This document shows positions 1-64,000 of a stretch of 64,000 nt of DNA, piece by piece. The notes beneath the pieces were generated by a model. That model worked only from the letters and a program-made list of their open reading frames with translations, ran no database searches and was not told the origin of the DNA. The stretch is from Candidatus Poribacteria bacterium (GTDB taxonomy: Bacteria; Poribacteria; WGA-4E; WGA-3G): positions 83,805 to 147,804 of the forward strand of contig JAJECN010000023.1 in NCBI GenBank assembly GCA_022821965.1, read 5' to 3'. Made by a program: the position numbers and the translations under genes. Numbering within the stretch: position 1 is the first letter of the stretch; every line of letters starts with the position of its first letter.

Positions 1-2484
1 AAAATTGCAGAGATATATTTCCAACTTGAAGAGTACGAAAACGCACGGAATGCATTCATAACATTTTTGGTACTGGAACCAAACAATATTACGGCTCTGA
101 ACTATGCTGGATACATCTCTGAAAAATTAGGGGACTACGCAGCAGCCGCTGAATACTACGAGCGAGTCCTTGGTGTTTCGGTGGATAATCTCTACGCCTT
201 GAATCATCTCGGTTTAGTTTACAAGCAGCTGCAACGTTTCGATCAAGCACTTGAGGTGCTCCAAAGAGCACTGTCGCTTGATCCGAGATGTGAACGCCCT
301 GAGAGCGAAAATTTGCACAATTATTTGGGGTTAATCTACTTGGAGCAAGGTGAAATTGGCGAGGCTATCGCAGAATTCCGAGAATCAATTCGATTATTTC
401 CAACCGATGTTTGGGCGAGAGAGCAACTTGCCGCACTCTATGAGGACCAACAGCGCTACTTTGAGGCGCAGCTTCAATACAAACAACTTTTAGACATTGA
501 TTCGGACAATCTCCTCGCTTTGACGCGGCTTCAGGCACTCGGCCAACTGGATTTTAGTTCAACACAGGTTGTCGATATCCAGCCCGTTACCCTTCTGAAT
601 CCAGACGTTGAGCATGTCATAGCGAACGCACCGGACGCAAATGATTATCATGCCACTGATACGCTTGTCTTATTTAACCATTTCAGCCACGATATTTTGC
701 CGACAGGACAGTCGCGCTATACAACACACCAAGTCGTGAAAATTCTTACCGAAAGAGGCATCCAAAAATACGGAGATATTGCTATTCCTTACCAACCCGC
801 TGCGCAAAATATAAGTGTTAACATAGCCAGAACAATTACGGCAGACGGCACGGTGCTGCAACCGCCCGAAGAGGCGTTTAATGACGTAACACCGCCTGGG
901 TTATTGGCACAAAACCTCTATTCCGACGCGATGTGGAAAGTGATTTCTATGGTGGGTCTTGCACCGGGAGTTTGCGTTGAATACCAGGTAACGCTTGAAG
1001 ATAAAGTACCTGGCGGCGAGACATGGATTACGGGAGGATACAATTTTCAGGCAACGGAGGCAACCCTTGAAACGAGTTATGCGCTTCGGATGCCTAAAAC
1101 GTGGCACCTTCAGTGGAAGATTGCCAACGCTATGTCGGGCACAACTCCCCAAGAACCAGAGGTGTCTTATACAGAAAATGATACCGTTGTATATATCTGG
1201 AAATATGGCGAGACACCTGCGCTGACAATGGAAGAGGGTATGCCGCATATCAACGATGTCGTTCCACGCCTGCGTTATTCATCGATTGCAGACTGGAACA
1301 ATGTTTACGCTTGGTATAAAGAGCTCGCGAAGGGGAGATACACACCCGATACTCACATTGAGGAAAAAGTTCAGCAATTAACTGGGACTCTGACAACCGA
1401 AGCCGCGAAGGTACGCGCTATCTACCATTTTGTTGCCGCAAAAATTCGTTACGTGGGTATTGAACTCGGGCAGAGTGCCTACCAACCCTCACCTGCCACC
1501 GAAGTTTTTCAAATGCAATACGGCGATTGCAAGGACAAAACAACACTCCTGATTTCAATGTTGGGTCTCGTCGGCATCAAAGCCTATCCTGTTCTGATTA
1601 GTGTTGCACCATACGAACGCGTTGATACGGAACTCCCATCACTCAATCAGTTTAATCACATGATTGCTGCAATTCCGACAGCGGACAACACCTATATCTG
1701 GTTAGATCCCACCTCGTCAACTTGTAGTTACGGCGACCTGCCTTATAATGTACAAGGACGCATGGGATTTCTCATCACCGATACACACGGTGCGTTTGTG
1801 GAGACACCTATTTTCCCCTCTGAATCCAATAGACTGGTAAGCGCAACAGATTTGACGCTGAACCCCCAAGGTACTGTAGAAGGGACGCTCCATATTCAAA
1901 CGAGTGGGCAATATAATCTAAACACCCGCTGGGCATACCAACAGATACAATCCAGTGCTTTGAAAGGTACTTTGGCGGCTGAACTCAGCGGGCAATTTCC
2001 GGGGATCCAGATAGGGTGGTATGACATGTCTGACCTTAACGAGCTTAACGAACCGGTAGAAATCAGACTCGGTTTTCGTGTTGAGAATTACGCAACACCT
2101 TTGGAAAACAGTATGTTATTGCCCTTACCAATTGATGAGTTCGGGGAGTATGCTGAAGCGTTTGCTAAGGACCAACGGATGTATTCGTTGGATTTCGGTT
2201 ATCCAACGCAAATTGAAAAGACGGTTCGTATCCGCGTTCCAGACGGGTGGAAGGCTGCCGTGCCGGAAGATAGCCATCATACTATAGAAAGTGCGGAATT
2301 CACTCGGCAGTACAGGCAGGTTGATAACATTCTCACTTACCAGTTAATATTTACTCTTAAGAACAGGATCCTACCAGCTGCTGCTTACGCTGAGGCGAAA
2401 CCGTTTTTTACTGCGCTTGCGAGTGAGGATGGGAGCCACTTGCTGCTAAATACAAGTGGCTATAGTTCTATGTCCCGAAAATAA
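1..2484 (+). CDS. TPR / DUF3857 / transglutaminase-like protein, 5' truncated
   Basis: The reading frame is open from base 1, so the gene begins before the window; the first possible in-window start is a TTG at 67. Roughly the first 185 residues are tetratricopeptide helices (repeats such as NALYALNHLGLVYKQL-type and LHNYLGLIYLEQGEIGEAI). A DUF3857-like beta domain follows, then a transglutaminase-like core. Counting from base 1, the papain-like triad is Cys510 (motif YGDCKDKTTLL), His553 (FNHMIAA) and Asp569 (WLDPTSS). The C-terminal third is beta-rich. Family knowledge: such proteins are usually periplasmic or envelope-associated with unknown substrates, and the triad makes cysteine-peptidase or transglutaminase-like chemistry possible. 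A weak CACGG-TTTT-CCGTG hairpin (2491-2504) lies just after the stop. The domain assignment is firm, the role unknown. Confidence 0.85.
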   Translation, partial: KIAEIYFQLEEYENARNAFITFLVLEPNNITALNYAGYISEKLGDYAAAAEYYERVLGVSVDNLYALNHLGLVYKQLQRFDQALEVLQRALSLDPRCERPESENLHNYLGLIYLEQGEIGEAIAEFRESIRLFPTDVWAREQLAALYEDQQRYFEAQLQYKQLLDIDSDNLLALTRLQALGQLDFSSTQVVDIQPVTLLNPDVEHVIANAPDANDYHATDTLVLFNHFSHDILPTGQSRYTTHQVVKILTERGIQKYGDIAIPYQPAAQNISVNIARTITADGTVLQPPEEAFNDVTPPGLLAQNLYSDAMWKVISMVGLAPGVCVEYQVTLEDKVPGGETWITGGYNFQATEATLETSYALRMPKTWHLQWKIANAMSGTTPQEPEVSYTENDTVVYIWKYGETPALTMEEGMPHINDVVPRLRYSSIADWNNVYAWYKELAKGRYTPDTHIEEKVQQLTGTLTTEAAKVRAIYHFVAAKIRYVGIELGQSAYQPSPATEVFQMQYGDCKDKTTLLISMLGLVGIKAYPVLISVAPYERVDTELPSLNQFNHMIAAIPTADNTYIWLDPTSSTCSYGDLPYNVQGRMGFLITDTHGAFVETPIFPSESNRLVSATDLTLNPQGTVEGTLHIQTSGQYNLNTRWAYQQIQSSALKGTLAAELSGQFPGIQIGWYDMSDLNELNEPVEIRLGFRVENYATPLENSMLLPLPIDEFGEYAEAFAKDQRMYSLDFGYPTQIEKTVRIRVPDGWKAAVPEDSHHTIESAEFTRQYRQVDNILTYQLIFTLKNRILPAAAYAEAKPFFTALASEDGSHLLLNTSGYSSMSRK

Positions 2485-2519
2485 GGGCTGCACGGTTTTC
2501 CGTGTGTTGAAGCGTAGCG

Positions 2520-3122
2520 TTAACCCTTGATGTACTTCCAACCATCGACTATGACAGGAAGCCCGCGAATTAGACACATAGCGACAGTTATAGCAGATAG
2601 GATTACGCCTGCCAATTCCAATCCGACAACTAATTCGGGGTAGACCCCGGAATTTTTGAAGGCAATAACGCTACCGAGATAGATAAAAGCAATCGTTTTC
2701 GTGATGCCGTAGACACTTCGGCTCACTCTTGAACTGGTGAGTGCACGCGTCCATTTAGAGGTCATCATCGTGTTTTCACCGAAGGCAGTTTTGCCTTGTG
2801 CAAAGGCCACACTTCGCAAGCCATCTGTGAAGAAGCCACGGGCAATCACAACCGCTGGTATCCAGAACGGAATCAACCCAACAACGGCGAAGTAAACCCA
2901 GAAAATGCATTCGACAATCCGATCGCCAACGATGTCAAATAGGGCACCGAAATCGGAAGTCTGATTCAGTTTACGGGCAACATAACCGTCAACTGCATCG
3001 AGGAACAGAATTAAGCCGATCAGCGCGACGAGTAAAATGTCTAAATAAAGGTGATATCCAAAAAGGGAAATCACAACGAAAACCAGAATTAAGCGGAAGA
3101 GGGTAATCAAATTCGCAATCAT
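2520..3122 (-). CDS. CDP-alcohol phosphatidyltransferase family membrane enzyme
   Basis: Integral-membrane enzyme that moves a phosphatidyl group from CDP-diacylglycerol to an alcohol in phospholipid synthesis (PgsA/PssA type). The complete family signature D-x2-D-G-x2-A-R-x8-G-x3-D-x3-D is present: DAVDGYVAR, then G and the two metal-binding Asp residues in FDIVGD. About six hydrophobic helices follow the short N-terminus MIANLITLFR. I chose the ATG at 3122 because GGAGAT lies at good spacing before it and homologues start close to this helix; the frame stays open to a start at 3197, which would add 25 polar residues. The alcohol acceptor cannot be told from sequence; glycerol-3-phosphate is the commonest. 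Confidence 0.85.
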   Translation of the reverse strand: MIANLITLFRLILVFVVISLFGYHLYLDILLVALIGLILFLDAVDGYVARKLNQTSDFGALFDIVGDRIVECIFWVYFAVVGLIPFWIPAVVIARGFFTDGLRSVAFAQGKTAFGENTMMTSKWTRALTSSRVSRSVYGITKTIAFIYLGSVIAFKNSGVYPELVVGLELAGVILSAITVAMCLIRGLPVIVDGWKYIKG

Positions 3123-3268
3123 GATTTTATCTCCAGAGATAAGTGAGGCATTTTCTCTGCTTTCATAACGGCTGTATGTTTTCAAGTTAAGCGTCATTCC
3201 TTTAATAGTAACATATTGACTCGGAAAAAAACAACATCAATTTTGCAAACGAAAGAGGTATTTATTCG

Positions 3269-4873
3269 ATGAACGAAAATAGAAAACCTAACATCGTCCT
3301 TATTCTAAACGACGATATGGGTTTTTCCGACTTGGATTGCTACGGTGGCGAAGTCCAAACGCCACATCTGGATCGGCTTGCAGCGGGTGGGCTTCGGTTT
3401 ACACAGTTCTACAATACGGCTCGCTGCTGTCCGTCCCGTGCGTCCATGCTTACTGGACTACACCCACACCAAACGGGCGTGGGACACATGATGGGCGACG
3501 ATGGACTTGAAGGTTATCGCGGAGACCTTAATGACCGTTGTATTACTATTGCCGATGCCGTCCGTTCAGAAGGATACGGCACGTACATGAGCGGTAAATG
3601 GCATATCTCTCGACATACCGGTGCTGATGGCCCCAAACATAGTTGGCCCTGTCAGCGTGGGTTTGATGAGTACTATGGAATTATCACCGGTGCCGCGAAT
3701 TTCTGGAAACCGAACACCCTAACCCGAAATAATACCCGCATCCAACATGATGAACTCCCCGAAGGCTACTTCTTCACAGACGCTGTTAGCGATGAAGCAG
3801 CGACATTTATCCGTAATCATACTGAGAAAATACCTGACCGGCCATTCTTTACCTACGTTGCTTACACGGCACCGCATTGGCCCCTGCACGCGCATGAAGA
3901 GGACATCGCACTCTACAATGGTCGTTTTGCTGCTGGATGGGATAAACTTCGGGAAGAACGGCTTTCACGGATGCGGGAAATGAAGATTTTAGATGGGGCG
4001 TGGCAGCTTACGGCGCGAGATCCTTCACAACTCCCGTGGAGCGAGGCGCAATACAAAGAGTGGAATCAACGCCGCATGGAGGTTTACGCTGCACAGATCA
4101 CCCGTATGGATGCGGGCATTGGACGAATTATCGACACATTGGAAGAGACAGGTGAACTTGATAACACGCTTATCCTGTTTTTAGCCGATAACGGTGGTTG
4201 TGCTGAGGAGCTCGGTGGTCCTCCAGCGAGGCGCGACGCTGGTTCACTCATCAGTACCGAGACGACCTCCGATGGACAACCTGTCTATCGTGGGAACGAC
4301 CCAAGTATTATGCCTGGTCCCGAAAACACCTATCAGAGTTACGGCGTTCCATGGGCGAACCTTTCCAATACGCCGTTCCGTGAATACAAGCACTGGGTGC
4401 ACGAAGGCGGTATCGCTACGCCGCTCATCGCGCATTGGCCGAATGCCATAAAGTCCGAAGGCGAACTCCGCCATCAGCCTGGTCAACTGACGGACATCAT
4501 GGCGACATGCCTTGAAGTCTCAGGGGCGACCTACCCTGAAGAACACGATAGAAAACCAATTTTGCCGTTAGACGGAACGAGTTTGGGACCGATTTTTGAT
4601 GATAAGGACAACGGTAAAGAGGTGCTTTATTGGGAACACGAAGGCAATTGCGCAGTCCGTCAAGGGAAGTGGAAATTGGTCTGCAAATTCCCCGGTAATT
4701 GGGAACTCTATGATGTGGAAGCGGAACGGACAGAGATTAACAACCTCGCCGACAAACATCCGAAAAAAGTAAAAGAACTCATAGGAATTTACCAAGACTG
4801 GGCAGATCGCTGTTTTATCTACCCGTGGGATAAACTCCAGGAACAACGGAGACAACAACGGCAGCAGCGGTAA
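3269..4873 (+). CDS. Sulfatase (arylsulfatase family, CCPSR type)
   Basis: Alkaline-phosphatase-superfamily sulfate ester hydrolase. The N-terminal metal site is LNDDMGFSD, and the catalytic Cys53 that must become formylglycine sits in CCPSRASMLTG. A second metal site is FLADNGG, and HEGG plus a C-terminal ELYD element are typical of arylsulfatases. At 534 aa it is normal length. It begins directly at PNIVLILNDD with no signal peptide, as do the other sulfatases here, so a cytoplasmic location is inferred. AGAGG precedes the ATG. It runs opposite the phosphatidyltransferase and ends at a strong inverted repeat (4885-4924). The natural substrate (sulfated glycan or small aryl sulfate) is unknown. 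Confidence 0.93.
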   Translation: MNENRKPNIVLILNDDMGFSDLDCYGGEVQTPHLDRLAAGGLRFTQFYNTARCCPSRASMLTGLHPHQTGVGHMMGDDGLEGYRGDLNDRCITIADAVRSEGYGTYMSGKWHISRHTGADGPKHSWPCQRGFDEYYGIITGAANFWKPNTLTRNNTRIQHDELPEGYFFTDAVSDEAATFIRNHTEKIPDRPFFTYVAYTAPHWPLHAHEEDIALYNGRFAAGWDKLREERLSRMREMKILDGAWQLTARDPSQLPWSEAQYKEWNQRRMEVYAAQITRMDAGIGRIIDTLEETGELDNTLILFLADNGGCAEELGGPPARRDAGSLISTETTSDGQPVYRGNDPSIMPGPENTYQSYGVPWANLSNTPFREYKHWVHEGGIATPLIAHWPNAIKSEGELRHQPGQLTDIMATCLEVSGATYPEEHDRKPILPLDGTSLGPIFDDKDNGKEVLYWEHEGNCAVRQGKWKLVCKFPGNWELYDVEAERTEINNLADKHPKKVKELIGIYQDWADRCFIYPWDKLQEQRRQQRQQR

Positions 4874-4884
4874 CTGTTTAGACA

Positions 4885-4924
4885 GGTCACCGTGCTTGAC
4901 TGTTATCGTTTAGGCACGGTGACC
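4885..4924. terminator. Perfect 11-bp inverted repeat, probable bidirectional terminator
   Basis: GGTCACCGTGC (4885-4895) is exactly complementary to GCACGGTGACC (4914-4924), with an 18-nt loop. It sits between two genes that converge, the sulfatase ending at 4873 and the lactonase ending at 4942. There is no long T-tract, so termination efficiency is uncertain. Confidence 0.6.
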
Positions 4925-4941
4925 GCCTCCTACAAATCGAC

Positions 4942-6036
4942 TTAACTACACGCCTGCATCTTCAAACAGACGGGTGTTGGCACTTCTGCTACATCCCCTG
5001 TCGCATTCAACTCTCCAGTTTCGGTGTCAATTGCGAACGTAACGACCGTATCTGTCTGCTGATTGGCAGCAAAGAGAAAGGTGCCCTCCGGGTTCAGCCC
5101 GAAGTTCCGCGGTGTTTGTCCCTGTGTTGATTCATAACCGATAGGACTGAGCATCCCCGTCTCTGCATCAATCGCGCAGATAGCGATGCTATCGTGTCCA
5201 CGGTTTGAACCATACAAAAACTTTCCGGAAGGATGGACGTGAATATCGGCACAATGGCTGGTGCCGTCGAAATCATCGGGAAGCGTGGAGATGGTCTGAA
5301 ATTCAGTTAGTGTTCCCGCATTCGCGTCGTACCGGAAAGCAGTGAAGGTAGAATCTATCTCGTTAATCACGTACGCGTACTGCTTATTCGGATGAAAATC
5401 GAAATGACGTGGTCCCGCACCCGGCTGTACGCGCACCCACGGCTGCGTATTAGGTGTAAGTTTCCCACTTTTCGCATCCAATTGGTAGATAAGCACTTTA
5501 TCAAGTCCGAGATCGGGTGAGAAGGCGTAACGATTGCCCGGATCGATCATAATTGCGTGTGCGTGAGGTTCCATCTGCCGCTGTGGGTTGACACTTGACC
5601 CTTGATGCTGCACGAAATCGGAGGCATCACCGAGTCTACCGTCTGATCCTATTGGGAAAGCAGCGACACTTCCACCGCCATAATTCGCCACGAGTAAACA
5701 TTTACCAGTGGCATCTACACTCAGATGACACGGGGCACCACCGCCGGTCGCTTGCTGGTTGAGATAACTAAGTTCCCCTGTTTCTTTGTGAATGTAAAAC
5801 GCTGTGACTGCGCCACTGGGTTTACCCTCAAACTCACCGAGTTCATTGACAGCAAAGAGATACTGTCCACTCGGGTGTATTTCCAAAAACGATGGGTTTT
5901 CAACGCCTGTTATCTTGCTGCTATATTCTAAGGCACCGGTCGCGCCATCTAAGCGATAGACGTAAATCCCTTCGCTATTTCCATGCGTATAGGTGCCAAC
6001 ATAAACGAAATAGTCCTGGCTGTTCTGTTGCGCCAT
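4942..6036 (-). CDS. Lactonase family protein (6-phosphogluconolactonase YbhE/Pgl-like)
   Basis: Seven-bladed beta-propeller of the YbhE-type lactonase family: the start YVGTYTHGNSEGIYVYRLD, repeated blades with HPSG(K/Q)YLF-type strands, and ANYGGGSVAAF, PHAHAI, GPRHFDFHP and PRNFGLNPEG are characteristic. Family members hydrolyse 6-phosphogluconolactone or related sugar lactones in the cytoplasm. The ATG at 6036 is preceded by GGAGG at 9 nt; a TTG two codons upstream is less likely. The gene follows a sulfatase by 14 nt and closes the minus-strand run PhyH-sulfatase-sulfatase-lactonase, so it may handle a sugar lactone released in the same pathway. The substrate is inference. Confidence 0.88.
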   Translation of the reverse strand: MAQQNSQDYFVYVGTYTHGNSEGIYVYRLDGATGALEYSSKITGVENPSFLEIHPSGQYLFAVNELGEFEGKPSGAVTAFYIHKETGELSYLNQQATGGGAPCHLSVDATGKCLLVANYGGGSVAAFPIGSDGRLGDASDFVQHQGSSVNPQRQMEPHAHAIMIDPGNRYAFSPDLGLDKVLIYQLDAKSGKLTPNTQPWVRVQPGAGPRHFDFHPNKQYAYVINEIDSTFTAFRYDANAGTLTEFQTISTLPDDFDGTSHCADIHVHPSGKFLYGSNRGHDSIAICAIDAETGMLSPIGYESTQGQTPRNFGLNPEGTFLFAANQQTDTVVTFAIDTETGELNATGDVAEVPTPVCLKMQACS

Positions 6037-6050
6037 TATCAATAGCCTCC

Positions 6051-7661
6051 TTACGAAATTTTGAGGTGAATCGTTCTTTCTTCGCTTTCACTATAACCGA
6101 TGCGAATCGCTTTTGCTCGGACACTTGTTTCGCCTTTTGGTAGACGTAGTGGATCGGTATACAACCGCCAATGGGCATCCTCTCCTTGCTCCGTTGTGTA
6201 GGCAATAGATGCCCCTTGCGTGGAGCAGTGAAGTTGTAAAACAAGCGGAGCTGCCCATTCACCAACCCTGTGAGCGACCTCCGTACCGGGATGTTCGGCG
6301 TTAATAGGAATAAAGATCGGAGCTGCCGTTTGTGGCTGTGTACTATCAGGGTACCACGTCGCAACCATCTGTTCTTCCGGTATATTCCCCATATCCCCAA
6401 ATTCGGACTGCCACTCTGCCAGCGCACCGCGCATCCGTCCCAGTACGTCTTGATGTTCAGAGTCCGCTGCTAAATTGTTGAGTTCATACCGGTCATTTTC
6501 AATATCATAGAGTTCTTCGGCTGGACGTGGAGAACGGAACATTACTGCTTGATCGCCTTCCAATTCGCCTGCGGCATATAATCGCCACATCTCCTGCATG
6601 ACTGGGTGCCGATTGCGATAGGGGATCCAAAGCAGATACGGCTTTTCGGGGTAATAATTTTTGATGTATTTATACTTTTTATCACGTACAGCGCGGACCA
6701 TATCGTAGGATTCGTCGTAGCGGTCGCGCGTCGCGAAAATATAGTCGCGTTCGATCTTCTGCGGACCGAGGAAGGGTTGTCCCTGTAGATGTTCCGGTGC
6801 CTGCACGTCGCAGAGTGAAAGGACGGTCGGACCGAGGTCAATCAGACTTACGAGTTGTTCAGTGACACTGCCGGAACTCAGCGTGCCGGGCCAGCGGACG
6901 ATCAAAGGTATACGGATGCCAGCGTCATAGGGCCATCGTTTTCCACGCGGTAGCCCTTCACCGTGATCGCTCCAGAGAAAAACAATAGTATTCTCTACAA
7001 GCCCATCCTCCTCCAACTGATCCAACAGTTCACCGACGCGTGCATCGGCAGTTGCGAGATTATCGTATTGGCGAGCCAACGCTTGCCTTGCTTTCGGCGT
7101 ATCGGGTAGATAAGGGGGTAACTGCACATCATCTGGATTCGTGGTCGTGGTCAACGGACGATCCTCGCGTTCCCACATACCGCTTTCATGCGTAACACCC
7201 GGATTGAAGACCGAGAAGAAGGGTTGTCCCGTTTCACGATTTCGCCAATGCGCGGTGTTGTTAGACTCATCCCATGCTGTAATCGGTGGTGTGAACTGAT
7301 AATCGGTTTTGCTATTGTTCGTGCAGTAATAACCCGCGCCTCTGAGGTATTCGGTGAATGTTTTGACGTAAGGCGGTGGCACAGCGGAATACGGTGTTGG
7401 CATGTCAGGCGTATTTTGGTTTGTATGCGTCGTCCGCATGTGATGTGTACCGATAGAGGTTTGGTACATACCAGTAATGATTGCGGAACGGCTCGGGGCA
7501 CAGACACCGGCGGTCGAAAAGGCATTCGGAAACCGACATCCGCCGGCAGCAAGCCGGTCAATATTCGGTGTGCGAGCGATTGGGTCTCCGTAACAACCAA
7601 AACGTGGGGTCGTATCTTCTATCGAAATCCAAAGAATGTTCGGGCGATCTGGTGTGTTCAT
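6051..7661 (-). CDS. Sulfatase (CAPSR type), tandem copy A
   Basis: Formylglycine-type sulfatase of 536 aa. Motifs: PNILWISIEDTTPRFGCYGD (first metal site, with Glu-Asp rather than Asp-Asp), Cys54 in CAPSRSAIITG as the formylglycine precursor, FLWSDHGEGLPRGKRWPYD as the second metal site, and EELYDIENDRYELNNLA near the C-terminus. The last 70 residues (TTEQGEDAHWRLYTDPLRL region) form a small beta domain resembling chitobiase/Fn3-like C-terminal modules. GGAG precedes the ATG. It is a close paralogue of the next gene at 7743-9353, same length and mostly collinear at residue level, so the two arose by tandem duplication. No signal peptide. Confidence 0.93.
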   Translation of the reverse strand: MNTPDRPNILWISIEDTTPRFGCYGDPIARTPNIDRLAAGGCRFPNAFSTAGVCAPSRSAIITGMYQTSIGTHHMRTTHTNQNTPDMPTPYSAVPPPYVKTFTEYLRGAGYYCTNNSKTDYQFTPPITAWDESNNTAHWRNRETGQPFFSVFNPGVTHESGMWEREDRPLTTTTNPDDVQLPPYLPDTPKARQALARQYDNLATADARVGELLDQLEEDGLVENTIVFLWSDHGEGLPRGKRWPYDAGIRIPLIVRWPGTLSSGSVTEQLVSLIDLGPTVLSLCDVQAPEHLQGQPFLGPQKIERDYIFATRDRYDESYDMVRAVRDKKYKYIKNYYPEKPYLLWIPYRNRHPVMQEMWRLYAAGELEGDQAVMFRSPRPAEELYDIENDRYELNNLAADSEHQDVLGRMRGALAEWQSEFGDMGNIPEEQMVATWYPDSTQPQTAAPIFIPINAEHPGTEVAHRVGEWAAPLVLQLHCSTQGASIAYTTEQGEDAHWRLYTDPLRLPKGETSVRAKAIRIGYSESEERTIHLKIS

Positions 7662-7742
7662 TATGACTCCTTGTTTTTGGCAAAGATTTTACCCTAAACA
7701 GCGGTTTAAGTCAATAAGGTCGTCTAAGCATTCCAAGGTCGT

Positions 7743-9353
7743 TTAGTCGTCTGAAACTGTGAATTTTAGAGATTTTTCATCGCTCTCTTTGTAACCGATC
7801 CGAATTGCTTTTGCTCTTATAACGGTTTCACCTTTCGGTAAACGCAAAGGTTCTGTATACAACTGCCATCGGACATCTTCACCTTGTTCGGTTGTATACG
7901 CAAGTGAGGCACCTTGTGTTGAACAGTAGAGTTGCAGAAGCAGCGGTGCGTCCCATTCTCCATCTTCGTGAGTAGGCTCCATGCCGGGGTTAGACGCGTT
8001 AATCGGAATGAAAAGTGGTGATGCTGTTTGTGGTTGTGTGCCGTTAGGATACCACTTCGCCACCATTTCTTCTTCAGATATATTCCCCATATCCCCGAAT
8101 TCCGATTGCCATGCTGTCAACGTTTCTCGCATCCGTTTAAGCACATTTCCATGTGCTGCATTCTCTGCTAAGTTGTTGAGTTCATACTTGTCATTTTCCA
8201 CATCGTAGAGTTCTTCAGTGGGACGCGGCGATTGGAACATGACCAATTGATCTCCCTCTAATTTGCCTTCGGCATGAAGTCGCCACATCTCCTGCATCAC
8301 GGGATGGCTATTGCGGTAAGGATCCCAGAGAAGATACGGATTTTCGGGATAATAATTTCGGATGTATTTATACCTTTTATCACGTACAGCACGCAACATG
8401 TGATACGATAAATCAAGGCGGTCGCGCGTCGCGAAAATATATTCACGTTCTACTTTTTGTGGTCCAAGGAAGGGGTGTCCTTGTAGGTGCTGCGGTGCTT
8501 GAACACCGCATAACGAAAGCACAGTGGGACCGAGATCAATCAAACTCACCAATTGATCGCTTTCACTCCCTGGATTAAGTTCTTCGTGCCAACGCACAAT
8601 CAACGGAATTCGGATCCCCGCATCATAGGGCCACCGTTTACCGCGTGGGAGTCCTTCACCGTGATCGCTCCAGAGAAAAACAATAGTATTTTCTGCGAGT
8701 CCATCTTCTTCCAGTTGATCTAATAACTCTCCGACACGGGCATCGGCTGTGGCGAGGTTATCGTACTGTCGAGCCAATGCGGCACGGGCTTTAGGTGTAT
8801 CTGGTAAATAAGGAGGTAATTCCACGTCATCTGGATTCGTGGTCAGTGGACGATCTTCCTTTTCCCACATACCGCTTTCGTGTGTAACGATTGGGTTAAA
8901 AACGGAAAAGAAGGGTTGCCCTTCCGTACGATTTCGCCAGTGTCCTTGATTGCTATTGTCATCCCACGCTGTGATAGGTGGTGTAAACTGATAGTCTGTT
9001 TTACTATTGTTGGTGCAATAATAGCCTGCCCTTCTCAGGTATTCGGTGAAGGTTTTCACATAAGGTGGAGGAACAGCAGAATACGGCGTAGGTAGGTTAG
9101 GTGTACTTTCGTGTGTATGCGTTGTCCGATGGTGATGTGTTCCGATGGAAGTCTGATACATACCGGTGATAATAGCGGAACGACTTGGTGCACAGACTCC
9201 GGCTGTTGAAAAGGCATTTGGAAACCGACATCCGCCTGCAGCGAGGCGGTCAATATTTGGGGTGCGGGCGATTAGGTCACCATAGCAACCGAAACGCGGC
9301 GTTGTATCCTCTAAAGATAGCCAGAGGATATTCGGACGATCTGGTGTGCTCAT
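7743..9353 (-). CDS. Sulfatase (CAPSR type), tandem copy B
   Basis: Close paralogue of the neighbouring sulfatase, also 536 aa when started at the ATG at 9353, which has GGGAG at 5-6 nt. The frame is open to 9422 but the extra 23 residues are not similar to copy A and would run into the PhyH gene end. Catalytic Cys54 lies in CAPSRSAIITG; other sites are LSLEDTTPRFGCYGD and FLWSDHGEGLPRG. Differences from copy A are scattered (for example HHHRTTHTHESTPN against HHMRTTHTNQNTPD), so both look intact and under selection. It lies 31 nt after PhyH and 81 nt before copy A. Confidence 0.93.
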   Translation of the reverse strand: MSTPDRPNILWLSLEDTTPRFGCYGDLIARTPNIDRLAAGGCRFPNAFSTAGVCAPSRSAIITGMYQTSIGTHHHRTTHTHESTPNLPTPYSAVPPPYVKTFTEYLRRAGYYCTNNSKTDYQFTPPITAWDDNSNQGHWRNRTEGQPFFSVFNPIVTHESGMWEKEDRPLTTNPDDVELPPYLPDTPKARAALARQYDNLATADARVGELLDQLEEDGLAENTIVFLWSDHGEGLPRGKRWPYDAGIRIPLIVRWHEELNPGSESDQLVSLIDLGPTVLSLCGVQAPQHLQGHPFLGPQKVEREYIFATRDRLDLSYHMLRAVRDKRYKYIRNYYPENPYLLWDPYRNSHPVMQEMWRLHAEGKLEGDQLVMFQSPRPTEELYDVENDKYELNNLAENAAHGNVLKRMRETLTAWQSEFGDMGNISEEEMVAKWYPNGTQPQTASPLFIPINASNPGMEPTHEDGEWDAPLLLQLYCSTQGASLAYTTEQGEDVRWQLYTEPLRLPKGETVIRAKAIRIGYKESDEKSLKFTVSDD

Positions 9354-9384
9354 TCTTACTCCCTTTTGACAGTGATTTGATGTT

Positions 9385-10221
9385 TTAGTGCCAACATCCC
9401 TCCGTATACGCCTCGCGATCAAATAACTTCTGGCGGAACGTTGTCGCCTGTGCCATCCATTCCTCAGGGATCTCCTGCGTGTAGCGATGCGGCGGTCCTG
9501 CCTCTTTAAAGATATCTATGGCGAAGATACGATAGAGTTGTGGGGAATCTATAGGTTTCGCCTCCGCGGCGTGGAAGATGCGGGCATCGATGTAGACCAT
9601 ACTACCCGGTGGCAGTTCAAGTCGTTTCTCTTCCAGTTTGCGTCCAGCCTCTGCGTCGAAATCGCCTGCAAGCATTCGATCCGGTGTTGCTTCTTTTGTC
9701 GGAGCGACCTTGTGGCTGCCCGGTATAACTTTGAGATTCCTATCACCGCGTGTGAAGCCGTTCGGATAGTATAGAATCTGTATATAGTAATTGTCGCGCT
9801 CTGCGAGGTTAACAGGATTCTCATGCTTCCAATGGTGATGGTCCTGGTGGAATCCAAGTGGACCAATCCCACGGGGTGCGATGTTAAGTGCAGAGTGACA
9901 GAAGTGATATGCGTCACCAATGGTCGCCTGTATTAGTGCCGTAATGAAGGGATCGTCAATGAGCCGATCGCTGTATTCACCGCGATCGTTCCATGGACGG
10001 ATGAAATAAGAGCGTTCTTGTGCGTCGCCATTATGTAATGCCTCAATGTACTGACGCGTCGGTTCAAAATGCTGTGTGATTTCCTCAATCAGACCTTCTC
10101 TTCCGTCGTCCGTGAATACATCTGGATAAGCAATGTAGCCATTGTTATGAAAAGAATCAATGTCCGCTTGCGATGGACCTGATAATCGGAAAAGTGAATC
10201 AAGTGTCGTGGTTGTTTCCAT
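9385..10221 (-). CDS. Phytanoyl-CoA dioxygenase (PhyH) family protein
   Basis: Fe(II)/2-oxoglutarate-dependent oxygenase. The iron-binding His-x-Asp is in GFHQDHHHW and the distal His in YIDARIFHAAEAK; an Arg close to the C-terminal strand (LYRIFAIDIF) would hold 2-oxoglutarate. Length of about 278 aa is normal. GGAG lies too close to the first ATG (10227) and at better distance from the second (10221), which I chose. It heads the run PhyH-sulfatase-sulfatase-lactonase, suggesting oxidative trimming of a sulfated or lipidic compound, but the substrate is not visible in the sequence. Confidence 0.9.
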   Translation of the reverse strand: METTTTLDSLFRLSGPSQADIDSFHNNGYIAYPDVFTDDGREGLIEEITQHFEPTRQYIEALHNGDAQERSYFIRPWNDRGEYSDRLIDDPFITALIQATIGDAYHFCHSALNIAPRGIGPLGFHQDHHHWKHENPVNLAERDNYYIQILYYPNGFTRGDRNLKVIPGSHKVAPTKEATPDRMLAGDFDAEAGRKLEEKRLELPPGSMVYIDARIFHAAEAKPIDSPQLYRIFAIDIFKEAGPPHRYTQEIPEEWMAQATTFRQKLFDREAYTEGCWH

Positions 10222-10269
10222 AGCCATAACTCCTTACACAATTCGTAATTGCATTCCCTAAGTTTTGGT

Positions 10270-10298
10270 TTGACTTTTGGTTGATTTGAAAGTATAAT
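10270..10298 (+). promoter_or_regulatory. Near-consensus sigma-70 promoter for the DUF433/DUF5615 pair
   Basis: TTGACT (10270-10275), an exact 17-nt spacer, then TATAAT (10293-10298). The ATG of the DUF433 gene lies 70 nt further downstream, so a short leader is predicted. Confidence 0.7.
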
Positions 10299-10368
10299 TC
10301 TACTATTCTTTAGGCTTCTGGTGCTGTAAACCCTTAGTGTCTTATGTGAGATCAATAGGAGCAAAAAA

Positions 10369-10596
10369 ATGCAAAAACTCGACCGGATAACATTCAATCC
10401 AAATGTAATGGGAGGCAAGCCTTGTATCCGCGGCATGCGGGTCACCGTTGGCATGATTGTTGGTTTGGTTGCTTCTGGTTGTTCTAATGCCGAGATTTTG
10501 GATGCCTATCCCTACTTGGAGGAGGAAGATATTCGTCAATCCCTTTCCTATGCCGCGTGGCGAGTTCAAGAAATTGAAGTGCCAGTGGGTCCATAA
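10369..10596 (+). CDS. DUF433 domain antitoxin-like protein
   Basis: 75-aa protein of the DUF433 family (helix-turn-helix related to VapB-type antitoxins). Diagnostic sequence: DRITFNPNVMGGKPCIRGMR followed by RVTVGMIVGLVASG and ILDAYPYLEEEDIRQSLSYA. It presumably binds DNA and neutralises the partner encoded by the next gene, whose ATG overlaps its stop by one base (TAATG at 10594-10598). AGGAG lies upstream of the start. The toxin-antitoxin role is family-level inference: such pairs are very common in cyanobacteria, Chloroflexi and Poribacteria, and few have been tested. Confidence 0.88.
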   Translation: MQKLDRITFNPNVMGGKPCIRGMRVTVGMIVGLVASGCSNAEILDAYPYLEEEDIRQSLSYAAWRVQEIEVPVGP

Positions 10597-10973
10597 TGAA
10601 AGTGCTAATTGATATGAACCTTTCTACCAAATGGGTTCCTGTTCTTGAACAACACGGATGGCACGCGGTTCACTGGCGGGACATAGGTGAACCGCACGCG
10701 TCAGATAACACAATTATCGCTTGGGCTCGTGAAAAGGGTTATATTGTGTTCACCCAAGATCTTGATTTTGGAACGTTACTCGCGACTACCTATGTTCAAA
10801 AACCGAGTGTGATTCAAGTTCGTATACAGAACGCACTGCCGAAGAACTTGGGACCTTGGTTAGCACGGATTCTTCAGCAACACGAAACAGCTTTAGAAAG
10901 CGGTGCTTTGCTTACTGTCACCGAAGACCGGACAAGGGTACGTATTCTCCCTTTCAAGGAAAATGAGATATAA
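10596..10973 (+). CDS. DUF5615 PIN-like protein, putative toxin
   Basis: 125-aa protein of the DUF5615 (PIN-like) family. The acidic residues expected of a PIN nuclease are visible: LIDMNLS (Asp near residue 5), IGEPHASDNTIIAWA (Asp) and FTQDLDFGTLLA (two Asp). Such proteins are predicted Mg-dependent ribonucleases paired with DUF433. It is translationally coupled to the DUF433 gene through a 1-nt overlap and ends 5 nt before the stop of a convergent sulfatase. Nuclease activity is inferred. Confidence 0.87.
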   Translation: MKVLIDMNLSTKWVPVLEQHGWHAVHWRDIGEPHASDNTIIAWAREKGYIVFTQDLDFGTLLATTYVQKPSVIQVRIQNALPKNLGPWLARILQQHETALESGALLTVTEDRTRVRILPFKENEI

Positions 10974-10978
10974 CCTGC

Positions 10979-12451
10979 TCACATCCGGCTGTGTCCATCC
11001 TGCTTAAATGTTTCCAGTAGTGCAGTCAGTCGTTCCACGATCTCTGGATATGTCTCCCAAACATTGTTTGTTTCACCCGGATCCTCATAGATTTGATACA
11101 GTTGTCCCGGAACATCCGGTTTGGGACCCCCATCACGAGGCGGGGGCCAGCCACCTGAACCTTGCGTCCCCAAAATCAATTTCCATTCGCCGTGTCGTAT
11201 CGAAAAAACACCGGTACTGGAGTGATGCACGATAGCCTCTCGCAAAGGATTTTCTGTCTCTTCACCTAACAGTGCGGGTAAGATATTGCAACTGTCCTGT
11301 CCTGCATCGTCAGGGACTTCGGTGCCGACGATAGCGGCGCACGTCGCCATAAGATCCGTGAGACAGGTTAGCGCGTTGGTTTCGGTATTCGATGCGATGA
11401 CACCGGGCCAGCGTGCAATTAATGGTTCGCGGTGTCCACCTTCCCAGATATGTGCCTTGTAGCCACGCCAGTCCCCACACGACTTGTGGTCGTAGAGATG
11501 GTATGGCATCGGGCTATTGTCGCCTTGGATTCGGTCGCCGGGCAAAGCACCGTTATCGCTCGTAACGAAGATGAGCGTCTCATCAGTTTTGCCAGTGCGT
11601 TCTAAGGCATCCATTACTTCACCGACCATCCAATCAACAAGCCACACCAGATCCCCGCGAGGACCAGCACTGCTCTTGCCGCGTGCGAAGTCTGGCACGA
11701 CTGCTTCTGTACAAGGTTCGTGCGGTGCGGAGGGGGTCAGGTAAAGGAAGAAAGGCGCGTCCGCATCGGCTTGTCCCTCAATATATTCAACCGCCTTCTG
11801 TGCGATAATGGGATCTGCGTCTTTATGCTGCCATTCTGGAGTCATCATTCCGGGACGACTCGTAAACTCCGGAACCTCATGATAGACGCTCGGAATCTCG
11901 ACAAACGTATCGTTCTCAATGAAGCCGTAAGGAGGTTGACAGGTTGGACAACCGGCGTTTCCATAGAAATAGTCGAAACCGAGATCTACCGGACCGCCGG
12001 TCAGTGGCGCGGTGAAATCAATATGTTCTTCCAACTCGCGTCCTGCGTTCTGCCACGGCAGTGGCGCATTGAAATCAAAATGGTATCCCGATACCGTTGA
12101 GAATCCGAGTCCCAAATGCCACTTACCGACGCATGCAGTGTTGTAACCCGTCTCTTTTAGCAATTGAGGAACTGTCAAGCGTCCTGATTCAATCAGGGGC
12201 GGCTCATACCCGTAAAGCACGCCGTGTTTGAGGCGGCTCCGCCAACAGTATCGTCCCGTTAGGACTCCGTATCGTGTGGGTGTACAGACCGCCGAAGGGG
12301 AGTGTGCATCGGTGAAGCGAATTCCTTCTTGTGCGAGTTTATCCATGTTTGGGGTGGGAATCTTTGAATCGGGGTTATAGCAGCCGACATCACCGTATCC
12401 CATATCGTCTGCCATGATAAAAACAATGTTCGGAGAAATGTTTGTATCCAT
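10979..12451 (-). CDS. Sulfatase (CTPTR type)
   Basis: 490-aa arylsulfatase-family hydrolase. Motifs: IVFIMADDMGYGDVGCY for the first metal site, Cys56 in CTPTRYGVLTG as the formylglycine site (Thr replaces the usual Ser at position four, which occurs in active family members), GKWHLG with the catalytic Lys/His, and VTSDNGA plus HIWEGGHREP for the second metal site. No signal peptide. AGGA precedes the ATG. It converges with the toxin-antitoxin-like pair with only 5 nt between the stops. Closest in style to N-acetylgalactosamine-6-sulfatase/arylsulfatase A-like enzymes; the substrate is not determined. Confidence 0.93.
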   Translation of the reverse strand: MDTNISPNIVFIMADDMGYGDVGCYNPDSKIPTPNMDKLAQEGIRFTDAHSPSAVCTPTRYGVLTGRYCWRSRLKHGVLYGYEPPLIESGRLTVPQLLKETGYNTACVGKWHLGLGFSTVSGYHFDFNAPLPWQNAGRELEEHIDFTAPLTGGPVDLGFDYFYGNAGCPTCQPPYGFIENDTFVEIPSVYHEVPEFTSRPGMMTPEWQHKDADPIIAQKAVEYIEGQADADAPFFLYLTPSAPHEPCTEAVVPDFARGKSSAGPRGDLVWLVDWMVGEVMDALERTGKTDETLIFVTSDNGALPGDRIQGDNSPMPYHLYDHKSCGDWRGYKAHIWEGGHREPLIARWPGVIASNTETNALTCLTDLMATCAAIVGTEVPDDAGQDSCNILPALLGEETENPLREAIVHHSSTGVFSIRHGEWKLILGTQGSGGWPPPRDGGPKPDVPGQLYQIYEDPGETNNVWETYPEIVERLTALLETFKQDGHSRM

Positions 12452-12490
12452 TATGATTCCTAAAAAATAGGTGGCGGTGAGACATCGCGC

Positions 12491-13603
12491 CTACTGCAAC
12501 TTCGTCTTCAATTCAGCGAGGTCTTTGTCAATTGATGCTTCTTCAGCATAACTCGAAAATTCACGCTCTAATTTCGCATCCTGATACGCAACATCTACTT
12601 CAACCGCTGCCTTCGCTAAAGTGGCTGCCTCAGTTGCGTCCTGTTCCATCTTTGCAAACGTTTCAAGTGCTTTACTCTCCTGTATTTCTTCTAACATCTC
12701 ACGGAGATGCGCTTCGGCATCAACGTTTCTGTGTTTCGCCACAACAGAGGCTTTTTTCCCTTCTGCTTCCATGGTTTTCTGATGAAGGTGCTCAAGGAGA
12801 TTCCTGAGATCCCGGACGACCTGTTTCTGTTCTTCCCACTGCGTTTTGTATTGATCTGCTAACCGTCCGTATTCGTTTCGTTTTTCGAGGTCTTCGCGTG
12901 CCAAATCCTCGCGTTCGGCTTTAAGGGAAATGAGTGCACGTTCTTGCCACTGTTCTGCTTGGGCGATAGCATCTTCATAAGCGTCCTGAAACTGCTTTTC
13001 AATCCCGACAGAGGCATCAACTTTCTCTCGTGCCTCTGAAAGTCGGTTTTTCATTTCAATAATAGCATCCTCTAAAACCTGTTCCGGATCTTCAGTTTCA
13101 ACCTCAGTTTGTTCCAATTCCGGCTCATATTTCACCACAACCGTTTCTGCTAATTTATCTCCGAGCCGTTGTTGTTTTCCTCCAAGGAACCATAGTAAAT
13201 CAAATGGTTGGAAGATACCAGCGAACCGGCGAACAAAAGCATCTTTGAAGGTGCACGGCTTGCCATCCTTCAAACGAATCGCTTGTAGGGACAACAGCTT
13301 CTTCCCTATTCCCTGACCTTTTCTGAAGCCGTCCATAAAAAGTAAACCGAATATCCACAAGGCAGCACTGAACAGAACGGCAAAGATGCTGAGTCCAAGA
13401 CCCGCTAACAATGACCTGGATACATCGAAAGGACCTGGCAAGAAAGGACCTGTAGGAAGAAATAGAAATGCTACAAGCGATAAAAGAAAGGCAAAACCTA
13501 ATTGCACGGCACCTAAGATCGCAATGTCCATAAAGAGCGCGCATATCCGCGCCATTCGGGATGCCAGTTTGAATTTTTTCCCCGCAATCTTAATAGACTT
13601 CAT
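12491..13603 (-). CDS. RDD membrane domain fused to PspA/IM30-like coiled coil, paralogue 1
   Basis: Two-domain protein of 370 aa. Residues 1-160 are an RDD-family membrane domain: the Arg/Asp pair in ASRMARICALFMDIA, two to three hydrophobic helices, then DGFRKGQGIGKKLLSLQAIR and RFAGIFQPFDLLW. Residues about 175-370 match PspA/IM30/Vipp1: EDPEQVLEDAIIEMKNRLSE aligns with the PspA start of helix 1, WQERALISLKAEREDLARED is the PspA hallmark, and the end IDKDLAELKTKLQ matches the PspA tail. In PspA an amphipathic helix binds the membrane; here the RDD domain could do that job (inference). The ATG at 13603 has GGGA upstream. First of three adjacent paralogues. Confidence 0.85.
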   Translation of the reverse strand: MKSIKIAGKKFKLASRMARICALFMDIAILGAVQLGFAFLLSLVAFLFLPTGPFLPGPFDVSRSLLAGLGLSIFAVLFSAALWIFGLLFMDGFRKGQGIGKKLLSLQAIRLKDGKPCTFKDAFVRRFAGIFQPFDLLWFLGGKQQRLGDKLAETVVVKYEPELEQTEVETEDPEQVLEDAIIEMKNRLSEAREKVDASVGIEKQFQDAYEDAIAQAEQWQERALISLKAEREDLAREDLEKRNEYGRLADQYKTQWEEQKQVVRDLRNLLEHLHQKTMEAEGKKASVVAKHRNVDAEAHLREMLEEIQESKALETFAKMEQDATEAATLAKAAVEVDVAYQDAKLEREFSSYAEEASIDKDLAELKTKLQ

Positions 13604-13656
13604 TTTCAAATCCCGAGAATCTTTTTCTCGTTGTATGACGCGCGCCGGATGAATGC

Positions 13657-14751
13657 TTATTGTTGTAATTTTGCTTTCAATTCAGTGAGATCTTTGTCTA
13701 TTGATGTTTCTTCGGCATAACTCGCAAACTCACGCTCTGATTTCATATTCTGATATGGAACATCTAATTCAGCTGCGGCTTTTGCTAAAGCGGCTGCCTC
13801 AGTAGCATCTTGCTCCATCTTTAAAAGTGTGTCGAATGATTCGTTGTCTTGTACCTCTTTTAGCATTTCGCGAAGATGTGCTTCGGCGTCAACATTTCTG
13901 TGTTTCGCCGCAACAGTGGCTTTTTTCCCTTCCGCCTCCATAGTTTTTTGCTGGAAATGCTCAAGAAGGTTGCTAAGTTCTCGGACGATCTGTTTCTGTT
14001 CTTCCCATTGCGTTTTGTGTTTATCTGCTAATCGTCGATATTCGTTTCGTTTTTCGAGGTCTTCACGTGCCAAATCCTCACGCTCTGCTTTAAGGGCAAT
14101 GAGTGCGCGCTCTTGCCACTGTTCTGCTTGGGCGATAGCACCTTCATAGGCATCCTGAAACTGTTTCTCAACACCGATGGAGGCATCAACCTTCTCTCGC
14201 GCTTCTGAAAGCCTGTTTTTCATCTCAACGATAGTGTTTTCTAAAACTTGCTCAAGGCTTTCGGTTTCAACGTCAACCCCTTCCTGTTCAGGTTCATATT
14301 TTACAACAACTGTTTCTGCGAATTTATCACCTAACCGTTGTCGTTTATCACCAAGCGTCCATAAAAAGTCCAGTGGTTGAAAGATGCCGGCAAACCGGCG
14401 GAGGAAAGCATCTTTGAAAGTACACGGCTTACTATCTTTCAAACGAATCACTTGTAGTGATAGCAGTTTTTTGCCTATGCCTTGTCCCTTTCTGAACCCG
14501 TCTATGAAAAGTAGACCGAATGTCCATAAAGCTATATTAAAAAAAACAAAAATCCCAGCGACGAACCCCTGCAAAGGACCTTGCGGTTGACTCCACATTG
14601 TTGGAGAAATAAGTTCTGCTATCAAGCGCATAAGGCAGACCGCAATGATTTGGGCAACAGATAAGCAAGTGAAATCTATGAAGAGTGCGTACAAACGCGC
14701 CATTCGGGATGCCAATTTGAATTTTTTACCTGCAATTTTAATGGACTTCAC
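13657..14751 (-). CDS. RDD membrane domain fused to PspA/IM30-like coiled coil, paralogue 2
   Basis: Paralogue of the flanking genes, 364 aa from a GTG at 14751 preceded by AGGA (an upstream TTG in frame is possible). The RDD half shows ASRMARLYALFIDF, DGFRKGQGIGKKLLSLQVIR and RRFAGIFQPLDFLW. The PspA-like half shows WQERALIALKAEREDLARED and a KAKLQQ end. The membrane half is the most divergent part between the three copies, while the GIGKKLLSLQ loop and the coiled coil are strongly conserved, which suggests that the coiled coils may co-assemble (inference). Gaps of about 50 nt to both neighbours suggest one transcript. Confidence 0.85.
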   Translation of the reverse strand: MKSIKIAGKKFKLASRMARLYALFIDFTCLSVAQIIAVCLMRLIAELISPTMWSQPQGPLQGFVAGIFVFFNIALWTFGLLFIDGFRKGQGIGKKLLSLQVIRLKDSKPCTFKDAFLRRFAGIFQPLDFLWTLGDKRQRLGDKFAETVVVKYEPEQEGVDVETESLEQVLENTIVEMKNRLSEAREKVDASIGVEKQFQDAYEGAIAQAEQWQERALIALKAEREDLAREDLEKRNEYRRLADKHKTQWEEQKQIVRELSNLLEHFQQKTMEAEGKKATVAAKHRNVDAEAHLREMLKEVQDNESFDTLLKMEQDATEAAALAKAAAELDVPYQNMKSEREFASYAEETSIDKDLTELKAKLQQ

Positions 14752-14805
14752 TTTCAAATCCTATAAATCTTTTTGTGTTTGTGCGATACACGTTTTGATG
14801 AACGT

Positions 14806-15978
14806 TCATTTCTGTAGTTTTGTTTTCAATTCGGCGAGGTCTTTGTCAAGTGATGCTTCTTCAGCATAACTCGAAAATTCACGCTCTAATTTCGCACCCT
14901 GATACGCAACATCTACTTCAACCGCTGCTTTCGCTAAAGTGGCTGCCTCAGTTGCGTCCTGCTCCATCTTTGCCAGCGTTTCAAACGCCTTAGTGTCTTG
15001 AATTTCTTTCAGCATCTCACGAAGATGGCTTTCGGCATCAATATTTCTGTGTTGTGCGACGACGACTGCCTTTTTCCCTTCAGCTTCCGTCATCTTCTGT
15101 TGAAGATGTTCAAGAAGGTTGCTGAGTGCTTGAACGACCTGTTTCTGTTCTTCCCACTGCTTTTTGTGCTGGTCTGCCAATTGTCGGTACTCGTTTCGTT
15201 TTTCGAGATCTTCGCGTGCCAGATCTTCACGTCCTGCTTTGAGGGAGATAACAGCGCGTTCTTGCCACCGTTCTGCTTGAGTAACAGCTCCTTCGTAGGC
15301 TTGCTGAAATTGCTTCTCAACGCCGACAGAGGCGTCAACCTTCTCGCGCGCCTCTGAAAGCCGGTTTGTCATCTCAGCGATGGTATGTTCTAAAACCTTC
15401 TCTGGATCTTCAGTTTCAACCTCAACTTCCTCCAGTTCAGTTTCAAGTTTCACTACAACCGTTTCTGCTAATTTATCCCCCATCCGTTGCCGTCTTTTTC
15501 CGAATGTCCAGAAAGCATCCAAGGGTTGAAAGACTGATGTGAGTCGGCGAATAAAAGAGTCCTTGAGAGTGCACGGTTTACCATCTTTCAATCGGAGTAC
15601 TTGTAATGATAGCAGTTTTTTGCCAATCCCTTGTCCATTTTTGAAGCCGTCCATAAAAAATAGACCCGCTGTACACAAGGCAGTGCCTCTCCAAGCGAAG
15701 GTCTGGAAATCACTATTCACCCACGGTCCGAAAAGAAAAACTAAAAGCAGCTGAGCGACAACCAAGGCACTTCTTGGTAGTTTGGTTTTGGGACCTAGTA
15801 TCCATAGTAATGCACTGAACAACCCAATCAGAATAGGACCAGAACTCACTGCTTCCAAGAGAAGGAACAGAATCAATAGAATACTCGCGAGGAACATTCC
15901 ATCTATGAAAAACGCAAACAACCGCGCCAGTCGGGATCCTAATGTAAATTCTCTGCCCGCAATTTTAATGGACTTCAT
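14806..15978 (-). CDS. RDD membrane domain fused to PspA/IM30-like coiled coil, paralogue 3
   Basis: First gene of the triplet in transcription order, 390 aa. The membrane half is longer, with an extra hydrophobic segment (ALVVAQLLLVFLFGPWV) before DGFKNGQGIGKKLLSLQVLR. The PspA-like half carries EDPEKVLEHTIAEMTNRLSE, WQERAVISLKAGREDLARED and the tail LDKDLAELKTKLQK. Start ATG at 15978 with GAGG about 10 nt upstream. Because the three genes differ mainly in the membrane part, they may tune membrane targeting of a shared ESCRT-III-like scaffold. That is inference; PspA-family proteins are known to keep membranes intact under stress. Confidence 0.85.
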   Translation of the reverse strand: MKSIKIAGREFTLGSRLARLFAFFIDGMFLASILLILFLLLEAVSSGPILIGLFSALLWILGPKTKLPRSALVVAQLLLVFLFGPWVNSDFQTFAWRGTALCTAGLFFMDGFKNGQGIGKKLLSLQVLRLKDGKPCTLKDSFIRRLTSVFQPLDAFWTFGKRRQRMGDKLAETVVVKLETELEEVEVETEDPEKVLEHTIAEMTNRLSEAREKVDASVGVEKQFQQAYEGAVTQAERWQERAVISLKAGREDLAREDLEKRNEYRQLADQHKKQWEEQKQVVQALSNLLEHLQQKMTEAEGKKAVVVAQHRNIDAESHLREMLKEIQDTKAFETLAKMEQDATEAATLAKAAVEVDVAYQGAKLEREFSSYAEEASLDKDLAELKTKLQK

Positions 15979-16149
15979 CCTGAAAAAACCTCTGTGCTTC
16001 TTACGGGAAACGCCTCGCTTGTGAGGAACAAACTCACGGCACTCCCCGTCAAAGTGGGGGTTGCAGTTAAACTTACAAATCCCGTCGCGTTCTGTACATA
16101 CTATAATAGAGTCTATGAGGGTGAGAAAAGATAGTAAAACGGAAACGGG

Positions 16150-16171
16150 GGCGAGGCGTGGAGACCTCGCC
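16150..16171. repeat. GGCGAGG/CCTCGCC hairpin, copy of a dispersed intergenic repeat
   Basis: GGCGAGG (16150-16156) pairs with CCTCGCC (16165-16171) around an 8-nt loop. The same GGGCGAGG...CCTCGCCC core recurs at 36731-36749. The 200-nt gap 15979-16179 contains this element and no gene that I can support. Confidence 0.5.
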
Positions 16172-16179
16172 TTACAATA

Positions 16180-17238
16180 TTACAAAGTCGGCACCGTCAC
16201 TGCAACTTCGCGTCCACCGGCATTTGAGGAATCGATGACTCCCTGAATGATAACATTGGTAAGCATCACGCCATACGGATCGATCGGCGAGGGTTTCCCT
16301 TCACGGACAGCGTCAATAAACGCTGAATCCTCTTCGTGAAACACACTTACCGATTCAAACTCCGTGAACTCTTGGTCAAAAATTTCACCGTCTTTATCGC
16401 CGTAGACGCGCACACCTTCCTCCGGTCCGCGGACTTCTCCGATGCCGAGACGTAGTCCCGCTTTCTTACCGAGGAAAATCGTCCCACCGAGTGAATCCAT
16501 ATTCATGCACCAGCAGGTCTTGAATACCATACGCGCCCCGTTCTCAAAGACCACCCAACCGACACCGAAATCTTCTACTTCCGTCTCTTTAAGTGCAGGG
16601 TTCCATGTATTGTGGAGACTGAGATAGTTGGAGGTGATACCAGAGACTGCAACAGGCTTGGGATGTCCCATCAGATAGAGGGCGGTGTCTAAAGCGTAAA
16701 CGCCGATGTCCGCAGACGCGCCTAAACCAGCTGTCGCTTTTCGGATAAAACTACCCCCCGGGTTCCCGCGTCTCCGGTCTGCAACGGTTTCGACGTAGTA
16801 AATATCACCAAGTGTGCCAGCATCAACAATCTCTTTTGCCTTAACGACCTGTGGTGAATATCGGAGTTTCAAGCCGATCATCAGAATCTTATCGTTTTCT
16901 TTTGCGGCGCGCCACATTGAAGCGGCAGCATCCAACGTCGCCTCCATCGGCTTCTCGCAAAAAACATGTTTGCCTGCGTTCAGTGCAGCGACGGTAGGTG
17001 CGGCATGTACACCTGTGGGGGTACAGACGTACACCGCCTCAATCTCATCCATTTTGAGCATTTCGTTGTAGTCAGTGAACGTACGCTTGATGCCCCACTG
17101 TTCTTTCGCACGTTCAAGGTTTGCGGGGACGAGGTCGGCAGCAGCGATAATCTCGGCACCTTTAATCTCAGCAAGTGTTCGACAGTGTGCCCCAGAGATA
17201 CCACCCGCCCCAATCAAGCCTAATTTTACTGTTCTCAT
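16180..17238 (-). CDS. Gfo/Idh/MocA family oxidoreductase
   Basis: NAD(P)-dependent sugar or inositol dehydrogenase-type enzyme, 352 aa. The N-terminal Rossmann motif is GLIGAGGISGAHCR and the family catalytic signature is HVFCEKPMEA (Lys in EKP). The C-terminal half is the usual beta-sheet domain (GASADIGVYALDTALYLMGHP). GGAG precedes the ATG. It is divergent from a zinc alcohol dehydrogenase starting at 17398, an arrangement typical of polyol or sugar oxidation loci. The substrate cannot be read from sequence. Confidence 0.9.
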   Translation of the reverse strand: MRTVKLGLIGAGGISGAHCRTLAEIKGAEIIAAADLVPANLERAKEQWGIKRTFTDYNEMLKMDEIEAVYVCTPTGVHAAPTVAALNAGKHVFCEKPMEATLDAAASMWRAAKENDKILMIGLKLRYSPQVVKAKEIVDAGTLGDIYYVETVADRRRGNPGGSFIRKATAGLGASADIGVYALDTALYLMGHPKPVAVSGITSNYLSLHNTWNPALKETEVEDFGVGWVVFENGARMVFKTCWCMNMDSLGGTIFLGKKAGLRLGIGEVRGPEEGVRVYGDKDGEIFDQEFTEFESVSVFHEEDSAFIDAVREGKPSPIDPYGVMLTNVIIQGVIDSSNAGGREVAVTVPTL

Positions 17239-17397
17239 TTCTATCTCCTCATCAGGTGTTATATCCTCTTGATTTTAACGCATTTCTCCTTTGGAAGTCA
17301 AGAGAAATTTTAGATGGACTCCAGCGAAGTTGATATTGACACGATTCCGAACCTATGCTATATTTCAAACAGATCATTACCATTTGAGGTGGCTATT

Positions 17398-18429
17398 GTG
17401 AAAGCGGCACAATTTTATGGCGGAAAAGACATAAGGGTTGAAACGGTGCCTGATCCAACACCCGAAGAAGGGCAAGTACTCGTCCAAGTAGAGGCGACAG
17501 GGATCTGTGGCAGTGATCTGCACGGGTACCATCATCAACCAGAGAAGCCCCTATCTCCACGTGTTGGTGGACACGAATTAACAGGAGAAATTATCGACTT
17601 AGGCAGAGGCGTTACAGGGCATGAAAGGGGGATGCGTGTGGCGGTTGAACCGATTAGTCCGTGTAATAATTGCCCGGAGTGTTTCAACGGTTATTACAAT
17701 ATCTGCGGAAATCTGCGGCACGGCGGTGGTGGTTTTGCAGAGTTTATGGTCACCCGCACACCAAACGTGTACGCGTTGCCGGACAGTGTTTCGGCTGAAG
17801 GTGGCGCATTGGCAGAGGTCTATGCCGTGGCAGTCCATGCCGTCAACAGAGCGATGGTGTCCCCTGGAGACCGGGTCGCTATTATTGGAAGTGGTCCCGT
17901 CGGATTGACGATTGCTCAAGTCGCAGATATTGCAGGGGCAACCTCTATCGCCATGCTCGGCAAGCCGGATGGACCGATACAGATCGCCCACGAAGCGGTT
18001 GGAGCCGTGCCTATTAACGTCGATAAGACAGATGCTGTTGAAGCTATTAAAGAGTGGAGTGATGGTAGAGGTGCGGATGTTGTCTTTGAAGCGGTCGGTG
18101 GCACTGCGAATACGCTGGAACAGGCGACAGAGATCGCAGCAAAGCGTGGCAGAGTTTGTATGGTCGGTGGGCATCGTACCCCGCTCACCTTTTCAGAACG
18201 GTTCGCACGGAGTCGGGAACTTACCGTAATCTGGTCGTTCTGTTACGGCAGACGTGGTGGAAAAACAGAGTTTCAAGTTGCCATTGATTTGCTTGCCGCA
18301 GGTAAACTTGACCCGAACCCATTGATTACCCATAGGTTCGACTTGGACGATATTAACGAGGCATTTGCTGTTGCTGCAGGACGTGATGAACACGGGTCTG
18401 TGAAAGTTCTCGTGATGCCTAACGATTAG
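17398..18429 (+). CDS. Zinc-dependent medium-chain alcohol/polyol dehydrogenase
   Basis: MDR-family dehydrogenase, 343 aa. Catalytic zinc ligands: Cys in GICGSDLHG and His-Glu in GGHELTG. The structural zinc cluster is CNNCPECFNGYYNIC (C-x2-C-x2-C-x7-C). NAD-binding motif GSGPVGLTIAQ, and the sorbitol/threonine-dehydrogenase-like loop GRGADVVFEAVGG. I chose the GTG at 17398 because GAGGTGG lies 5 nt before it and the family normally starts MKAAxxxGxxDIRxE; the frame is open from an ATG at 17314. Likely works with the nearby Gfo/Idh and ThuA proteins in sugar or polyol breakdown (context inference). Confidence 0.9.
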   Translation: MKAAQFYGGKDIRVETVPDPTPEEGQVLVQVEATGICGSDLHGYHHQPEKPLSPRVGGHELTGEIIDLGRGVTGHERGMRVAVEPISPCNNCPECFNGYYNICGNLRHGGGGFAEFMVTRTPNVYALPDSVSAEGGALAEVYAVAVHAVNRAMVSPGDRVAIIGSGPVGLTIAQVADIAGATSIAMLGKPDGPIQIAHEAVGAVPINVDKTDAVEAIKEWSDGRGADVVFEAVGGTANTLEQATEIAAKRGRVCMVGGHRTPLTFSERFARSRELTVIWSFCYGRRGGKTEFQVAIDLLAAGKLDPNPLITHRFDLDDINEAFAVAAGRDEHGSVKVLVMPND

Positions 18430-18526
18430 TTTTCAGTTATCAGTTAAAGAGGGTTGTCGTCAAACCTAAGGTCCTCTCCTAATTGAAAACAGATAATTGG
18501 TAACCTCAATAGGGAAAAAGATAAAG

Positions 18527-19162
18527 ATGGAAACACTTAAATTGCTCATATTTGTTGGTACAGAAGGTATTTATCACGATCATGCAGGAAACGGACAGTT
18601 CTTGACATCAATGCTCAACGATACCGGCGAAATTGCCTCTGATTTCTCGCAAGACTACAATGTGCTTGCTGATGGGCTTAGCGGATACGATACTGTCCTG
18701 TTCTATACGGATGTCGGGGAACTCTCGGAGGCACAAGAAATGGGACTGCTCAACTATATCCGAGCGGGTGGTGGATTTTTTGGACTGCACACCGCGGCTG
18801 CTTCATTTAGGGAATCTGAAGGCTACCACGGTATGCTCAACGGATTTTTCAACGGACATAGCCCGTATATGGACTTCACGGTTAATGTGAGTAACAGTGG
18901 GCATCCGATTACCGAAGGATTAGCCGATTTTGGGGTGACGGATGAACTCTACTACCTCAAACACAATCCTGACACATCACACCACCTGATGCATGCTTAT
19001 GACGAGACAAAAGATGAAACGCATGTTATGGCGTTCCACCATACGTATGGCGAGGGTAGGGTCTTTTACTTCGCGCTCGGACACGATATGGCAGTGCTTG
19101 AAAATCCAAGTTTTCAGACGGTTATCCGCCGCGGTGCGTTGTGGGCAGGCAATCGGCTATAG
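18527..19162 (+). CDS. ThuA-like domain protein (glutamine amidotransferase-like fold)
   Basis: 211-aa protein of the ThuA family, related to class I glutamine amidotransferases. Visible: GTEGIYHDH start, YDTVLFYTDVGELSE, GGGFFGLHTAAASF in the nucleophile-elbow region, and the C-terminal HTYGEGRVFYFALGHD. The active-site Cys of true amidotransferases is replaced in the elbow by His-Thr, as is usual for ThuA. ATG at 18527 with AGGG upstream; a TTG 30 nt earlier is less likely. ThuA proteins accompany trehalose/disaccharide and sulfatase loci and their biochemical role is poorly known. Confidence 0.87.
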   Translation: METLKLLIFVGTEGIYHDHAGNGQFLTSMLNDTGEIASDFSQDYNVLADGLSGYDTVLFYTDVGELSEAQEMGLLNYIRAGGGFFGLHTAAASFRESEGYHGMLNGFFNGHSPYMDFTVNVSNSGHPITEGLADFGVTDELYYLKHNPDTSHHLMHAYDETKDETHVMAFHHTYGEGRVFYFALGHDMAVLENPSFQTVIRRGALWAGNRL

Positions 19163-19228
19163 ATGCGTTGGGCTGTGGTGGACAGCATGGATGTGTGTGG
19201 GTTCTTGGTAGGTTCCGTTATATTTTTT

Positions 19229-19257
19229 TTGACTTTTTTTCTTAAATTTTTTACAAT
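19229..19257 (+). promoter_or_regulatory. Near-consensus sigma-70 promoter of the PglZ/TGT operon
   Basis: TTGACT (19229-19234), an exact 17-nt spacer of T/A-rich sequence, and TACAAT (19252-19257). Transcription would start near 19264, only a few bases before the ATG at 19267, so the first gene may be read from a leaderless or almost leaderless mRNA. Confidence 0.65.
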
Positions 19258-19266
19258 GATTATCAA

Positions 19267-19527
19267 ATGGATGAACCGATGCCAAATTCCCGATCCATAA
19301 CCCAACTTGCAGCTTATTGGAAACGAAATGGGCTCAGCACGCGCGCCAGTTATGTTCTTGCCAAAGCTGGTATATCGGAGACACAGTTGGTAGCGTACCG
19401 TGAAATATCGGCACTCTTATGTTTGAAAAACTGCGGTTCCGAAACCGCCAAAGAAATCTGGGATTTTATGGCAAACTCAGAACGAGAAGTGAAAGAGGTG
19501 AAATTTGAAAAGCTCATCCCGAACTAA
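19267..19527 (+). CDS. Small RpoA-CTD/helix-hairpin-helix-like protein
   Basis: 86-aa protein resembling the C-terminal domain of RNA polymerase alpha: LSTRASYVLAKAGISETQL corresponds to the first HhH segment, and CLKNCGSETAKEIWDFM corresponds to the alpha-CTD motif LKNxGxKTxxEI that contacts the DNA minor groove and activators. Free-standing, with no alpha N-terminal domain. It is the first gene of the operon, immediately downstream of the promoter at 19229-19257, and overlaps the next gene by 23 nt. It could be a DNA-binding regulator or a DNA-sensing subunit. The fold call is from motif; the role is inferred. An internal ATG at 19279 is an alternative start. Confidence 0.7.
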   Translation: MDEPMPNSRSITQLAAYWKRNGLSTRASYVLAKAGISETQLVAYREISALLCLKNCGSETAKEIWDFMANSEREVKEVKFEKLIPN

Positions 19528-21085
19528 GTTTGTACCTGTAACGCCAAACGAGATTCAACCTGTAACGATCCGCTATGCCCGTGAAACAGATGTAGCCGGT
19601 GCAAAGGATCTCGCGGACCGGCATCGGATGGAATTAGGCTTTGTTCGGGTATCCGTGCTACACGAAGCACAAAAAAAGAAATGGCTCCTCGTCGCCATTC
19701 GGGATGAACAGGTCATCGGTTTCGCTAATTTCCGTATTCGTCAGGATAAAAACGCCACGCTTTATGATATTGTTATTGATGAGTCCTATCGTAAGCAGAA
19801 AATCGGGAAACGGCTTATACAACGCTTAACGTGGTTAGTGAACGTAGCTGGAGGCGAACATATTCGACTCAAGTGCCCCCAATCTCTTCCAGCAAACGCG
19901 TTTTACGAGAAACTGCAATTTACACGGACAGATACCGAAATCGGGAAAAAGCGTCCGTTAAACGTATGGCACTACTTCCTCAAACCATTGCCCCGGCGGT
20001 TTGAATTCAATGAGAACGGTGATGGATTTTTACACAGTCCACCAGATCATTCCCCACATTTTTTCGCTTCAGCAACGATTGCCCCTGGAGAAATACGAAA
20101 GATCTACGAACTCTGGCATGCGCATGCCCACGATTTTGAGTGGTCCCGAGGTAAACCGAATCCATTTCAACGGTTGTTAATTTCACCTGTACTTGCTAGC
20201 TCTTCAACACTCGCGTTTGTGCGTGAACTTAAGCGGAGCGGTGAAACGGAAGAAGTCATGTTCGATTCCGGTGGTTTCTTCGTCCAAAAGGGGGATATTA
20301 CTTATAACGAACTCTATTCAAAATTACGTGAGGTTTACCAGACAGAAGATTGGGCGGATATCTACATTTTGCCAGACAATCCACCATTGAGTAGGGATTC
20401 TATGTCTGACGCTGAAACTAAAATCCGACAGACAGTTGATGGAAGTGTTAGTTTTGCTTACCAATTGCCGTCTGATCTCCGTGGAAAGGTGATGCCAGTA
20501 ATCCATGCCAAACAGCCTGCACACCTGGAGTTTTGTCTGCAAAACTATGAAGTTTTAATGGCGGACTCACACCGGATCGGTTTCGGGTCTTTTTCAACCA
20601 TGGGCACCACGAATTCAATTAACCGGGTCAATGTGGATGTGTTGCGTTTGCTTGATGATTTAGTCCCGCGACTCAATGGGAGTCGGCTTCATAGTTTTGG
20701 AATTTCAACGCCCCCCGCTGTTTTCTGTTTAGCAAAGGTGGGTGTAAAAACTTTTGATTCCAATGGTTGGATGCGGACGGGTGGTTATGGGTCTATATTT
20801 TTTCCGTTCATGTATGGTAGGCGGATTGATTGTAAAACTCGTAAATACTCTCGTATTCATAAGGATGAGTTTGAACCCCTAAAATTGAACATTGGACATC
20901 GATGTCCATTTTGTGAGTCCTTTGATAAACTAGCAGAGGAAAGTGGGCGGTGGTTTCGGATTATGCATAACCTAATAGTCATGGCAGAATTAGGGACTTA
21001 CAACTACCAACCACAATGGAATATCCTCGAAGAGTACTCCGAACATTATTACCGAATGCTTAAAGATGTGCAAATATCAACATAA
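19505..21085 (+). CDS. GNAT acetyltransferase fused to tRNA-guanine transglycosylase-like (DpdA-type) domain
   Basis: 526-aa two-domain protein. Residues 20-160 are a GNAT domain (YDIVIDESYRKQKIGKRLIQ is the acetyl-CoA motif A). Residues 165-526 are a TGT-family base exchanger: Asp254 in MFDSGGFF, Asp291 in ILPDNPP, the IGFGSF glycines (359-361), candidate nucleophile Asp418 in KTFDSNGW, and a zinc site from Cys443, Cys467-x2-Cys470 and His488 in MHNL. All positions follow TGT order. Known TGT-family enzymes swap guanine for 7-deazaguanines in tRNA, or in DNA (DpdA). The company of PglZ and HerA favours DNA here (inference). TTG start with GAGG upstream, coupled to the preceding gene. Confidence 0.75.
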   Translation: MKSSSRTKFVPVTPNEIQPVTIRYARETDVAGAKDLADRHRMELGFVRVSVLHEAQKKKWLLVAIRDEQVIGFANFRIRQDKNATLYDIVIDESYRKQKIGKRLIQRLTWLVNVAGGEHIRLKCPQSLPANAFYEKLQFTRTDTEIGKKRPLNVWHYFLKPLPRRFEFNENGDGFLHSPPDHSPHFFASATIAPGEIRKIYELWHAHAHDFEWSRGKPNPFQRLLISPVLASSSTLAFVRELKRSGETEEVMFDSGGFFVQKGDITYNELYSKLREVYQTEDWADIYILPDNPPLSRDSMSDAETKIRQTVDGSVSFAYQLPSDLRGKVMPVIHAKQPAHLEFCLQNYEVLMADSHRIGFGSFSTMGTTNSINRVNVDVLRLLDDLVPRLNGSRLHSFGISTPPAVFCLAKVGVKTFDSNGWMRTGGYGSIFFPFMYGRRIDCKTRKYSRIHKDEFEPLKLNIGHRCPFCESFDKLAEESGRWFRIMHNLIVMAELGTYNYQPQWNILEEYSEHYYRMLKDVQIST

Positions 21086-21101
21086 CGTTAAAGGAAACAA
21101 T

Positions 21102-21926
21102 ATGTCCCGAATACATATTCTCAAAGGATTTTCTGATGTCGATAGTGCCTTATGGGTTTTGAAGTATCATCCGGGTCCCCGAAGTCGTTCGGATTTGGTG
21201 CAAATAGTTCGTGACAAAGGTTATATGGTAGCAAATGAAGATTATGAAATCATTCTGTTATTAATTAAATGGGGAATTGCCCGACGCACTCCATCGGAAT
21301 TAACTCACAAAGGTAAAGAGTTTTATGCCTTGTGGGAAAGGAATCGAGATGTGGCTATTGACATACTACACGGGTTGCAATACGGTTTGTGGACAAAACA
21401 CTTGCGGACTCAAAATACAGAGTCTTGGTCTTATCGAGAGGTTTGTAATTATCTTTGGGATTCTGATGCCTTACCCAAAAAGGATGACGTTATCAGTCAT
21501 ATCTATAATAGCCTCTCATATCTGGAAATAGATCCAGAAAAGGCGGCGTTTGACGGTAAATCTGTGAATCATGCCTACGATTGGCTTTTACCACTTTCTC
21601 CACTAATGCTTGAGGGAGTCAGAGAAACAGCAAACGGCAGAAATTTCAGGAATGCCACTTTTAAACGGCGCTCTCACTGTTCTACAGCGTTGTTTCTAAT
21701 GGGATTGGATTGGGTTGCTAGGGAATCTGGAAACACCTATGGAGATTTATGGATGATTGGAGAGGAACAGAGACGGCAAGTTTGCCGATTCTGTTTAATT
21801 GACGAGACGCGGTTTGACTTCATGTTCAACGAAACGCTTCGCCGCTTTTCTGCTTACTTATCTGTTCGCAGATCTGGTGGTCTTTATATTGTTATTAATA
21901 ATGAACCACAAATCTCTGATTTTTAG
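21102..21926 (+). CDS. Winged-helix-like protein of unknown function in the PglZ/TGT operon
   Basis: 274 aa from an ATG at 21102 with AAGGAA at 7 nt; an in-frame start 36 nt earlier overlaps the previous gene. Residues about 12-80 look like a winged helix (ALWVLKYHPGPRSRSDLVQI, then LLLIKWGIARRTPSELTHKG). The remainder is mixed helix with KRRSHCSTALFLMGLDW and a VCRFCLIDE Cys pair, which does not form a complete zinc site by itself. I do not recognise the family. Its size and position before a very large ATPase recall DpdG of Dpd clusters or small DNA-recognition subunits of BREX/Dnd-like systems; this needs a profile search. Confidence 0.65.
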   Translation: MSRIHILKGFSDVDSALWVLKYHPGPRSRSDLVQIVRDKGYMVANEDYEIILLLIKWGIARRTPSELTHKGKEFYALWERNRDVAIDILHGLQYGLWTKHLRTQNTESWSYREVCNYLWDSDALPKKDDVISHIYNSLSYLEIDPEKAAFDGKSVNHAYDWLLPLSPLMLEGVRETANGRNFRNATFKRRSHCSTALFLMGLDWVARESGNTYGDLWMIGEEQRRQVCRFCLIDETRFDFMFNETLRRFSAYLSVRRSGGLYIVINNEPQISDF

Positions 21927-21943
21927 TTTACGGAGTTATTTTT

Positions 21944-24900
21944 ATGTCATTACACGAAATTTATAAAAAAGAACCTACTGTAGCTACGCCCTCGGTTTAT
22001 AATTTAGTATCTGCACCAGAAATGTGGGATCGTAAATTTCACTTTCATGTCAGCACTCATATATCTATTGGGAATTTACGGAACCGGTGGGACGCTATCA
22101 TTAACAATCTCCTGAAAAAACGTTCTGTAACCGGTTTGATCTACGCAGATAAAGGTTACGGTAAAACTTCTACCGGTATTTCTTTATGGCAAGCAGCGGA
22201 GGCGAAACAGATTGTCACAGTCCCCCCATTTGTCTGGGGGAGTCTTGCTGATATGCTTACGGCGACGCATGCATGGATCTGCTATCGTTTGCAAGATACA
22301 CGACCTGAACTTATCCATGATATCGAGCAAAAACATCGAGAGATAGTTGAAGTTGATGAAGAAACGTTGGCACAAAGGTTAGTCCAAGAGAATAGCTTAT
22401 CTTATGATCAGGCTCGCAACACGATTAATCACTTGAGAGAAGCAGGTCGACTTTTAGAGGTTTTGTCTCCACACCAACTTTTGGACTACCTCCGTTTTAC
22501 AACGCAAATACTTCTAAGATCAGGTTACAACGGTCTCTTAATGCTGCCCGATGAGTTTGAACTTTTTAAGACGAATCCTGACATATCACAGAATTATCAG
22601 AATCTCAAAGACTTTATCTTCGGACTTTATGAAGAAGAAAACTTCCCAATTGGATGTGTTGCCTTCACCTACAATCGCACATTTGCTGATATTGAGCTCA
22701 GAGCAAGTCATATATTAGATCGGTTTAATAAGCCCGAGGGGAGTCAGATTAACTTAGAGCAACTTTACGGGCAAACAGATTTTGCAAAGTATTTGTGGGA
22801 GAAATTGTCCGGAACACTTCAACTGTCGCCTTCAGAACGTAATGCTGTAGATACGGATGTTTTAGAGGCACTCGGGCAATTTTTACGCCATCCGCGATCA
22901 CGTGAACTTATGAGTGGTCCCCGTTCAGTTGTGAGGACATTTAATCGTGCAGCACAACGTTATATTGAAAGTAATAGACCCTATTCTATTTTTGATTTTT
23001 GTGATGATTATCTTTCTGGAAATATCAGTTACGGATCACAAGAAAGTGAAACAGCATCAGCCTATAACCAGATAATAGGATTACCAATTGTTCGTAATAC
23101 AACTGATGGTGATAAAATTGTTAAGTTACTCTGTGTACATCCAGAGGGGATACCACCGGAGTGCTTCCAGAAGTACGGTATTCCTGAGCAGGCTAAAGAT
23201 GTCGTTATCCAAGATCTCCTTGGGGATCATGTTAATATAAAAGTCACAGGACCGGCTCTAAAAATATATCGAGACGATTTGTTGGGCGTAGATGAACTTA
23301 ATGAAATTCTTAAAATGCTAAGAGGGACGTTTAGTCCAGCAGATAAAGAGTTCCACCGCGCTGCTGTGCGTGCTTTTAGCAGGCATATCCTCTCTGAAAT
23401 TTTGACGAAAAAGACAGGAGCTAGCCTTGGATGGGTTATTACCGAAACAGATGGAAATTTTGGATTTCATTGCAGATTGGATGCAAAAGGCACAGTTTTG
23501 TCAGATTATCCTGATAGAACATTAACCATTGATGTTGCCACAGAAATTCTCTCGAATTTCCCAACATCCGACAGCCAGTTTCGGACACAATTTACTTTGG
23601 ACACCACTAACCAGGTAGACAACGCTTGTTGTATTACAGCAAAGAGTCTTGATTTTCGTTTTAATGTACAGCAACCCATTGACGCTCAACGAGTACCAGA
23701 AGACATCGGTAAACTAGGAGAATTGTTCCTTCCTGAATTCATAACACCACTGCTTTTACTTTCTATCTTGGATTTTTTTGATGATGATTCAATAGTTTCT
23801 ATGGTGGAATCTGCAAAACAGGAAGCCGAAGTTGGGTTTCTTAAAGAGCGAATTCGTAATGAACTGATCCATTATTTTTTTTCACCTGAAATTAAGACAG
23901 AGGTTTACTTTGATCCAGTTGAACTTTCTACGGATTTTCAATCGGTGACTGCCGGAAAAGACTTCGTTGAAAATGTTTTACGAATTTTAATACCAAAGCA
24001 ATTTCCTGACTATTCTGCGGTTGCCACGGCAGCGCAATGGAAAAGATATTTGGATGCATATAAGCTCGCACTCAGCAACATTCCTACGCTTGCAATTAGA
24101 CGCGGAATTGAGCCCATGGCAATGGCTAATTCCGATGTTCCAGGACATTTTGGATTGAGCGGCATCTCCGCTTTTCGGAATTTCAATAACGTTGTTGGAC
24201 GCGAGTTGTTGAGATTTGAGGACAGTACTGGGCGGCAAGTCGAAGTTACAAGCAAACAAGAACAAGTAAATGTTTTGTTTACGCTTCATCGATTTGAAAA
24301 GCGACTCGTAGAACAACTTGAGACCAATTCCACAACTATTATTGTTGATGGGCAGGTTGTTAATGCAATAACGCTTCCTTTCGTCCATGAGTATGCTGCT
24401 AAGCTTGGTTATGCCAAGGACGAAATTAATGAGTTAGTAGATATTCTTAATACCCGCGGTATAATCAAGACCAAAAGCGAAATTGGTATGGAGCATCTCT
24501 ATATCGCCGATGTCTCTATCAATTTTTCCGAATTGGAAGCAAAATTGAGTAATATTGAGGACGTGATTAAATTAGCAGAATCTAAGGGGTTTGACTATCA
24601 ATATGACGTTCTCACCTCTGTCCGTAATCTCATCCAGACTGGGGGCATTGAAAATGATGAGGTACAAAAAGAGGAGTTGCGTCAAAAATTGAATTCGACA
24701 GAGAGGAACTTTGAGCAGTATTGCCGCAATATGATTATCACCGAGCAGAATTGTCTTGAACAACAGATTACCGAACTTGAGACACTTCGCCTTCCGGTTC
24801 CTAAAGTTTTAGGGCAGCAAACTGATTATCCTCCAGTAGATTTCAGCCAAATCCTTTTTGATGATATCCAAAACCATGTGAAACGTGCTTATGTAAGCCT

Positions 24901-25906
24901 TTCTGATGAAATTACGAAAATTCAGTCGAAAGTGCGAGATATGGTTGATCGTGAAGTTGAAACTTATGAATCAGATCAGACACTATTCAAAGCAATTGAG
25001 ACAGCTGATCGATTGAAATCGGAACGAATTAAAGTTGGCACGCAAATTAAAAATCTGAGTAAGAGACAGAATGATACCGAAGAATTATTCCAACTTTTCG
25101 ATCCGTGGAGACAGCTAGCGCGACAGTGCCATAACGATAAACGCTCAATGGAAAACAGTCGCGAAGATATGGAAGTCGGCAATCTAATTGATAGGTTAAA
25201 TGGTGTTGTGGGCGAGATAAGACAACACCTTTCTGAAAAACGCCAAAGCCTTAAAGATATTTTAAGCAACAGTGAACACTTCAAGTTAAAGATTGATAGC
25301 ATTAATTCCGAATTTGGTACATATGAAAAAGGTAAAGAAAATGAATTTATCAAATATCAAGATAACCTTGAGAATCTTTTGCGGAAACTCTTTGAGAAAC
25401 CACATATTGGCGTAAGTTGGAATCCTGCTGATCAAGATGGATGTTACAGGGACACTCGGCAAAAGGTTGTTGAAAAGTTGTTAAAGGAAGTTATAGGCGA
25501 AGCGAGACGGCAAATTGATAGCCTCAACCGTGATTTGCGGCAGCCAATTGATATTCTTGCTGTCCCTGATGAATTAAAAGATAAATCAGTCGCTTTACGT
25601 CAAGATCTACAGACGTGTGACAAAAAATTCTTGGCAGTCCGCTCGGAACTGACTATTGAGCAAGTTGACACTGAATTAGAAAATTGGGTGTCTACATTGA
25701 TTTCCCTACGCGAAGCCGGTAGAACATACTTGAAGAGATGGGAGAAAATTAACGAGGATATGCAAAGGTTTAGAAGTGCTCTAAGCCAAACAGCACAAAG
25801 GTTACATGATGCTGTAAACCCACTGATAGAGGATGGCACTTTCCCTTCAGCACGCGCAATTGTTGAATGCTTAGAGGAATTGTATGAATTGCGGTCAAAC
25901 GTTTGA
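21944..25906 (+). CDS. 1320-aa P-loop ATPase with long coiled-coil C-terminus (BrxC/PglY- or DpdH-like)
   Basis: Very large cytoplasmic NTPase. Walker A is ADKGYGKT (residues 68-75) and Walker B is GLLMLPDEFELF (197-208), followed by an AAA-like region up to about residue 345. A winged-helix-like middle part (EGIPPECFQKYGIPEQAK and onward) comes next, and from about residue 890 there are long charged helices (NSTERNFEQYCRNMIITEQN and later segments) predicted to form coiled coils. Size and layout match BrxC/PglY of BREX/Pgl and the large ATPase of Dpd clusters, but I cannot assign a subfamily. GGAG lies 8 nt before the ATG. Codon and base use is clearly AT-richer than in the flanking catabolic genes, suggesting horizontal transfer. 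Confidence 0.8.
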   Translation: MSLHEIYKKEPTVATPSVYNLVSAPEMWDRKFHFHVSTHISIGNLRNRWDAIINNLLKKRSVTGLIYADKGYGKTSTGISLWQAAEAKQIVTVPPFVWGSLADMLTATHAWICYRLQDTRPELIHDIEQKHREIVEVDEETLAQRLVQENSLSYDQARNTINHLREAGRLLEVLSPHQLLDYLRFTTQILLRSGYNGLLMLPDEFELFKTNPDISQNYQNLKDFIFGLYEEENFPIGCVAFTYNRTFADIELRASHILDRFNKPEGSQINLEQLYGQTDFAKYLWEKLSGTLQLSPSERNAVDTDVLEALGQFLRHPRSRELMSGPRSVVRTFNRAAQRYIESNRPYSIFDFCDDYLSGNISYGSQESETASAYNQIIGLPIVRNTTDGDKIVKLLCVHPEGIPPECFQKYGIPEQAKDVVIQDLLGDHVNIKVTGPALKIYRDDLLGVDELNEILKMLRGTFSPADKEFHRAAVRAFSRHILSEILTKKTGASLGWVITETDGNFGFHCRLDAKGTVLSDYPDRTLTIDVATEILSNFPTSDSQFRTQFTLDTTNQVDNACCITAKSLDFRFNVQQPIDAQRVPEDIGKLGELFLPEFITPLLLLSILDFFDDDSIVSMVESAKQEAEVGFLKERIRNELIHYFFSPEIKTEVYFDPVELSTDFQSVTAGKDFVENVLRILIPKQFPDYSAVATAAQWKRYLDAYKLALSNIPTLAIRRGIEPMAMANSDVPGHFGLSGISAFRNFNNVVGRELLRFEDSTGRQVEVTSKQEQVNVLFTLHRFEKRLVEQLETNSTTIIVDGQVVNAITLPFVHEYAAKLGYAKDEINELVDILNTRGIIKTKSEIGMEHLYIADVSINFSELEAKLSNIEDVIKLAESKGFDYQYDVLTSVRNLIQTGGIENDEVQKEELRQKLNSTERNFEQYCRNMIITEQNCLEQQITELETLRLPVPKVLGQQTDYPPVDFSQILFDDIQNHVKRAYVSLSDEITKIQSKVRDMVDREVETYESDQTLFKAIETADRLKSERIKVGTQIKNLSKRQNDTEELFQLFDPWRQLARQCHNDKRSMENSREDMEVGNLIDRLNGVVGEIRQHLSEKRQSLKDILSNSEHFKLKIDSINSEFGTYEKGKENEFIKYQDNLENLLRKLFEKPHIGVSWNPADQDGCYRDTRQKVVEKLLKEVIGEARRQIDSLNRDLRQPIDILAVPDELKDKSVALRQDLQTCDKKFLAVRSELTIEQVDTELENWVSTLISLREAGRTYLKRWEKINEDMQRFRSALSQTAQRLHDAVNPLIEDGTFPSARAIVECLEELYELRSNV

Positions 25907-25917
25907 CAACCTATTAA

Positions 25918-26466
25918 ATGAATTGGTTAACCTATCATAAACAACTCTTAAAATTAGCGGAAACGATGGAAACGCTAATGCCTTCTCAAATTTCCGCGCG
26001 AAATGTGCTTCTACTTGCTATTCAAACATGGGAACCATACATCAATCTGTACGGACCACCCGGTGTTGGGAAGACTTTTATTGTCCACTGTTTGCATCAT
26101 TGCACTGACCTCCTCTATTTTTCGGATCCGACTCGTTACAACGCCTCTGTTTCCAAAGAGTGTGCTGTGGCAATTGACAATGCACCGCACACCCGCCAAG
26201 AAGCACGCCGACTTTATGATAGGATCCGATGGGGACAAAAGGATTATACCGGTCCAAAGAATGTTATCTTAATCACGCGCCAACCTATTGATGATGATAT
26301 ACGGAAGATTGAACTAACATTGACAGACATTGACATTGCCCATATAGAAAACATCATGCGCCAACAATTCGGTAAATCTGATTTTGAGGACTTCAGTGAG
26401 TATGCTCAGCAACGTTCAGGCTTGTGGTGGTACATCAAAAACCTTTGTTGTAGCATAGAATGTTAG
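25918..26466 (+). CDS. Small AAA-type ATPase, C-terminus encoded within a dispersed repeat
   Basis: 182-aa P-loop protein. Walker A is GPPGVGKT (residues 46-53), Walker B CAVAIDN (82-88), then a strand NVILITRQPIDDD in sensor-1 position and a short helical end. It is like a clamp-loader/DnaA-type AAA core without a full lid. It starts 11 nt after the large ATPase, with no clear ribosome site, so coupling is likely. The last six residues and the stop lie inside a 25-nt sequence (26448-26472) that recurs at 41891-41915, so the natural C-terminus may have been cut by repeat insertion. Probably a motor or loader subunit of the system. Confidence 0.75.
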   Translation: MNWLTYHKQLLKLAETMETLMPSQISARNVLLLAIQTWEPYINLYGPPGVGKTFIVHCLHHCTDLLYFSDPTRYNASVSKECAVAIDNAPHTRQEARRLYDRIRWGQKDYTGPKNVILITRQPIDDDIRKIELTLTDIDIAHIENIMRQQFGKSDFEDFSEYAQQRSGLWWYIKNLCCSIEC

Positions 26467-26472
26467 TCTGTG
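26448..26472 (+). repeat. Dispersed 25-nt repeat overlapping the end of the small AAA ATPase gene
   Basis: TTGTAGCATAGA-A-TGTTAGTCTGTG differs at one base from the copy at 41891-41915. It supplies the final codons and the TAG stop of the ATPase gene. The frame after it (from 26462) is open for about 25 codons in a different phase. Confidence 0.6.
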
Positions 26473-26566
26473 TGCTTATGCGTCCGCAAATGAACAGTTT
26501 ACAGCGAAAAAAACGCATATCGCCGTGATTCTCATGGAAATATAGGAAGTTGCTTGGGAGGTTATC

Positions 26567-26749
26567 ATGTTAGTGAAAAGACTTTTTGAAAAACTCGAGC
26601 ACCGGAGACTCGAAAAAGCTCGTTTAGAGGGGGTATCTGAAGGCTTATCCGAAGCACAGAAAAAACATGCAGAATGGGTGGAATGGGCTAAAAACGGTCA
26701 GGATAAGCCGCAACCCAAACCCCCAAAAGCTCCAGAGACGGATAGTTAG
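26567..26749 (+). CDS. 60-aa charged protein of unknown function
   Basis: Small ORF with a strong ribosome site (GGGAGG 6-7 nt before the ATG), lying in frame-independent space between the small ATPase and PglZ genes. The product begins MLVKRLFEKLEHRRLEKARL, forms one amphipathic charged helix through SEGLSEAQKKHAEWVEWAKN, and ends in a Pro/Lys tail. No known family recognised. The ribosome site, the absence of overlapping coding and the operon position argue that it is real; it could be an adaptor or an inhibitory peptide of the neighbouring ATPases (inference). Confidence 0.6.
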   Translation: MLVKRLFEKLEHRRLEKARLEGVSEGLSEAQKKHAEWVEWAKNGQDKPQPKPPKAPETDS

Positions 26750-26791
26750 GTAGACACACTCTCTGGGCCCGAGCACAAAGGACAGAATGAA

Positions 26792-27886
26792 ATGGCACAG
26801 CAATTGTGCACAATCCCCTGCATAACTGAAATCCCGGAAAACTATCGTGCCTTGTGGGAACTTTGCCTTACCGATGTGTGGTGTCCAGCATCGCTTGAGG
26901 AGTGGCGAGAGCGAATTGACTCACCTCGCCAAATTGATGCAGATTCAACACTTTTTGTGAATTTATCTCCTTCAGACCGAGAAGAATTAACACAGGTTTT
27001 CGGTTTTCCGACAGTTGAATTTCCAGCACTTCCTTCAATGGAACAGGTCAATGAGGCATTGCCAAACCGTTTTGGGACAATTCATCTATTCAAACAGTCT
27101 GATGTCGCTGCAGAAATTACAAAACGGATTCATCAGGAATTGCCACAGATCGTCGTTCTATTGGTTTTCGATGGCTTATCCTTTTATGATGTCGTAGATT
27201 GGAAACTACCCCAAGCTACACTGGAACCGTGTCTTGTAGATGGATTAAGTGTCACGAATAGTGCTATGCAACGACTCATCGGTTCACCTGTTTTAACACA
27301 TAGACTTTTTGGGATGGGATATATCCGGCGATTGGGTTTTTCATATTGGGAACGCGCAGCAAATGTATTAACCGACGCGCTTTTTGCTGAGTTTCCACCG
27401 AACCAACTGCATCGCATGACAACCTTTGATGAAGTTTTAAAGACAGTAAAGGCATCCAGATGGTCAACACATACCTACATTCAGATTATCCGTTCTGGAC
27501 TTGATGGGGTTTGCCATGCTAACAGAGAACGCCCAAATATTAAGTCGATTCTTAACGATCTAAAACGAGATATTTTATCGCTTCTTGAGGTCTTACAAGC
27601 AACTGAGAAATCATTTCGTCTCTTCATTACTGCCGACCATGGGATCCTTTGGTACGCTGACCAAGACATCATTCCGTTGGCACAAGAGAAATTCAAGGCA
27701 CGGTATACTCACGGATCTATCGCACGAGGGGATAACCAGCTAACGCTGAATACCGATGAGGGCACCTACACCGTTTTAACTGGCGACAAAGTTATCGCGA
27801 AACAGCGTAAAGTGACAGAGTGGGGTTTTCACGGTGGAGTCTCAGCACAAGAATCATTAGTCCCATTTTGGGATGTCCGTCAATAA
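26792..27886 (+). CDS. pglZ-like: Compact PglZ-domain protein
   Basis: 364 aa. An alkaline-phosphatase-superfamily PglZ domain covers residues 118-364: VVLLVFDGLSFYD (Asp127), FITADHGILW (Asp282, His283) and WGFHGGVSAQESLVPFWDV (His347) give the expected metal ligands. The first 100 residues are a helical extension. BREX and Pgl PglZ proteins are usually about twice this length, so this is a minimal form. PglZ is essential in BREX and Pgl systems and some members hydrolyse phosphodiesters or cyclic oligonucleotides. Here it sits 17 nt before HerA and downstream of two ATPases and a TGT enzyme. No methylase (PglX) is present anywhere in the operon. Confidence 0.85.
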   Translation: MAQQLCTIPCITEIPENYRALWELCLTDVWCPASLEEWRERIDSPRQIDADSTLFVNLSPSDREELTQVFGFPTVEFPALPSMEQVNEALPNRFGTIHLFKQSDVAAEITKRIHQELPQIVVLLVFDGLSFYDVVDWKLPQATLEPCLVDGLSVTNSAMQRLIGSPVLTHRLFGMGYIRRLGFSYWERAANVLTDALFAEFPPNQLHRMTTFDEVLKTVKASRWSTHTYIQIIRSGLDGVCHANRERPNIKSILNDLKRDILSLLEVLQATEKSFRLFITADHGILWYADQDIIPLAQEKFKARYTHGSIARGDNQLTLNTDEGTYTVLTGDKVIAKQRKVTEWGFHGGVSAQESLVPFWDVRQ

Positions 27887-27903
27887 AGTGAGAATAATTT
27901 ATA

Positions 27904-29112
27904 ATGGCTGAAGTGAATCTACGAGTCGGGACTGACTACGAAACTGAAGATATAGCGTATATCCGAGCAACTGGTTCTCGTGCCGTGTTTATCTGTGGGA
28001 AGCGAGGTTCCGGAAAAAGCTACACACTCGGCGTGATTGTTGAAGAATTGTTCGCGCAGGAACGCGGAAAAGCCGTTCTAATTATCGCCGATCCGATGGG
28101 TATTTATCACACGATGGTTTCGGCGAACGAAAGCCAATCGGATGAAGTTCGACAGGCGGGATTGCTAACTGAAGGGTTTCCTGTCCACTTGGTTGTTCCG
28201 GGGGATCCGCTTGCCTGTTTCGGAGATGCACAAATCCTTAACAGATTGCAAATGAATGGCGTTGAGGTAACATCATTGTGGGTTAATGCTCATGATTTGT
28301 CAGCGGATGCTTGGTGTGAACTTTTTGATCTGGAAATCAACAACGCTATGGGAATAGCGTTGTGGCGGGCGGTGGATACCCTTCAGGAAACCCGCGAACA
28401 TTTTAATATTTCGGATATATTGAAGGCACTCCGTAAAGATACGCGCGCTAAAAGCACCACAGTAGAAGCACTCGAAAATCGTTTGACAGCTGCGCAAAGG
28501 TGGGGATTTTTCTCTGAAGAACCAACCCACTTAACGGATGTATTTTCCTTGGAACATATTAACGTTTTGGATTTAAGTGTTATTGATGCAGGCACTAAAG
28601 GATTGCGGAATTTAGTGTTGGATATTGTTGCACGACGGTTGTTTACAGAACGGACGCGGATGCGCCGACGCGAAGAATTTGGAATGGAAACAAGTCTTCC
28701 CCGAGTTTGGATGGCAATTGACGAAGCACATCAGTTTATACCGCAGGGCAAGGGGTCCTTATGTAAAGAGATGTTAATCCGTTGGGTTAAAGAGGGACGC
28801 CAGCCCGGACTGAGTCTTGTCGTCGCGACGCAACAACCCTCCGCAATTGATTCTGAATTGCTTTCGCAGTGCGACTTGATTATGGCACATAAAATTACGA
28901 CATGGGATGACATCAACGCCCTTGATCGACTAAGTGCAACGTATATGGAAGGCGATTTAAAGGGATATATCCGGCAACTTAACCGGCGTGGCGAGGCACT
29001 TCTGGTTGATGACGAGACCGAATCTGTTAACACAATCCGTGTCCGTCCGAGACGTAGTGCGCACGGCGGGGCTGAAATTCAGGAGCAAACAGCGAGTCGC
29101 TCCTTTTTCTAA
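27904..29112 (+). CDS. HerA/DUF87-family P-loop ATPase
   Basis: 402-aa HerA/FtsK-superfamily motor. Walker A GKRGSGKS (residues 32-39) follows RAVFICGK, the ADPMGIYHTM strand is typical of DUF87, Walker B is VWMAIDEAHQF (268-278), and ATQQPSAID (308-316) is the sensor motif. The end has the RRGEALLVDD strand common to HerA. Such hexameric motors translocate along double-stranded DNA and partner with nucleases (NurA, SIR2, DUF4297) in repair and phage defence. No nuclease partner is encoded next to it, so the PglZ protein or the large ATPase may be its partner (inference). Last gene of the operon; a perfect hairpin follows. Confidence 0.87.
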   Translation: MAEVNLRVGTDYETEDIAYIRATGSRAVFICGKRGSGKSYTLGVIVEELFAQERGKAVLIIADPMGIYHTMVSANESQSDEVRQAGLLTEGFPVHLVVPGDPLACFGDAQILNRLQMNGVEVTSLWVNAHDLSADAWCELFDLEINNAMGIALWRAVDTLQETREHFNISDILKALRKDTRAKSTTVEALENRLTAAQRWGFFSEEPTHLTDVFSLEHINVLDLSVIDAGTKGLRNLVLDIVARRLFTERTRMRRREEFGMETSLPRVWMAIDEAHQFIPQGKGSLCKEMLIRWVKEGRQPGLSLVVATQQPSAIDSELLSQCDLIMAHKITTWDDINALDRLSATYMEGDLKGYIRQLNRRGEALLVDDETESVNTIRVRPRRSAHGGAEIQEQTASRSFF

Positions 29113-29137
29113 GAGGCTATCTGTGGACAGTTAGTAA

Positions 29138-29162
29138 AAGGGTGGATACAGAATCCACCCTT
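29138..29162. terminator. Perfect 10-bp hairpin between HerA and sulfatase genes
   Basis: AAGGGTGGAT (29138-29147), a 5-nt loop, and ATCCACCCTT (29153-29162) are exactly complementary. It lies between two convergent genes and ends in TT on the plus strand and starts AA, so it can act in both directions. Confidence 0.75.
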
Positions 29163-29171
29163 ACATTGGCA

Positions 29172-30500
29172 CTATACCATTTCACGGGCAGGGTAGTGCT
29201 TATCCCCTGGTGACACATCTGTTGGATCGTTTGACACAGCCGTTTCCGGTGGGACCATAATTTGGTTCTCGCTCATCGGATCGTCTGTTTCAGCACGCCA
29301 TTGTTCCAGACGGTCTCGCATCTCTGTCAAGACGTTCGTATAATCTGGGTTTCCTGCGAGATTATGTGCCTCTGACGAATCAAACACGACATCGTACAAC
29401 CTTTCCGATTCAACAGGATCGTCCCCCCAACCGTGTTCCATCATAAAAGTTTTGCTGATGCTGTCGTCGCAATTCGGCAGTGCCCACTTCTCAGCGTCGT
29501 CATAGCGTCTAATGTATTTCCAACGCTTGGTTCGGACAGCGCGTTGCGGTTCATAACAGCAGTGGTAGTTAACTTCAGCGAAGATAGCGTCGCGAGTATC
29601 TTCCGCCTCACCCCGCACTAACGGGAGAACGGAATTACCCTGGAGCCACGCGGGTGCTTCAATCTCTGCCAATTCACAGATCGTTGGGAAGAGATCGATC
29701 TGACTGACCAACCCGTCCACAACTTGTCCTCCATCAAAACCGCCGGGACCCCGAACAATCAACATTATACCGATGCCGTGGTCACTGAGGTGGCATTTCA
29801 TGCGTGGGAATGCAAGCCCGTGGTCGGTCGTGCATATCACAAGCGTATTCTCAGCAAGCCCATTTTCCTCCAATGCGTCAAAGACGACTCCCATTTTCCT
29901 ATCGAGTGTCCGTGCTGCGTCTATGTATTCCGCCATATCTTGCCGTGTTACGGGTGTGTCAGGGAATGGTGCCGGTGGTTTTACGTAGCGCGGATCTGTT
30001 TTCGGTTCGCCATCCGGTGGCGGATCGAATCCTTTCGCTCGGCGATGCGTTTCACCGAACCCAACATCCAAAAAGAAGGGAGCATCGTGTTTCTCCTTGA
30101 TGAAGGCACGGGCGCGTTCTTCTGCGCCTGCTCGTACACTTCCTTCAGATAAAAGTCTCTGGTATCCTGTTTCTTTGAGGTCTCGGACAACGTGCTGGAA
30201 TCCTGCCAAGGCGGTGATGTAGCCTGCTTGGTTTAAGGTGTACGTTATGAGGTGCTCTGGTACTGGAAGACTCCACCCCCGATTTGTCAATCCACCCATA
30301 CCGCAGCTGTGTGCCCATTGTCCGGTGAGCAGTGCGGCGCGGGATGGTGAACAGGTTGGATTTGCACAAAAGGCGTTCCGAAATACCACGCCTTCCTCCG
30401 CAAGTTTCTGAATATTTGGTGTTGGGATTGCATGCCCGTAAGGCTGCACATATCGTCCCGTATCGTGTGAGTGAATATAGACTATGTTTGGTTTACTCAT
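29172..30500 (-). CDS. Sulfatase (CSPSR type), heparan N-sulfatase-like
   Basis: 442-aa sulfatase beginning at PNIVYIHSHDTGRYVQPYG, the form of the first motif seen in N-sulfoglucosamine sulfohydrolase-like members. Formylglycine Cys50 is in CSPSRAALLTG, and the second metal site is ICTTDHGLAFPRMKCHLSD. The C-terminus has RTKRWKYIRRYD and ERLYDVVFDSSEAHNL. No signal peptide. The ATG at 30500 has a modest AAGGG upstream. It bounds the right side of the PglZ/TGT operon and belongs with the catabolic genes that surround it. Confidence 0.93.
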   Translation of the reverse strand: MSKPNIVYIHSHDTGRYVQPYGHAIPTPNIQKLAEEGVVFRNAFCANPTCSPSRAALLTGQWAHSCGMGGLTNRGWSLPVPEHLITYTLNQAGYITALAGFQHVVRDLKETGYQRLLSEGSVRAGAEERARAFIKEKHDAPFFLDVGFGETHRRAKGFDPPPDGEPKTDPRYVKPPAPFPDTPVTRQDMAEYIDAARTLDRKMGVVFDALEENGLAENTLVICTTDHGLAFPRMKCHLSDHGIGIMLIVRGPGGFDGGQVVDGLVSQIDLFPTICELAEIEAPAWLQGNSVLPLVRGEAEDTRDAIFAEVNYHCCYEPQRAVRTKRWKYIRRYDDAEKWALPNCDDSISKTFMMEHGWGDDPVESERLYDVVFDSSEAHNLAGNPDYTNVLTEMRDRLEQWRAETDDPMSENQIMVPPETAVSNDPTDVSPGDKHYPAREMV

Positions 30501-30616
30501 GTAATAAATAACCCTTGATATAAAGTAGGCGCGCTTAAGAAGCGCGCCGATCTGAAAAGTACTTTTTTGTTTTACCGAGAACTCCGATGTGTGTAAGTCA
30601 ACTCGGTATCAGATAA

Positions 30617-30829
30617 CTATTCTGGTTGGAGATTCGCCCGTGCGCTATTTTTCTCTGGTGGATGTCTATCTTGTGTAAGCGAAACCTCGCTTAGCAAAGC
30701 GATTTCAGGAACTCGGAGTTCCTCGCTGAAAATTGTCACAAACGTCCGTCTGAGTCTCGGCGACTGAATCGGTTCAATTAATTTCGTGTTGGCTTGTTCA
30801 TCAGTTGTTGTGTCAACAGTCTTCAACAT
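30617..30829 (-). CDS. Small hypothetical protein (70 aa)
   Basis: I chose the ATG at 30829 because GGAGGTG lies 5-6 nt before it; the frame extends to 30889 but has no ribosome site there. The product MLKTVDTTTDEQANTKLIEP continues with SPRLRRTFVTIFSEELRVPE and a polar tail. No family recognised. It is isolated between a sulfatase and a Gfo/Idh gene, with about 280 nt of non-coding, AT-rich sequence upstream (30830-31106) in which I see no other gene. Confidence 0.5.
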   Translation of the reverse strand: MLKTVDTTTDEQANTKLIEPIQSPRLRRTFVTIFSEELRVPEIALLSEVSLTQDRHPPEKNSARANLQPE

Positions 30830-31106
30830 GATGCACCTCCTACGAACATACCGCGCCTCTGGAGCAGGGACAAAACATTCTGAATTCACTTAATTGAGTA
30901 TAACTTCAGTATGTCCTAAACTCCTAAAAATGTCAAGAAATTTTTTATAACACTCGGTTTGAACGTTTTCCAGTTTCCAGTCAAAAGCCCCTGAACTAAA
31001 GAGTTATGAAACCAAATCTTCTGATTTAGAAGGGAACAGAAGGGACTAATCCTGTGGAGTATGCATAATTGGAGTCTATCAAAGCCTATTGGGTACGGAG
31101 AGTCTA

Positions 31107-32159
31107 CTAACGTCGTGGTATCGGTGGATTTGCTTTATAAATCTCTGTTAGTAGATTCATAGCGTGCAGCGACTCTGCCTTGTCGTACTGTGGACATTGG
31201 TGTAATCCTGCGGCGAGGCAGCGGTGAATCGCTTCGGCTTGGTACAGGAAACCGTGCTGATTTGGGGAGGCGTTTCGTATACTCACCATCCTCGGCAACG
31301 GGTACTCGAAGGTGTGTAATGGGGCAGGTGCGTTTCCTGTTCTATACTGAGAAGGCACGCCATTCGCGGGCGGTATTCGGATAGAGAGACGTGTCGGACA
31401 GTGTGCGGGACGTTCAAGGGTGATGCGTCCTTTTGTGCCGACGAGTTCTGTCACCTCTGGTAACTCGGAGTTTCGGGGTGGGAATGTCAGTACTGCGCAC
31501 TTATCTTCACCGAATTCCACAATCGCGCCACGCGCATATCTACCTGTAGCGACAATTGCTGTCGGGATGGAATCCGCACCGAAGCCGAGGGGGACAGCTT
31601 GGATGGTGTAGATCGGGTCGAAGAAATCGGACTGTACAAGGACGACTTCACCGATAGTGCCATTCTCAATCTCTGTTCGCGCATGTTCCACTGCGGGAAA
31701 GAATCGGGTCCAGACACCGTCTTGTAACATTACGCCTTTCTCTTCGGCGGCGGCGTACATTTCCCGTGCTTCAGAGATATTCTCGGCGAAAGGTTTTTCA
31801 CACAAAACGTGTTTGCCAGCTGCAATCGCGAGAAGGGTGTGCTCCTTGTGCAGTCGGTTAATCGTGCCGATGTATACGATGTCTACATTGTCGGCTTCAA
31901 CCATTTCTCTATAGTTGCCGTAGGCGGTAGCAACTTCGTATTGTCTTGCAAATTCTTTTGCTCGGTCAATTTCGCGTGCCGCCACAGCGGTTACGGTTGC
32001 CCCTTCGCAGGCGTGCAGCGCTGCCACCCACATCCCTGAAATTCTACCTGCACCGAGGATGCCCCAACGTAACGGAAAAGCGACATCTGCTGCGCTCGTA
32101 ATACCACGGCGGATGTCAAGCGGTGTTGAGAGAGGTATATTGTCTGTCATAGAATTCAT
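31107..32159 (-). CDS. Gfo/Idh/MocA family oxidoreductase
   Basis: 350 aa. Rossmann motif WGILGAGRISGMWVAAL after a 28-residue polar lead, signature HVLCEKPFAENISEA, and the C-terminal domain with the VWTRFFPAVEHAR motif resembling trans-1,2-dihydrobenzenediol/glucose-fructose dehydrogenase-like members. AAGG lies 5 nt before the ATG at 32159. It follows a zinc dehydrogenase (32196-33209) by 36 nt on the same strand, an operon-like pair that parallels the pair at 16-18 kb. The likely reaction is NAD-dependent oxidation of a sugar or cyclic polyol. Confidence 0.9.
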   Translation of the reverse strand: MNSMTDNIPLSTPLDIRRGITSAADVAFPLRWGILGAGRISGMWVAALHACEGATVTAVAAREIDRAKEFARQYEVATAYGNYREMVEADNVDIVYIGTINRLHKEHTLLAIAAGKHVLCEKPFAENISEAREMYAAAEEKGVMLQDGVWTRFFPAVEHARTEIENGTIGEVVLVQSDFFDPIYTIQAVPLGFGADSIPTAIVATGRYARGAIVEFGEDKCAVLTFPPRNSELPEVTELVGTKGRITLERPAHCPTRLSIRIPPANGVPSQYRTGNAPAPLHTFEYPLPRMVSIRNASPNQHGFLYQAEAIHRCLAAGLHQCPQYDKAESLHAMNLLTEIYKANPPIPRR

Positions 32160-32195
32160 AACAACCTTTCTTCGTCAAAGCCGGTCTGATTAATT

Positions 32196-33209
32196 TTAGT
32201 CCCACGCGTCAAGGACGACTTTCCCGCAGTTATGTGTACACTGCAACGCCCATGCCTCCTGAATCTGGCTCATAGGGAAGGTGTGCGTGATAAATGTATC
32301 CAGCTGTTCCTTCACTTGTGTTATCATCTGCATCATAGCAGGTGTCTCTATGAGGTTATAATGCCGTGTACCGTGTACGGTCAAGCCTTTATTGATAATA
32401 TTACCGCCCTGAATTGACACTTCACGAATTCCACCAATCAATGCGATGTGTCCTTTTGGGCGTGTTACGTCAATCAATAATTGGACTGCTGCAGGCGCTG
32501 CTGAGCATTCGATCCCTTTGTCTGGGCCTTTGCCACCGGTCAAATCCCGAATCTGATCGCCGACATCCTCGTCTTGTGGGTTGACGACTTCGGCTGCACC
32601 GAGTTTTTTCGCGAGGGCTGCGCGATACGGGTGGCTTTCAACAGCGATGACGTGTGCACCTCTATACACAGCATTAATCACGCCGCCAAGCCCAATAGGT
32701 CCCATCCCCGTGATTAGGACGGTATCAAACGCGTTGACGTTCATCAACCGCATAGCATTAGATGTCGATCCCAGCCCACAACATGCCATTGCAGCGTGAT
32801 GATAGGAGACTTCCTCCGGAATTGGCACGAGCAGCCAGTCCTGTTTAAGGATGTACTGCGCAAAAGTCGCTGTTACGCCAGTCTGTTCGGTAATGTGTAG
32901 AATCTGATTGTCGTCCGGACAGTGGGCATATTCGCCTGCTAAGCAGATGTAACACTTTCCACAGGGGAAGTGTGGCATCACGACAACGCGGTCGCCTACC
33001 TTGACAGTGCCTTGTTGTGCGATTTCTACCACTTCACCCGCGGCTTCGTGTCCGAAACTATCACTCTCACCGTCATTTTTGAAGCCTTTGTATTCCGTAC
33101 ACATAGGTGCTGCATGAATTTTGACGATGACAAACTCACCCTTGGCAACTGGGTCTGGTTTGTCAATTAAGCCCGCCCTTTCGGGTCCAAATTTTGCAAC
33201 GACTTTCAT
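32196..33209 (-). CDS. Zinc-binding medium-chain dehydrogenase
   Basis: 337-aa MDR-family enzyme. It starts MKVVAKFGPERAGLID at an ATG (33209) preceded by GGAGATC; the open frame to 33347 adds 46 residues without similarity. Catalytic site PMCTEYKGF with Cys in the first ligand position and GHEAAG as the second; structural zinc CGKCYICLAGEYAHC; cofactor motif GMGPIGLGGVINA. It shares an operon with the downstream Gfo/Idh gene. Substrate unknown; the Thr-Glu-Tyr after the ligand Cys differs from the usual Gly-Ser-Asp, so specificity may be unusual. Confidence 0.9.
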   Translation of the reverse strand: MKVVAKFGPERAGLIDKPDPVAKGEFVIVKIHAAPMCTEYKGFKNDGESDSFGHEAAGEVVEIAQQGTVKVGDRVVVMPHFPCGKCYICLAGEYAHCPDDNQILHITEQTGVTATFAQYILKQDWLLVPIPEEVSYHHAAMACCGLGSTSNAMRLMNVNAFDTVLITGMGPIGLGGVINAVYRGAHVIAVESHPYRAALAKKLGAAEVVNPQDEDVGDQIRDLTGGKGPDKGIECSAAPAAVQLLIDVTRPKGHIALIGGIREVSIQGGNIINKGLTVHGTRHYNLIETPAMMQMITQVKEQLDTFITHTFPMSQIQEAWALQCTHNCGKVVLDAWD

Positions 33210-33301
33210 GAGGATCTCCGTTTTTTGAATAATATAAGGGATTATACCTTTTTTGTCAGTTTGAATCAAGTTTTCAAAAACAAAACCATTCCACATTTCC
33301 C

Positions 33302-33330
33302 TTGCACTCTTATCCCCTTTCTGATAAAAT
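33302..33330 (+). promoter_or_regulatory. Candidate sigma-70 promoter for the LarA-like gene
   Basis: TTGCAC (33302-33307), 17-nt spacer, TAAAAT (33325-33330), 48 nt before the ATG at 33379, with AAGGACGG as ribosome site. Confidence 0.5.
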
Positions 33331-33378
33331 AAGGCTATAAAGTCCACCTATGGGTGAAAATATAAAGGACGGAAACGC

Positions 33379-34632
33379 ATGGCACTTCCAAAAATGACAC
33401 GGATTCAACAGCGGTTTGAGGCACCCGTTCTCACCGATCTACCCGCAGCGATTCATGCTGAACTGGCGCGGATTAACGCCTTCGACATTGTCAAACCCGG
33501 CGAAACTGTCGCCGTTACCGCTGGCAGTCGCGGAGTCGCAAATGTTGACATAGCAGTCAAGGCAACGGTTGATTATCTCAAAGGACTCGGCGCGCGTCCT
33601 TTTGTTGTTCCAGCGATGGGAAGCCACGGTGGTGCAACGCCTGAAGGACAGCGAAGCGTGCTGGAACACTACGGTATCACTGAAGAGACAGTTGGCGCGC
33701 CGGTCAAAGCGACAATGGAGGTCGTGGAACTCGGAAAGACGGCAGACGGCTTGCCGGTTTTTTTCGACAGATATGCCGCCGAAGCCGACCATGTTGTACC
33801 GCTCAACCGCATTAAGGCGCATACAGATTTCAACGGCTCTATTGAGAGCGGTTTGATGAAGATGATGGTTATCGGACTCGGTAAACAGCAGGGTGCGAAC
33901 TTCTACCACCGCGCCTTCTTCCAGTACGGTTTTGAGCACGTTATCACTGCGGTTGGTGGCTTCATTCTCGACACCGGAAAAATCGCTTTCGGTGTTGGAC
34001 TCATTGAGAACGCCCACGAAGACACAGCGAAAGCAGTAGCGATGCCCGCCGCGCAGCTCCTCCAAACGGAACGTGAACTACTGGTTGAGGCGAAATCGCT
34101 GATGGGACAACTCCCCTTTGACGAACTCGATCTGCTCATCATAGATTGGACAGGCAAAAACATCAGTGGCACTGGTATGGACACAAACGTCATCGGTAGG
34201 ATGATGCAGAACTTTGAACCCGAACCCGCAAAACCTGCTATTCTCCGCATATTCGTCCGGGATATCACCGAAGAGAGCGACGGGAACGCCACCGGTATCG
34301 GGCTTGCTGACTTCACAACCACGCGCCTCGTGGACCAGATTGATCGGCACTCGACCTATATGAACGGCATCACAGCACTCGGACCGCAGAAGTCGAAAAT
34401 CCCGTTCTACTACGACACCGACCGAGAAGCAATTGAGGTGGCACTTGACACTATTGGACTCACCGAACCCGAAGATGCACGGGTTATCCGTATTGAGAGT
34501 ACGCTGAGATTGACGGAGCTTGACATTTCTGAGGTGCTGCTTGAGGATGCGAAACTGCATTCAAGGTTAGACGTTATCGGCGAAACGAAGCCGCTCCCGT
34601 TTGACGCTGCAGGCAACCTGCTACCGTTTTAA
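33379..34632 (+). CDS. LarA-superfamily (DUF2088) nickel-pincer isomerase-like protein
   Basis: 417 aa with the lactate-racemase N-terminal domain: GAVAGSRG-like turn (TAGSRGVANVD), AMGSHGGATPEGQ with the conserved His, and LNRIKAHTDFNGSIESGLMK carrying the conserved Lys and His that hold the nickel-pincer cofactor and act in hydride transfer in LarA. MVIGLGKQQGA is typical of this subgroup. Family knowledge: LarA homologues racemise or epimerise 2-hydroxyacids and need LarB, LarC and LarE to make the cofactor. LarC is encoded at 43522-44802 in this window; LarB and LarE are not seen. The substrate is unknown, plausibly a sugar acid given the neighbours. Confidence 0.82.
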   Translation: MALPKMTRIQQRFEAPVLTDLPAAIHAELARINAFDIVKPGETVAVTAGSRGVANVDIAVKATVDYLKGLGARPFVVPAMGSHGGATPEGQRSVLEHYGITEETVGAPVKATMEVVELGKTADGLPVFFDRYAAEADHVVPLNRIKAHTDFNGSIESGLMKMMVIGLGKQQGANFYHRAFFQYGFEHVITAVGGFILDTGKIAFGVGLIENAHEDTAKAVAMPAAQLLQTERELLVEAKSLMGQLPFDELDLLIIDWTGKNISGTGMDTNVIGRMMQNFEPEPAKPAILRIFVRDITEESDGNATGIGLADFTTTRLVDQIDRHSTYMNGITALGPQKSKIPFYYDTDREAIEVALDTIGLTEPEDARVIRIESTLRLTELDISEVLLEDAKLHSRLDVIGETKPLPFDAAGNLLPF

Positions 34633-34652
34633 AAGGTTTTCGTGGATCATTC

Positions 34653-34947
34653 GGTGCGGACGGAAGCTGCACCATAACTGTCAATTTTAGAAAAATAACC
34701 GTCTTGGTACCAGACCCGGTAGGTTCGGTTTCCTAACCGAACCGGATCCTACGCGGAAACCTTGAAGCTTTCAAAAACCTCTTGAATCCCGTAGGGATGG
34801 TATCTGTGTAGAAAAACGTTGTCTTCCACAACCAAGCCCCGTAGGGGGTTTTTGCTGGGGTGTTTCTGCAGCATTTGTAAAGACGTTCCTACAAAATACC
34901 GCGAAAAATCCCTAAATTGACACTATGGTGCGGCCGAAAGCTGCGCC
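34653..34947. repeat. MITE-like intergenic element with terminal inverted and direct repeats
   Basis: The 343-nt gene-free gap 34633-34975 holds a structured element. GCACCATAACTGTCAATTTT (34669-34688, then AG) is an imperfect inverted repeat of CTAAATTGACACTATGGTGC (34912-34931). Outside these lie near-identical 21-nt direct copies at 34653-34673 and 34927-34947, both of the form GGTGCGGnCGnAAGCTGCnC followed by C. Inside is a perfect hairpin, GGTTCGGTT / AACCGAACC (34722-34743). No ORF of note. Confidence 0.55.
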
Positions 34948-34975
34948 TATCGCTATGGGCTGGTGAGGACGAAAA

Positions 34976-35827
34976 ATGCGAAAACTCAGAATTATCCTTG
35001 AGATGATCAAATTTGAACACACGGTCTTCGCGCTGCCCTTTGCGGTTATGAGTGCCTTTATCGCTGCGGATGGGTTTCCCCCACTTGAAAAACTCGGCTG
35101 GATCCTCGTAGCAATGGTCGGCGCGCGCAGCTGCGCCATGGCATTCAATCGGCTCGCCGATGCTGAAATTGACAGTAAAAACCCTCGTACTGCCACGCGT
35201 GCGATCCCCGCAGGTTTAATCACAAAGAGCGCCGTGTGGGGTTTCACGATCATCTCCGCCGCTCTGCTGGTTGTTGCGGCGTGGCGACTGAACCCACTCG
35301 CGTTTGCGTTATCACCGGTCGCGCTTGCTGTGGTGATGGGCTACTCCTATACCAAACGTTTCACCGCGTTCTCCCACTTCTGGCTTGGACTTGCGCTCTC
35401 CATTTCACCCGTTGGGGCATGGATCGCAATTCAGGGAAGTTTCGCGTTGCCTCCGATCATTCTCTGTCTCGTTGTGCTACTCTGGACAGCCGGGTTTGAC
35501 ATCATCTATGCGTGTCAAGATGTCAACTTCGATAGAAAGCACGGACTGCATTCGATTCCAGCGAAAATCGGGATTCGGTGGGCGTTATGGCTCTCGTCCG
35601 CTTTACACGTTATTGCTGTGTTGCTGCTCCTCGCCATTCCATTTCTCGTCGAATTAGGACTTTTCTATTACAGCGGTGTCGGGATTGTCGTCCTCATCTT
35701 TATCTATGAACACGCCATCGTCAAACCAACGGATCTATCCCGTGTCAATCTCGCCTTTTTCACACTGAATGGCATGATTAGCCTCGTCTTGATGGCACTT
35801 TCAATAACCGACATTTTACTTTTTTAG
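34976..35827 (+). CDS. UbiA-family prenyltransferase (MqnP/UbiA-like)
   Basis: 283-aa polytopic membrane enzyme. The two Asp-rich Mg-diphosphate motifs are present: AFNRLADAEIDSKNPRT (N-x3-D-x3-D) and DIIYACQDVNFDRKHGLHSI (D-x3-QD-x3-D). Eight to nine hydrophobic helices. This form (FEHTVFALPFAVMSAF start, TRAIPAGLI) is the one found as 4-hydroxybenzoate or futalosine-pathway (MqnP) prenyltransferase in bacteria with menaquinone. It attaches an isoprenoid tail to an aromatic quinone precursor. Start ATG at 34976 with GAGGA upstream. Next gene is 37 nt away. Confidence 0.88.
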   Translation: MRKLRIILEMIKFEHTVFALPFAVMSAFIAADGFPPLEKLGWILVAMVGARSCAMAFNRLADAEIDSKNPRTATRAIPAGLITKSAVWGFTIISAALLVVAAWRLNPLAFALSPVALAVVMGYSYTKRFTAFSHFWLGLALSISPVGAWIAIQGSFALPPIILCLVVLLWTAGFDIIYACQDVNFDRKHGLHSIPAKIGIRWALWLSSALHVIAVLLLLAIPFLVELGLFYYSGVGIVVLIFIYEHAIVKPTDLSRVNLAFFTLNGMISLVLMALSITDILLF

Positions 35828-35864
35828 TAAAGAGCCTTACCGAACCGCAAGGAAATATAAAAAA

Positions 35865-36686
35865 ATGAAACTCTCACTTTCCGTGCGCGTCGCAGAAACC
35901 GCATCTAAGAAAGACGCAACCCACACCTTCGCACAACTGACGGGACTCGCTGCAGAGCTCGGCTACGAAGCGGTCTGCATGCGCGCCTCCCAAGTCGGTA
36001 TCCACTCACCTTTGGAGCAGATTACCGCTGCGCGCAAACGAGCGGACTCGCTCAATTTGAAGGTCTCTATGGTCACCGGTGATTTTCCGGTACCGCTCAA
36101 CAACGAGCAGGGACCCGATGGACTCCGCAATATAACCCCCTATCTCGATTTAACAGAGTTGCTTGGCGCAGACCTCATCCGTATTGCGATGAAAGTTGAG
36201 GAAGACATCCCGTGGGCGCAACGTGCCTCTGACGAAGCAGCTGAGCGCGGTATCCGTCTCGCACACCAATCACATACACAGAGTTTGTTTGAAACAGTGG
36301 ACGGATCTGTTGAAGTCTTAAAGCGAGTCGGCAGAAAGAATTTTGGGATTATCTACGAACCTGCCAACCTCGACCTCTGTGCACAGGATTACGGCGTTGA
36401 GACGCTTAAACGATTCTCGCCCTATCTTCTCAACGTCTATCTCCAAAACCACATCCGCCGACCGGAGGGAAAGACACACCTTTTGACGTGGATTCAAGGC
36501 ATCGTTCCACACGATCCGATCCGTTTACAAGACGAAGGTGGTATCGACTTTCCACTCGTATTTGAAGGTCTGGAGGCAATCGGTTACGACGGTTATGTGA
36601 CCGTGCATCAGGCGTTCCGAGAGATTATGGAGCCTGAGGACGCAGCGGAACAGAGTTACAACTATCTAAAATCATTTTGCACATAA
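35865..36686 (+). CDS. Sugar phosphate isomerase/epimerase-like TIM barrel protein
   Basis: 273-aa member of the AP-endonuclease-2/xylose-isomerase-like TIM barrel family. Metal ligands expected at barrel ends are visible as GIIYEPANLD (Glu), LAHQSHTQSLFET (His), YLQNHIRRP (His) and the C-terminal GIDFPLVFEGLEAIGYDGYV segment, which ends in the family's GYDGYxxxE-like strand with HQAFRE. No signal peptide. Probably isomerises or epimerises a keto sugar or polyol; it follows the prenyltransferase only by proximity and more likely acts with the dehydrogenases nearby. Confidence 0.85.
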   Translation: MKLSLSVRVAETASKKDATHTFAQLTGLAAELGYEAVCMRASQVGIHSPLEQITAARKRADSLNLKVSMVTGDFPVPLNNEQGPDGLRNITPYLDLTELLGADLIRIAMKVEEDIPWAQRASDEAAERGIRLAHQSHTQSLFETVDGSVEVLKRVGRKNFGIIYEPANLDLCAQDYGVETLKRFSPYLLNVYLQNHIRRPEGKTHLLTWIQGIVPHDPIRLQDEGGIDFPLVFEGLEAIGYDGYVTVHQAFREIMEPEDAAEQSYNYLKSFCT

Positions 36687-36696
36687 ACAATTAAGT

Positions 36697-36767
36697 AGGC
36701 ACTTTTCGTTTAACAGAAGAAGGGACGTAGGGGCGAGGTTGCCTCGCCCGCCTTTCAAAGCGTGCCT
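36697..36767. repeat. Nested inverted repeat, REP-like intergenic element
   Basis: AGGCAC (36697-36702) pairs with GTGCCT (36762-36767); nested inside is GGGCGAGG (36731-36738), loop TTG, CCTCGCCC (36742-36749). The inner core is shared with 16150-16171. It occupies the gap between the isomerase and the next gene. Confidence 0.5.
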
Positions 36768-36820
36768 AATTATCTTTAGATGTCACTATAAATTGATATT
36801 AAATTGTGGAGGTAGTACTC

Positions 36821-37429
36821 ATGGTGTCTAGCGACTTTAAAACAATTTCTGAGGTACAAGAAAAATTCAGAATCAAATACGCGTCTAATGACTTTTTTGA
36901 CATTCAGGCTAAAAACCCTTCAGAACAATTCTTACAAGAACTTGAGTTTAGCAGGCAGTACATTGATGTTTTTGGATCTGAGGGATCAAGATGTGAAGTT
37001 ATTATATTTCCCATCTTAAGAGAGGTTTACAAGAATTACGCCAAAAACTACGGACTTTGGGTAAAGAAATCTATCATCTATGATGAGATTTTAAACGGCA
37101 CTCCGGACTATCTCATTGCCACACGGTCCGAATTAGGTATGACTGTTGTCGGTACACCCCTGGTAATATTAGTTGAAGCAAAAAAGAATGACTTTGAACA
37201 AGGTTGGGGGCAGTGTCTGGCTGAGTTGGTTGCAGCGCAAAAAATAAATCATGATTCTGATTTTCCCGTGTATGGTGTTGTTACCGACGGAAAATTGTGG
37301 GAATTTGGTCAACTTGTTGGTGACACCTTCATTCAAAATAGAACTAACTTTACTATAGATAATTTGCCGATCCTATTCGGTGCTATGAATTCTGTCTTCA
37401 GATCAATACAGAAACGTGAAAGCTGTTAA
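36821..37429 (+). CDS. PD-(D/E)XK nuclease-like protein
   Basis: 202 aa from the ATG at 36821, with GGAGG 8 nt upstream. A restriction-endonuclease-like core can be read: Asp96 in GTPDYLIATR, Glu119-x-Lys121 in VILVEAKKND and Gln131 in the next helix (GWGQCLAELVAAQ), giving the D...E-x-K...Q order. This form is widespread in cyanobacteria and Poribacteria as uncharacterised single proteins. Catalytic residues look intact. Its stop overlaps a possible ATG of the sulfatase frame by one base, although their functions have nothing obvious in common. A mobile, solitary nuclease gene or a defence component is possible. Confidence 0.65.
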   Translation: MVSSDFKTISEVQEKFRIKYASNDFFDIQAKNPSEQFLQELEFSRQYIDVFGSEGSRCEVIIFPILREVYKNYAKNYGLWVKKSIIYDEILNGTPDYLIATRSELGMTVVGTPLVILVEAKKNDFEQGWGQCLAELVAAQKINHDSDFPVYGVVTDGKLWEFGQLVGDTFIQNRTNFTIDNLPILFGAMNSVFRSIQKRESC

Positions 37430-37449
37430 TGTCAAGAGAAGAAATATCT

Positions 37450-38964
37450 ATGAGCAACCAACAACCCAATGTCCTAATCATTACAACTGACCAGCAGCGC
37501 ACAGATAGCCTCAGCTGCTACGGATCAACATTCACAGATACACCGCATCTGGATAAGTTTGCATCTGAAGGTGTCTGTTTTGAGCGGGCATACTGTGCGA
37601 ATCCTGTGTGTACACCTGCCCGTGCCTCAATCTTTTCGGGACGGTATGTGAGTCGCCACGGTGCGTGGAATGTCGGTATGAACGTCCCTGACGATGAACC
37701 GATGCTGTCACACCGACTTGCTGAGGTCGGCTATCGCACGCACTATATCGGTAAAGCACACTTCCAACCTTTCGGTGCATCCGCGGAACAGTCGATCGAA
37801 ACCTTCAGGGATACGACGCGCTATCCCGATTTCCAAGGTCCCTACTACGGATTTGAAACGGTGGAGTTGGCACTCGGCCACGCGACCTATGGTATCGCAG
37901 GACACTACGGTGAGTGGGTCCGCTCACATGTTTCCGAAAAGACGTTCGAGAGTTACAGCAAAGCGACACGTCTCAGTGAAAGAGGTTTCGGCGGTGAGGC
38001 TTATGATTGGGAGATACCGCTGAAATACCACAATAGCGTCTGGACAGCGGATCGGACAATAGATTTCTTGTCGAATCGGGATGCATCCCAACCTTTTCTG
38101 TTAGCGATCGGTTTCCAAGATCCGCATCATCCGCATTGTGTTCCAACCGAATTTGACGATCGCGTCAATCCTACGCACGTTCCACTACCAGATTTCGTTG
38201 AAGGCGAGTTAGATGACAAGCCGCCCCACTTTTTGGAGGCACGGCACGGCGAACTTGAGAAGTCAGAGATTCGCGGAACGTTTGCCATTGCCGGGCAGGG
38301 TGGTGGTGCTGATTACCGAAAAGTCTCTGAAAACGAGGCACGGATCGGCAGGGCGTATTACTATAATATGGTCAAAATTATTGATCAGCAGATGGGACGT
38401 ATTCTGGAGTGTCTGGATACGTGTGGATTAACAGAAAACACGTTAGTGCTCTTCACGACCGATCACGGTGAGCTTCTCGGAGATCACGGGCTATGGATGA
38501 AGGGACCCTTCCATTACGAGCAGCTCGTCCGCGTCCCGACGTTGATGCGGTTTCCGCAAAGCATACCCGCCGGGCAACGCACACAGGCATTATTCAGTCA
38601 TGTCGATATTGTCCCGACGGTTCTCTCTGCGGTTAGCTTGCCGATCCCGTCAGATATAGATGGTGTAGACGCGATACCGATGCTTACTGGAAAAACAACG
38701 TCCGTGCGTGATGATGCCCTGGTTGAGTGTGTAGACGATCCGCGTGGCTTAAGACTCAAAACGATTGTGACCGACACACGGAAACTGACGTGGTATTGTG
38801 GACATACTTATGGTGAACTCTACGATTTGGAGAACGATCCGGGTGAGCGGGTTAATCAATGGAATAATACTGCCTACGCTGCAGATAAAACATCTCTCAT
38901 GAGTCGTATTCTCGATGCAATGGAACCATTAGAGAACAGGGTTGAGCGGTTATCGTATGCATAA
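37450..38964 (+). CDS. Sulfatase (CTPAR type), choline-sulfatase-like
   Basis: 504-aa sulfatase from the ATG at 37450, which places NVLIITTDQQRTDSLSCYG right at the N-terminus as in homologues; the ATG at 37429 adds seven residues and overlaps the upstream stop. Formylglycine Cys54 is in CTPARASIFSGRY (Ala at position four). The second metal site is LFTTDHGELLGDHGLWMKG, characteristic of the choline-sulfatase/iduronate-sulfatase-like branch, and the C-terminus has ELYDLENDPGE. No signal peptide. Substrate unknown. Confidence 0.92.
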   Translation: MSNQQPNVLIITTDQQRTDSLSCYGSTFTDTPHLDKFASEGVCFERAYCANPVCTPARASIFSGRYVSRHGAWNVGMNVPDDEPMLSHRLAEVGYRTHYIGKAHFQPFGASAEQSIETFRDTTRYPDFQGPYYGFETVELALGHATYGIAGHYGEWVRSHVSEKTFESYSKATRLSERGFGGEAYDWEIPLKYHNSVWTADRTIDFLSNRDASQPFLLAIGFQDPHHPHCVPTEFDDRVNPTHVPLPDFVEGELDDKPPHFLEARHGELEKSEIRGTFAIAGQGGGADYRKVSENEARIGRAYYYNMVKIIDQQMGRILECLDTCGLTENTLVLFTTDHGELLGDHGLWMKGPFHYEQLVRVPTLMRFPQSIPAGQRTQALFSHVDIVPTVLSAVSLPIPSDIDGVDAIPMLTGKTTSVRDDALVECVDDPRGLRLKTIVTDTRKLTWYCGHTYGELYDLENDPGERVNQWNNTAYAADKTSLMSRILDAMEPLENRVERLSYA

Positions 38965-39127
38965 ACGGACAAAGATTGGTTCTCGAATAACCTCTTTCAA
39001 CGCCTCTGTTTTTAAACTTGCATTAAAAAAATAGATTGGGTATCATTTAGGTAGAAGAAATTGGTTGTGCTTGACTTCGCTTCGACTACATCAGATCCTA
39101 CGCTAAAAAAACATTGGGGGCATCCAG

Positions 39128-39940
39128 ATGGAGCCTACGCTATCCATTGTGATTCCGATTTACAACGAGGTGACAAGCCTAAAAGAGCTGCTGCTGCAGG
39201 TTGTCGGTGTTGAAATCGGTATGAAAAAAGAGTTGATTCTCGTCGATGATTTTTCAACAGATGGCACACGTGATATTTTAAAGGAAATTGAAGCGATTCA
39301 AGAGGAGTCGGACGAAATACGCACGTACGTCTCAACAGCCGAAATACCACCAAGCGAAGACACTGCACCTAATAGCGAGCGGCAGGAACCCGCAAGTTCC
39401 GTAGAAAGTCTCTCCGAAATCTCCGCTAAAGTCTTCTATCACGATGTGAATAAGGGAAAGGGCGCAACACTCCGCACCGGGTTCCAGCATATCACCGGTG
39501 AAATTACCCTCATCCAAGATGCCGACTTGGAATATGATCCCAAGGATTATCCAAAATTGCTGCAGCCTATCCTTGCAGGCGATGCCGATGTCGTATACGG
39601 TTCTCGGTTTATGGAGGGCAGACAAACAGGATTGTTACGGAGTTACCTCGCAAACCAATTTCTCACAACCCTTGCAAACATCGTTAATGGTACAAGGCTT
39701 ACCGATATGGAAACTTGCTATAAGGTGATACGGACATCAATCCTAAAAGAGATTTCACTCTACTCGGATAGGTTCGGTTTTGAACCTGAAATCACAGCGA
39801 AACTCGCCAAACGGAAGTGCAGGATCGTTGAAGTGCCTATTTCCTACCGCGGCAGAGATTATCATGAGGGGAAAACGGTGAGTTGGAAGGACGGTGTCGC
39901 CGCGATTTTCCATATTCTCCGCTTCCGATTCTTTTCGTAG
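39128..39940 (+). CDS. Family 2 glycosyltransferase (DPM1-like)
   Basis: 270-aa GT-A fold glycosyltransferase. Nucleotide-sugar motifs LSIVIPIYNE, ILVDDFSTDGTRD and the DXD-like ADLEYDPKDY are present, followed by VVYGSRFMEG and NxLTDMETCYK, which are typical of dolichol/undecaprenyl-phosphate mannosyltransferase-like enzymes. An insertion of about 45 polar residues (SEEIRTY to SSVESLSE region) lies between the first two motifs and is unusual. There is no C-terminal membrane segment, so the enzyme acts at the cytoplasmic face. It precedes recQ by 24 nt. The upstream gap 38965-39127 holds no gene. Confidence 0.88.
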   Translation: MEPTLSIVIPIYNEVTSLKELLLQVVGVEIGMKKELILVDDFSTDGTRDILKEIEAIQEESDEIRTYVSTAEIPPSEDTAPNSERQEPASSVESLSEISAKVFYHDVNKGKGATLRTGFQHITGEITLIQDADLEYDPKDYPKLLQPILAGDADVVYGSRFMEGRQTGLLRSYLANQFLTTLANIVNGTRLTDMETCYKVIRTSILKEISLYSDRFGFEPEITAKLAKRKCRIVEVPISYRGRDYHEGKTVSWKDGVAAIFHILRFRFFS

Positions 39941-39964
39941 AGGACTAACGCACCGCGTAAAGAT

Positions 39965-41791
39965 ATGCACAACTTGCAGGATTTGCTTAAAAAGGTAGAT
40001 GCCATTCTGGATTCGGTTAATGTAGAAGAACCGACACAAGACTGCCAACCGCCCACAGATCCCCTTCTCCAAGCACTCCGCAACCACTTCGGTTATACAT
40101 CCTTCCGCAATGGACAACGCGAAATTATTGAGGCGATTTTAGATGGTGAAAACGTATTTGCCGTATTCCCAACGGGACACGGGAAATCGTTGTGCTATCA
40201 ACTTCCTGCCTTAATGCTCGACGGCATAACGGTCGTAATCACTCCGCTCATCTCATTGATGAAGGATCAGGTAGATGCTTTACGCCAACAAGGAATTGAT
40301 ACAGTTTCGTTTATAAACAGCACACAGACATGGGATGAATATCTGAATGAATTGGCGCGCTTGAGACGAAACGAGATAAAACTCCTCTATATCTCCCCAG
40401 AACGTCTCCGAAGCCGCCGGTTTTTGGATATCCTGAATGCGTTTCCTATTTCACTTTTCGTTGTAGATGAAGCACACTGTATCTCGCAATGGGGACGCGA
40501 TTTCCGGCCCGCTTATTTGTCGCTCAAAGATACCATTGACGTGCTACAACCGCGTGTTATTTCGCTTTTCACAGCAACGGCACCACCAGAGATCCAAGAC
40601 GATGTACTCAGCGTGCTAAATATACCGACACCTCGCACCCTCACACAAGGGATTGAGCGTCCTAATTTGAAATTGATTGTCCAGCAGAATGAAAATGAGG
40701 ATGAAAAGTATCAACGACTTGAAAAGTTTCTCACCGATCAAGATCCAAATCTTTCAATGGCACAACTCGGAAACCTGAAAACTTCTCCGAAGAACGGGAT
40801 CATCTACGCTGGACGACGACGTGAGACCGAAGAAATCGCAGATTTTCTCCGACGGTGCGGATTCCGAGCAGATTTCTATCACGCTGGACTTGAACCTCAT
40901 GAACGCACCCGCGTGCAAGAAGCATTTTTTGACAACAGTGGAAACGGATTGGATATTGTCGTTGCCACCAACGCTTTCGGCATGGGTATTGATAAACCGG
41001 ATATCCGATACATTGTGCATTGGACACTTACCGGTACCCTTGAGGAATACTGCCAAGAAGTCGGTAGGGCAGGTAGAGATGGAGAAGACGCGCTCTGTGT
41101 TCTGCTTTTCTGCCACGATGACCGTGGATTGCATGAGTGGTTTATTAAAGAAAGCGCGCCGGATAAGCAATCCTTGCTGAAACTCTTAAGGGTCATCGAG
41201 AATTTCAAAGGACGCGGCAGGTATCGCACCATTTCCAACGAGGAATTGGAGTGGATGAGCAGTTCTAAAGGAACAAAGGTCCTCGTCTGTCTCAGTTATC
41301 TTGAGAAGCTTGGGTTCTTGAAGCGATGGTATAACGTACCATCTCAACTCTCGGTGAGATTCCGTGGACTTTGGAGTGAAGAAACTGAGCCATCAGATGC
41401 CGAGCAGCAGCACTTGCTTAGCATCTTACGAGGCGGAAACGTGAGAACTGTTCTGGAATTGTCTGAAGCAATCGGACTCAATCCGAAGGCGGTAATGGAA
41501 CAACTTGCCGAACTTCAGAGTGAGGGTTATATTCAGTACTGGGGACAGGAAGACTTGCTCCTTATCGAACTGCTTGAAGACAGCGAACTTCTCAGCACAC
41601 TCACAGACGAACAGATTGAAGTCGGCGATTATGTCCGCCGAAAACAGAGCAAGATCGATCAAATGGTCTTTTATGCATTAGAGGCAACCTGCCGAATGCA
41701 TGTGATTCGAGACTATTTCGGCGAACCTATTGATGAAAATTACCGATGTGGAACATGTGATTTGTGTCAGACACAAGCCATCAGTGATTAG
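39965..41791 (+). CDS. recQ: RecQ-family ATP-dependent DNA helicase
   Basis: 608-aa superfamily 2 3'-5' helicase. Motifs: aromatic/0 motif FGYTSFRNGQREII, Walker A FPTGHGKSLCYQLP (His replaces the usual Gly after PTG), Walker B DEAHCISQWGRDFRPAY, motif V/VI TNAFGMGIDKPDIRYIVHW and EVGRAGRDG. RecQ-Ct zinc cluster: Cys in ATCRMHVIRDYFGE and CGTCDLCQ. A winged helix follows, inserted before the zinc element or rearranged (residues about 420-570). No HRDC domain. The 40-residue N-terminal lead is extra. Role: genome maintenance at forks and breaks. Confidence 0.9.
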   Translation: MHNLQDLLKKVDAILDSVNVEEPTQDCQPPTDPLLQALRNHFGYTSFRNGQREIIEAILDGENVFAVFPTGHGKSLCYQLPALMLDGITVVITPLISLMKDQVDALRQQGIDTVSFINSTQTWDEYLNELARLRRNEIKLLYISPERLRSRRFLDILNAFPISLFVVDEAHCISQWGRDFRPAYLSLKDTIDVLQPRVISLFTATAPPEIQDDVLSVLNIPTPRTLTQGIERPNLKLIVQQNENEDEKYQRLEKFLTDQDPNLSMAQLGNLKTSPKNGIIYAGRRRETEEIADFLRRCGFRADFYHAGLEPHERTRVQEAFFDNSGNGLDIVVATNAFGMGIDKPDIRYIVHWTLTGTLEEYCQEVGRAGRDGEDALCVLLFCHDDRGLHEWFIKESAPDKQSLLKLLRVIENFKGRGRYRTISNEELEWMSSSKGTKVLVCLSYLEKLGFLKRWYNVPSQLSVRFRGLWSEETEPSDAEQQHLLSILRGGNVRTVLELSEAIGLNPKAVMEQLAELQSEGYIQYWGQEDLLLIELLEDSELLSTLTDEQIEVGDYVRRKQSKIDQMVFYALEATCRMHVIRDYFGEPIDENYRCGTCDLCQTQAISD

Positions 41792-41841
41792 CCGTGATTG
41801 TCGTTCCTATAAGAAAAAGCCTACGATACCAGCCTTCTCTA

Positions 41842-41960
41842 ATACCATCTCTGATTGAAATTGTAGCACAAACTTTTAGTTTGTGTTCTCTTGTAGCATA
41901 GACTGTTAGTCTGTGCACTAACGGTGCCGTTAATGCGATATAAACTTTTAGAAATGGTAT
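41842..41960. repeat. Cluster of short hairpin repeats
   Basis: Two adjacent hairpin repeats: TTGTAGCACAAACTTTTAGT continuing to 41886 (CACAAACT-TTT-AGTTTGTG), and TTGTAGCATAGACTGTTAGT continuing CTGTG (41891-41915). They are enclosed by ATACCAT (41842-41848) and ATGGTAT (41954-41960). The second is the partner of the copy at 26448-26472. They fill the gap between convergent recQ and permease genes. Confidence 0.55.
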
Positions 41961-41972
41961 AACCAGTGTCGC

Positions 41973-43241
41973 TTAATTTTCCGTGCGGATTGCCTCAATC
42001 GGTGAAAGCCGCGCCGCTTGCATCGCCGGATAGACACCGAAAGTAATACCCATAAAAATTGAAAAGATAACGGAAGTCGTTATCCACGGTAAAGAGAGCA
42101 CAACGGGCCACTCCGGTACAACCTTTACGATACGAACAGCAAGTCGTGTCATGCCCTGTGCCGCGACCCAACCTCCTGCAATACCAAGCACACCACCGCA
42201 CAAACAGAGACAGATCGATTCCGTCAAAAATTGCCAGAAGATATGAATCCGTTTCGCTCCTATCGATTTCCGTAAACCTATTTCCCGTGTTTTCTCACCA
42301 ACGGAGACCAGGCAGATATTCATGATACCGATACCACTCACAAAGAGTGAAAAGCCAGCAATACTCCCCAAAGTGATTTTTATCACCTTTTCGATATGCT
42401 CAAGTCGCCTCGCTGTCCATTTCGCTATCCAATATCCGATAAAGTCATCTTTCCCTCGGTGTCTTTTACGTAGAATCTCCTTGACTGAATCAATGATGCT
42501 TTCAATCTCCGTACCTTTTTCAAAAAAGACGACCATGTCTTCAAGATAACGGGTGCCTGTAATCCGTTGCTGATACGTTGTTAGTGGCACACATAAGGCA
42601 TCATCTAAAGAATACCAACCGAAGCTGAGGCTACGCCCCTTTTTTTTCATTACCCCCACAACCCGTAACCTCACCATTCCTCCCCGCCAATGATACCGAA
42701 TCTTTACCTCTTGTCCAATTGCGGATTCCTCTCCAAACAGTTCAACAGCAGCATCGGCACCGAGAACACACACCTGCTTTGCGTTTTCGATATCGCCCTC
42801 CGAAAGGAATCTGCCCGCTTGTAGCTCCCATTTCATGCCGCGGGCGTAGTCAGCAGTAACACCTTCCAGAAGCGGTCTCGCTTGATTTCCCTTACGACTC
42901 GTAACGAAAGTTGAATAGCCTTCATGTTTGGGCAGGACATATAGAACATTCGGGCATTCTGCCTCAATAGCAAGAGCATCCTCAAGGGTATACCGTTCAG
43001 TGGTGCGCCGAACCAACCGTCGGCGTTTCCAAATAGAGGTCCGGGTCCAGAATTGGACTTGGTTTGCACCGCCGAGTGTTTCAATATCCTTGGCGATAAT
43101 AAGTTTCGCACCGTCGCCGATTGCGAGCATACACAAAACGCTCGCAATCCCGATAAAGATACCAAGAATAGATAAACCAGCACGGAGTTTATTTTGAGCA
43201 AGGTGCGCAATACCTGCGCGGATAGCGTCATGAAATTTCAT
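41973..43241 (-). CDS. MacB/FtsX-type ABC transporter permease
   Basis: About 422-aa membrane protein: N-terminal helix (NKLRAGLSILGIFIGIASVL), a periplasmic MacB-PCD domain of about 220 residues (GANQVQFWTRTSIW onward), then three C-terminal helices of the FtsX domain with ISLGEKTREIGLRKSIGAK-type loop (read as VSVGEKTREIGLRKSIGAKR) and the end ARLSPIEAIRTEN. Such permeases work with a separate ATPase in mechanotransmission or lipoprotein/peptide export. No ATPase gene is adjacent. I chose the ATG at 43241 to match the family N-terminus; a GTG at 43292 is possible and neither has a clear ribosome site. The 280-nt region upstream holds no gene. Confidence 0.87.
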   Translation of the reverse strand: MKFHDAIRAGIAHLAQNKLRAGLSILGIFIGIASVLCMLAIGDGAKLIIAKDIETLGGANQVQFWTRTSIWKRRRLVRRTTERYTLEDALAIEAECPNVLYVLPKHEGYSTFVTSRKGNQARPLLEGVTADYARGMKWELQAGRFLSEGDIENAKQVCVLGADAAVELFGEESAIGQEVKIRYHWRGGMVRLRVVGVMKKKGRSLSFGWYSLDDALCVPLTTYQQRITGTRYLEDMVVFFEKGTEIESIIDSVKEILRKRHRGKDDFIGYWIAKWTARRLEHIEKVIKITLGSIAGFSLFVSGIGIMNICLVSVGEKTREIGLRKSIGAKRIHIFWQFLTESICLCLCGGVLGIAGGWVAAQGMTRLAVRIVKVVPEWPVVLSLPWITTSVIFSIFMGITFGVYPAMQAARLSPIEAIRTEN

Positions 43242-43521
43242 TTTGTTTTGTTTACTATAATGGGAGAACATATCTCCATAAAAAGCTTCCACTTATACGG
43301 ATATTTGGATGCACTTTCAACAAGTTCAACAAGGTAACTCAAGGAACACAAATACTTAAACCTCATCTTTACCTGAAAATTCGCTAATTTTGAAGTTGAA
43401 CTCACGTTTTAAAGAGGCAGATTTCCGGCAAAAAGGCTCAAAAAAATGAAAATCCGAATGATTTCGGTATCTGAGGGTTTCTGGGGTATGTCAAACGGAA
43501 GGAATAGATGAAAGGACGAGT

Positions 43522-44802
43522 TTAAAATTCAGGGCGATCTACAATGTCAGCCGAATCAAGATTGCTGAGTGCCTCGGTATAAACCTGCCGGAGGGGGATA
43601 CTGTTCTGTTCCGCAAGCCGTTTGCAATCTTCATATTCAGGCACGGTCTTGATAAGCGTCCCGTTGAGGTACCCACGTTTTGCTTGGATGGTGCCCCACT
43701 GCGTTTCGACATGGACAAAATCGCGACGTAGTTTGACCCGATTAGCGGAAGAGAGCCTAACACCAAAGGTCGTAGTTTCGGTGAGGAGCAGTTCGATGAG
43801 TTGGTCGCGATGTTTTGTTGGACAGAGCACAGTGATCTGTGTCGCTGGTCTGCCCTTTTTCATGAAAGTAGGTGTGAGAAAAACATCAAGCGCACCCTGT
43901 TCAAAGAGTTGGGAGGTGACATAACCCGTAATCTCTGGCGACATGTCGTCTACATTAGTCTCAATGATTTCCACACTATCAGTTTCAGCGTGATGATGTG
44001 TTGTGTCCGAGCCACCGTTTGACATCTTTTCGCCGAGACAAAGTCGGAGGAGATTCGGACGCTGTTCAAGGTCGCGGGTACCGGCACCGTACCCAATGCG
44101 GTCCAACCGCATTTGTGGCATAACCCCGAATTCCTCAGAGAGTGTCGTAATGAGTGCTGCGCCAGTCGGTGTTACTAACTCCTTCGGGATGTCGGTTTGG
44201 TGAATCGGCACGCCTTGTAGGAGTTCCATCGTGCCGGGAACAGGGACAGGCATAAGTCCATGTGCACATCGGACAAAGCCTCTACCGAGAGAGAGCGGTG
44301 ATGCGTAAACAGCACCAACATCCAGATGTGCCAAACCGATGACGGAACCGACGATGTCCACAATTGAATCGATCCCGCTCACTTCGTGGAGATGAACTTT
44401 AGCTTTGGTCGTATTATGAACCTTTGCTTCCGCCTCGGCAAGCCGATCAAAGACCTGTTTCGCGGTATCCCGGACCTTCGCATCCAAATCACTATCGTCT
44501 AATAATTTGAAGATGTCAGAGAGGTGGCGACTCGGTCCATGCGCATGATGCTCATGTCCATGGTCGTGTGAATGATGTGAATCCGCGTGTGAAGTATGTG
44601 CCGGATGCACTTCCACGATCGCTCGGGTGCCGGTGATACCGTGTTTCGTGGCTTTCTCGAAGTGTAGACTGAACTCGGCATCCAATTTGAGCGTTGCCAA
44701 TCCATCTGTGACTATTTCCGGGGGCACACCCGCATCAACAAGAGCACCAAGGGTCATATCACCGCTGATGCCTGAGAAACAGTCGAAATACGCGATCTTC
44801 AA
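43522..44802 (-). CDS. larC: LarC, nickel-pincer cofactor insertase (single-frame)
   Basis: 426-aa DUF111/LarC protein. N-terminus MKIAYFDCFSGISGDMTLGA and the motifs HLHEVSGIDSIVDIVG, SPLSLGRGFV and ETNVDDMSPEI are diagnostic. A His-rich loop (residues 72-95, for example SHHSHDHGHEHHAHG) is suited to nickel binding. LarC uses CTP to insert nickel into the pyridinium-dithiocarboxylate nucleotide, making the cofactor of LarA-type racemases. In Lactobacillus it is made as LarC1/LarC2 by frameshifting, whereas here both halves are in one continuous frame. It supports activity of the LarA-superfamily protein at 33379-34632. It lies 31 nt after the sigma factor gene stop. Confidence 0.92.
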   Translation of the reverse strand: MKIAYFDCFSGISGDMTLGALVDAGVPPEIVTDGLATLKLDAEFSLHFEKATKHGITGTRAIVEVHPAHTSHADSHHSHDHGHEHHAHGPSRHLSDIFKLLDDSDLDAKVRDTAKQVFDRLAEAEAKVHNTTKAKVHLHEVSGIDSIVDIVGSVIGLAHLDVGAVYASPLSLGRGFVRCAHGLMPVPVPGTMELLQGVPIHQTDIPKELVTPTGAALITTLSEEFGVMPQMRLDRIGYGAGTRDLEQRPNLLRLCLGEKMSNGGSDTTHHHAETDSVEIIETNVDDMSPEITGYVTSQLFEQGALDVFLTPTFMKKGRPATQITVLCPTKHRDQLIELLLTETTTFGVRLSSANRVKLRRDFVHVETQWGTIQAKRGYLNGTLIKTVPEYEDCKRLAEQNSIPLRQVYTEALSNLDSADIVDRPEF

Positions 44803-44833
44803 CGTAGTTTACTCCATTCGCGACGCACGCCGC

Positions 44834-46471
44834 TTAAAAATCCTGAAGCAACTCTTGCAGCAACTCCTTTGAATCATGCCGTTTGAGTTTGACAATGGCT
44901 TCAGTTTCGATCTGACGGACGCGCTCCCGACTAATCCTGAGTTTGTCTCCGATGTCCGCCAAGGTGTACTCGGTGCCGTCCATTAAGCCGTATCGTAGGA
45001 TGACTACCTGTGTCTCACGAGGGTTGAGCGTCCGGTTGAGAACCTCTGTGATAGCCTCGACTTTGGCGTAATCCAACAGGTAATTTTCTGGTGTAATTTG
45101 AGATTGATCCGGAATCAGTTCAGAAAATGAACCGTCCGGCGAGTCTTCATTAATCGGCGCATCGAGCGGTACAGGATCCCTCGTGGCATTAAAAATTTCG
45201 GAAACCTTTTTCTCCGTCAGTTCAACCGCTTTTGCAATTTCAGTTGTAGTCGGTTCGCGCCCGAGTTGGGTTGTCAAATCTGATTGTGCCTGCTTAATCG
45301 CGCGGCGGGCTTCACCGATATAGCATGGAACGCGAATCATCTGTCCTTGCTGATCGAGTGCGCGCTTGATCGACTGCATAATCCACCATGTCGCATAAGT
45401 GCTAAATCGGAATCGCAGGGTGTGATCAAACTTATCCACGGCGCGCATCAATCCGAGGCTACCTTCCTGCATCAGGTCAAGGAACGTTAGCGATGTTTTG
45501 CTGAAGTGGTGTTGCTTGGCAATACTGGCAACGAGGCGGAGATTCGCTTCGACAATTTTTAGTTTCGTTCCGTGTGTAACTTGGTCCGCTGTTTCCAGTT
45601 GTTCTGCCAACCACTTAATATGTGCAAATTCGCTTCGGACATCCTCAAGGACGAACCGGAGTGTGTGTGGATTGCGAGTAGCAGTCCGTTCCGGCAACAT
45701 AGCAGCGGGGACCTCCGCTAACAGCACTTGAATCTCATGACGAATGACATCAAACTCCTGAAAAGCCTCAAATTCCTGTGCCTCGTCCAAAGACGTTGCC
45801 GCGATACGAGAGAAATCGGGCACCGGAAGCGTTTCTACAACAGGTATTTCCACTTGTCGCTGCTGCGATTTTGCTGTCTTTTTCTTAAAAGTGCTGATAC
45901 TGCTGCGAATCGTTTTGCGGGCATGTGCATGGAATTCCGTGCCGCGTTTCGTGTCGTTATCATCAATCGCTTTCAGGAGACCGAGACTCCCTACCTGCAT
46001 CAATTCGGACGATGAAGAAGGGTCAACGTATTTTTCAAGAAGATGTAGGTTACTTTCAAAGATTCTCCACCGTGTCTGCTCCAACAAATTTGCCTTTTCC
46101 TCTAATTTCTCTAATAAAACGCCAAGGGCTTGGACTTCTGAGCGGACATGGTTTATAATTAACCCGTGTTCTGATTGTGCCGGTTCTAATTTCTCGTTGC
46201 TGTTTGAAGTCTTGTTCTCAGGTATTTCAAGTGATCCTAACATCCAATCCGGGAATTGATTTAACAGGTTGGTAAATGTCCGGAGACCTTCTTGGTATTT
46301 TTCAAATAGAGCAGTCTCTTGTTCTGGTTCTAACAAAGGTGTCTTCGCTATCTTTTGTAGGTACGCAAACGTCTCATCTCTCGGTGATTCAGTCGGATTT
46401 TCCTCCCGCTCTTCATCTTCTGCCAAAAATTCAGATTCCACTGCTGGGTACATCGGGTAATAGTTTTTCAT
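44834..46471 (-). CDS. RpoD-family sigma factor with duplicated non-conserved/region-2 block
   Basis: 545 aa. Region 1.2 residues 31-60 ([20 protein letters not shown]). Canonical region 2 is at 302-381 ([50 protein letters not shown]). Regions 3 and 4 are at 383-533, ending [18 protein letters not shown]. Residues about 66-200 are a second, degenerate copy of the block 247-380: [10 protein letters not shown] against [16 protein letters not shown] against [17 protein letters not shown] against [24 protein letters not shown] against [13 protein letters not shown]. The degenerate copy lacks the -10 recognition aromatics. It directs RNA polymerase to promoters; the extra copy's role is unknown. 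Confidence 0.88.
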
Positions 46472-46553
46472 TTCCTCACCTCACTGCAGCCTCGATCTCC
46501 CGAACGAGGTGTTTTTTACGGTTAATTTACACAGCATAATTATCAAAAAAGGT

Positions 46554-46582
46554 TTAACTTTTTATTCTGTATATGGTATGCT
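46554..46582 (+). promoter_or_regulatory. Candidate promoter for the pentapeptide-repeat gene
   Basis: TTAACT (46554-46559), 17-nt spacer, TATGCT (46577-46582), 90 nt before the ATG at 46672 (GGAGG as ribosome site). It lies in the divergent gap to the sigma factor gene. Confidence 0.4.
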
Positions 46583-46671
46583 ATTAAATATAATATACTT
46601 CGGTATTTTCTTAATAATACTATTGGCTTGCAAGCGACCCTAAAACACCGTATAACGATTGGAGGCAGTTA

Positions 46672-47247
46672 ATGGCTCAACTTACACAAAATGAGATAGT
46701 TAAAAAGCATCAAGCCGGTGAATCTTTTTCTGGAGAAAATCTCGCAAACCTAAATTTAGCGAATCAATCCTTCGCGGGTATTGATTTGTCGGAAGCAGAT
46801 CTGAGCGGTGCCGACCTACGGAACTCGGATTTAACGGATGCGAATCTAAACGATGCGAATCTTACCGGTGCTAATTTATCTGGTGCCACGCTACATCGGA
46901 CCTATCTTGTCGGCTCTAATTTAACGGATACAAACCTTGAAGAAGCGAATCTACGGGGCGCGTTCCTCAGCGGGAGCCTACTTTGCGGTACAAACTTTCG
47001 GCGTGCCGACTTGCGTCGTGCGACTCTTGGCTGTCCACATTGCGAAGTGCCAGGACCTTTCGGTTCACTCACCAGCTTTGAGAACGCAAACCTCGAAGAG
47101 ACGGTTTTCGGTGAAATCAAACTGAAAGGCATCGTCTTGCTCGGCGCAAATTTCAAAGGGGCGTATCTATATGAGGTTGACCTTTCTGAAGCCGTCTATC
47201 GCGAAGCCGATCTTGAAGGTGCTATCACCAAAAAAGGACGGAATTAA
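46672..47247 (+). CDS. Pentapeptide-repeat protein
   Basis: 191 aa made largely of A(D/N)LXX repeats (for example LSEADLSGADLRNSDLTDAN and TGANLSGATL), which fold as a right-handed square beta-helix. A break near residues 112-130 (LGCPHCEVPGPFGSLTSFEN) carries a CPHC pair, an unusual insertion. The first 25 residues (LTQNEIVKKHQAGESFSGEN) are a normal cap. Some members mimic DNA and protect gyrase; most have no known function. It is divergent from the sigma factor gene. The 301-nt region after it (47248-47548) has a short inverted repeat (CTCGA / TCGAG, 47311-47346) and no gene. Confidence 0.85.
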   Translation: MAQLTQNEIVKKHQAGESFSGENLANLNLANQSFAGIDLSEADLSGADLRNSDLTDANLNDANLTGANLSGATLHRTYLVGSNLTDTNLEEANLRGAFLSGSLLCGTNFRRADLRRATLGCPHCEVPGPFGSLTSFENANLEETVFGEIKLKGIVLLGANFKGAYLYEVDLSEAVYREADLEGAITKKGRN

Positions 47248-47548
47248 GCCCCTAATCTTTCTATATTTTCGTCGCAGCAGCCACCGTAGATTTTGTGTCC
47301 GTATGGTCTCGATCTTCCTATGGGCACCCCTATTTGGAGGTCGAGCCTGCAAAAATTTGAATACGACTTACCGCGTTATTCTATTATATGTGACGTTAAC
47401 ATACCTCAAGAGGTTTACCTAAACTGCATTTTTTTCTCCGTTTTCGATTAATTTATTAAAGTTTGAACGATTTGGTGCAATTTTCTATAGATAGGTTGCT
47501 GCTGAATCGGAAAGTCGGTGTAGAAGGCAAATGACAGGGAACGTGAGG

Positions 47549-49462
47549 TTAGCTGAACTGCATTGCGCACAGTTGTTGATATAACCCCCCTTTCGCTAAA
47601 AGTGTTTCGTGTGTTCCCGTTTCCAGAACCTCTCCATCCTTGATAACGAGAATCTTGTCAGCACGGGCAACGGTTGAGAGTCGATGCGCTATAATAAAAC
47701 TGGTTCTCCCTTCCATCAAGTTTACCAACGATTCTTGAATGAGTGCTTCAGATTGTGTGTCCAATGAAGATGTCGCTTCATCTAACACGAGAATTGGCGC
47801 GTCTTTTAGGAGTGCACGCGCAATGGACAAGCGTTGCTGCTCACCCCCGGAAAGTTTCATACCCGCTTCTCCTATTGGCGTAGCATACCCGTCAGGGGTC
47901 TTCGTAATAAACGCGTGTGCATTTGCCCTTTTTGCTGCCGTAATAATCTCCTCCTCAGTAGCATCAGGGCATCCGTAACCGATGTTTTCCAAAATCGTCC
48001 CGTCGAAGAGGAATGTATCTTGTGGGACAAGTGCTATGTTTTGCCGTAACGACTCCAAATTTACTTTCAAAATAGGGACATCATCAATCAAAATCATTCC
48101 AGAACTGACTTCATAGAAACGTAGCAATAGGTTGAGAAGCGTCGTCTTTCCACTGCCGCTGGGTCCAACAAGCGCGACAACTTCCCCCGGCTTTGCCTCA
48201 AAAGTTACATTTTTAATAACAGATTCTGGTGTTGTCTGTCCATTTCCCATATTTCCCGCTGAAGGCTGAGTGTAGGTGAAGGAAATGTTCTGGAATGTAA
48301 CGGCACCGCGAACATCTTGCAGTTCGATATCTTCCTCCACTTTTCCCGTAGCAAGATTGCGTGTCCCTTTCGGCTCGCGCGTTTCCGGTCCGAAATCGAG
48401 AAGATAAAAAATCCGTTCCGCAGAGGCGAGGCACTGTTGTAAAGCACTATTAACATTGCCAATCGTCTTAATCGGCTTGAACATGTAACTTACCATCCCA
48501 ATGTAACTCATAAACCACCCTATAGAAAGCTGTCCACTAATCACTCGCCAGCAGCATAATCCAAAAACTGTCGCGATCCCGATGGCACCCAACCATTCAA
48601 TCATAGGAGGCAGAAATGCAGCGAAGCGCGCACGCCGAATCGCTGAGCGGTATTGGTTCCAGTTAAGGGTTCGGAAACGTTCCGATTCCTTCTGTTCAGA
48701 TGTAAAACTTTTGATAATTTTGATGCCGGAAAATGTCTCTTTGAGTTGCGAATAGATGTCTGCACTCTGTTGTTGAATCTCTGTACTGGCACCACGAATT
48801 CGCCTGCCAATAGACGTAATCAAATAAGCGAGCAGCGGGAGAAACAATAAAACAAAAAGAGTAAGTTTGAAACTGGTGATGAGCATCGCAGAGACAAAAA
48901 AGACAACAAGCACAACAGCACGTATAATCCCTGCCATCGCAGCAACAAGCGTCTGCCACACTCGAACATCTTCCGTAATACGTGTCATGAGGTCGCCGGT
49001 GCGTTCTTCGCGTAAAACGCCTAACGGGGCAGAAACAATTCGCTGGTAGAGCGCATTCCGTAACCGAAAAGCGAGTTTATGCCCGACACGCGCCATCACA
49101 TAATCGTTGCCGTAAACAAAAAAACCTTTGATGAAAACGAGAGTAAGCATTCCACCAAGTAGCCATAGAAAGTATCTAAGCGCGTCGCCAGCATCTGCTA
49201 ATACAACCGTAAAACCGTCAAAAGCGAACATGCCGTCGCTCCCTTCGCGCTGAAAGTACCGGACAGACACAGGTTCATCAAACGAATTACCACTGACGAC
49301 TTTGAGCGCGTTAACCGCATCATGTAAAATAAGTTGAAGAATGCCGAAGTCGCATACAGCACCTACCAAGGCGAAAACCATTGCAAGGAAAATAGAACCC
49401 GTGTAGGGTGTGTGATACCGCACAAATCGCATAAAAGTCTGGTTTTTTGCTTGCAGCTTCAA
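47549..49462 (-). CDS. MsbA-like ABC exporter (fused permease and ATPase)
   Basis: About 637-aa half-transporter. Six helices span roughly residues 15-320, including IFLAMVFALVGAVCDFGILQ and an extended loop after helix 1 that contains the polar DEPVSVRYFQREGSDGM region. The ATPase domain has Walker A GPSGSGKTTLL, Q-loop ALVPQDTFLF, signature LSGGEQQRLSIARALL, Walker B ILVLDEAT and the switch IIAHRLSTV. It exports lipids, glycolipids or drugs as a dimer. The start is unclear: the frame opens at 49507 within the upstream gene; TTG 49462 (AAGGGGG nearby) and ATG 49432 are alternatives. Neighbouring envelope genes fit lipid or polysaccharide export. Confidence 0.88.
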   Translation of the reverse strand: MKLQAKNQTFMRFVRYHTPYTGSIFLAMVFALVGAVCDFGILQLILHDAVNALKVVSGNSFDEPVSVRYFQREGSDGMFAFDGFTVVLADAGDALRYFLWLLGGMLTLVFIKGFFVYGNDYVMARVGHKLAFRLRNALYQRIVSAPLGVLREERTGDLMTRITEDVRVWQTLVAAMAGIIRAVVLVVFFVSAMLITSFKLTLFVLLFLPLLAYLITSIGRRIRGASTEIQQQSADIYSQLKETFSGIKIIKSFTSEQKESERFRTLNWNQYRSAIRRARFAAFLPPMIEWLGAIGIATVFGLCCWRVISGQLSIGWFMSYIGMVSYMFKPIKTIGNVNSALQQCLASAERIFYLLDFGPETREPKGTRNLATGKVEEDIELQDVRGAVTFQNISFTYTQPSAGNMGNGQTTPESVIKNVTFEAKPGEVVALVGPSGSGKTTLLNLLLRFYEVSSGMILIDDVPILKVNLESLRQNIALVPQDTFLFDGTILENIGYGCPDATEEEIITAAKRANAHAFITKTPDGYATPIGEAGMKLSGGEQQRLSIARALLKDAPILVLDEATSSLDTQSEALIQESLVNLMEGRTSFIIAHRLSTVARADKILVIKDGEVLETGTHETLLAKGGLYQQLCAMQFS

Positions 49463-49469
49463 CACCCCC

Positions 49470-50516
49470 TTAGCTGATAATTTGGTAATTGCCAAATTGG
49501 ATGGCACACGCCTGTTTCACGGCATCAGTCTTGCTACGAATCCTGAATTCTCGCTTTTGGAAATCAATGTCTTCGATAATTCCAATGGCATAAGTGTTAC
49601 CGGATTCTGTGCCGATTAATCCAATCAAACGGCGTTCAAAGTAAGCGCGGACTTCCGCCGTAACGCGCGTTAAACTTAAATAGTTTTTAATATGAGTAAT
49701 AGCTGCTGTGGAAAGAGGTTTCGACGCAATCAGACACAAGGTGCGGTGTCCCCATTCAGCGTGGTAAACTTCCGTTTCCGAGAGTCCGGAGAGGATTTCT
49801 AACTCCTTCTCATTTGCGATTCGTCCAATAAAAAAGGGAGTGCGCCCACCGCGAATCTGTTCAAAGGGGAGTTGTTGGACAGTGCTCTCGGAGAAGTAAG
49901 CATCAAATTGGGCTTTTCGGTATCGACGACGCGCCTGACTACTTTTGGATCGCACATTTCGGTCTGGACGCAAGTGGTGGATGTTGAGCCAATCCTGTTG
50001 ACTGTAGCAAGCCGTTATCTGATCCAATTCACTGGAACGACCAATGCATACCGTGTGGTTCGGTCTGATAAGTTCAATTTTGTGCTGTTTGAGAATAACG
50101 GCAGACATATCATGAATATAACCCGTCGTGTCAATAATAATAAACTCAGCAGCCGCTTCACGGGCACTACCTACCATCAAGTACGTTCCTGTTAAAACCT
50201 CAAGATAGTGTCCTCGCGGCGACAAATCCCCGACAAAGTATAACTGGTCAGCCGTGCTATTAAATTGGACAGTGGAGTTTTCCGGAGCAAAGGATTTCAT
50301 ACCGATTGTCGTGGGGGGCCCGATGCGGGATTGTCCGACATCTGCATCCACCAAAGCGGTTTTCAACCCTCGAGCAAGGGCAAAGTCAGCCAAAAAACGG
50401 CAAAAGGTCGATTTTCCAACATCAGTTGACCCAATCACAAGTACAACCTGTTGAGGCTTAACAATACGACTCGCAAGTTCTTTCCAGTGTTGGTTAACTT
50501 GATACGTGCCGTCCAT
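49470..50516 (-). CDS. Clp1/Grc3-type polynucleotide 5'-kinase
   Basis: 348 aa. P-loop GSTDVGKSTFCRFLAD (Walker A), DADVGQSRIGPPTTIGM (catalytic/lid Asp-x-Asp-x-Gly-Gln-Ser motif diagnostic of Clp1_P) and IIDTTGYIHD (Walker B region with TTG). The C-terminal 100 residues are a small beta domain (FERRLIGLIGTESGNTYAIG). In eukaryotes and archaea this family phosphorylates RNA 5'-OH ends in tRNA splicing and rRNA processing; bacterial members are less common and poorly studied. It precedes the ABC exporter with a possible overlap and follows SppA, so the context gives no clear role. It may act in RNA repair. Confidence 0.85.
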   Translation of the reverse strand: MDGTYQVNQHWKELASRIVKPQQVVLVIGSTDVGKSTFCRFLADFALARGLKTALVDADVGQSRIGPPTTIGMKSFAPENSTVQFNSTADQLYFVGDLSPRGHYLEVLTGTYLMVGSAREAAAEFIIIDTTGYIHDMSAVILKQHKIELIRPNHTVCIGRSSELDQITACYSQQDWLNIHHLRPDRNVRSKSSQARRRYRKAQFDAYFSESTVQQLPFEQIRGGRTPFFIGRIANEKELEILSGLSETEVYHAEWGHRTLCLIASKPLSTAAITHIKNYLSLTRVTAEVRAYFERRLIGLIGTESGNTYAIGIIEDIDFQKREFRIRSKTDAVKQACAIQFGNYQIIS

Positions 50517-50563
50517 CTTTTGCCTCGTCGGAACCTTGATTTTCCATTGACGGTTCGGAGAAT

Positions 50564-51445
50564 CTAATTGCCAAGGTGCATTTGGTAACGAAAGGTGACA
50601 CCGGGGAGGGTGAACATTTCATCCAGAGGCGGCATCTGTTTAATTCCGACGAGTTGTTCAAACAGTGATGTCTTTTTTTCTTTACGGACTACCTTCGGTT
50701 TGCCCTCAATATCTGCCATCTTCGCAGCGATTTCAATTGCGTCAGGGAGATTACCGAGTTGGTCCAGTAGTTTTGAATCTAACGCCTGTTTTCCAGAAAA
50801 AATTCGTCCGTCCGCGAGTTCAACAACTTCGTCCCGTGTTAAGAGATCCCCTCGTGCCTCAAAGATTGTATCCACGAATTGATTATAAACATCATCCACA
50901 GTAGATTGGAGCACCGCCCGTTCCTGCTCTGTCAACTCGCGGAAGGGTGAACCTGTATCCTTAAAATCGCCACTCTTAATAACCTTATGTCCCAAGCCGA
51001 CTTTATCGTACAAACCCTTCAGCTGTGTAAACTGCATGATAACACCGATGCTACCAGTCAACGTACCGGGATTTGCGACAATTGTGTCAGCGGCACACGC
51101 AATATAGTAACCGCCGGATGCTGCACTCCCTCCCATTGAAGCAACTATCGGTTTCTCTATCTTCTTCAATTCACTGTAAATTTCTTGGACCGGGGCGACA
51201 CTACCACCGGGAGATTCGATTCTAACGACAATTGCTTTGATACCCTGATCATCGCGGTAGGTGTGAAGTAGTTTAATCGTAGCATCTGAGCGAGAGATTA
51301 TTCCTCTAATGTCTATCACTGCGACCTTCTGTCCCATTGATGTGCTACCGCCGCCTATTGAACGTAGAATCAGCAGTAAGAAGAACAGCGCAATGATACT
51401 TCCTAAGATAATGTAAACGCGTCTTTTTTTCATATTTTTAACCAT
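50564..51445 (-). CDS. sppA: Signal peptide peptidase SppA (short type)
   Basis: 293-aa membrane-anchored serine peptidase, the short (bacterial 36K) type. One N-terminal anchor helix (VYIILGSIIALFFLLLILRS). Catalytic Ser is in GSAASGGYYIA and Lys in LGHKVIKSGDFKDTGSPFR; the VRIESPGGSV substrate loop is present. It digests leftover signal peptides in the membrane after protein export. The start is at 51445 or the ATG four codons later; no strong ribosome site is visible. It sits upstream of the Clp1-like kinase gene and downstream of the sugar transferase. Confidence 0.92.
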   Translation of the reverse strand: MVKNMKKRRVYIILGSIIALFFLLLILRSIGGGSTSMGQKVAVIDIRGIISRSDATIKLLHTYRDDQGIKAIVVRIESPGGSVAPVQEIYSELKKIEKPIVASMGGSAASGGYYIACAADTIVANPGTLTGSIGVIMQFTQLKGLYDKVGLGHKVIKSGDFKDTGSPFRELTEQERAVLQSTVDDVYNQFVDTIFEARGDLLTRDEVVELADGRIFSGKQALDSKLLDQLGNLPDAIEIAAKMADIEGKPKVVRKEKKTSLFEQLVGIKQMPPLDEMFTLPGVTFRYQMHLGN

Positions 51446-51586
51446 TAGGCTTCATTCGGATTGGGCTTAATCCAATCCAACTTTCAATGCGTTTTTAGCA
51501 GCATTGAGTGTGATTAAAGGGCTTATCAGTTATCAGAAAGGATTAAGATTTAGAAACTGTTCCTGCTTGGTGATTGGACAAAAAGG

Positions 51587-52255
51587 TTATTTAGAACGGC
51601 GCGATGAAAAAATGACCACCCAAAAAGTCTTTAGCAACCAGCCTATATCAGTGGTGATGCTCTGTGTCGCAACATAGTGAAGATCCAAGGCAAGTTTTTT
51701 CGGCATTAATTCCGTTATGTAGTAATGTTCCGCATCGGCTTGTCCTTTTAATTTCTCCTCTTCGTCGCGATTCGCAAGTTGTGAAGGACCAGTCATCCCC
51801 GGCTTCACCTGCAGCACCTGTTTCTGAGTCTCCGTGTAGTGTTTAACGTAGTCAGGGGTCTCCGGCCGTGGACCGATGAGACTCATCTCTCCTTTGATAA
51901 CGTTGATTAAGTTGGGGAGTTCATCCAATTTTGTCCATCTCAGGAACCTACCGATGGTTGTAATCCGTGCGTCTCTATAGGTTGTCAAACCACCGCCGAG
52001 CGTATCTGCGTTCGCTACCATACTCCTGAATTTATACATTTCAAAGATGACTTCACCTCTGCCAACGCGTTTTGCTTTGTAGAACACAGGTCCCTTTGAC
52101 TGCAGCTTCGCGAGCAGCGTGCCAACTAAAAAAAGGGGAGACAGAATCAGGAGTCCAATAGTCGCGAACAAGATATCAAACGTCCGTTTTGCCCAAGGGT
52201 GCTTGGGCTTTAATATATCTTGAGTCCCTACGGTTAAACGCTTGGTATAGGCCAT
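51587..52255 (-). CDS. Undecaprenyl-phosphate sugar phosphotransferase (bacterial sugar transferase)
   Basis: 222-aa monotopic phosphoglycosyltransferase (WcaJ/PglC-like minimal form). The single re-entrant helix is FDILFATIGLLILSPLFLVG, and the conserved KRVGRGEVIFEMYKFRSM, TKLDELPNLINVIKGEMSLI and GPRPETPDY motifs carry the catalytic Asp-Glu dyad (LDELPN). It starts the lipid-linked repeat unit by moving a sugar phosphate to undecaprenyl phosphate at the inner membrane. It lies 22 nt after the nucleotide-sugar epimerase gene, so the two form an envelope polysaccharide pair. Confidence 0.93.
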   Translation of the reverse strand: MAYTKRLTVGTQDILKPKHPWAKRTFDILFATIGLLILSPLFLVGTLLAKLQSKGPVFYKAKRVGRGEVIFEMYKFRSMVANADTLGGGLTTYRDARITTIGRFLRWTKLDELPNLINVIKGEMSLIGPRPETPDYVKHYTETQKQVLQVKPGMTGPSQLANRDEEEKLKGQADAEHYYITELMPKKLALDLHYVATQSITTDIGWLLKTFWVVIFSSRRSK

Positions 52256-52277
52256 GCAATTACCTTACCTGACAGAG

Positions 52278-54308
52278 CTAACGGCGATTCGCACTCGCTA
52301 TCTTCGTTTCCGTGGGGAACTGAATAATCTCAGACGTACTATCTACGTCGCTTTCCTCTGTCAAGAACGTGCGGTTCGGCTGATATGTTGGCACCAATTC
52401 TTGGAATTTGGATACAATGCTTTCCGAATCCAAGGCATCTGCAAGTTGTGAGAGTTCCCCAATCTGAGAGAGAAGTTGGCGTTCCTCTATCTCTTCCATT
52501 TGTGCGACAAAGATACGTTGGTGCTTTGTTGCTGTGACACCTTCTTGCGGTGTCAGGAGCTCTTCATACAACTTTTCGCCGGGTTCCAAACCGGTGAATG
52601 CAATCTTGATGTCTCTGTCAACCTCAAGTCCAGAGAGTCGAATGAGGTCTTGGGCAAGGTCAAGAATTTTAATCGGTTCCCCCATATCTAACATCAGAAT
52701 TTCGCCACCATTTCCCATAGCACCCGCTTGGATAAGGAGTTGCACGGCTTCTGGAATCGTCATAAAATAGCGGGTTGCTTCGCGGTGTGTAACAGTGACG
52801 GGTCCCCCTTTCGCAATCTGACGTTTGAAATTGGGGATCACGCTTGCGCGACTTCCAATAACGTTTCCGAAGCGAACAGCGATAAACTTTGTTCCGTTCT
52901 GCCTCGCTTTACATTGAATTAATTTCTCCGTCACACGTTTGGAAGCACCATAGACACTCGTCGGATTCACCGCTTTATCCGATGAGACGAGGATAAACGC
53001 CTCAACTTTATGTTTGATAGCAGCATCAATCAGGTTTTGGGTGCCGAGGATGTTATTCTTGACAGCTTCATCGGGATGATTCTCCATGAACTTGACGTGC
53101 TTGTGCGCAGCGGCGTGGAAAATAATATGAGGACGGTATTTGCGTGTAATTTGCGAAACTTTGGCGTTATCTCGAATGTCACCAATAACTAAAGCGCGGT
53201 TAAGTTCCGGTTCAAACTCGCGGAGTTCTATGTCCGTGTGGTAAATACTGTTTTCACCCCGTCCGAAAAGGATAAGCAGTTCTGGGTTTAATTTCGCCAC
53301 TTGGCGGCAGAGCTCCGAACCGATTGAACCCCCTGCACCCGTTACCATCACGCGTTTACCGGAGAGATATTTGGAGACTTCAGCTATGTTCATTTGTGAG
53401 GTGGAGCGATTCAGGAGATCTTCAAATCGAACCTCTCGGATCTGATTGACACTGGCTCTCCCTTCAAGGATTGCGTGAATATTGGGAACGATTTTAAATT
53501 GACAACCCCGATATTCGCACTGCCGAATAATATCGCGGATCTTACCTCCGGGTGCTGACGGGATAGCGATGACAACCTCATCAATCTCACGCTTTCGAGC
53601 AATATAGGTTAGATCACGGGTCGTACCGAGTACCTCAAGCCCCGCAACACTTCTACCAACTTTATGTCGCGCATCATCAATGAAACCTATTGGAACATAC
53701 CCTTTCTCAGGATGATTTCTCAGTGAGCGCACTACACCGATGCCTGTTTCACCCGCACCGACAATGAGTACTTTTGTTGGTGGCTTTCGCGTCGTCAATC
53801 GCGATTGAGAGTTCGTTACTGCTAAATCTATGTGCTTTTGGGAGTTCTGACTCACAGAGCGTCCATCTCCCTGAAGGATTTGGGCGGAGAACTTGGTGAA
53901 CCCGATAAGTGCAAAGTTATAAAATCCATCAATTAAGAATAGGACCCAAGCGATTTTCAGGAGCATCGAAAGCCCGATAAGTCCCACAGTCGCTACGATC
54001 ATTGCGGTGGCTAATGTGCGAAATTCCTTTACAGAGGCGTACTTCCATATCGGCTTGTACAGATTGAAAGCCAGCAGTAGACCAATGCGGGTTATCGTGA
54101 CAACAGCGGCGGCACCAATACCAACAAGATGCTGAGGTTGGAATGGAGATGTGTCCGCACTTTGCAATATAACGGAGAGCCATGTGGATTGTTCTAATAG
54201 GTCAAGACCGAATTGTCGGCTGGTCAGATAAGCGAATAAAAACGCAATATTGACGAGAAGTACATCAACAACAACTGTAAAACTCCACTTTATTTTCGGT
54301 TTATCCAT
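52278..54308 (-). CDS. Membrane-bound nucleotide-sugar dehydratase/epimerase (FlaA1/CapD/PglF-like)
   Basis: 676 aa. Residues 1-150 have four membrane helices, residues 180-300 a CoA-binding-like Rossmann domain (VLIVGAGETGIGVVRSL), and residues about 320-610 an SDR domain: VMVTGAGGSIGSELCRQ cofactor motif and SSDKAVNPTSVYGASKR with an intact Y-x3-K pair. Long FlaA1-type dehydratases often have Met in place of that Tyr, so this one may be an epimerase or another variant (inference). It prepares the UDP-sugar used by the neighbouring sugar transferase in surface polysaccharide synthesis. The C-terminal tail (residues 620-676) is polar and extra. Confidence 0.9.
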   Translation of the reverse strand: MDKPKIKWSFTVVVDVLLVNIAFLFAYLTSRQFGLDLLEQSTWLSVILQSADTSPFQPQHLVGIGAAAVVTITRIGLLLAFNLYKPIWKYASVKEFRTLATAMIVATVGLIGLSMLLKIAWVLFLIDGFYNFALIGFTKFSAQILQGDGRSVSQNSQKHIDLAVTNSQSRLTTRKPPTKVLIVGAGETGIGVVRSLRNHPEKGYVPIGFIDDARHKVGRSVAGLEVLGTTRDLTYIARKREIDEVVIAIPSAPGGKIRDIIRQCEYRGCQFKIVPNIHAILEGRASVNQIREVRFEDLLNRSTSQMNIAEVSKYLSGKRVMVTGAGGSIGSELCRQVAKLNPELLILFGRGENSIYHTDIELREFEPELNRALVIGDIRDNAKVSQITRKYRPHIIFHAAAHKHVKFMENHPDEAVKNNILGTQNLIDAAIKHKVEAFILVSSDKAVNPTSVYGASKRVTEKLIQCKARQNGTKFIAVRFGNVIGSRASVIPNFKRQIAKGGPVTVTHREATRYFMTIPEAVQLLIQAGAMGNGGEILMLDMGEPIKILDLAQDLIRLSGLEVDRDIKIAFTGLEPGEKLYEELLTPQEGVTATKHQRIFVAQMEEIEERQLLSQIGELSQLADALDSESIVSKFQELVPTYQPNRTFLTEESDVDSTSEIIQFPTETKIASANRR

Positions 54309-54418
54309 ATTCCCTCCTCGAGAAATTTTTTAACTATAGGGATTTTCGCTCAGTTTTTCCTGTTATCAAAAGGGTCGAAAACCAGATACCGCTTAAACAA
54401 GTACATTTTCAGTTACAA

Positions 54419-55657
54419 TTACGAGTCTACTTTGAATTTCGGTACATGAACTGCTTGCGTGTAAACGTGCTTTAAGCGATCTCCAATAGCCTCCCAACTG
54501 TAATTGGTTTCGACGCGAGTTCTGGCGGTTCGCGCAAGTCTTTCGCGCAAGTGCTCGTCATTGAGCAAATGAACGACGTTTTCAGCAAAGGCGGTCGGTG
54601 TGTCAGCGACGAGCAATTCCTTGCCAATGTCTGCCTCTAACCCCATTGCACCCACAGGGGTCGTAACGACAGGCACGCCCATTGCCATTGCTTCTAAATT
54701 TTTCGTTTGTATGCCCGAACCAGCGCGTAAAGGCGCAACAAAGACTGACGCTTTTTCAAAATAGGGACGGACATCCGGCACGTAGCCGGTAACAACGACA
54801 CCGTCCTGTGCCTCAAGCCGCTTTACCGGATCCGATGGCTGATTCCCTACTATGTAAAACTCCGCCTGCGGATGCTGTTCTCGAATGCGCGGGAAGATCT
54901 CATTGCAAAAATAAATCGCGGCATCCGCGTTAGGAAAATAGTTCATTGTCCCCGTAAAGAGCAGCAACGGTGCGGATTGAACCATCGATTTCGGTTGAAA
55001 GTAGCCAAGGTCAACTCCCATCGGGACAATCGATAAATTCAGGCTGTCGTCTTGTTTCAGCAGATAGTCCCGATCAAAGCGGGCAACAACAGTGCCACAA
55101 TCAAAAGCCTTCATAATATCGACTTCGTAACGCCGAACCCGATTTTCCTCCAATTTTACCAAAAAACGTTTTGGAGTGCAATCTAATTTAATTTTCGCGA
55201 GCCAAGGGTTGCTTTCAAGTTCCGCCCGTCGGCTGAGATTCAATGCCAACGAATCACACAAGTCTAAGACTTTGACAGGACCCTGTACCGCTGCCACGTA
55301 TTGTCCCATCCGAAATAGGTGTGCGTGAATCAACTCGAAGTCCTCTTGGTCAAGGAGTTCGTTAATCTTCCGTTGCATCTGCGGCGCGTACCAATAATGT
55401 AGCTGAAGCGGACGACGCGATAAGCAGTGGAACCCTGTATTCATCAGGGCGAAAGAACGGTGGAAACGCACCCACTCTACACGTTCACAAAACGGTTCTA
55501 AATGCTTCGCTGATTCAATATCGCTCTCAGATTCAGCGAAATAAACGACGGTTACGGCATGTTGTTCCGAAAGCTGCTTGATAAAGTTGTATGACCGGAT
55601 CCGATCGCCTCGGTGCGGTGGATACGGACACCGGAGGCTTAAAAATAAAATTTTCAT
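54419..55657 (-). CDS. Glycosyltransferase, TIGR03087-like (exosortase/PEP-CTERM-associated type)
   Basis: 412-aa GT-B glycosyltransferase. The N-terminus LFLSLRCPYPPHRGDRIRSY is the recognisable start of the TIGR03087 sugar transferase group; the donor site is KTKNLEAMAMGVPVVTTPVG-like (read QTKNLEAMAMGVPVVTTP), preceded by VFVAPLRAGSGI. The glutamate of the E-x7-E element (Glu in LEAMAMG) is present. In many bacteria this group is linked to exopolysaccharide loci with exosortase; no exosortase is in the window. Its start overlaps the stop of the Trm112-like gene by one base (TAATG). Confidence 0.88.
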   Translation of the reverse strand: MKILFLSLRCPYPPHRGDRIRSYNFIKQLSEQHAVTVVYFAESESDIESAKHLEPFCERVEWVRFHRSFALMNTGFHCLSRRPLQLHYWYAPQMQRKINELLDQEDFELIHAHLFRMGQYVAAVQGPVKVLDLCDSLALNLSRRAELESNPWLAKIKLDCTPKRFLVKLEENRVRRYEVDIMKAFDCGTVVARFDRDYLLKQDDSLNLSIVPMGVDLGYFQPKSMVQSAPLLLFTGTMNYFPNADAAIYFCNEIFPRIREQHPQAEFYIVGNQPSDPVKRLEAQDGVVVTGYVPDVRPYFEKASVFVAPLRAGSGIQTKNLEAMAMGVPVVTTPVGAMGLEADIGKELLVADTPTAFAENVVHLLNDEHLRERLARTARTRVETNYSWEAIGDRLKHVYTQAVHVPKFKVDS

Positions 55658-55860
55658 TAACGTAGTTCTTCGTCGGGCATCTCTGCTTCATCAATGAGCA
55701 TCACTGGGATGCCTTCGCGGATTGGGTAGCGACGCTTACACGTACCGACACACACCAGTTTCTGTGCTGCTTCATCGTATGCTATCTCGCCTTTACATGC
55801 CGGACATGCGAGGATATCAAGTAACGTTTTTGAGAGCGTATATGCATTTTCCGAATTCAA
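55657..55860 (-). CDS. Trm112-like zinc-binding protein
   Basis: 67-aa Trm112/DUF343 family protein: LLDILACPACKGEIAYDE then LVCVGTCKRRYPIREGIPVM. The C-x2-C and later C-x3-C pairs form a zinc ribbon. In eukaryotes and archaea Trm112 activates methyltransferases; in bacteria its role is less clear and it is often seen beside glycosyltransferases or LpxK. It is translationally coupled to the downstream glycosyltransferase. Confidence 0.87.
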   Translation of the reverse strand: MNSENAYTLSKTLLDILACPACKGEIAYDEAAQKLVCVGTCKRRYPIREGIPVMLIDEAEMPDEELR

Positions 55861-55917
55861 AGCGATTCTCCTTACGTACCAATTGAGTGCCTCTGAAGGC
55901 TCTATAGTGCGGTACTA

Positions 55918-58710
55918 TTAAACACCGTGGCATCTCTTGTACTTCTTACCACTTCCACAAGGGCACGGGGCATTTCTGCCAACCTTAGGCATGTTTCCCA
56001 TTGCCTGTTGTGAAGCAAATTCAGCATCATCGGGAGCTGCGGCTGCACGCCTACCTTGCGGACTCCGCTGCTGTGGTCTACGCTGTCTGCCAGCTCGCTG
56101 ACTGGGGGCGCGGCGTGGTGCCTCAGTATTAACACGAGATTTGAAAATAAACTCACTGACCTGTTCTTCGATTTGTTGATACATACTCTCAAAAACAGCG
56201 AGTGCCTCGTTTTTGAAAACAACAATCGGATCTTTACCCCCGTATCCTGCGCCGAACCGAATACCTTCCTCAATATAGTCAATGTTATGGAGGTGTTCCT
56301 TCCAATGATCGTCAATCCTGTCCAAAAGGAGTAAGCGTTCGAGAACACGCATCATCTCTGGACCCATTTCAACTTCGCGCGCCGCATAAGCGGCACGCAG
56401 CATTTCCAAAGTCTGTTCTTGAACTTCTTCGGGGTCTGCCTGCGCCAACGGTGTTTTCCAAGTGGGCGCAATTGGGAATGTGCTCGTCAACCACTGCTCG
56501 AATCTGTCCGGGGTCTCAAGCGGACTTCCTACTTTTTCCCCCATGTTATCCTCGATTCCATCTCTAACGACTCTATCAATCATCCCCCAGATTGTAGTTT
56601 TAAGGGATGCCGGAACTTTGGCATCCTTTTCAGAGAGTGCCGCAAGCCCACCCTCCTCTGTTGTGCTTTCGTATTCTGATAATTCTGCTACATCTGTAGC
56701 GGAAGTCAAAACGGTATCGCGTAAGGTATAGATGGTGTCGCGCTGTGTGTCCATGACATCGTCAAACTTGAGGAGGTTCTTGCGGACTTCAAAGTACATC
56801 TGTTCAACGCGCGTCTGTGCTTTCTCAATAGATTTAGTGACCCACGGATGTTCTAATGGAACATCTTCATCCATCCCGACACGAGTCATCAATCCTTGTA
56901 AGCGTTCAGATCCGAATTTCCGCATCAATTCATCTTCAAGAGAGAGATAGAATCGGGATGAACCCGGATCTCCTTGTCTACCCGAACGACCGCGGAGCTG
57001 GTTGTCAATACGTCGGGACTCATGGCGCTCTGTGCCAACGATGTGGAGTCCGCCGGCAGCTAATACATGCTTTTTGTTTTCTTCGCAAATCGCTTCCGCT
57101 TCCACAAGTGCTGCTTGAAATTCTTCAGACTCCGGAGACAGTGCTTCTGTCTTCGCTTTCTGCTTCCGCAGCGTTTCCATTGCCATACCTTCCGGATTAC
57201 CGCCGAGAAGAATGTCCACACCCCGACCTGCCATATTTGTTGCGATTGTTACAGCACCGGGAGAACCTGCTTGTGCGATGATATCGGCTTCGCGGGCGTG
57301 CTCCTTGGCGTTCAAAATCTGATGTCGGATTTTCCGATGTTTGGTTCTGAGCATTTTACTCAGTTTCTCAGAGTTTTCAATCGAAATGGTCCCGACAAGT
57401 ACCGGACGACCCTTTTCGTGCTGTTCGACAATATCCTCTAAGACGGCGTTATATTTTGCGTCCTCAGTCCTATAAATCTGGTCAGCATGGTCAAGCCGGA
57501 TCATAGGTTCGTTAGTTGGGATAACGGAAACCTCTAATCCATAGATATGCGCGAATTCGTTCGCTTCAGTAGCAGCAGTACCGGTCATACCCGCGAGCTT
57601 ATCGTATAGGCGGAAGTAGTTTTGGTAGGTAATCTTGGCACCAGTTTCACTTTCCTCCACGACCTTAACGCGTTCCTTCGCCTCAATTGCTTGATGGAGC
57701 CCTTCACTGAGCCGTCTACCGATCTGTTTGCGCCCTGTGAATTCGTCAACGAGAAGCACTTCGCCATTTTCGACAAGATAATCGACATCACGTTTATAGA
57801 GTTGGTGCGCAGTGAGAGCCTGATTGACGTGATGCACCATAGCGATATTGGTGTGCTCATAGAGGTTACCTACGCCAAGACGACGCTCGACCTCCTCAAC
57901 GCCTTCGTCGGTCAGCGTTACACTGCCCCTCGATTTTCCCTGTTGATCAATTTTGAAATGTTCACCGTCTCGGAGCTGCGCAACGACGCTGTTAATTTGT
58001 CTGTAAAGTTCTGGCGGTTTACCAGAAGGTTCTGAGATGATGAGCGGCGTACGGGATTCATCAATAAGGATGCTGTCAACTTCGTCAAGGATGGCGTAGA
58101 CATGCCCACGCTGGGTCTTATCTTCAACGGAGAGTGCTTTGTTGTCCCAGAGGTAATCGAACCCAAATTCGCTGTGAACGCCGTAAGTGATGTCTGCCTT
58201 GTATCCGAGCCTTTTCTGTTCACGGGGCATTAAGCTGAGCGTCAATCCGACAGAGAGTCCGAGGAAGTTGTAAATCTTTCCCATCCATTCCGCATCACGG
58301 CGCGCGAGATAGTCATTGACAGTGGCGAGATGTACACCCTTTCCAGTCAGAGCATTCAAATAAACGGCGAGGGTTGACGTGAGCGTTTTGCCTTCACCTG
58401 TGCGCATCTCGGCAATGCTGCCTTGGTGGAGCGCGATGCCTCCCATAATCTGTACGTCGTAGTGTCGTTGTTTTAGGGTTCGCACCGCTGCTTCACGGAC
58501 AACAGCGAAGGCATCTGGTAAGAGGTCATCGAGTGAAGTTCCGGCATCTAACTGTCGGCGAAATTCAGGTGTTTTGGATTGCAGTTGGGCATCGCTGAGT
58601 TTTTTGATTTCTGGTTCGCGTTGGTTGACCACTTCAACGATGCTGCGAAACTTTTTGACATCGCGGTCCTCTTTACTACCGAAGACTTTGGTTATCACTT
58701 TTTGGAACAT
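55918..58710 (-). CDS. secA: SecA, preprotein translocase ATPase
   Basis: 930 aa, full length. It has the DEAD motor NBD1 ([20 protein letters not shown] carries Walker [19 protein letters not shown]alker B), the preprotein cross-linking domain, NBD2 ([19 protein letters not shown] and [20 protein letters not shown]), the helical scaffold and wing, a Gln/Arg-rich linker and the C-terminal zinc motif [16 protein letters not shown] for SecB/ribosome contact. It drives Sec-dependent export at the inner membrane. An insertion of acidic residues ([17 protein letters not shown]) within the scaffold is variable in the family. Confidence 0.98.
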
Positions 58711-58772
58711 AATTGCTTTCCTATTGAGGCTCCTACTGTGACCTGTTGTGCCAGTGAAGGCGCGGGATTTTA

Positions 58773-59897
58773 TCAGTTCGCTGTTTCTATTGGTTCTGCA
58801 TCAGGTGGTACTAACAAGTCCTGTCCGTCGAGTTTCTTTCGCACAATCGTATAAACTACCGTGTTGCCAGCGGAGGCGATTGAAAACAGATACGCAATAA
58901 CCAGTCCTGCACTCATGAGCAGCGTAACCGTCAGAAGAGTTGCGGTCACTGGTGTTGTAACTGTCGCTATTCCTGTTAACGTCGGCATTTGTGTGTTCGT
59001 TCCAATATCGAAGACACCAAAATTATTAATATAAGGCAGTCTTGCTAATTTTTCGACAGCCCCACCGAGCCATAAATTCGCATAGCCCATGAATTGCTGC
59101 AGGGTTTCAGTGTGGAGGAGGCGCATCGGGAGCATCACGATCGAAAAGCCAGCAATGCAAAAGAGGGTCCAGATAGGGACGAAAATGAGTTTGATAAGAA
59201 GTAGCATCACCTCGTAACACAACAACAACCACGGTTTGTTCCAAACGATTGCGAATTGCTGATAAATTGTTTCAAAAGCATCGGCACCTGTTGTGGCGAC
59301 GACAGCTGGCACAAAGAATAAACTGACACCGAAAACAGTTGCTATTAACGCCATCAGCACGCCAAAGAAAAATCCGACCGGCATCAGCAGGGAGGTGAGT
59401 GCAAGGAACGGTTTTCCGACTGCTGGCAGCTTTCCAATCCCCGCAATACTGAGAGGGATTAACGCGAGAAATATCTGGATGAGAAGTAGACCGATGAACG
59501 CACCCAAAACGGATTTCCAATGCCTTGTGAGAAAAGTTACGGCATCCCCGACCGAAAAGAAGAAATCCCCACGAAGTTGTTCGATGGTAATTTTGGAAAC
59601 CACAGTGCTTGCCAAGAAGAAGATGCATGCAAGACTGACGACCCCTATCCACATAGCGATTTCAGTTATCTGCTCGAGTCCTGCGTCACCGAACGGAGGG
59701 ACGGGCAAAAGTCCGTATTTGTTCCAAAAGTCCTGCGCGGCAGTGCCACCTTCAGTAAAAAGGCTGAGATACACCAAAGTTTCATAAATCAGATAGGCAA
59801 GTACAAGTCCAATAAGATGAACAGCGATCTTCCGTCCGCTGAATCCGTAACCGATAACTTGGAAAATATCCCTGAAGTCAAAGTAACGCTTTTCCAT
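58773..59897 (-). CDS. Polytopic membrane protein of unknown function
   Basis: 374 aa with about seven to eight hydrophobic helices (for example [26 protein letters not shown] segment, [74 protein letters not shown]). It starts [20 protein letters not shown]; the C-terminus [18 protein letters not shown] is cytoplasmic-like. The central segment [20 protein letters not shown] recalls the DUF975/DUF4013-type glycerophosphoryl-diester-phosphodiesterase membrane domain (weak similarity by eye). Function unknown. It lies 62 nt upstream of secA on the same strand. Confidence 0.7.
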
Positions 59898-60036
59898 GAA
59901 GGGTTTCTTCTGCTTTTCTGCTTGTTCTTGTGTATTAATGATACTACAATTTGTGATATTCTGTCAAGTGTTTATTTAGTTGTTAGTCGTCAGCAACCAG
60001 CAGTCAGCAAGAGTCGGGAATCGGAGTGTCCTTCTA

Positions 60037-60756
60037 TCATTGATGGTCAGCGCGGACTACTTTGGCGGTGACGGGGAAGGTGAGTGTTCGTTGGTTTGGG
60101 AAGTGGACAGTGAGTAGTGATGAAAAGACCCCTTTGTCTTTCAGCGGACCGAGTTGGACTGTAACGAGAGAGGTATCTGTCCCTATATTAGGTGTTATCT
60201 CCCCTATGAGTGCTTCATGCCCCGATGGCAGAAGGCGGATGTCCGATGTGTCAAGGGGGGCATTCACAATGAGATTGATGGTCTTTTGATGTATCGTTTC
60301 GGGAAGGATATCCCCAAACTCACAAACATCAGGAGTGAGCACCGCAAACCGTTTAGCGGTGGCAATAATCGTCAAATAGACAATTGGGGTTTTAGGGCTG
60401 TCTGTGAAGATAGCAGCCGTTACCGAGGTTTCATCAGTAGGCAGGAGGGCGGGGTTGATCGCTATCTGAAACGCGCTTTCTTCATCCGGCTGGATAACAT
60501 CCGCCCCTGTGATTTCCGCGTAACTGCACCCCGTTTGAATCCTTTGGATGTGGAGTGTGGTTCTACCTATATTTCGTGCTGTCAGCGATTGTGTCACGGG
60601 CCCTTTCCATTCTGGAAGCGTTCCGAAGTGAATCTGTTGCTGTGCAAGGACTAACTCCGCAGGCGATTCATCCCGATTGTTGACGAGGACGATGATAAGT
60701 CCGAAAATCAGTAGCGCGGGAATGATAATAGTTGTAATGATTGTGCGTCTGGACAT
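60037..60756 (-). CDS. DUF1573-like exported or membrane-anchored protein
   Basis: 239 aa. N-terminal anchor (TIITTIIIPALLIFGLIIVL) followed by two Ig-like beta domains of the DUF1573/ASH type: IHFGTLPEWKGPVTQSLTAR, NIGRTTLHIQRIQTGCSYAE, and a second FGDILPETIHQKTI. DUF1573 usually has SCGC or TGCS at the end of the first strand set, seen here as TGCSYA. The protein faces the periplasm. The gap to the next gene, 60757-61182 (426 nt), holds AT-rich repeat-like sequence (GGATTG...CAATCC inverted pair at 60967-60989) and no gene. Confidence 0.78.
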   Translation of the reverse strand: MSRRTIITTIIIPALLIFGLIIVLVNNRDESPAELVLAQQQIHFGTLPEWKGPVTQSLTARNIGRTTLHIQRIQTGCSYAEITGADVIQPDEESAFQIAINPALLPTDETSVTAAIFTDSPKTPIVYLTIIATAKRFAVLTPDVCEFGDILPETIHQKTINLIVNAPLDTSDIRLLPSGHEALIGEITPNIGTDTSLVTVQLGPLKDKGVFSSLLTVHFPNQRTLTFPVTAKVVRADHQ

Positions 60757-61182
60757 AGTTTAGATTTTGAAGTTCCGAGAGTTTTCTGCGGTGTTCGTGT
60801 GTGATTTTTGATGCTCTGTTTAATGTGCATGATAACATCACTTAATTTAAAAATGCAAACCTGTTTTTTGTTGGAGGGAAATCTAACCAGCGGTTTCGGC
60901 TGTGCGGCATTTCACCTGAATCAGGGCTTATAAGATTTTAGGATTAGCAGGATTGCAGACTTCGTAGGATTGTCAATATCTGTCAATCCAGAAAACGGAC
61001 GCGATGTTCCTGAATTCTGGTTTTTCGTTTGACTTCGCGTTCGCTGTATGCTACGCTAATATAAAAGATACATTTGTAGGTTGGGTTGAACGGTAAAAAA
61101 CAGAGTGCTACCTATCCTAATAGAAACTCTGCTTTCCAATGTGCTTTTCGCTTAGATAGTCTTTAATAAAAGGAGAGATTTA

Positions 61183-62007
61183 ATGACCGAAAAGAGATGC
61201 TTCTTAGTGCTATCGTTGATGCTTTTACTGCTTCATCATTCTAATATCTTAACAGCGGAACCTGTAGAGTATTACCCCACAGATTTGGGTAATGTATGGG
61301 TGTTAGAGACTGCAGATGGAACTGAACGGGTTACCTACACGATTGAAGCCTCTGAAGAACGTTTGGACGGTAGAGAGATCGCACTCTTCAAAAGAAAAGC
61401 AGAAACAGCAGGCACAGACGAAACCACCGGTGAAGTGTACTTTGTGCATTTTGATGACGATGGCACAAAATTACATAAAGTTGTAGCGGAGCTTGGTTCA
61501 GTGTTCGGCACGGCAACAGCCATATTATCGCCGCCTGCTCTCTTTTTCCCCGCATCATTAGAACTTGGGGTTTCGTGGGAGTTCGTATTGGAAACAGAAG
61601 TTATACTCACAGGTCCAGTTTCAGTCTCCAGCGTTTACGAAGTTGTCGCAGTAGAAGACATCGTAACACCCGCAGGGACATTTGAAAATTGCCTTAAAAT
61701 CCAGCTGGATTCAAAAACCGTCTCCACATTGTCGGCAAGCCGCACTACCTCTTACCAATGGCTGGCACCGAATATCGGGATCGTTAAAATTGAAACCGAT
61801 CAGGAGATAGTCTTTAATTTGATACACTCCAACTTGGTCCCTGATGCTTCCACTTATGACGTAACGGGGGATGGCGTTGTTAATATATTAGATCTCGTCT
61901 CTGTCGCGTCTCACTTTGGAGAAGTGAATGCAGATGTGGATGTGAACGGCGACGGTATCGTTAATATTCTGGACTTGACGCTCGTTGCACAGAATTTCAG
62001 CGATTAA
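61183..62007 (+). CDS. Secreted protein with dockerin-type calcium repeats
   Basis: 274 aa. The signal peptide is MTEKRCFLVLSLMLLLLHHS plus NILTAE. A beta-rich domain of about 200 residues of unknown function follows (YYPTDLGNVWVLETADGTER). The C-terminus has two dockerin/EF-like repeats: DVTGDGVVNILDLVSVASHF and DVNGDGIVNILDLTLVAQNF, each with the calcium-binding DxNxDGxxNxxD pattern. Such C-terminal dockerin-like repeats mark exported proteins that are anchored or joined through cohesin-like partners; they are common in Poribacteria and Planctomycetes. Ribosome site GGAGAG upstream of the ATG. Confidence 0.85.
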   Translation: MTEKRCFLVLSLMLLLLHHSNILTAEPVEYYPTDLGNVWVLETADGTERVTYTIEASEERLDGREIALFKRKAETAGTDETTGEVYFVHFDDDGTKLHKVVAELGSVFGTATAILSPPALFFPASLELGVSWEFVLETEVILTGPVSVSSVYEVVAVEDIVTPAGTFENCLKIQLDSKTVSTLSASRTTSYQWLAPNIGIVKIETDQEIVFNLIHSNLVPDASTYDVTGDGVVNILDLVSVASHFGEVNADVDVNGDGIVNILDLTLVAQNFSD

Positions 62008-62089
62008 CCTAAAAATTATCGGAAATCACTAATGGAAGCGTTGGTCCCATCGGTACCGACCCACCCTTCAACATAGCGAACCTTTCCGC

Positions 62090-62925
62090 TTAAGGGGAGG
62101 CATTCTTCACGCACCGGAACCCACGGAAGACGCTCGTGTAGTGCTGGGGTCCCCAGTCTCGGTAAGCGACCCGTAGGAATAACCCGTTATCGCTCCAGCA
62201 GCCGCCCCTTAAAACGCGATTCTTCTTTTTGATGACCTTGAAACTATTGATAACTTCTTCGCGCGTGCCATCTGAAAATGGGTTTTTACGTGCGGATGTT
62301 GCATAGAAATCAGGATCATATTCATCAAGGCACCACTCGGAGACATTTCCAGCCATATCGTACAAACCGTAGCCGTTAGGTGAATACTGTCCGACAGCGA
62401 TCGGGGCGTTGAAATGCCTCGCGTGGTTTGCGCGGGTTGCATCATAAGTATCACCCCACGAATACGCTTTCCCGATAAGCCCACCGCGCGCTGCTTTCTC
62501 CCATTCCGCTTCCGTTGGTAATCTCTTTCCTGCCCATTGCGCATAAGCCATCGCTGCATACCAACTCACATAAACGACTGGATGGTCAGCCTTGCCATCG
62601 GGGTAGGAGTTACCATTCCAAAGTCGGAGGTATACACCGTCGTGGAACTCTTCCGCAATATTTTCTTTCCGCCATTCAGGATTTGCATCGACGAACGCCT
62701 TGTATTGTGCATTTGTGACCTCGTAAACATCCATATAGAAAGCATCTACATAGACGGTATGCACTGGACGTTCATTGTTTTTTCCAGTGTGACTTCCCAT
62801 TTCAAACTCGCCTGCAGGTATTAACACCATACCGTCAGGGATATTACCGCCAGCCGGAATGTGTTGTGTGCTACAGACCACAAAATGGTAAAGATTAGGA
62901 GGCACACGATTCCTTTTTGGGTCAT
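62090..62925 (-). CDS. SUMF1/formylglycine-generating-enzyme-fold protein, N-terminally frameshifted
   Basis: Body of 271 aa (62090-62905) with the C-type-lectin-like SUMF1 fold: MVLIPAGEFEMGSHTGKNNE, YEVTNAQYKAFV, PVVYVSWYAAMAYAQWAGKR, GNVSEWCLDEYD, RGGCWSDNGLFLRVAYRDWG and FRGFRCV. True FGEs have a Cys-x4-Cys pair after RGGS; only one Cys is near that place (RGGCW), so it is probably not a sulfatase activator. A signal peptide MTQKGIVCLLIFTILWSV with GGAGAT ribosome site begins at 62925 in another frame and stops after 31 codons. A one-base shift around 62860-62880 would join it to the body. Confidence 0.75.
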
Positions 62926-62964
62926 TATGTAATCTCCTTTCGTGTCTATTAGTTCGTGGACGGC

Positions 62965-63861
62965 TTAACGCTGCCTATTCACAAGATAGATTCCCATTGC
63001 CACCAATCCAGTGCCTGCCAACAAGCCGAAGGTCAGTTTATCGTCTAAAAACAGATGACTAAATAGAACACCCGACAGCGGCATCAGAAAAGAAAAGACA
63101 ACCAATTTACTCGCCTGATATTTTCTTAGCGTCCATGTCAATCCTAAAAAGCAGAAACCCGTGACAATCCATCCTTGGTAGAGCAATCCTACGCTGCTTT
63201 CCAACGTCCATTCAACCGGTTCATTCCCCTCAAAAATGAGACTCAGGACGTAAAAACATGGAATGTTTAAACCTAACAGCCAGACGAGGAGTCGGTACGG
63301 GTAAATGTCCTGAACGAATACCTTGGTCATTGTAATGCGGAGTGCCAAGAAACACGCACTGAGAATTACGATTAGATCACCGATGAGATATCCCGTGACA
63401 CTGCCGCCTTGTAGATTTGGCGTGATAGCGAGAAAAACACCACTGAATGCAGTGATAATTCCCAATGTTTTGGTCACAGTGAGTCGATCATTTGGAAGAT
63501 AGAAGTGTCCGAACAAGACTGTGAAAAGCGGGTAGAGGCTGAAAAAAATAGTCGAGCGAGCAGCTGTTGTGAATTGGGTGCCGACATTCAACGTAATCGT
63601 ATGCAAGGTGTAAAGGACAGCGATCAGGAGCAAACGGCGGAGTTCCTCGAAGCGCATCCGCATTGACATCCCATAATAGAGTCATACCCCACCAACGGCG
63701 ATAACGCCTAATATACAACGGAAGAGTGCCATTTTTAGGGGTGGGATGCCTTGAAGACCGAGTTTAACAGCAAATGGGCCACCACCTATAAGAGAAACAA
63801 TAAGCAACATAAAGGCAATAATCTTGCCTGATGGGTCTTCGTTCCTAAATTCTTTTTCCAT
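62965..63861 (-). pseudogene. DMT/EamA-family transporter interrupted by one in-frame TGA
   Basis: Continuous reading frame of 298 codons except for TGA at 63684-63682. Before it, from an ATG at 63861, comes MEKEFRNEDPSGKIIAFMLL and further through PFAVKLGLQGIPPLKMALFR and GVIAVGGV. After it comes LYYGMSMRMRFEELRRLLLI and eight more hydrophobic helices. Together these make a normal 10-helix drug/metabolite transporter of about 298 aa. The longest intact part starts at 63669 (234 aa). TGA could stem from Trp TGG (GVW) by one transition. TGA works as a normal stop elsewhere here (25904-25906), so recoding is unlikely. It is a decaying gene or an assembly error. Confidence 0.75.
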
Positions 63862-63870
63862 GAACTCATA

Positions 63871-63899
63871 TTGAGTAAAACATAAGGATATGGTAAAAT
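63871..63899 (+). promoter_or_regulatory. Candidate promoter for the gene running off the right edge
   Basis: TTGAGT (63871-63876), 17-nt spacer, TAAAAT (63894-63899). Confidence 0.4.
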
Positions 63900-63968
63900 A
63901 GAGAAATAAAAGGCGATAGTTTATGTCCCTTTCTTTAGATATACATTCACTTTATGAAAGGTGTTCTT

Positions 63969-64000
63969 ATGGCATCCGAATCTCAAAAGCAACCGAGATA
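63969..64000 (+). CDS. Start of an unidentified gene, cut by the right edge
   Basis: ATG at 63969 preceded by AAAGG at about 7 nt, reading MASESQKQPR to the end of the window. An alternative frame from ATG 63923 is also open to the edge. Ten residues give no identification. Confidence 0.3.
   Translation, partial: MASESQKQPR

Follow-up and report, generated by a model that had tools for sequence, protein, structure and literature searches.

A divergent BRC-type predicted defence operon in Candidatus Poribacteria, with putative base-exchange genes that recur beside two effector sets

What does an operon do that joins a predicted base-exchange enzyme to PglZ, HerA and a BREX-like ATPase, and does it belong to a system already described? 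The operon lies in a window of 64,000 nucleotides (assembly GCA_022821965.1, contig JAJECN010000023.1, positions 83,805 to 147,804, forward strand) from a Candidatus Poribacteria genome of 5.69 Mb in 62 contigs. Eight plus-strand genes, g1 to g8, span positions 19267-29112 of the window between an upstream ThuA-type gene and a convergent downstream sulfatase gene, which confirms the eight-gene operon of an initial sequence-only reading. Its features, in window positions, are as follows.

19229..19257, plus strand: candidate sigma-70-like promoter, TTGACT-17-TACAAT (the count of such sites is not above shuffle background)
19267..19527, plus strand: g1, 86 aa, alpha-CTD/HhH-like
19505..21085, plus strand: g2, 526 aa, GNAT-TGT fusion, predicted base-exchange enzyme
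21066..21926, plus strand: g3, 286 aa, SspB-fold (BrxA/DUF4007-like), predicted DNA-recognition protein
21944..25906, plus strand: g4, 1320 aa, BrxC-like P-loop ATPase
25918..26466, plus strand: g5, 182 aa, small P-loop ATPase, standing where BRC has its STAND NTPase
26567..26749, plus strand: g6, 60 aa, charged protein
26792..27886, plus strand: g7, 364 aa, PglZ-type metal phosphodiesterase, predicted effector
27904..29112, plus strand: g8, 402 aa, HerA/FtsK-type ATPase
20770..26310, plus strand: exchangeable cassette (C-terminal ~105 aa of the TGT, g3, g4 and the N-terminal two thirds of g5), ends +/- about 90 bases
29138..29162, no strand assigned: hairpin between the convergent g8 and sulfatase genes

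The earlier statement that no described system has this gene set is outdated: section 36 of PMC12839542 names a seven-part system, BRC (BREX-Related Capture), reported in January 2026 from 45 taxa. Its parts, as given there, are a PglZ with an inactive N-terminal Swi2/Snf2 part, a BrxC-like (DUF6079) ATPase, an active STAND NTPase, a BrxA-like (DUF4007) tripartite DNA-binding protein, HerA, a GNAT and a TGT; the HerA/FtsK translocase is universal, and GNAT and TGT occur in a subset of systems, occasionally as a GNAT-TGT fusion. The window operon likewise encodes a PglZ with its catalytic motif, a HerA/FtsK translocase, a BrxC-like ATPase, a small NTPase, a BrxA/SspB-like protein and a GNAT-TGT fusion, but differs in that the Pfam models for DUF4007 and DUF6079 do not match its g3 and g4. 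Since these two families are matched only by fold or in part, we refer to the operon as BRC-type and divergent, rather than as a proven member. Judged from sequence, it is predicted to be a divergent defence system of this kind, which was first described in 2026. Other assignments fared less well. As the sequence-only reading had noticed, the hallmarks of plain BREX and plain Dpd are absent: none of the eight proteins matched a PglX methylase, BrxL or Dpd model (DpdB-K included), and both assignments were rejected. The operon does share with Dpd systems a TGT-family enzyme (DpdA) within a defence-type operon, and two relatives, L060 and L120, gave weak DpdA profile matches. Resemblance to MADS is confined to g8 and the PADLOC Mad8 model (9.6e-23); no window protein matched Mad1-Mad7, and this assignment was also rejected. 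DndH profiles matched g8 as well (1.5e-6).

The reading that we favor, with a probability of about 0.55, is a BRC-type defence in which the GNAT-TGT fusion, aimed by the SspB-fold protein and the BrxC-like ATPase, marks the cell's own DNA, while PglZ-HerA attacks DNA that is unmarked. In such a scheme, g3 and g4 would select the DNA site, the TGT would replace selected guanines of the host DNA with a 7-deazaguanine base derived from preQ0 or preQ1, and the GNAT would acylate this base or its precursor. DNA without the mark would then be attacked by g5, g7 and g8 (or, at other loci, by Druantia proteins), with PglZ presumably cleaving DNA fed to it by HerA. The earlier proposal of a defence or DNA-modification system with a TGT in place of the methylase fits these findings. 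By analogy, the closest experimental parallel that we saw is phosphorothioation in Ssp/Type-4 BREX, where an SspB fold and a BrxC-type ATPase also belong to a modification module; in the window, by contrast, TGT and GNAT occupy the place of the sulfur-transfer enzymes. According to PMC8092258, the SspBCD modification module is compatible with either SspE or SspFGH as its partner, and the modification protects self.

Computed models show a TGT fold in g2 and an SspB fold in g3, so that, for the latter, the term SspB-fold protein is more exact than the earlier description as winged-helix. Profile comparison of g3 with DUF4007 gave no match, either for the whole g3 family or for four sub-families; three of these sub-families are recovered by the fourth at 59-99.9%. 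The g3 profile employed was rebuilt without g4, as a first iterative profile had drifted into that protein. A separate DUF4007 (SspB-type) gene lies on another contig of the window genome (G000:C9:79538-80464). Predicted active sites are conserved among the ATPases: Walker A and B of g4 are invariant in all 27 near-full-length members, Walker A of g5 (G..G.GKT) in 14 of 14, and Walker A and the DE of Walker B of g8 in 13 of 13. PF19557 (DUF6079) matched nothing in the window genome; profile-profile comparison of g4 with a DUF6079-type family reached 89% over ~200 columns, with a target alignment of only 3 sequences, and the BrxC_BrxD model scored below cut-off for the window g4 (0.0045) and above cut-off in L120. 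Profile matches of g7 are weak and mostly cover the C-terminal part; the whole protein has 364 aa, a length to set beside the additional Swi2/Snf2 part of the BRC PglZ. Among the loci searched, g6 was found only in Poribacteria.

The sequence-only reading had proposed conservation of the neighbourhood as a check, and the GNAT/TGT neighbourhood does recur in several phyla. We counted 36 distinct loci, the window and 35 others, with both a family TGT and g3, after removal of duplicates (L043-L048, L050, L052, L072 and L121-L124). Loci with no g3 in the stretch viewed (L054, L069, L030 and L076-L078) stand outside this count. We also put aside TGT relatives without g3 (L036, L037 and L042) and relatives with the GNAT alone (L038-L041), the latter being proteins of 666-712 aa from Poribacteria-related genomes that resemble g2 only in its GNAT part. 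Within the 36, g4 is present in 32 and PglZ in 15, with HerA also in 14 of these 15 (in L059 the contig breaks off within PglZ). Druantia genes occur, in the stretch viewed, in 15 loci, 13 of which have DruE; L070 and L075 have DruF and DruL without a full DruE. PglZ and Druantia genes were found together in none of the 36. The remaining six have neither set: in L029, L031, L064 and L065 the contig runs out, and L058 and L073 continue 4 and 6 kb beyond the module without PglZ or the Druantia set. GNAT accompanies TGT in both effector contexts, whether fused or separate (14 of the 15 PglZ loci and all 15 Druantia loci).

The Druantia-type loci, in which relatives of the GNAT-TGT and g3 genes, in most cases together with g4, lie near DruE, DruF or DruL, come from Poribacteria, cyanobacteria, Binatia, Chloroflexi, an Isosphaera (planctomycete) bin and one IMG/VR contig. 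PADLOC models confirmed DruE for proteins of L032, L055, L061 and L067, and DruF or DruL for the scanned proteins of L032 and L070; the remaining Druantia calls rely on profiles derived from PADLOC-confirmed proteins. On a conjugative plasmid of Oscillatoria nigro-viridis PCC 7112, the g2-g3-g4 trio is accompanied by DruE, DruL and DruF. The window operon itself differs, its effectors being PglZ and HerA, and assignment to Druantia was rejected (no match to any Druantia model, DruE included). The literature searched, mostly titles and abstract openings of the best matches, held no link between TGT and Druantia, and a word search of the YprA paper gave none; likewise, word searches of the main text of PMC12839542 returned neither Druantia, Poribacteria, QueC nor QueD.

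Effector labels cluster on the trees (two to three changes at least), which suggests that effector exchange is rare. Starred branches force at least two changes on the tree of BrxC-like proteins (three fewest) and at least one on the TGT tree (two fewest); the g3 tree was a quick one. In Chloroflexi, the BrxC-like protein of the Druantia-type locus L067 groups with those of three PglZ loci (100/100), and its DruE is nearest the DruE3/DruE1 models, as opposed to DruE2/DruE4 for L032, L055 and L061. Long-branch warnings for L061, L067 and L068 make their places on the trees unsure. In three cyanobacterial loci (L053:16344-19777, L071 and L074), three extra genes lie between g4 and DruE, encoding products of 285-305 aa, 422-466 aa (AAA in L053) and 370-376 aa; the last of these matches PRTase-CE in L053 (7e-25). 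Another genome of the window's phylum has a distant TGT with a weak DpdA match and a DruE/DpdJ-like helicase nearby (L037:10237-18564).

As to the base itself, the window genome encodes housekeeping Tgt, QueC and QueF, all as separate genes on other contigs. On a plasmid of Haloplanus sp. HW8-1, the gene order is TGT-g3-g5-g4-PglZ-HerA-GNAT, with QueF directly after GNAT (PF14489, 6.3e-17) and a divergent queD-queE-queC group about 1 kb from the operon, one small gene intervening; these que genes tie the operon to 7-deazaguanine chemistry. The Haloplanus QueF contains ESKSLK, which we take to be the motif of NADPH-dependent QueF, and its position next to GNAT suggests that the base is preQ1, whose primary amine GNAT could acylate. 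Such adjacency of QueC, QueE or QueF is seen only in this one of the 36 loci; one further locus, L053, has a gene that weakly matches QueD (1e-5). A Natronosalvus plasmid has a QueF closely related to that of Haloplanus, but the 22 kb viewed there match neither a TGT nor the trio. We also surveyed host genomes, mostly MAGs, for 28 of the 32 loci of an initial set, which includes L054, L069 and L072 from outside the 36. Full-length QueC was absent in 8 of the 28 and QueF above cut-off in 11, and we therefore rejected the idea that every host makes preQ0 de novo; a PF02592 transporter is present in 3 of the 8 hosts without QueC. The 7-deazaguanine hypothesis may apply to some family members only. 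In Haloarcula sinaiiensis pHsi139 (L126), a TGT has QueE and QueD nearby, together with genes for an EVE-domain protein and a BREX-type ATPase; its neighbours match neither g3 nor g4, and it was rejected as a family member, being possibly another TGT system.

The best-surviving alternative retains the defence system but takes preQ0 itself as the inserted base, with GNAT acetylating a partner protein or some other substrate. The protein acetylators RimI and Ard1 are among the relatives of the g2 GNAT domain by sequence and fold, three of the hosts in which QueF fell below cut-off (L055, L066 and L068) nonetheless have QueC, and section 36 of PMC12839542 proposes dPreQ0 as perhaps the only modification. 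The Haloplanus QueF beside GNAT, with its ESKSLK motif of NADPH-dependent QueF, and the retention of GNAT with TGT in both effector contexts speak against this alternative, which we regard as rather unlikely. Action of the TGT on RNA (tRNA or phage RNA), in an RNA-sensing or abortive operon that marks no DNA, appears improbable. The closest solved relatives of the TGT part of g2 are indeed tRNA TGTs, and g1 is related to part of 683 and 689 aa proteins in the same place in L049 and L051 (direct phmmer, about 1e-10), the one in L049 bearing three alpha-CTD stretches and sigma70 region 4. These were the only proteins outside Poribacteria reached by direct phmmer, with which the g1 link was rechecked after a first iterative profile had drifted into large sigma-like proteins. 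The partners, however, resemble DNA machines (SspB fold, BrxC-like ATPase, HerA, PglZ or DruE), the genome has its separate housekeeping Tgt, and on one viral contig (L077, IMG/VR 3300006054_000001) separate GNAT and TGT genes lie near genes for a phage-type DNA polymerase, helicase and processivity factor. Least probable is that the TGT damages or tags invading DNA, the host being spared by another cue, for while self-marking and foreign-DNA tagging are alike compatible with the present analysis, one module with alternative restriction sets mirrors the self-protecting SspBCD with SspE or SspFGH (PMC8092258).

To return to self-marking by GNAT-TGT, the choice of DNA site may be exchangeable. 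Five same-genus relatives (L024-L028), each its own species, have the operon through HerA, and the same ThuA gene lies upstream in all four whose contig extends that far. Relative to the window, DNA identity in L026, L027 and L028 is 87-93% over g1 and the first two thirds of g2, falls to 77-79% in the last third of g2, 61-65% in g3, 53-63% in g4 and 70-73% in g5, and recovers to 94-95% in g6 and 86-92% in g7 and g8. In 90-base steps, the drop starts at about 20770, near the codon for Asp418 of the TGT, and stops at about 26310; at 40.5% GC, this cassette accounts for the operon's AT-rich part. L024 carries the same version as the window (g3 94%, g4 96-98%), as does L025 except within g4, where about 24044-25393 is at 65-82%. 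The window HerA protein is closer to that of L026 (96%, versus 93% to L024), and its g4 is closer to that of L024 (97%, versus 52% to L026); parts of the operon therefore have different histories. The middle of the operon looks as if it had been swapped between related species, and the cassette would set target sequence specificity. As the flank right of g8 differs in L026 and L028, the case for a common site rests on the left flank. Cassette exchange is not treated in section 36 of PMC12839542. In L026, a DDE transposase gene lies within about 2.8 kb between g5 and g6 (L026:13585-15918). The L025 g4 is split into two open frames of 866 and 453 aa (L025:5007-8975), and this copy may be broken or misassembled.

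More tentatively, and at somewhat less than even odds, the trio could be a free-standing marking module that installs an acylated preQ1-type base, serves two or more unrelated restriction machines (PglZ-HerA and Druantia) and shifts its target by swapping a 5.5 kb cassette extending into the TGT. Were this so, base exchange would be a general marking module recombined in nature with different DNA-attack machines, a marking chemistry beside methylation and phosphorothioation, and one model would explain the GNAT and TGT of both BRC and Druantia loci. The chemistry it names is testable, namely acyl-preQ1 in DNA, with Oscillatoria nigro-viridis PCC 7112 and Haloplanus sp. HW8-1 as carriers, and the cassette versions would constitute a natural series for mapping specificity.

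Several viral relatives were also observed. The L077 contig has a SAVED-domain gene just upstream of its GNAT and TGT genes, with no g3 or g4 in the stretch viewed. TGT pieces lie at both ends of a second, 73.7 kb contig, as would be expected of a circular molecule (L076 and L078, IMG/VR 3300002920_000014); five neighbour proteins scanned there gave no PHROG match. Among 50,697 phage records, none matched the viral-contig TGT, and two, of the same length, matched the window g2 over its GNAT part only.
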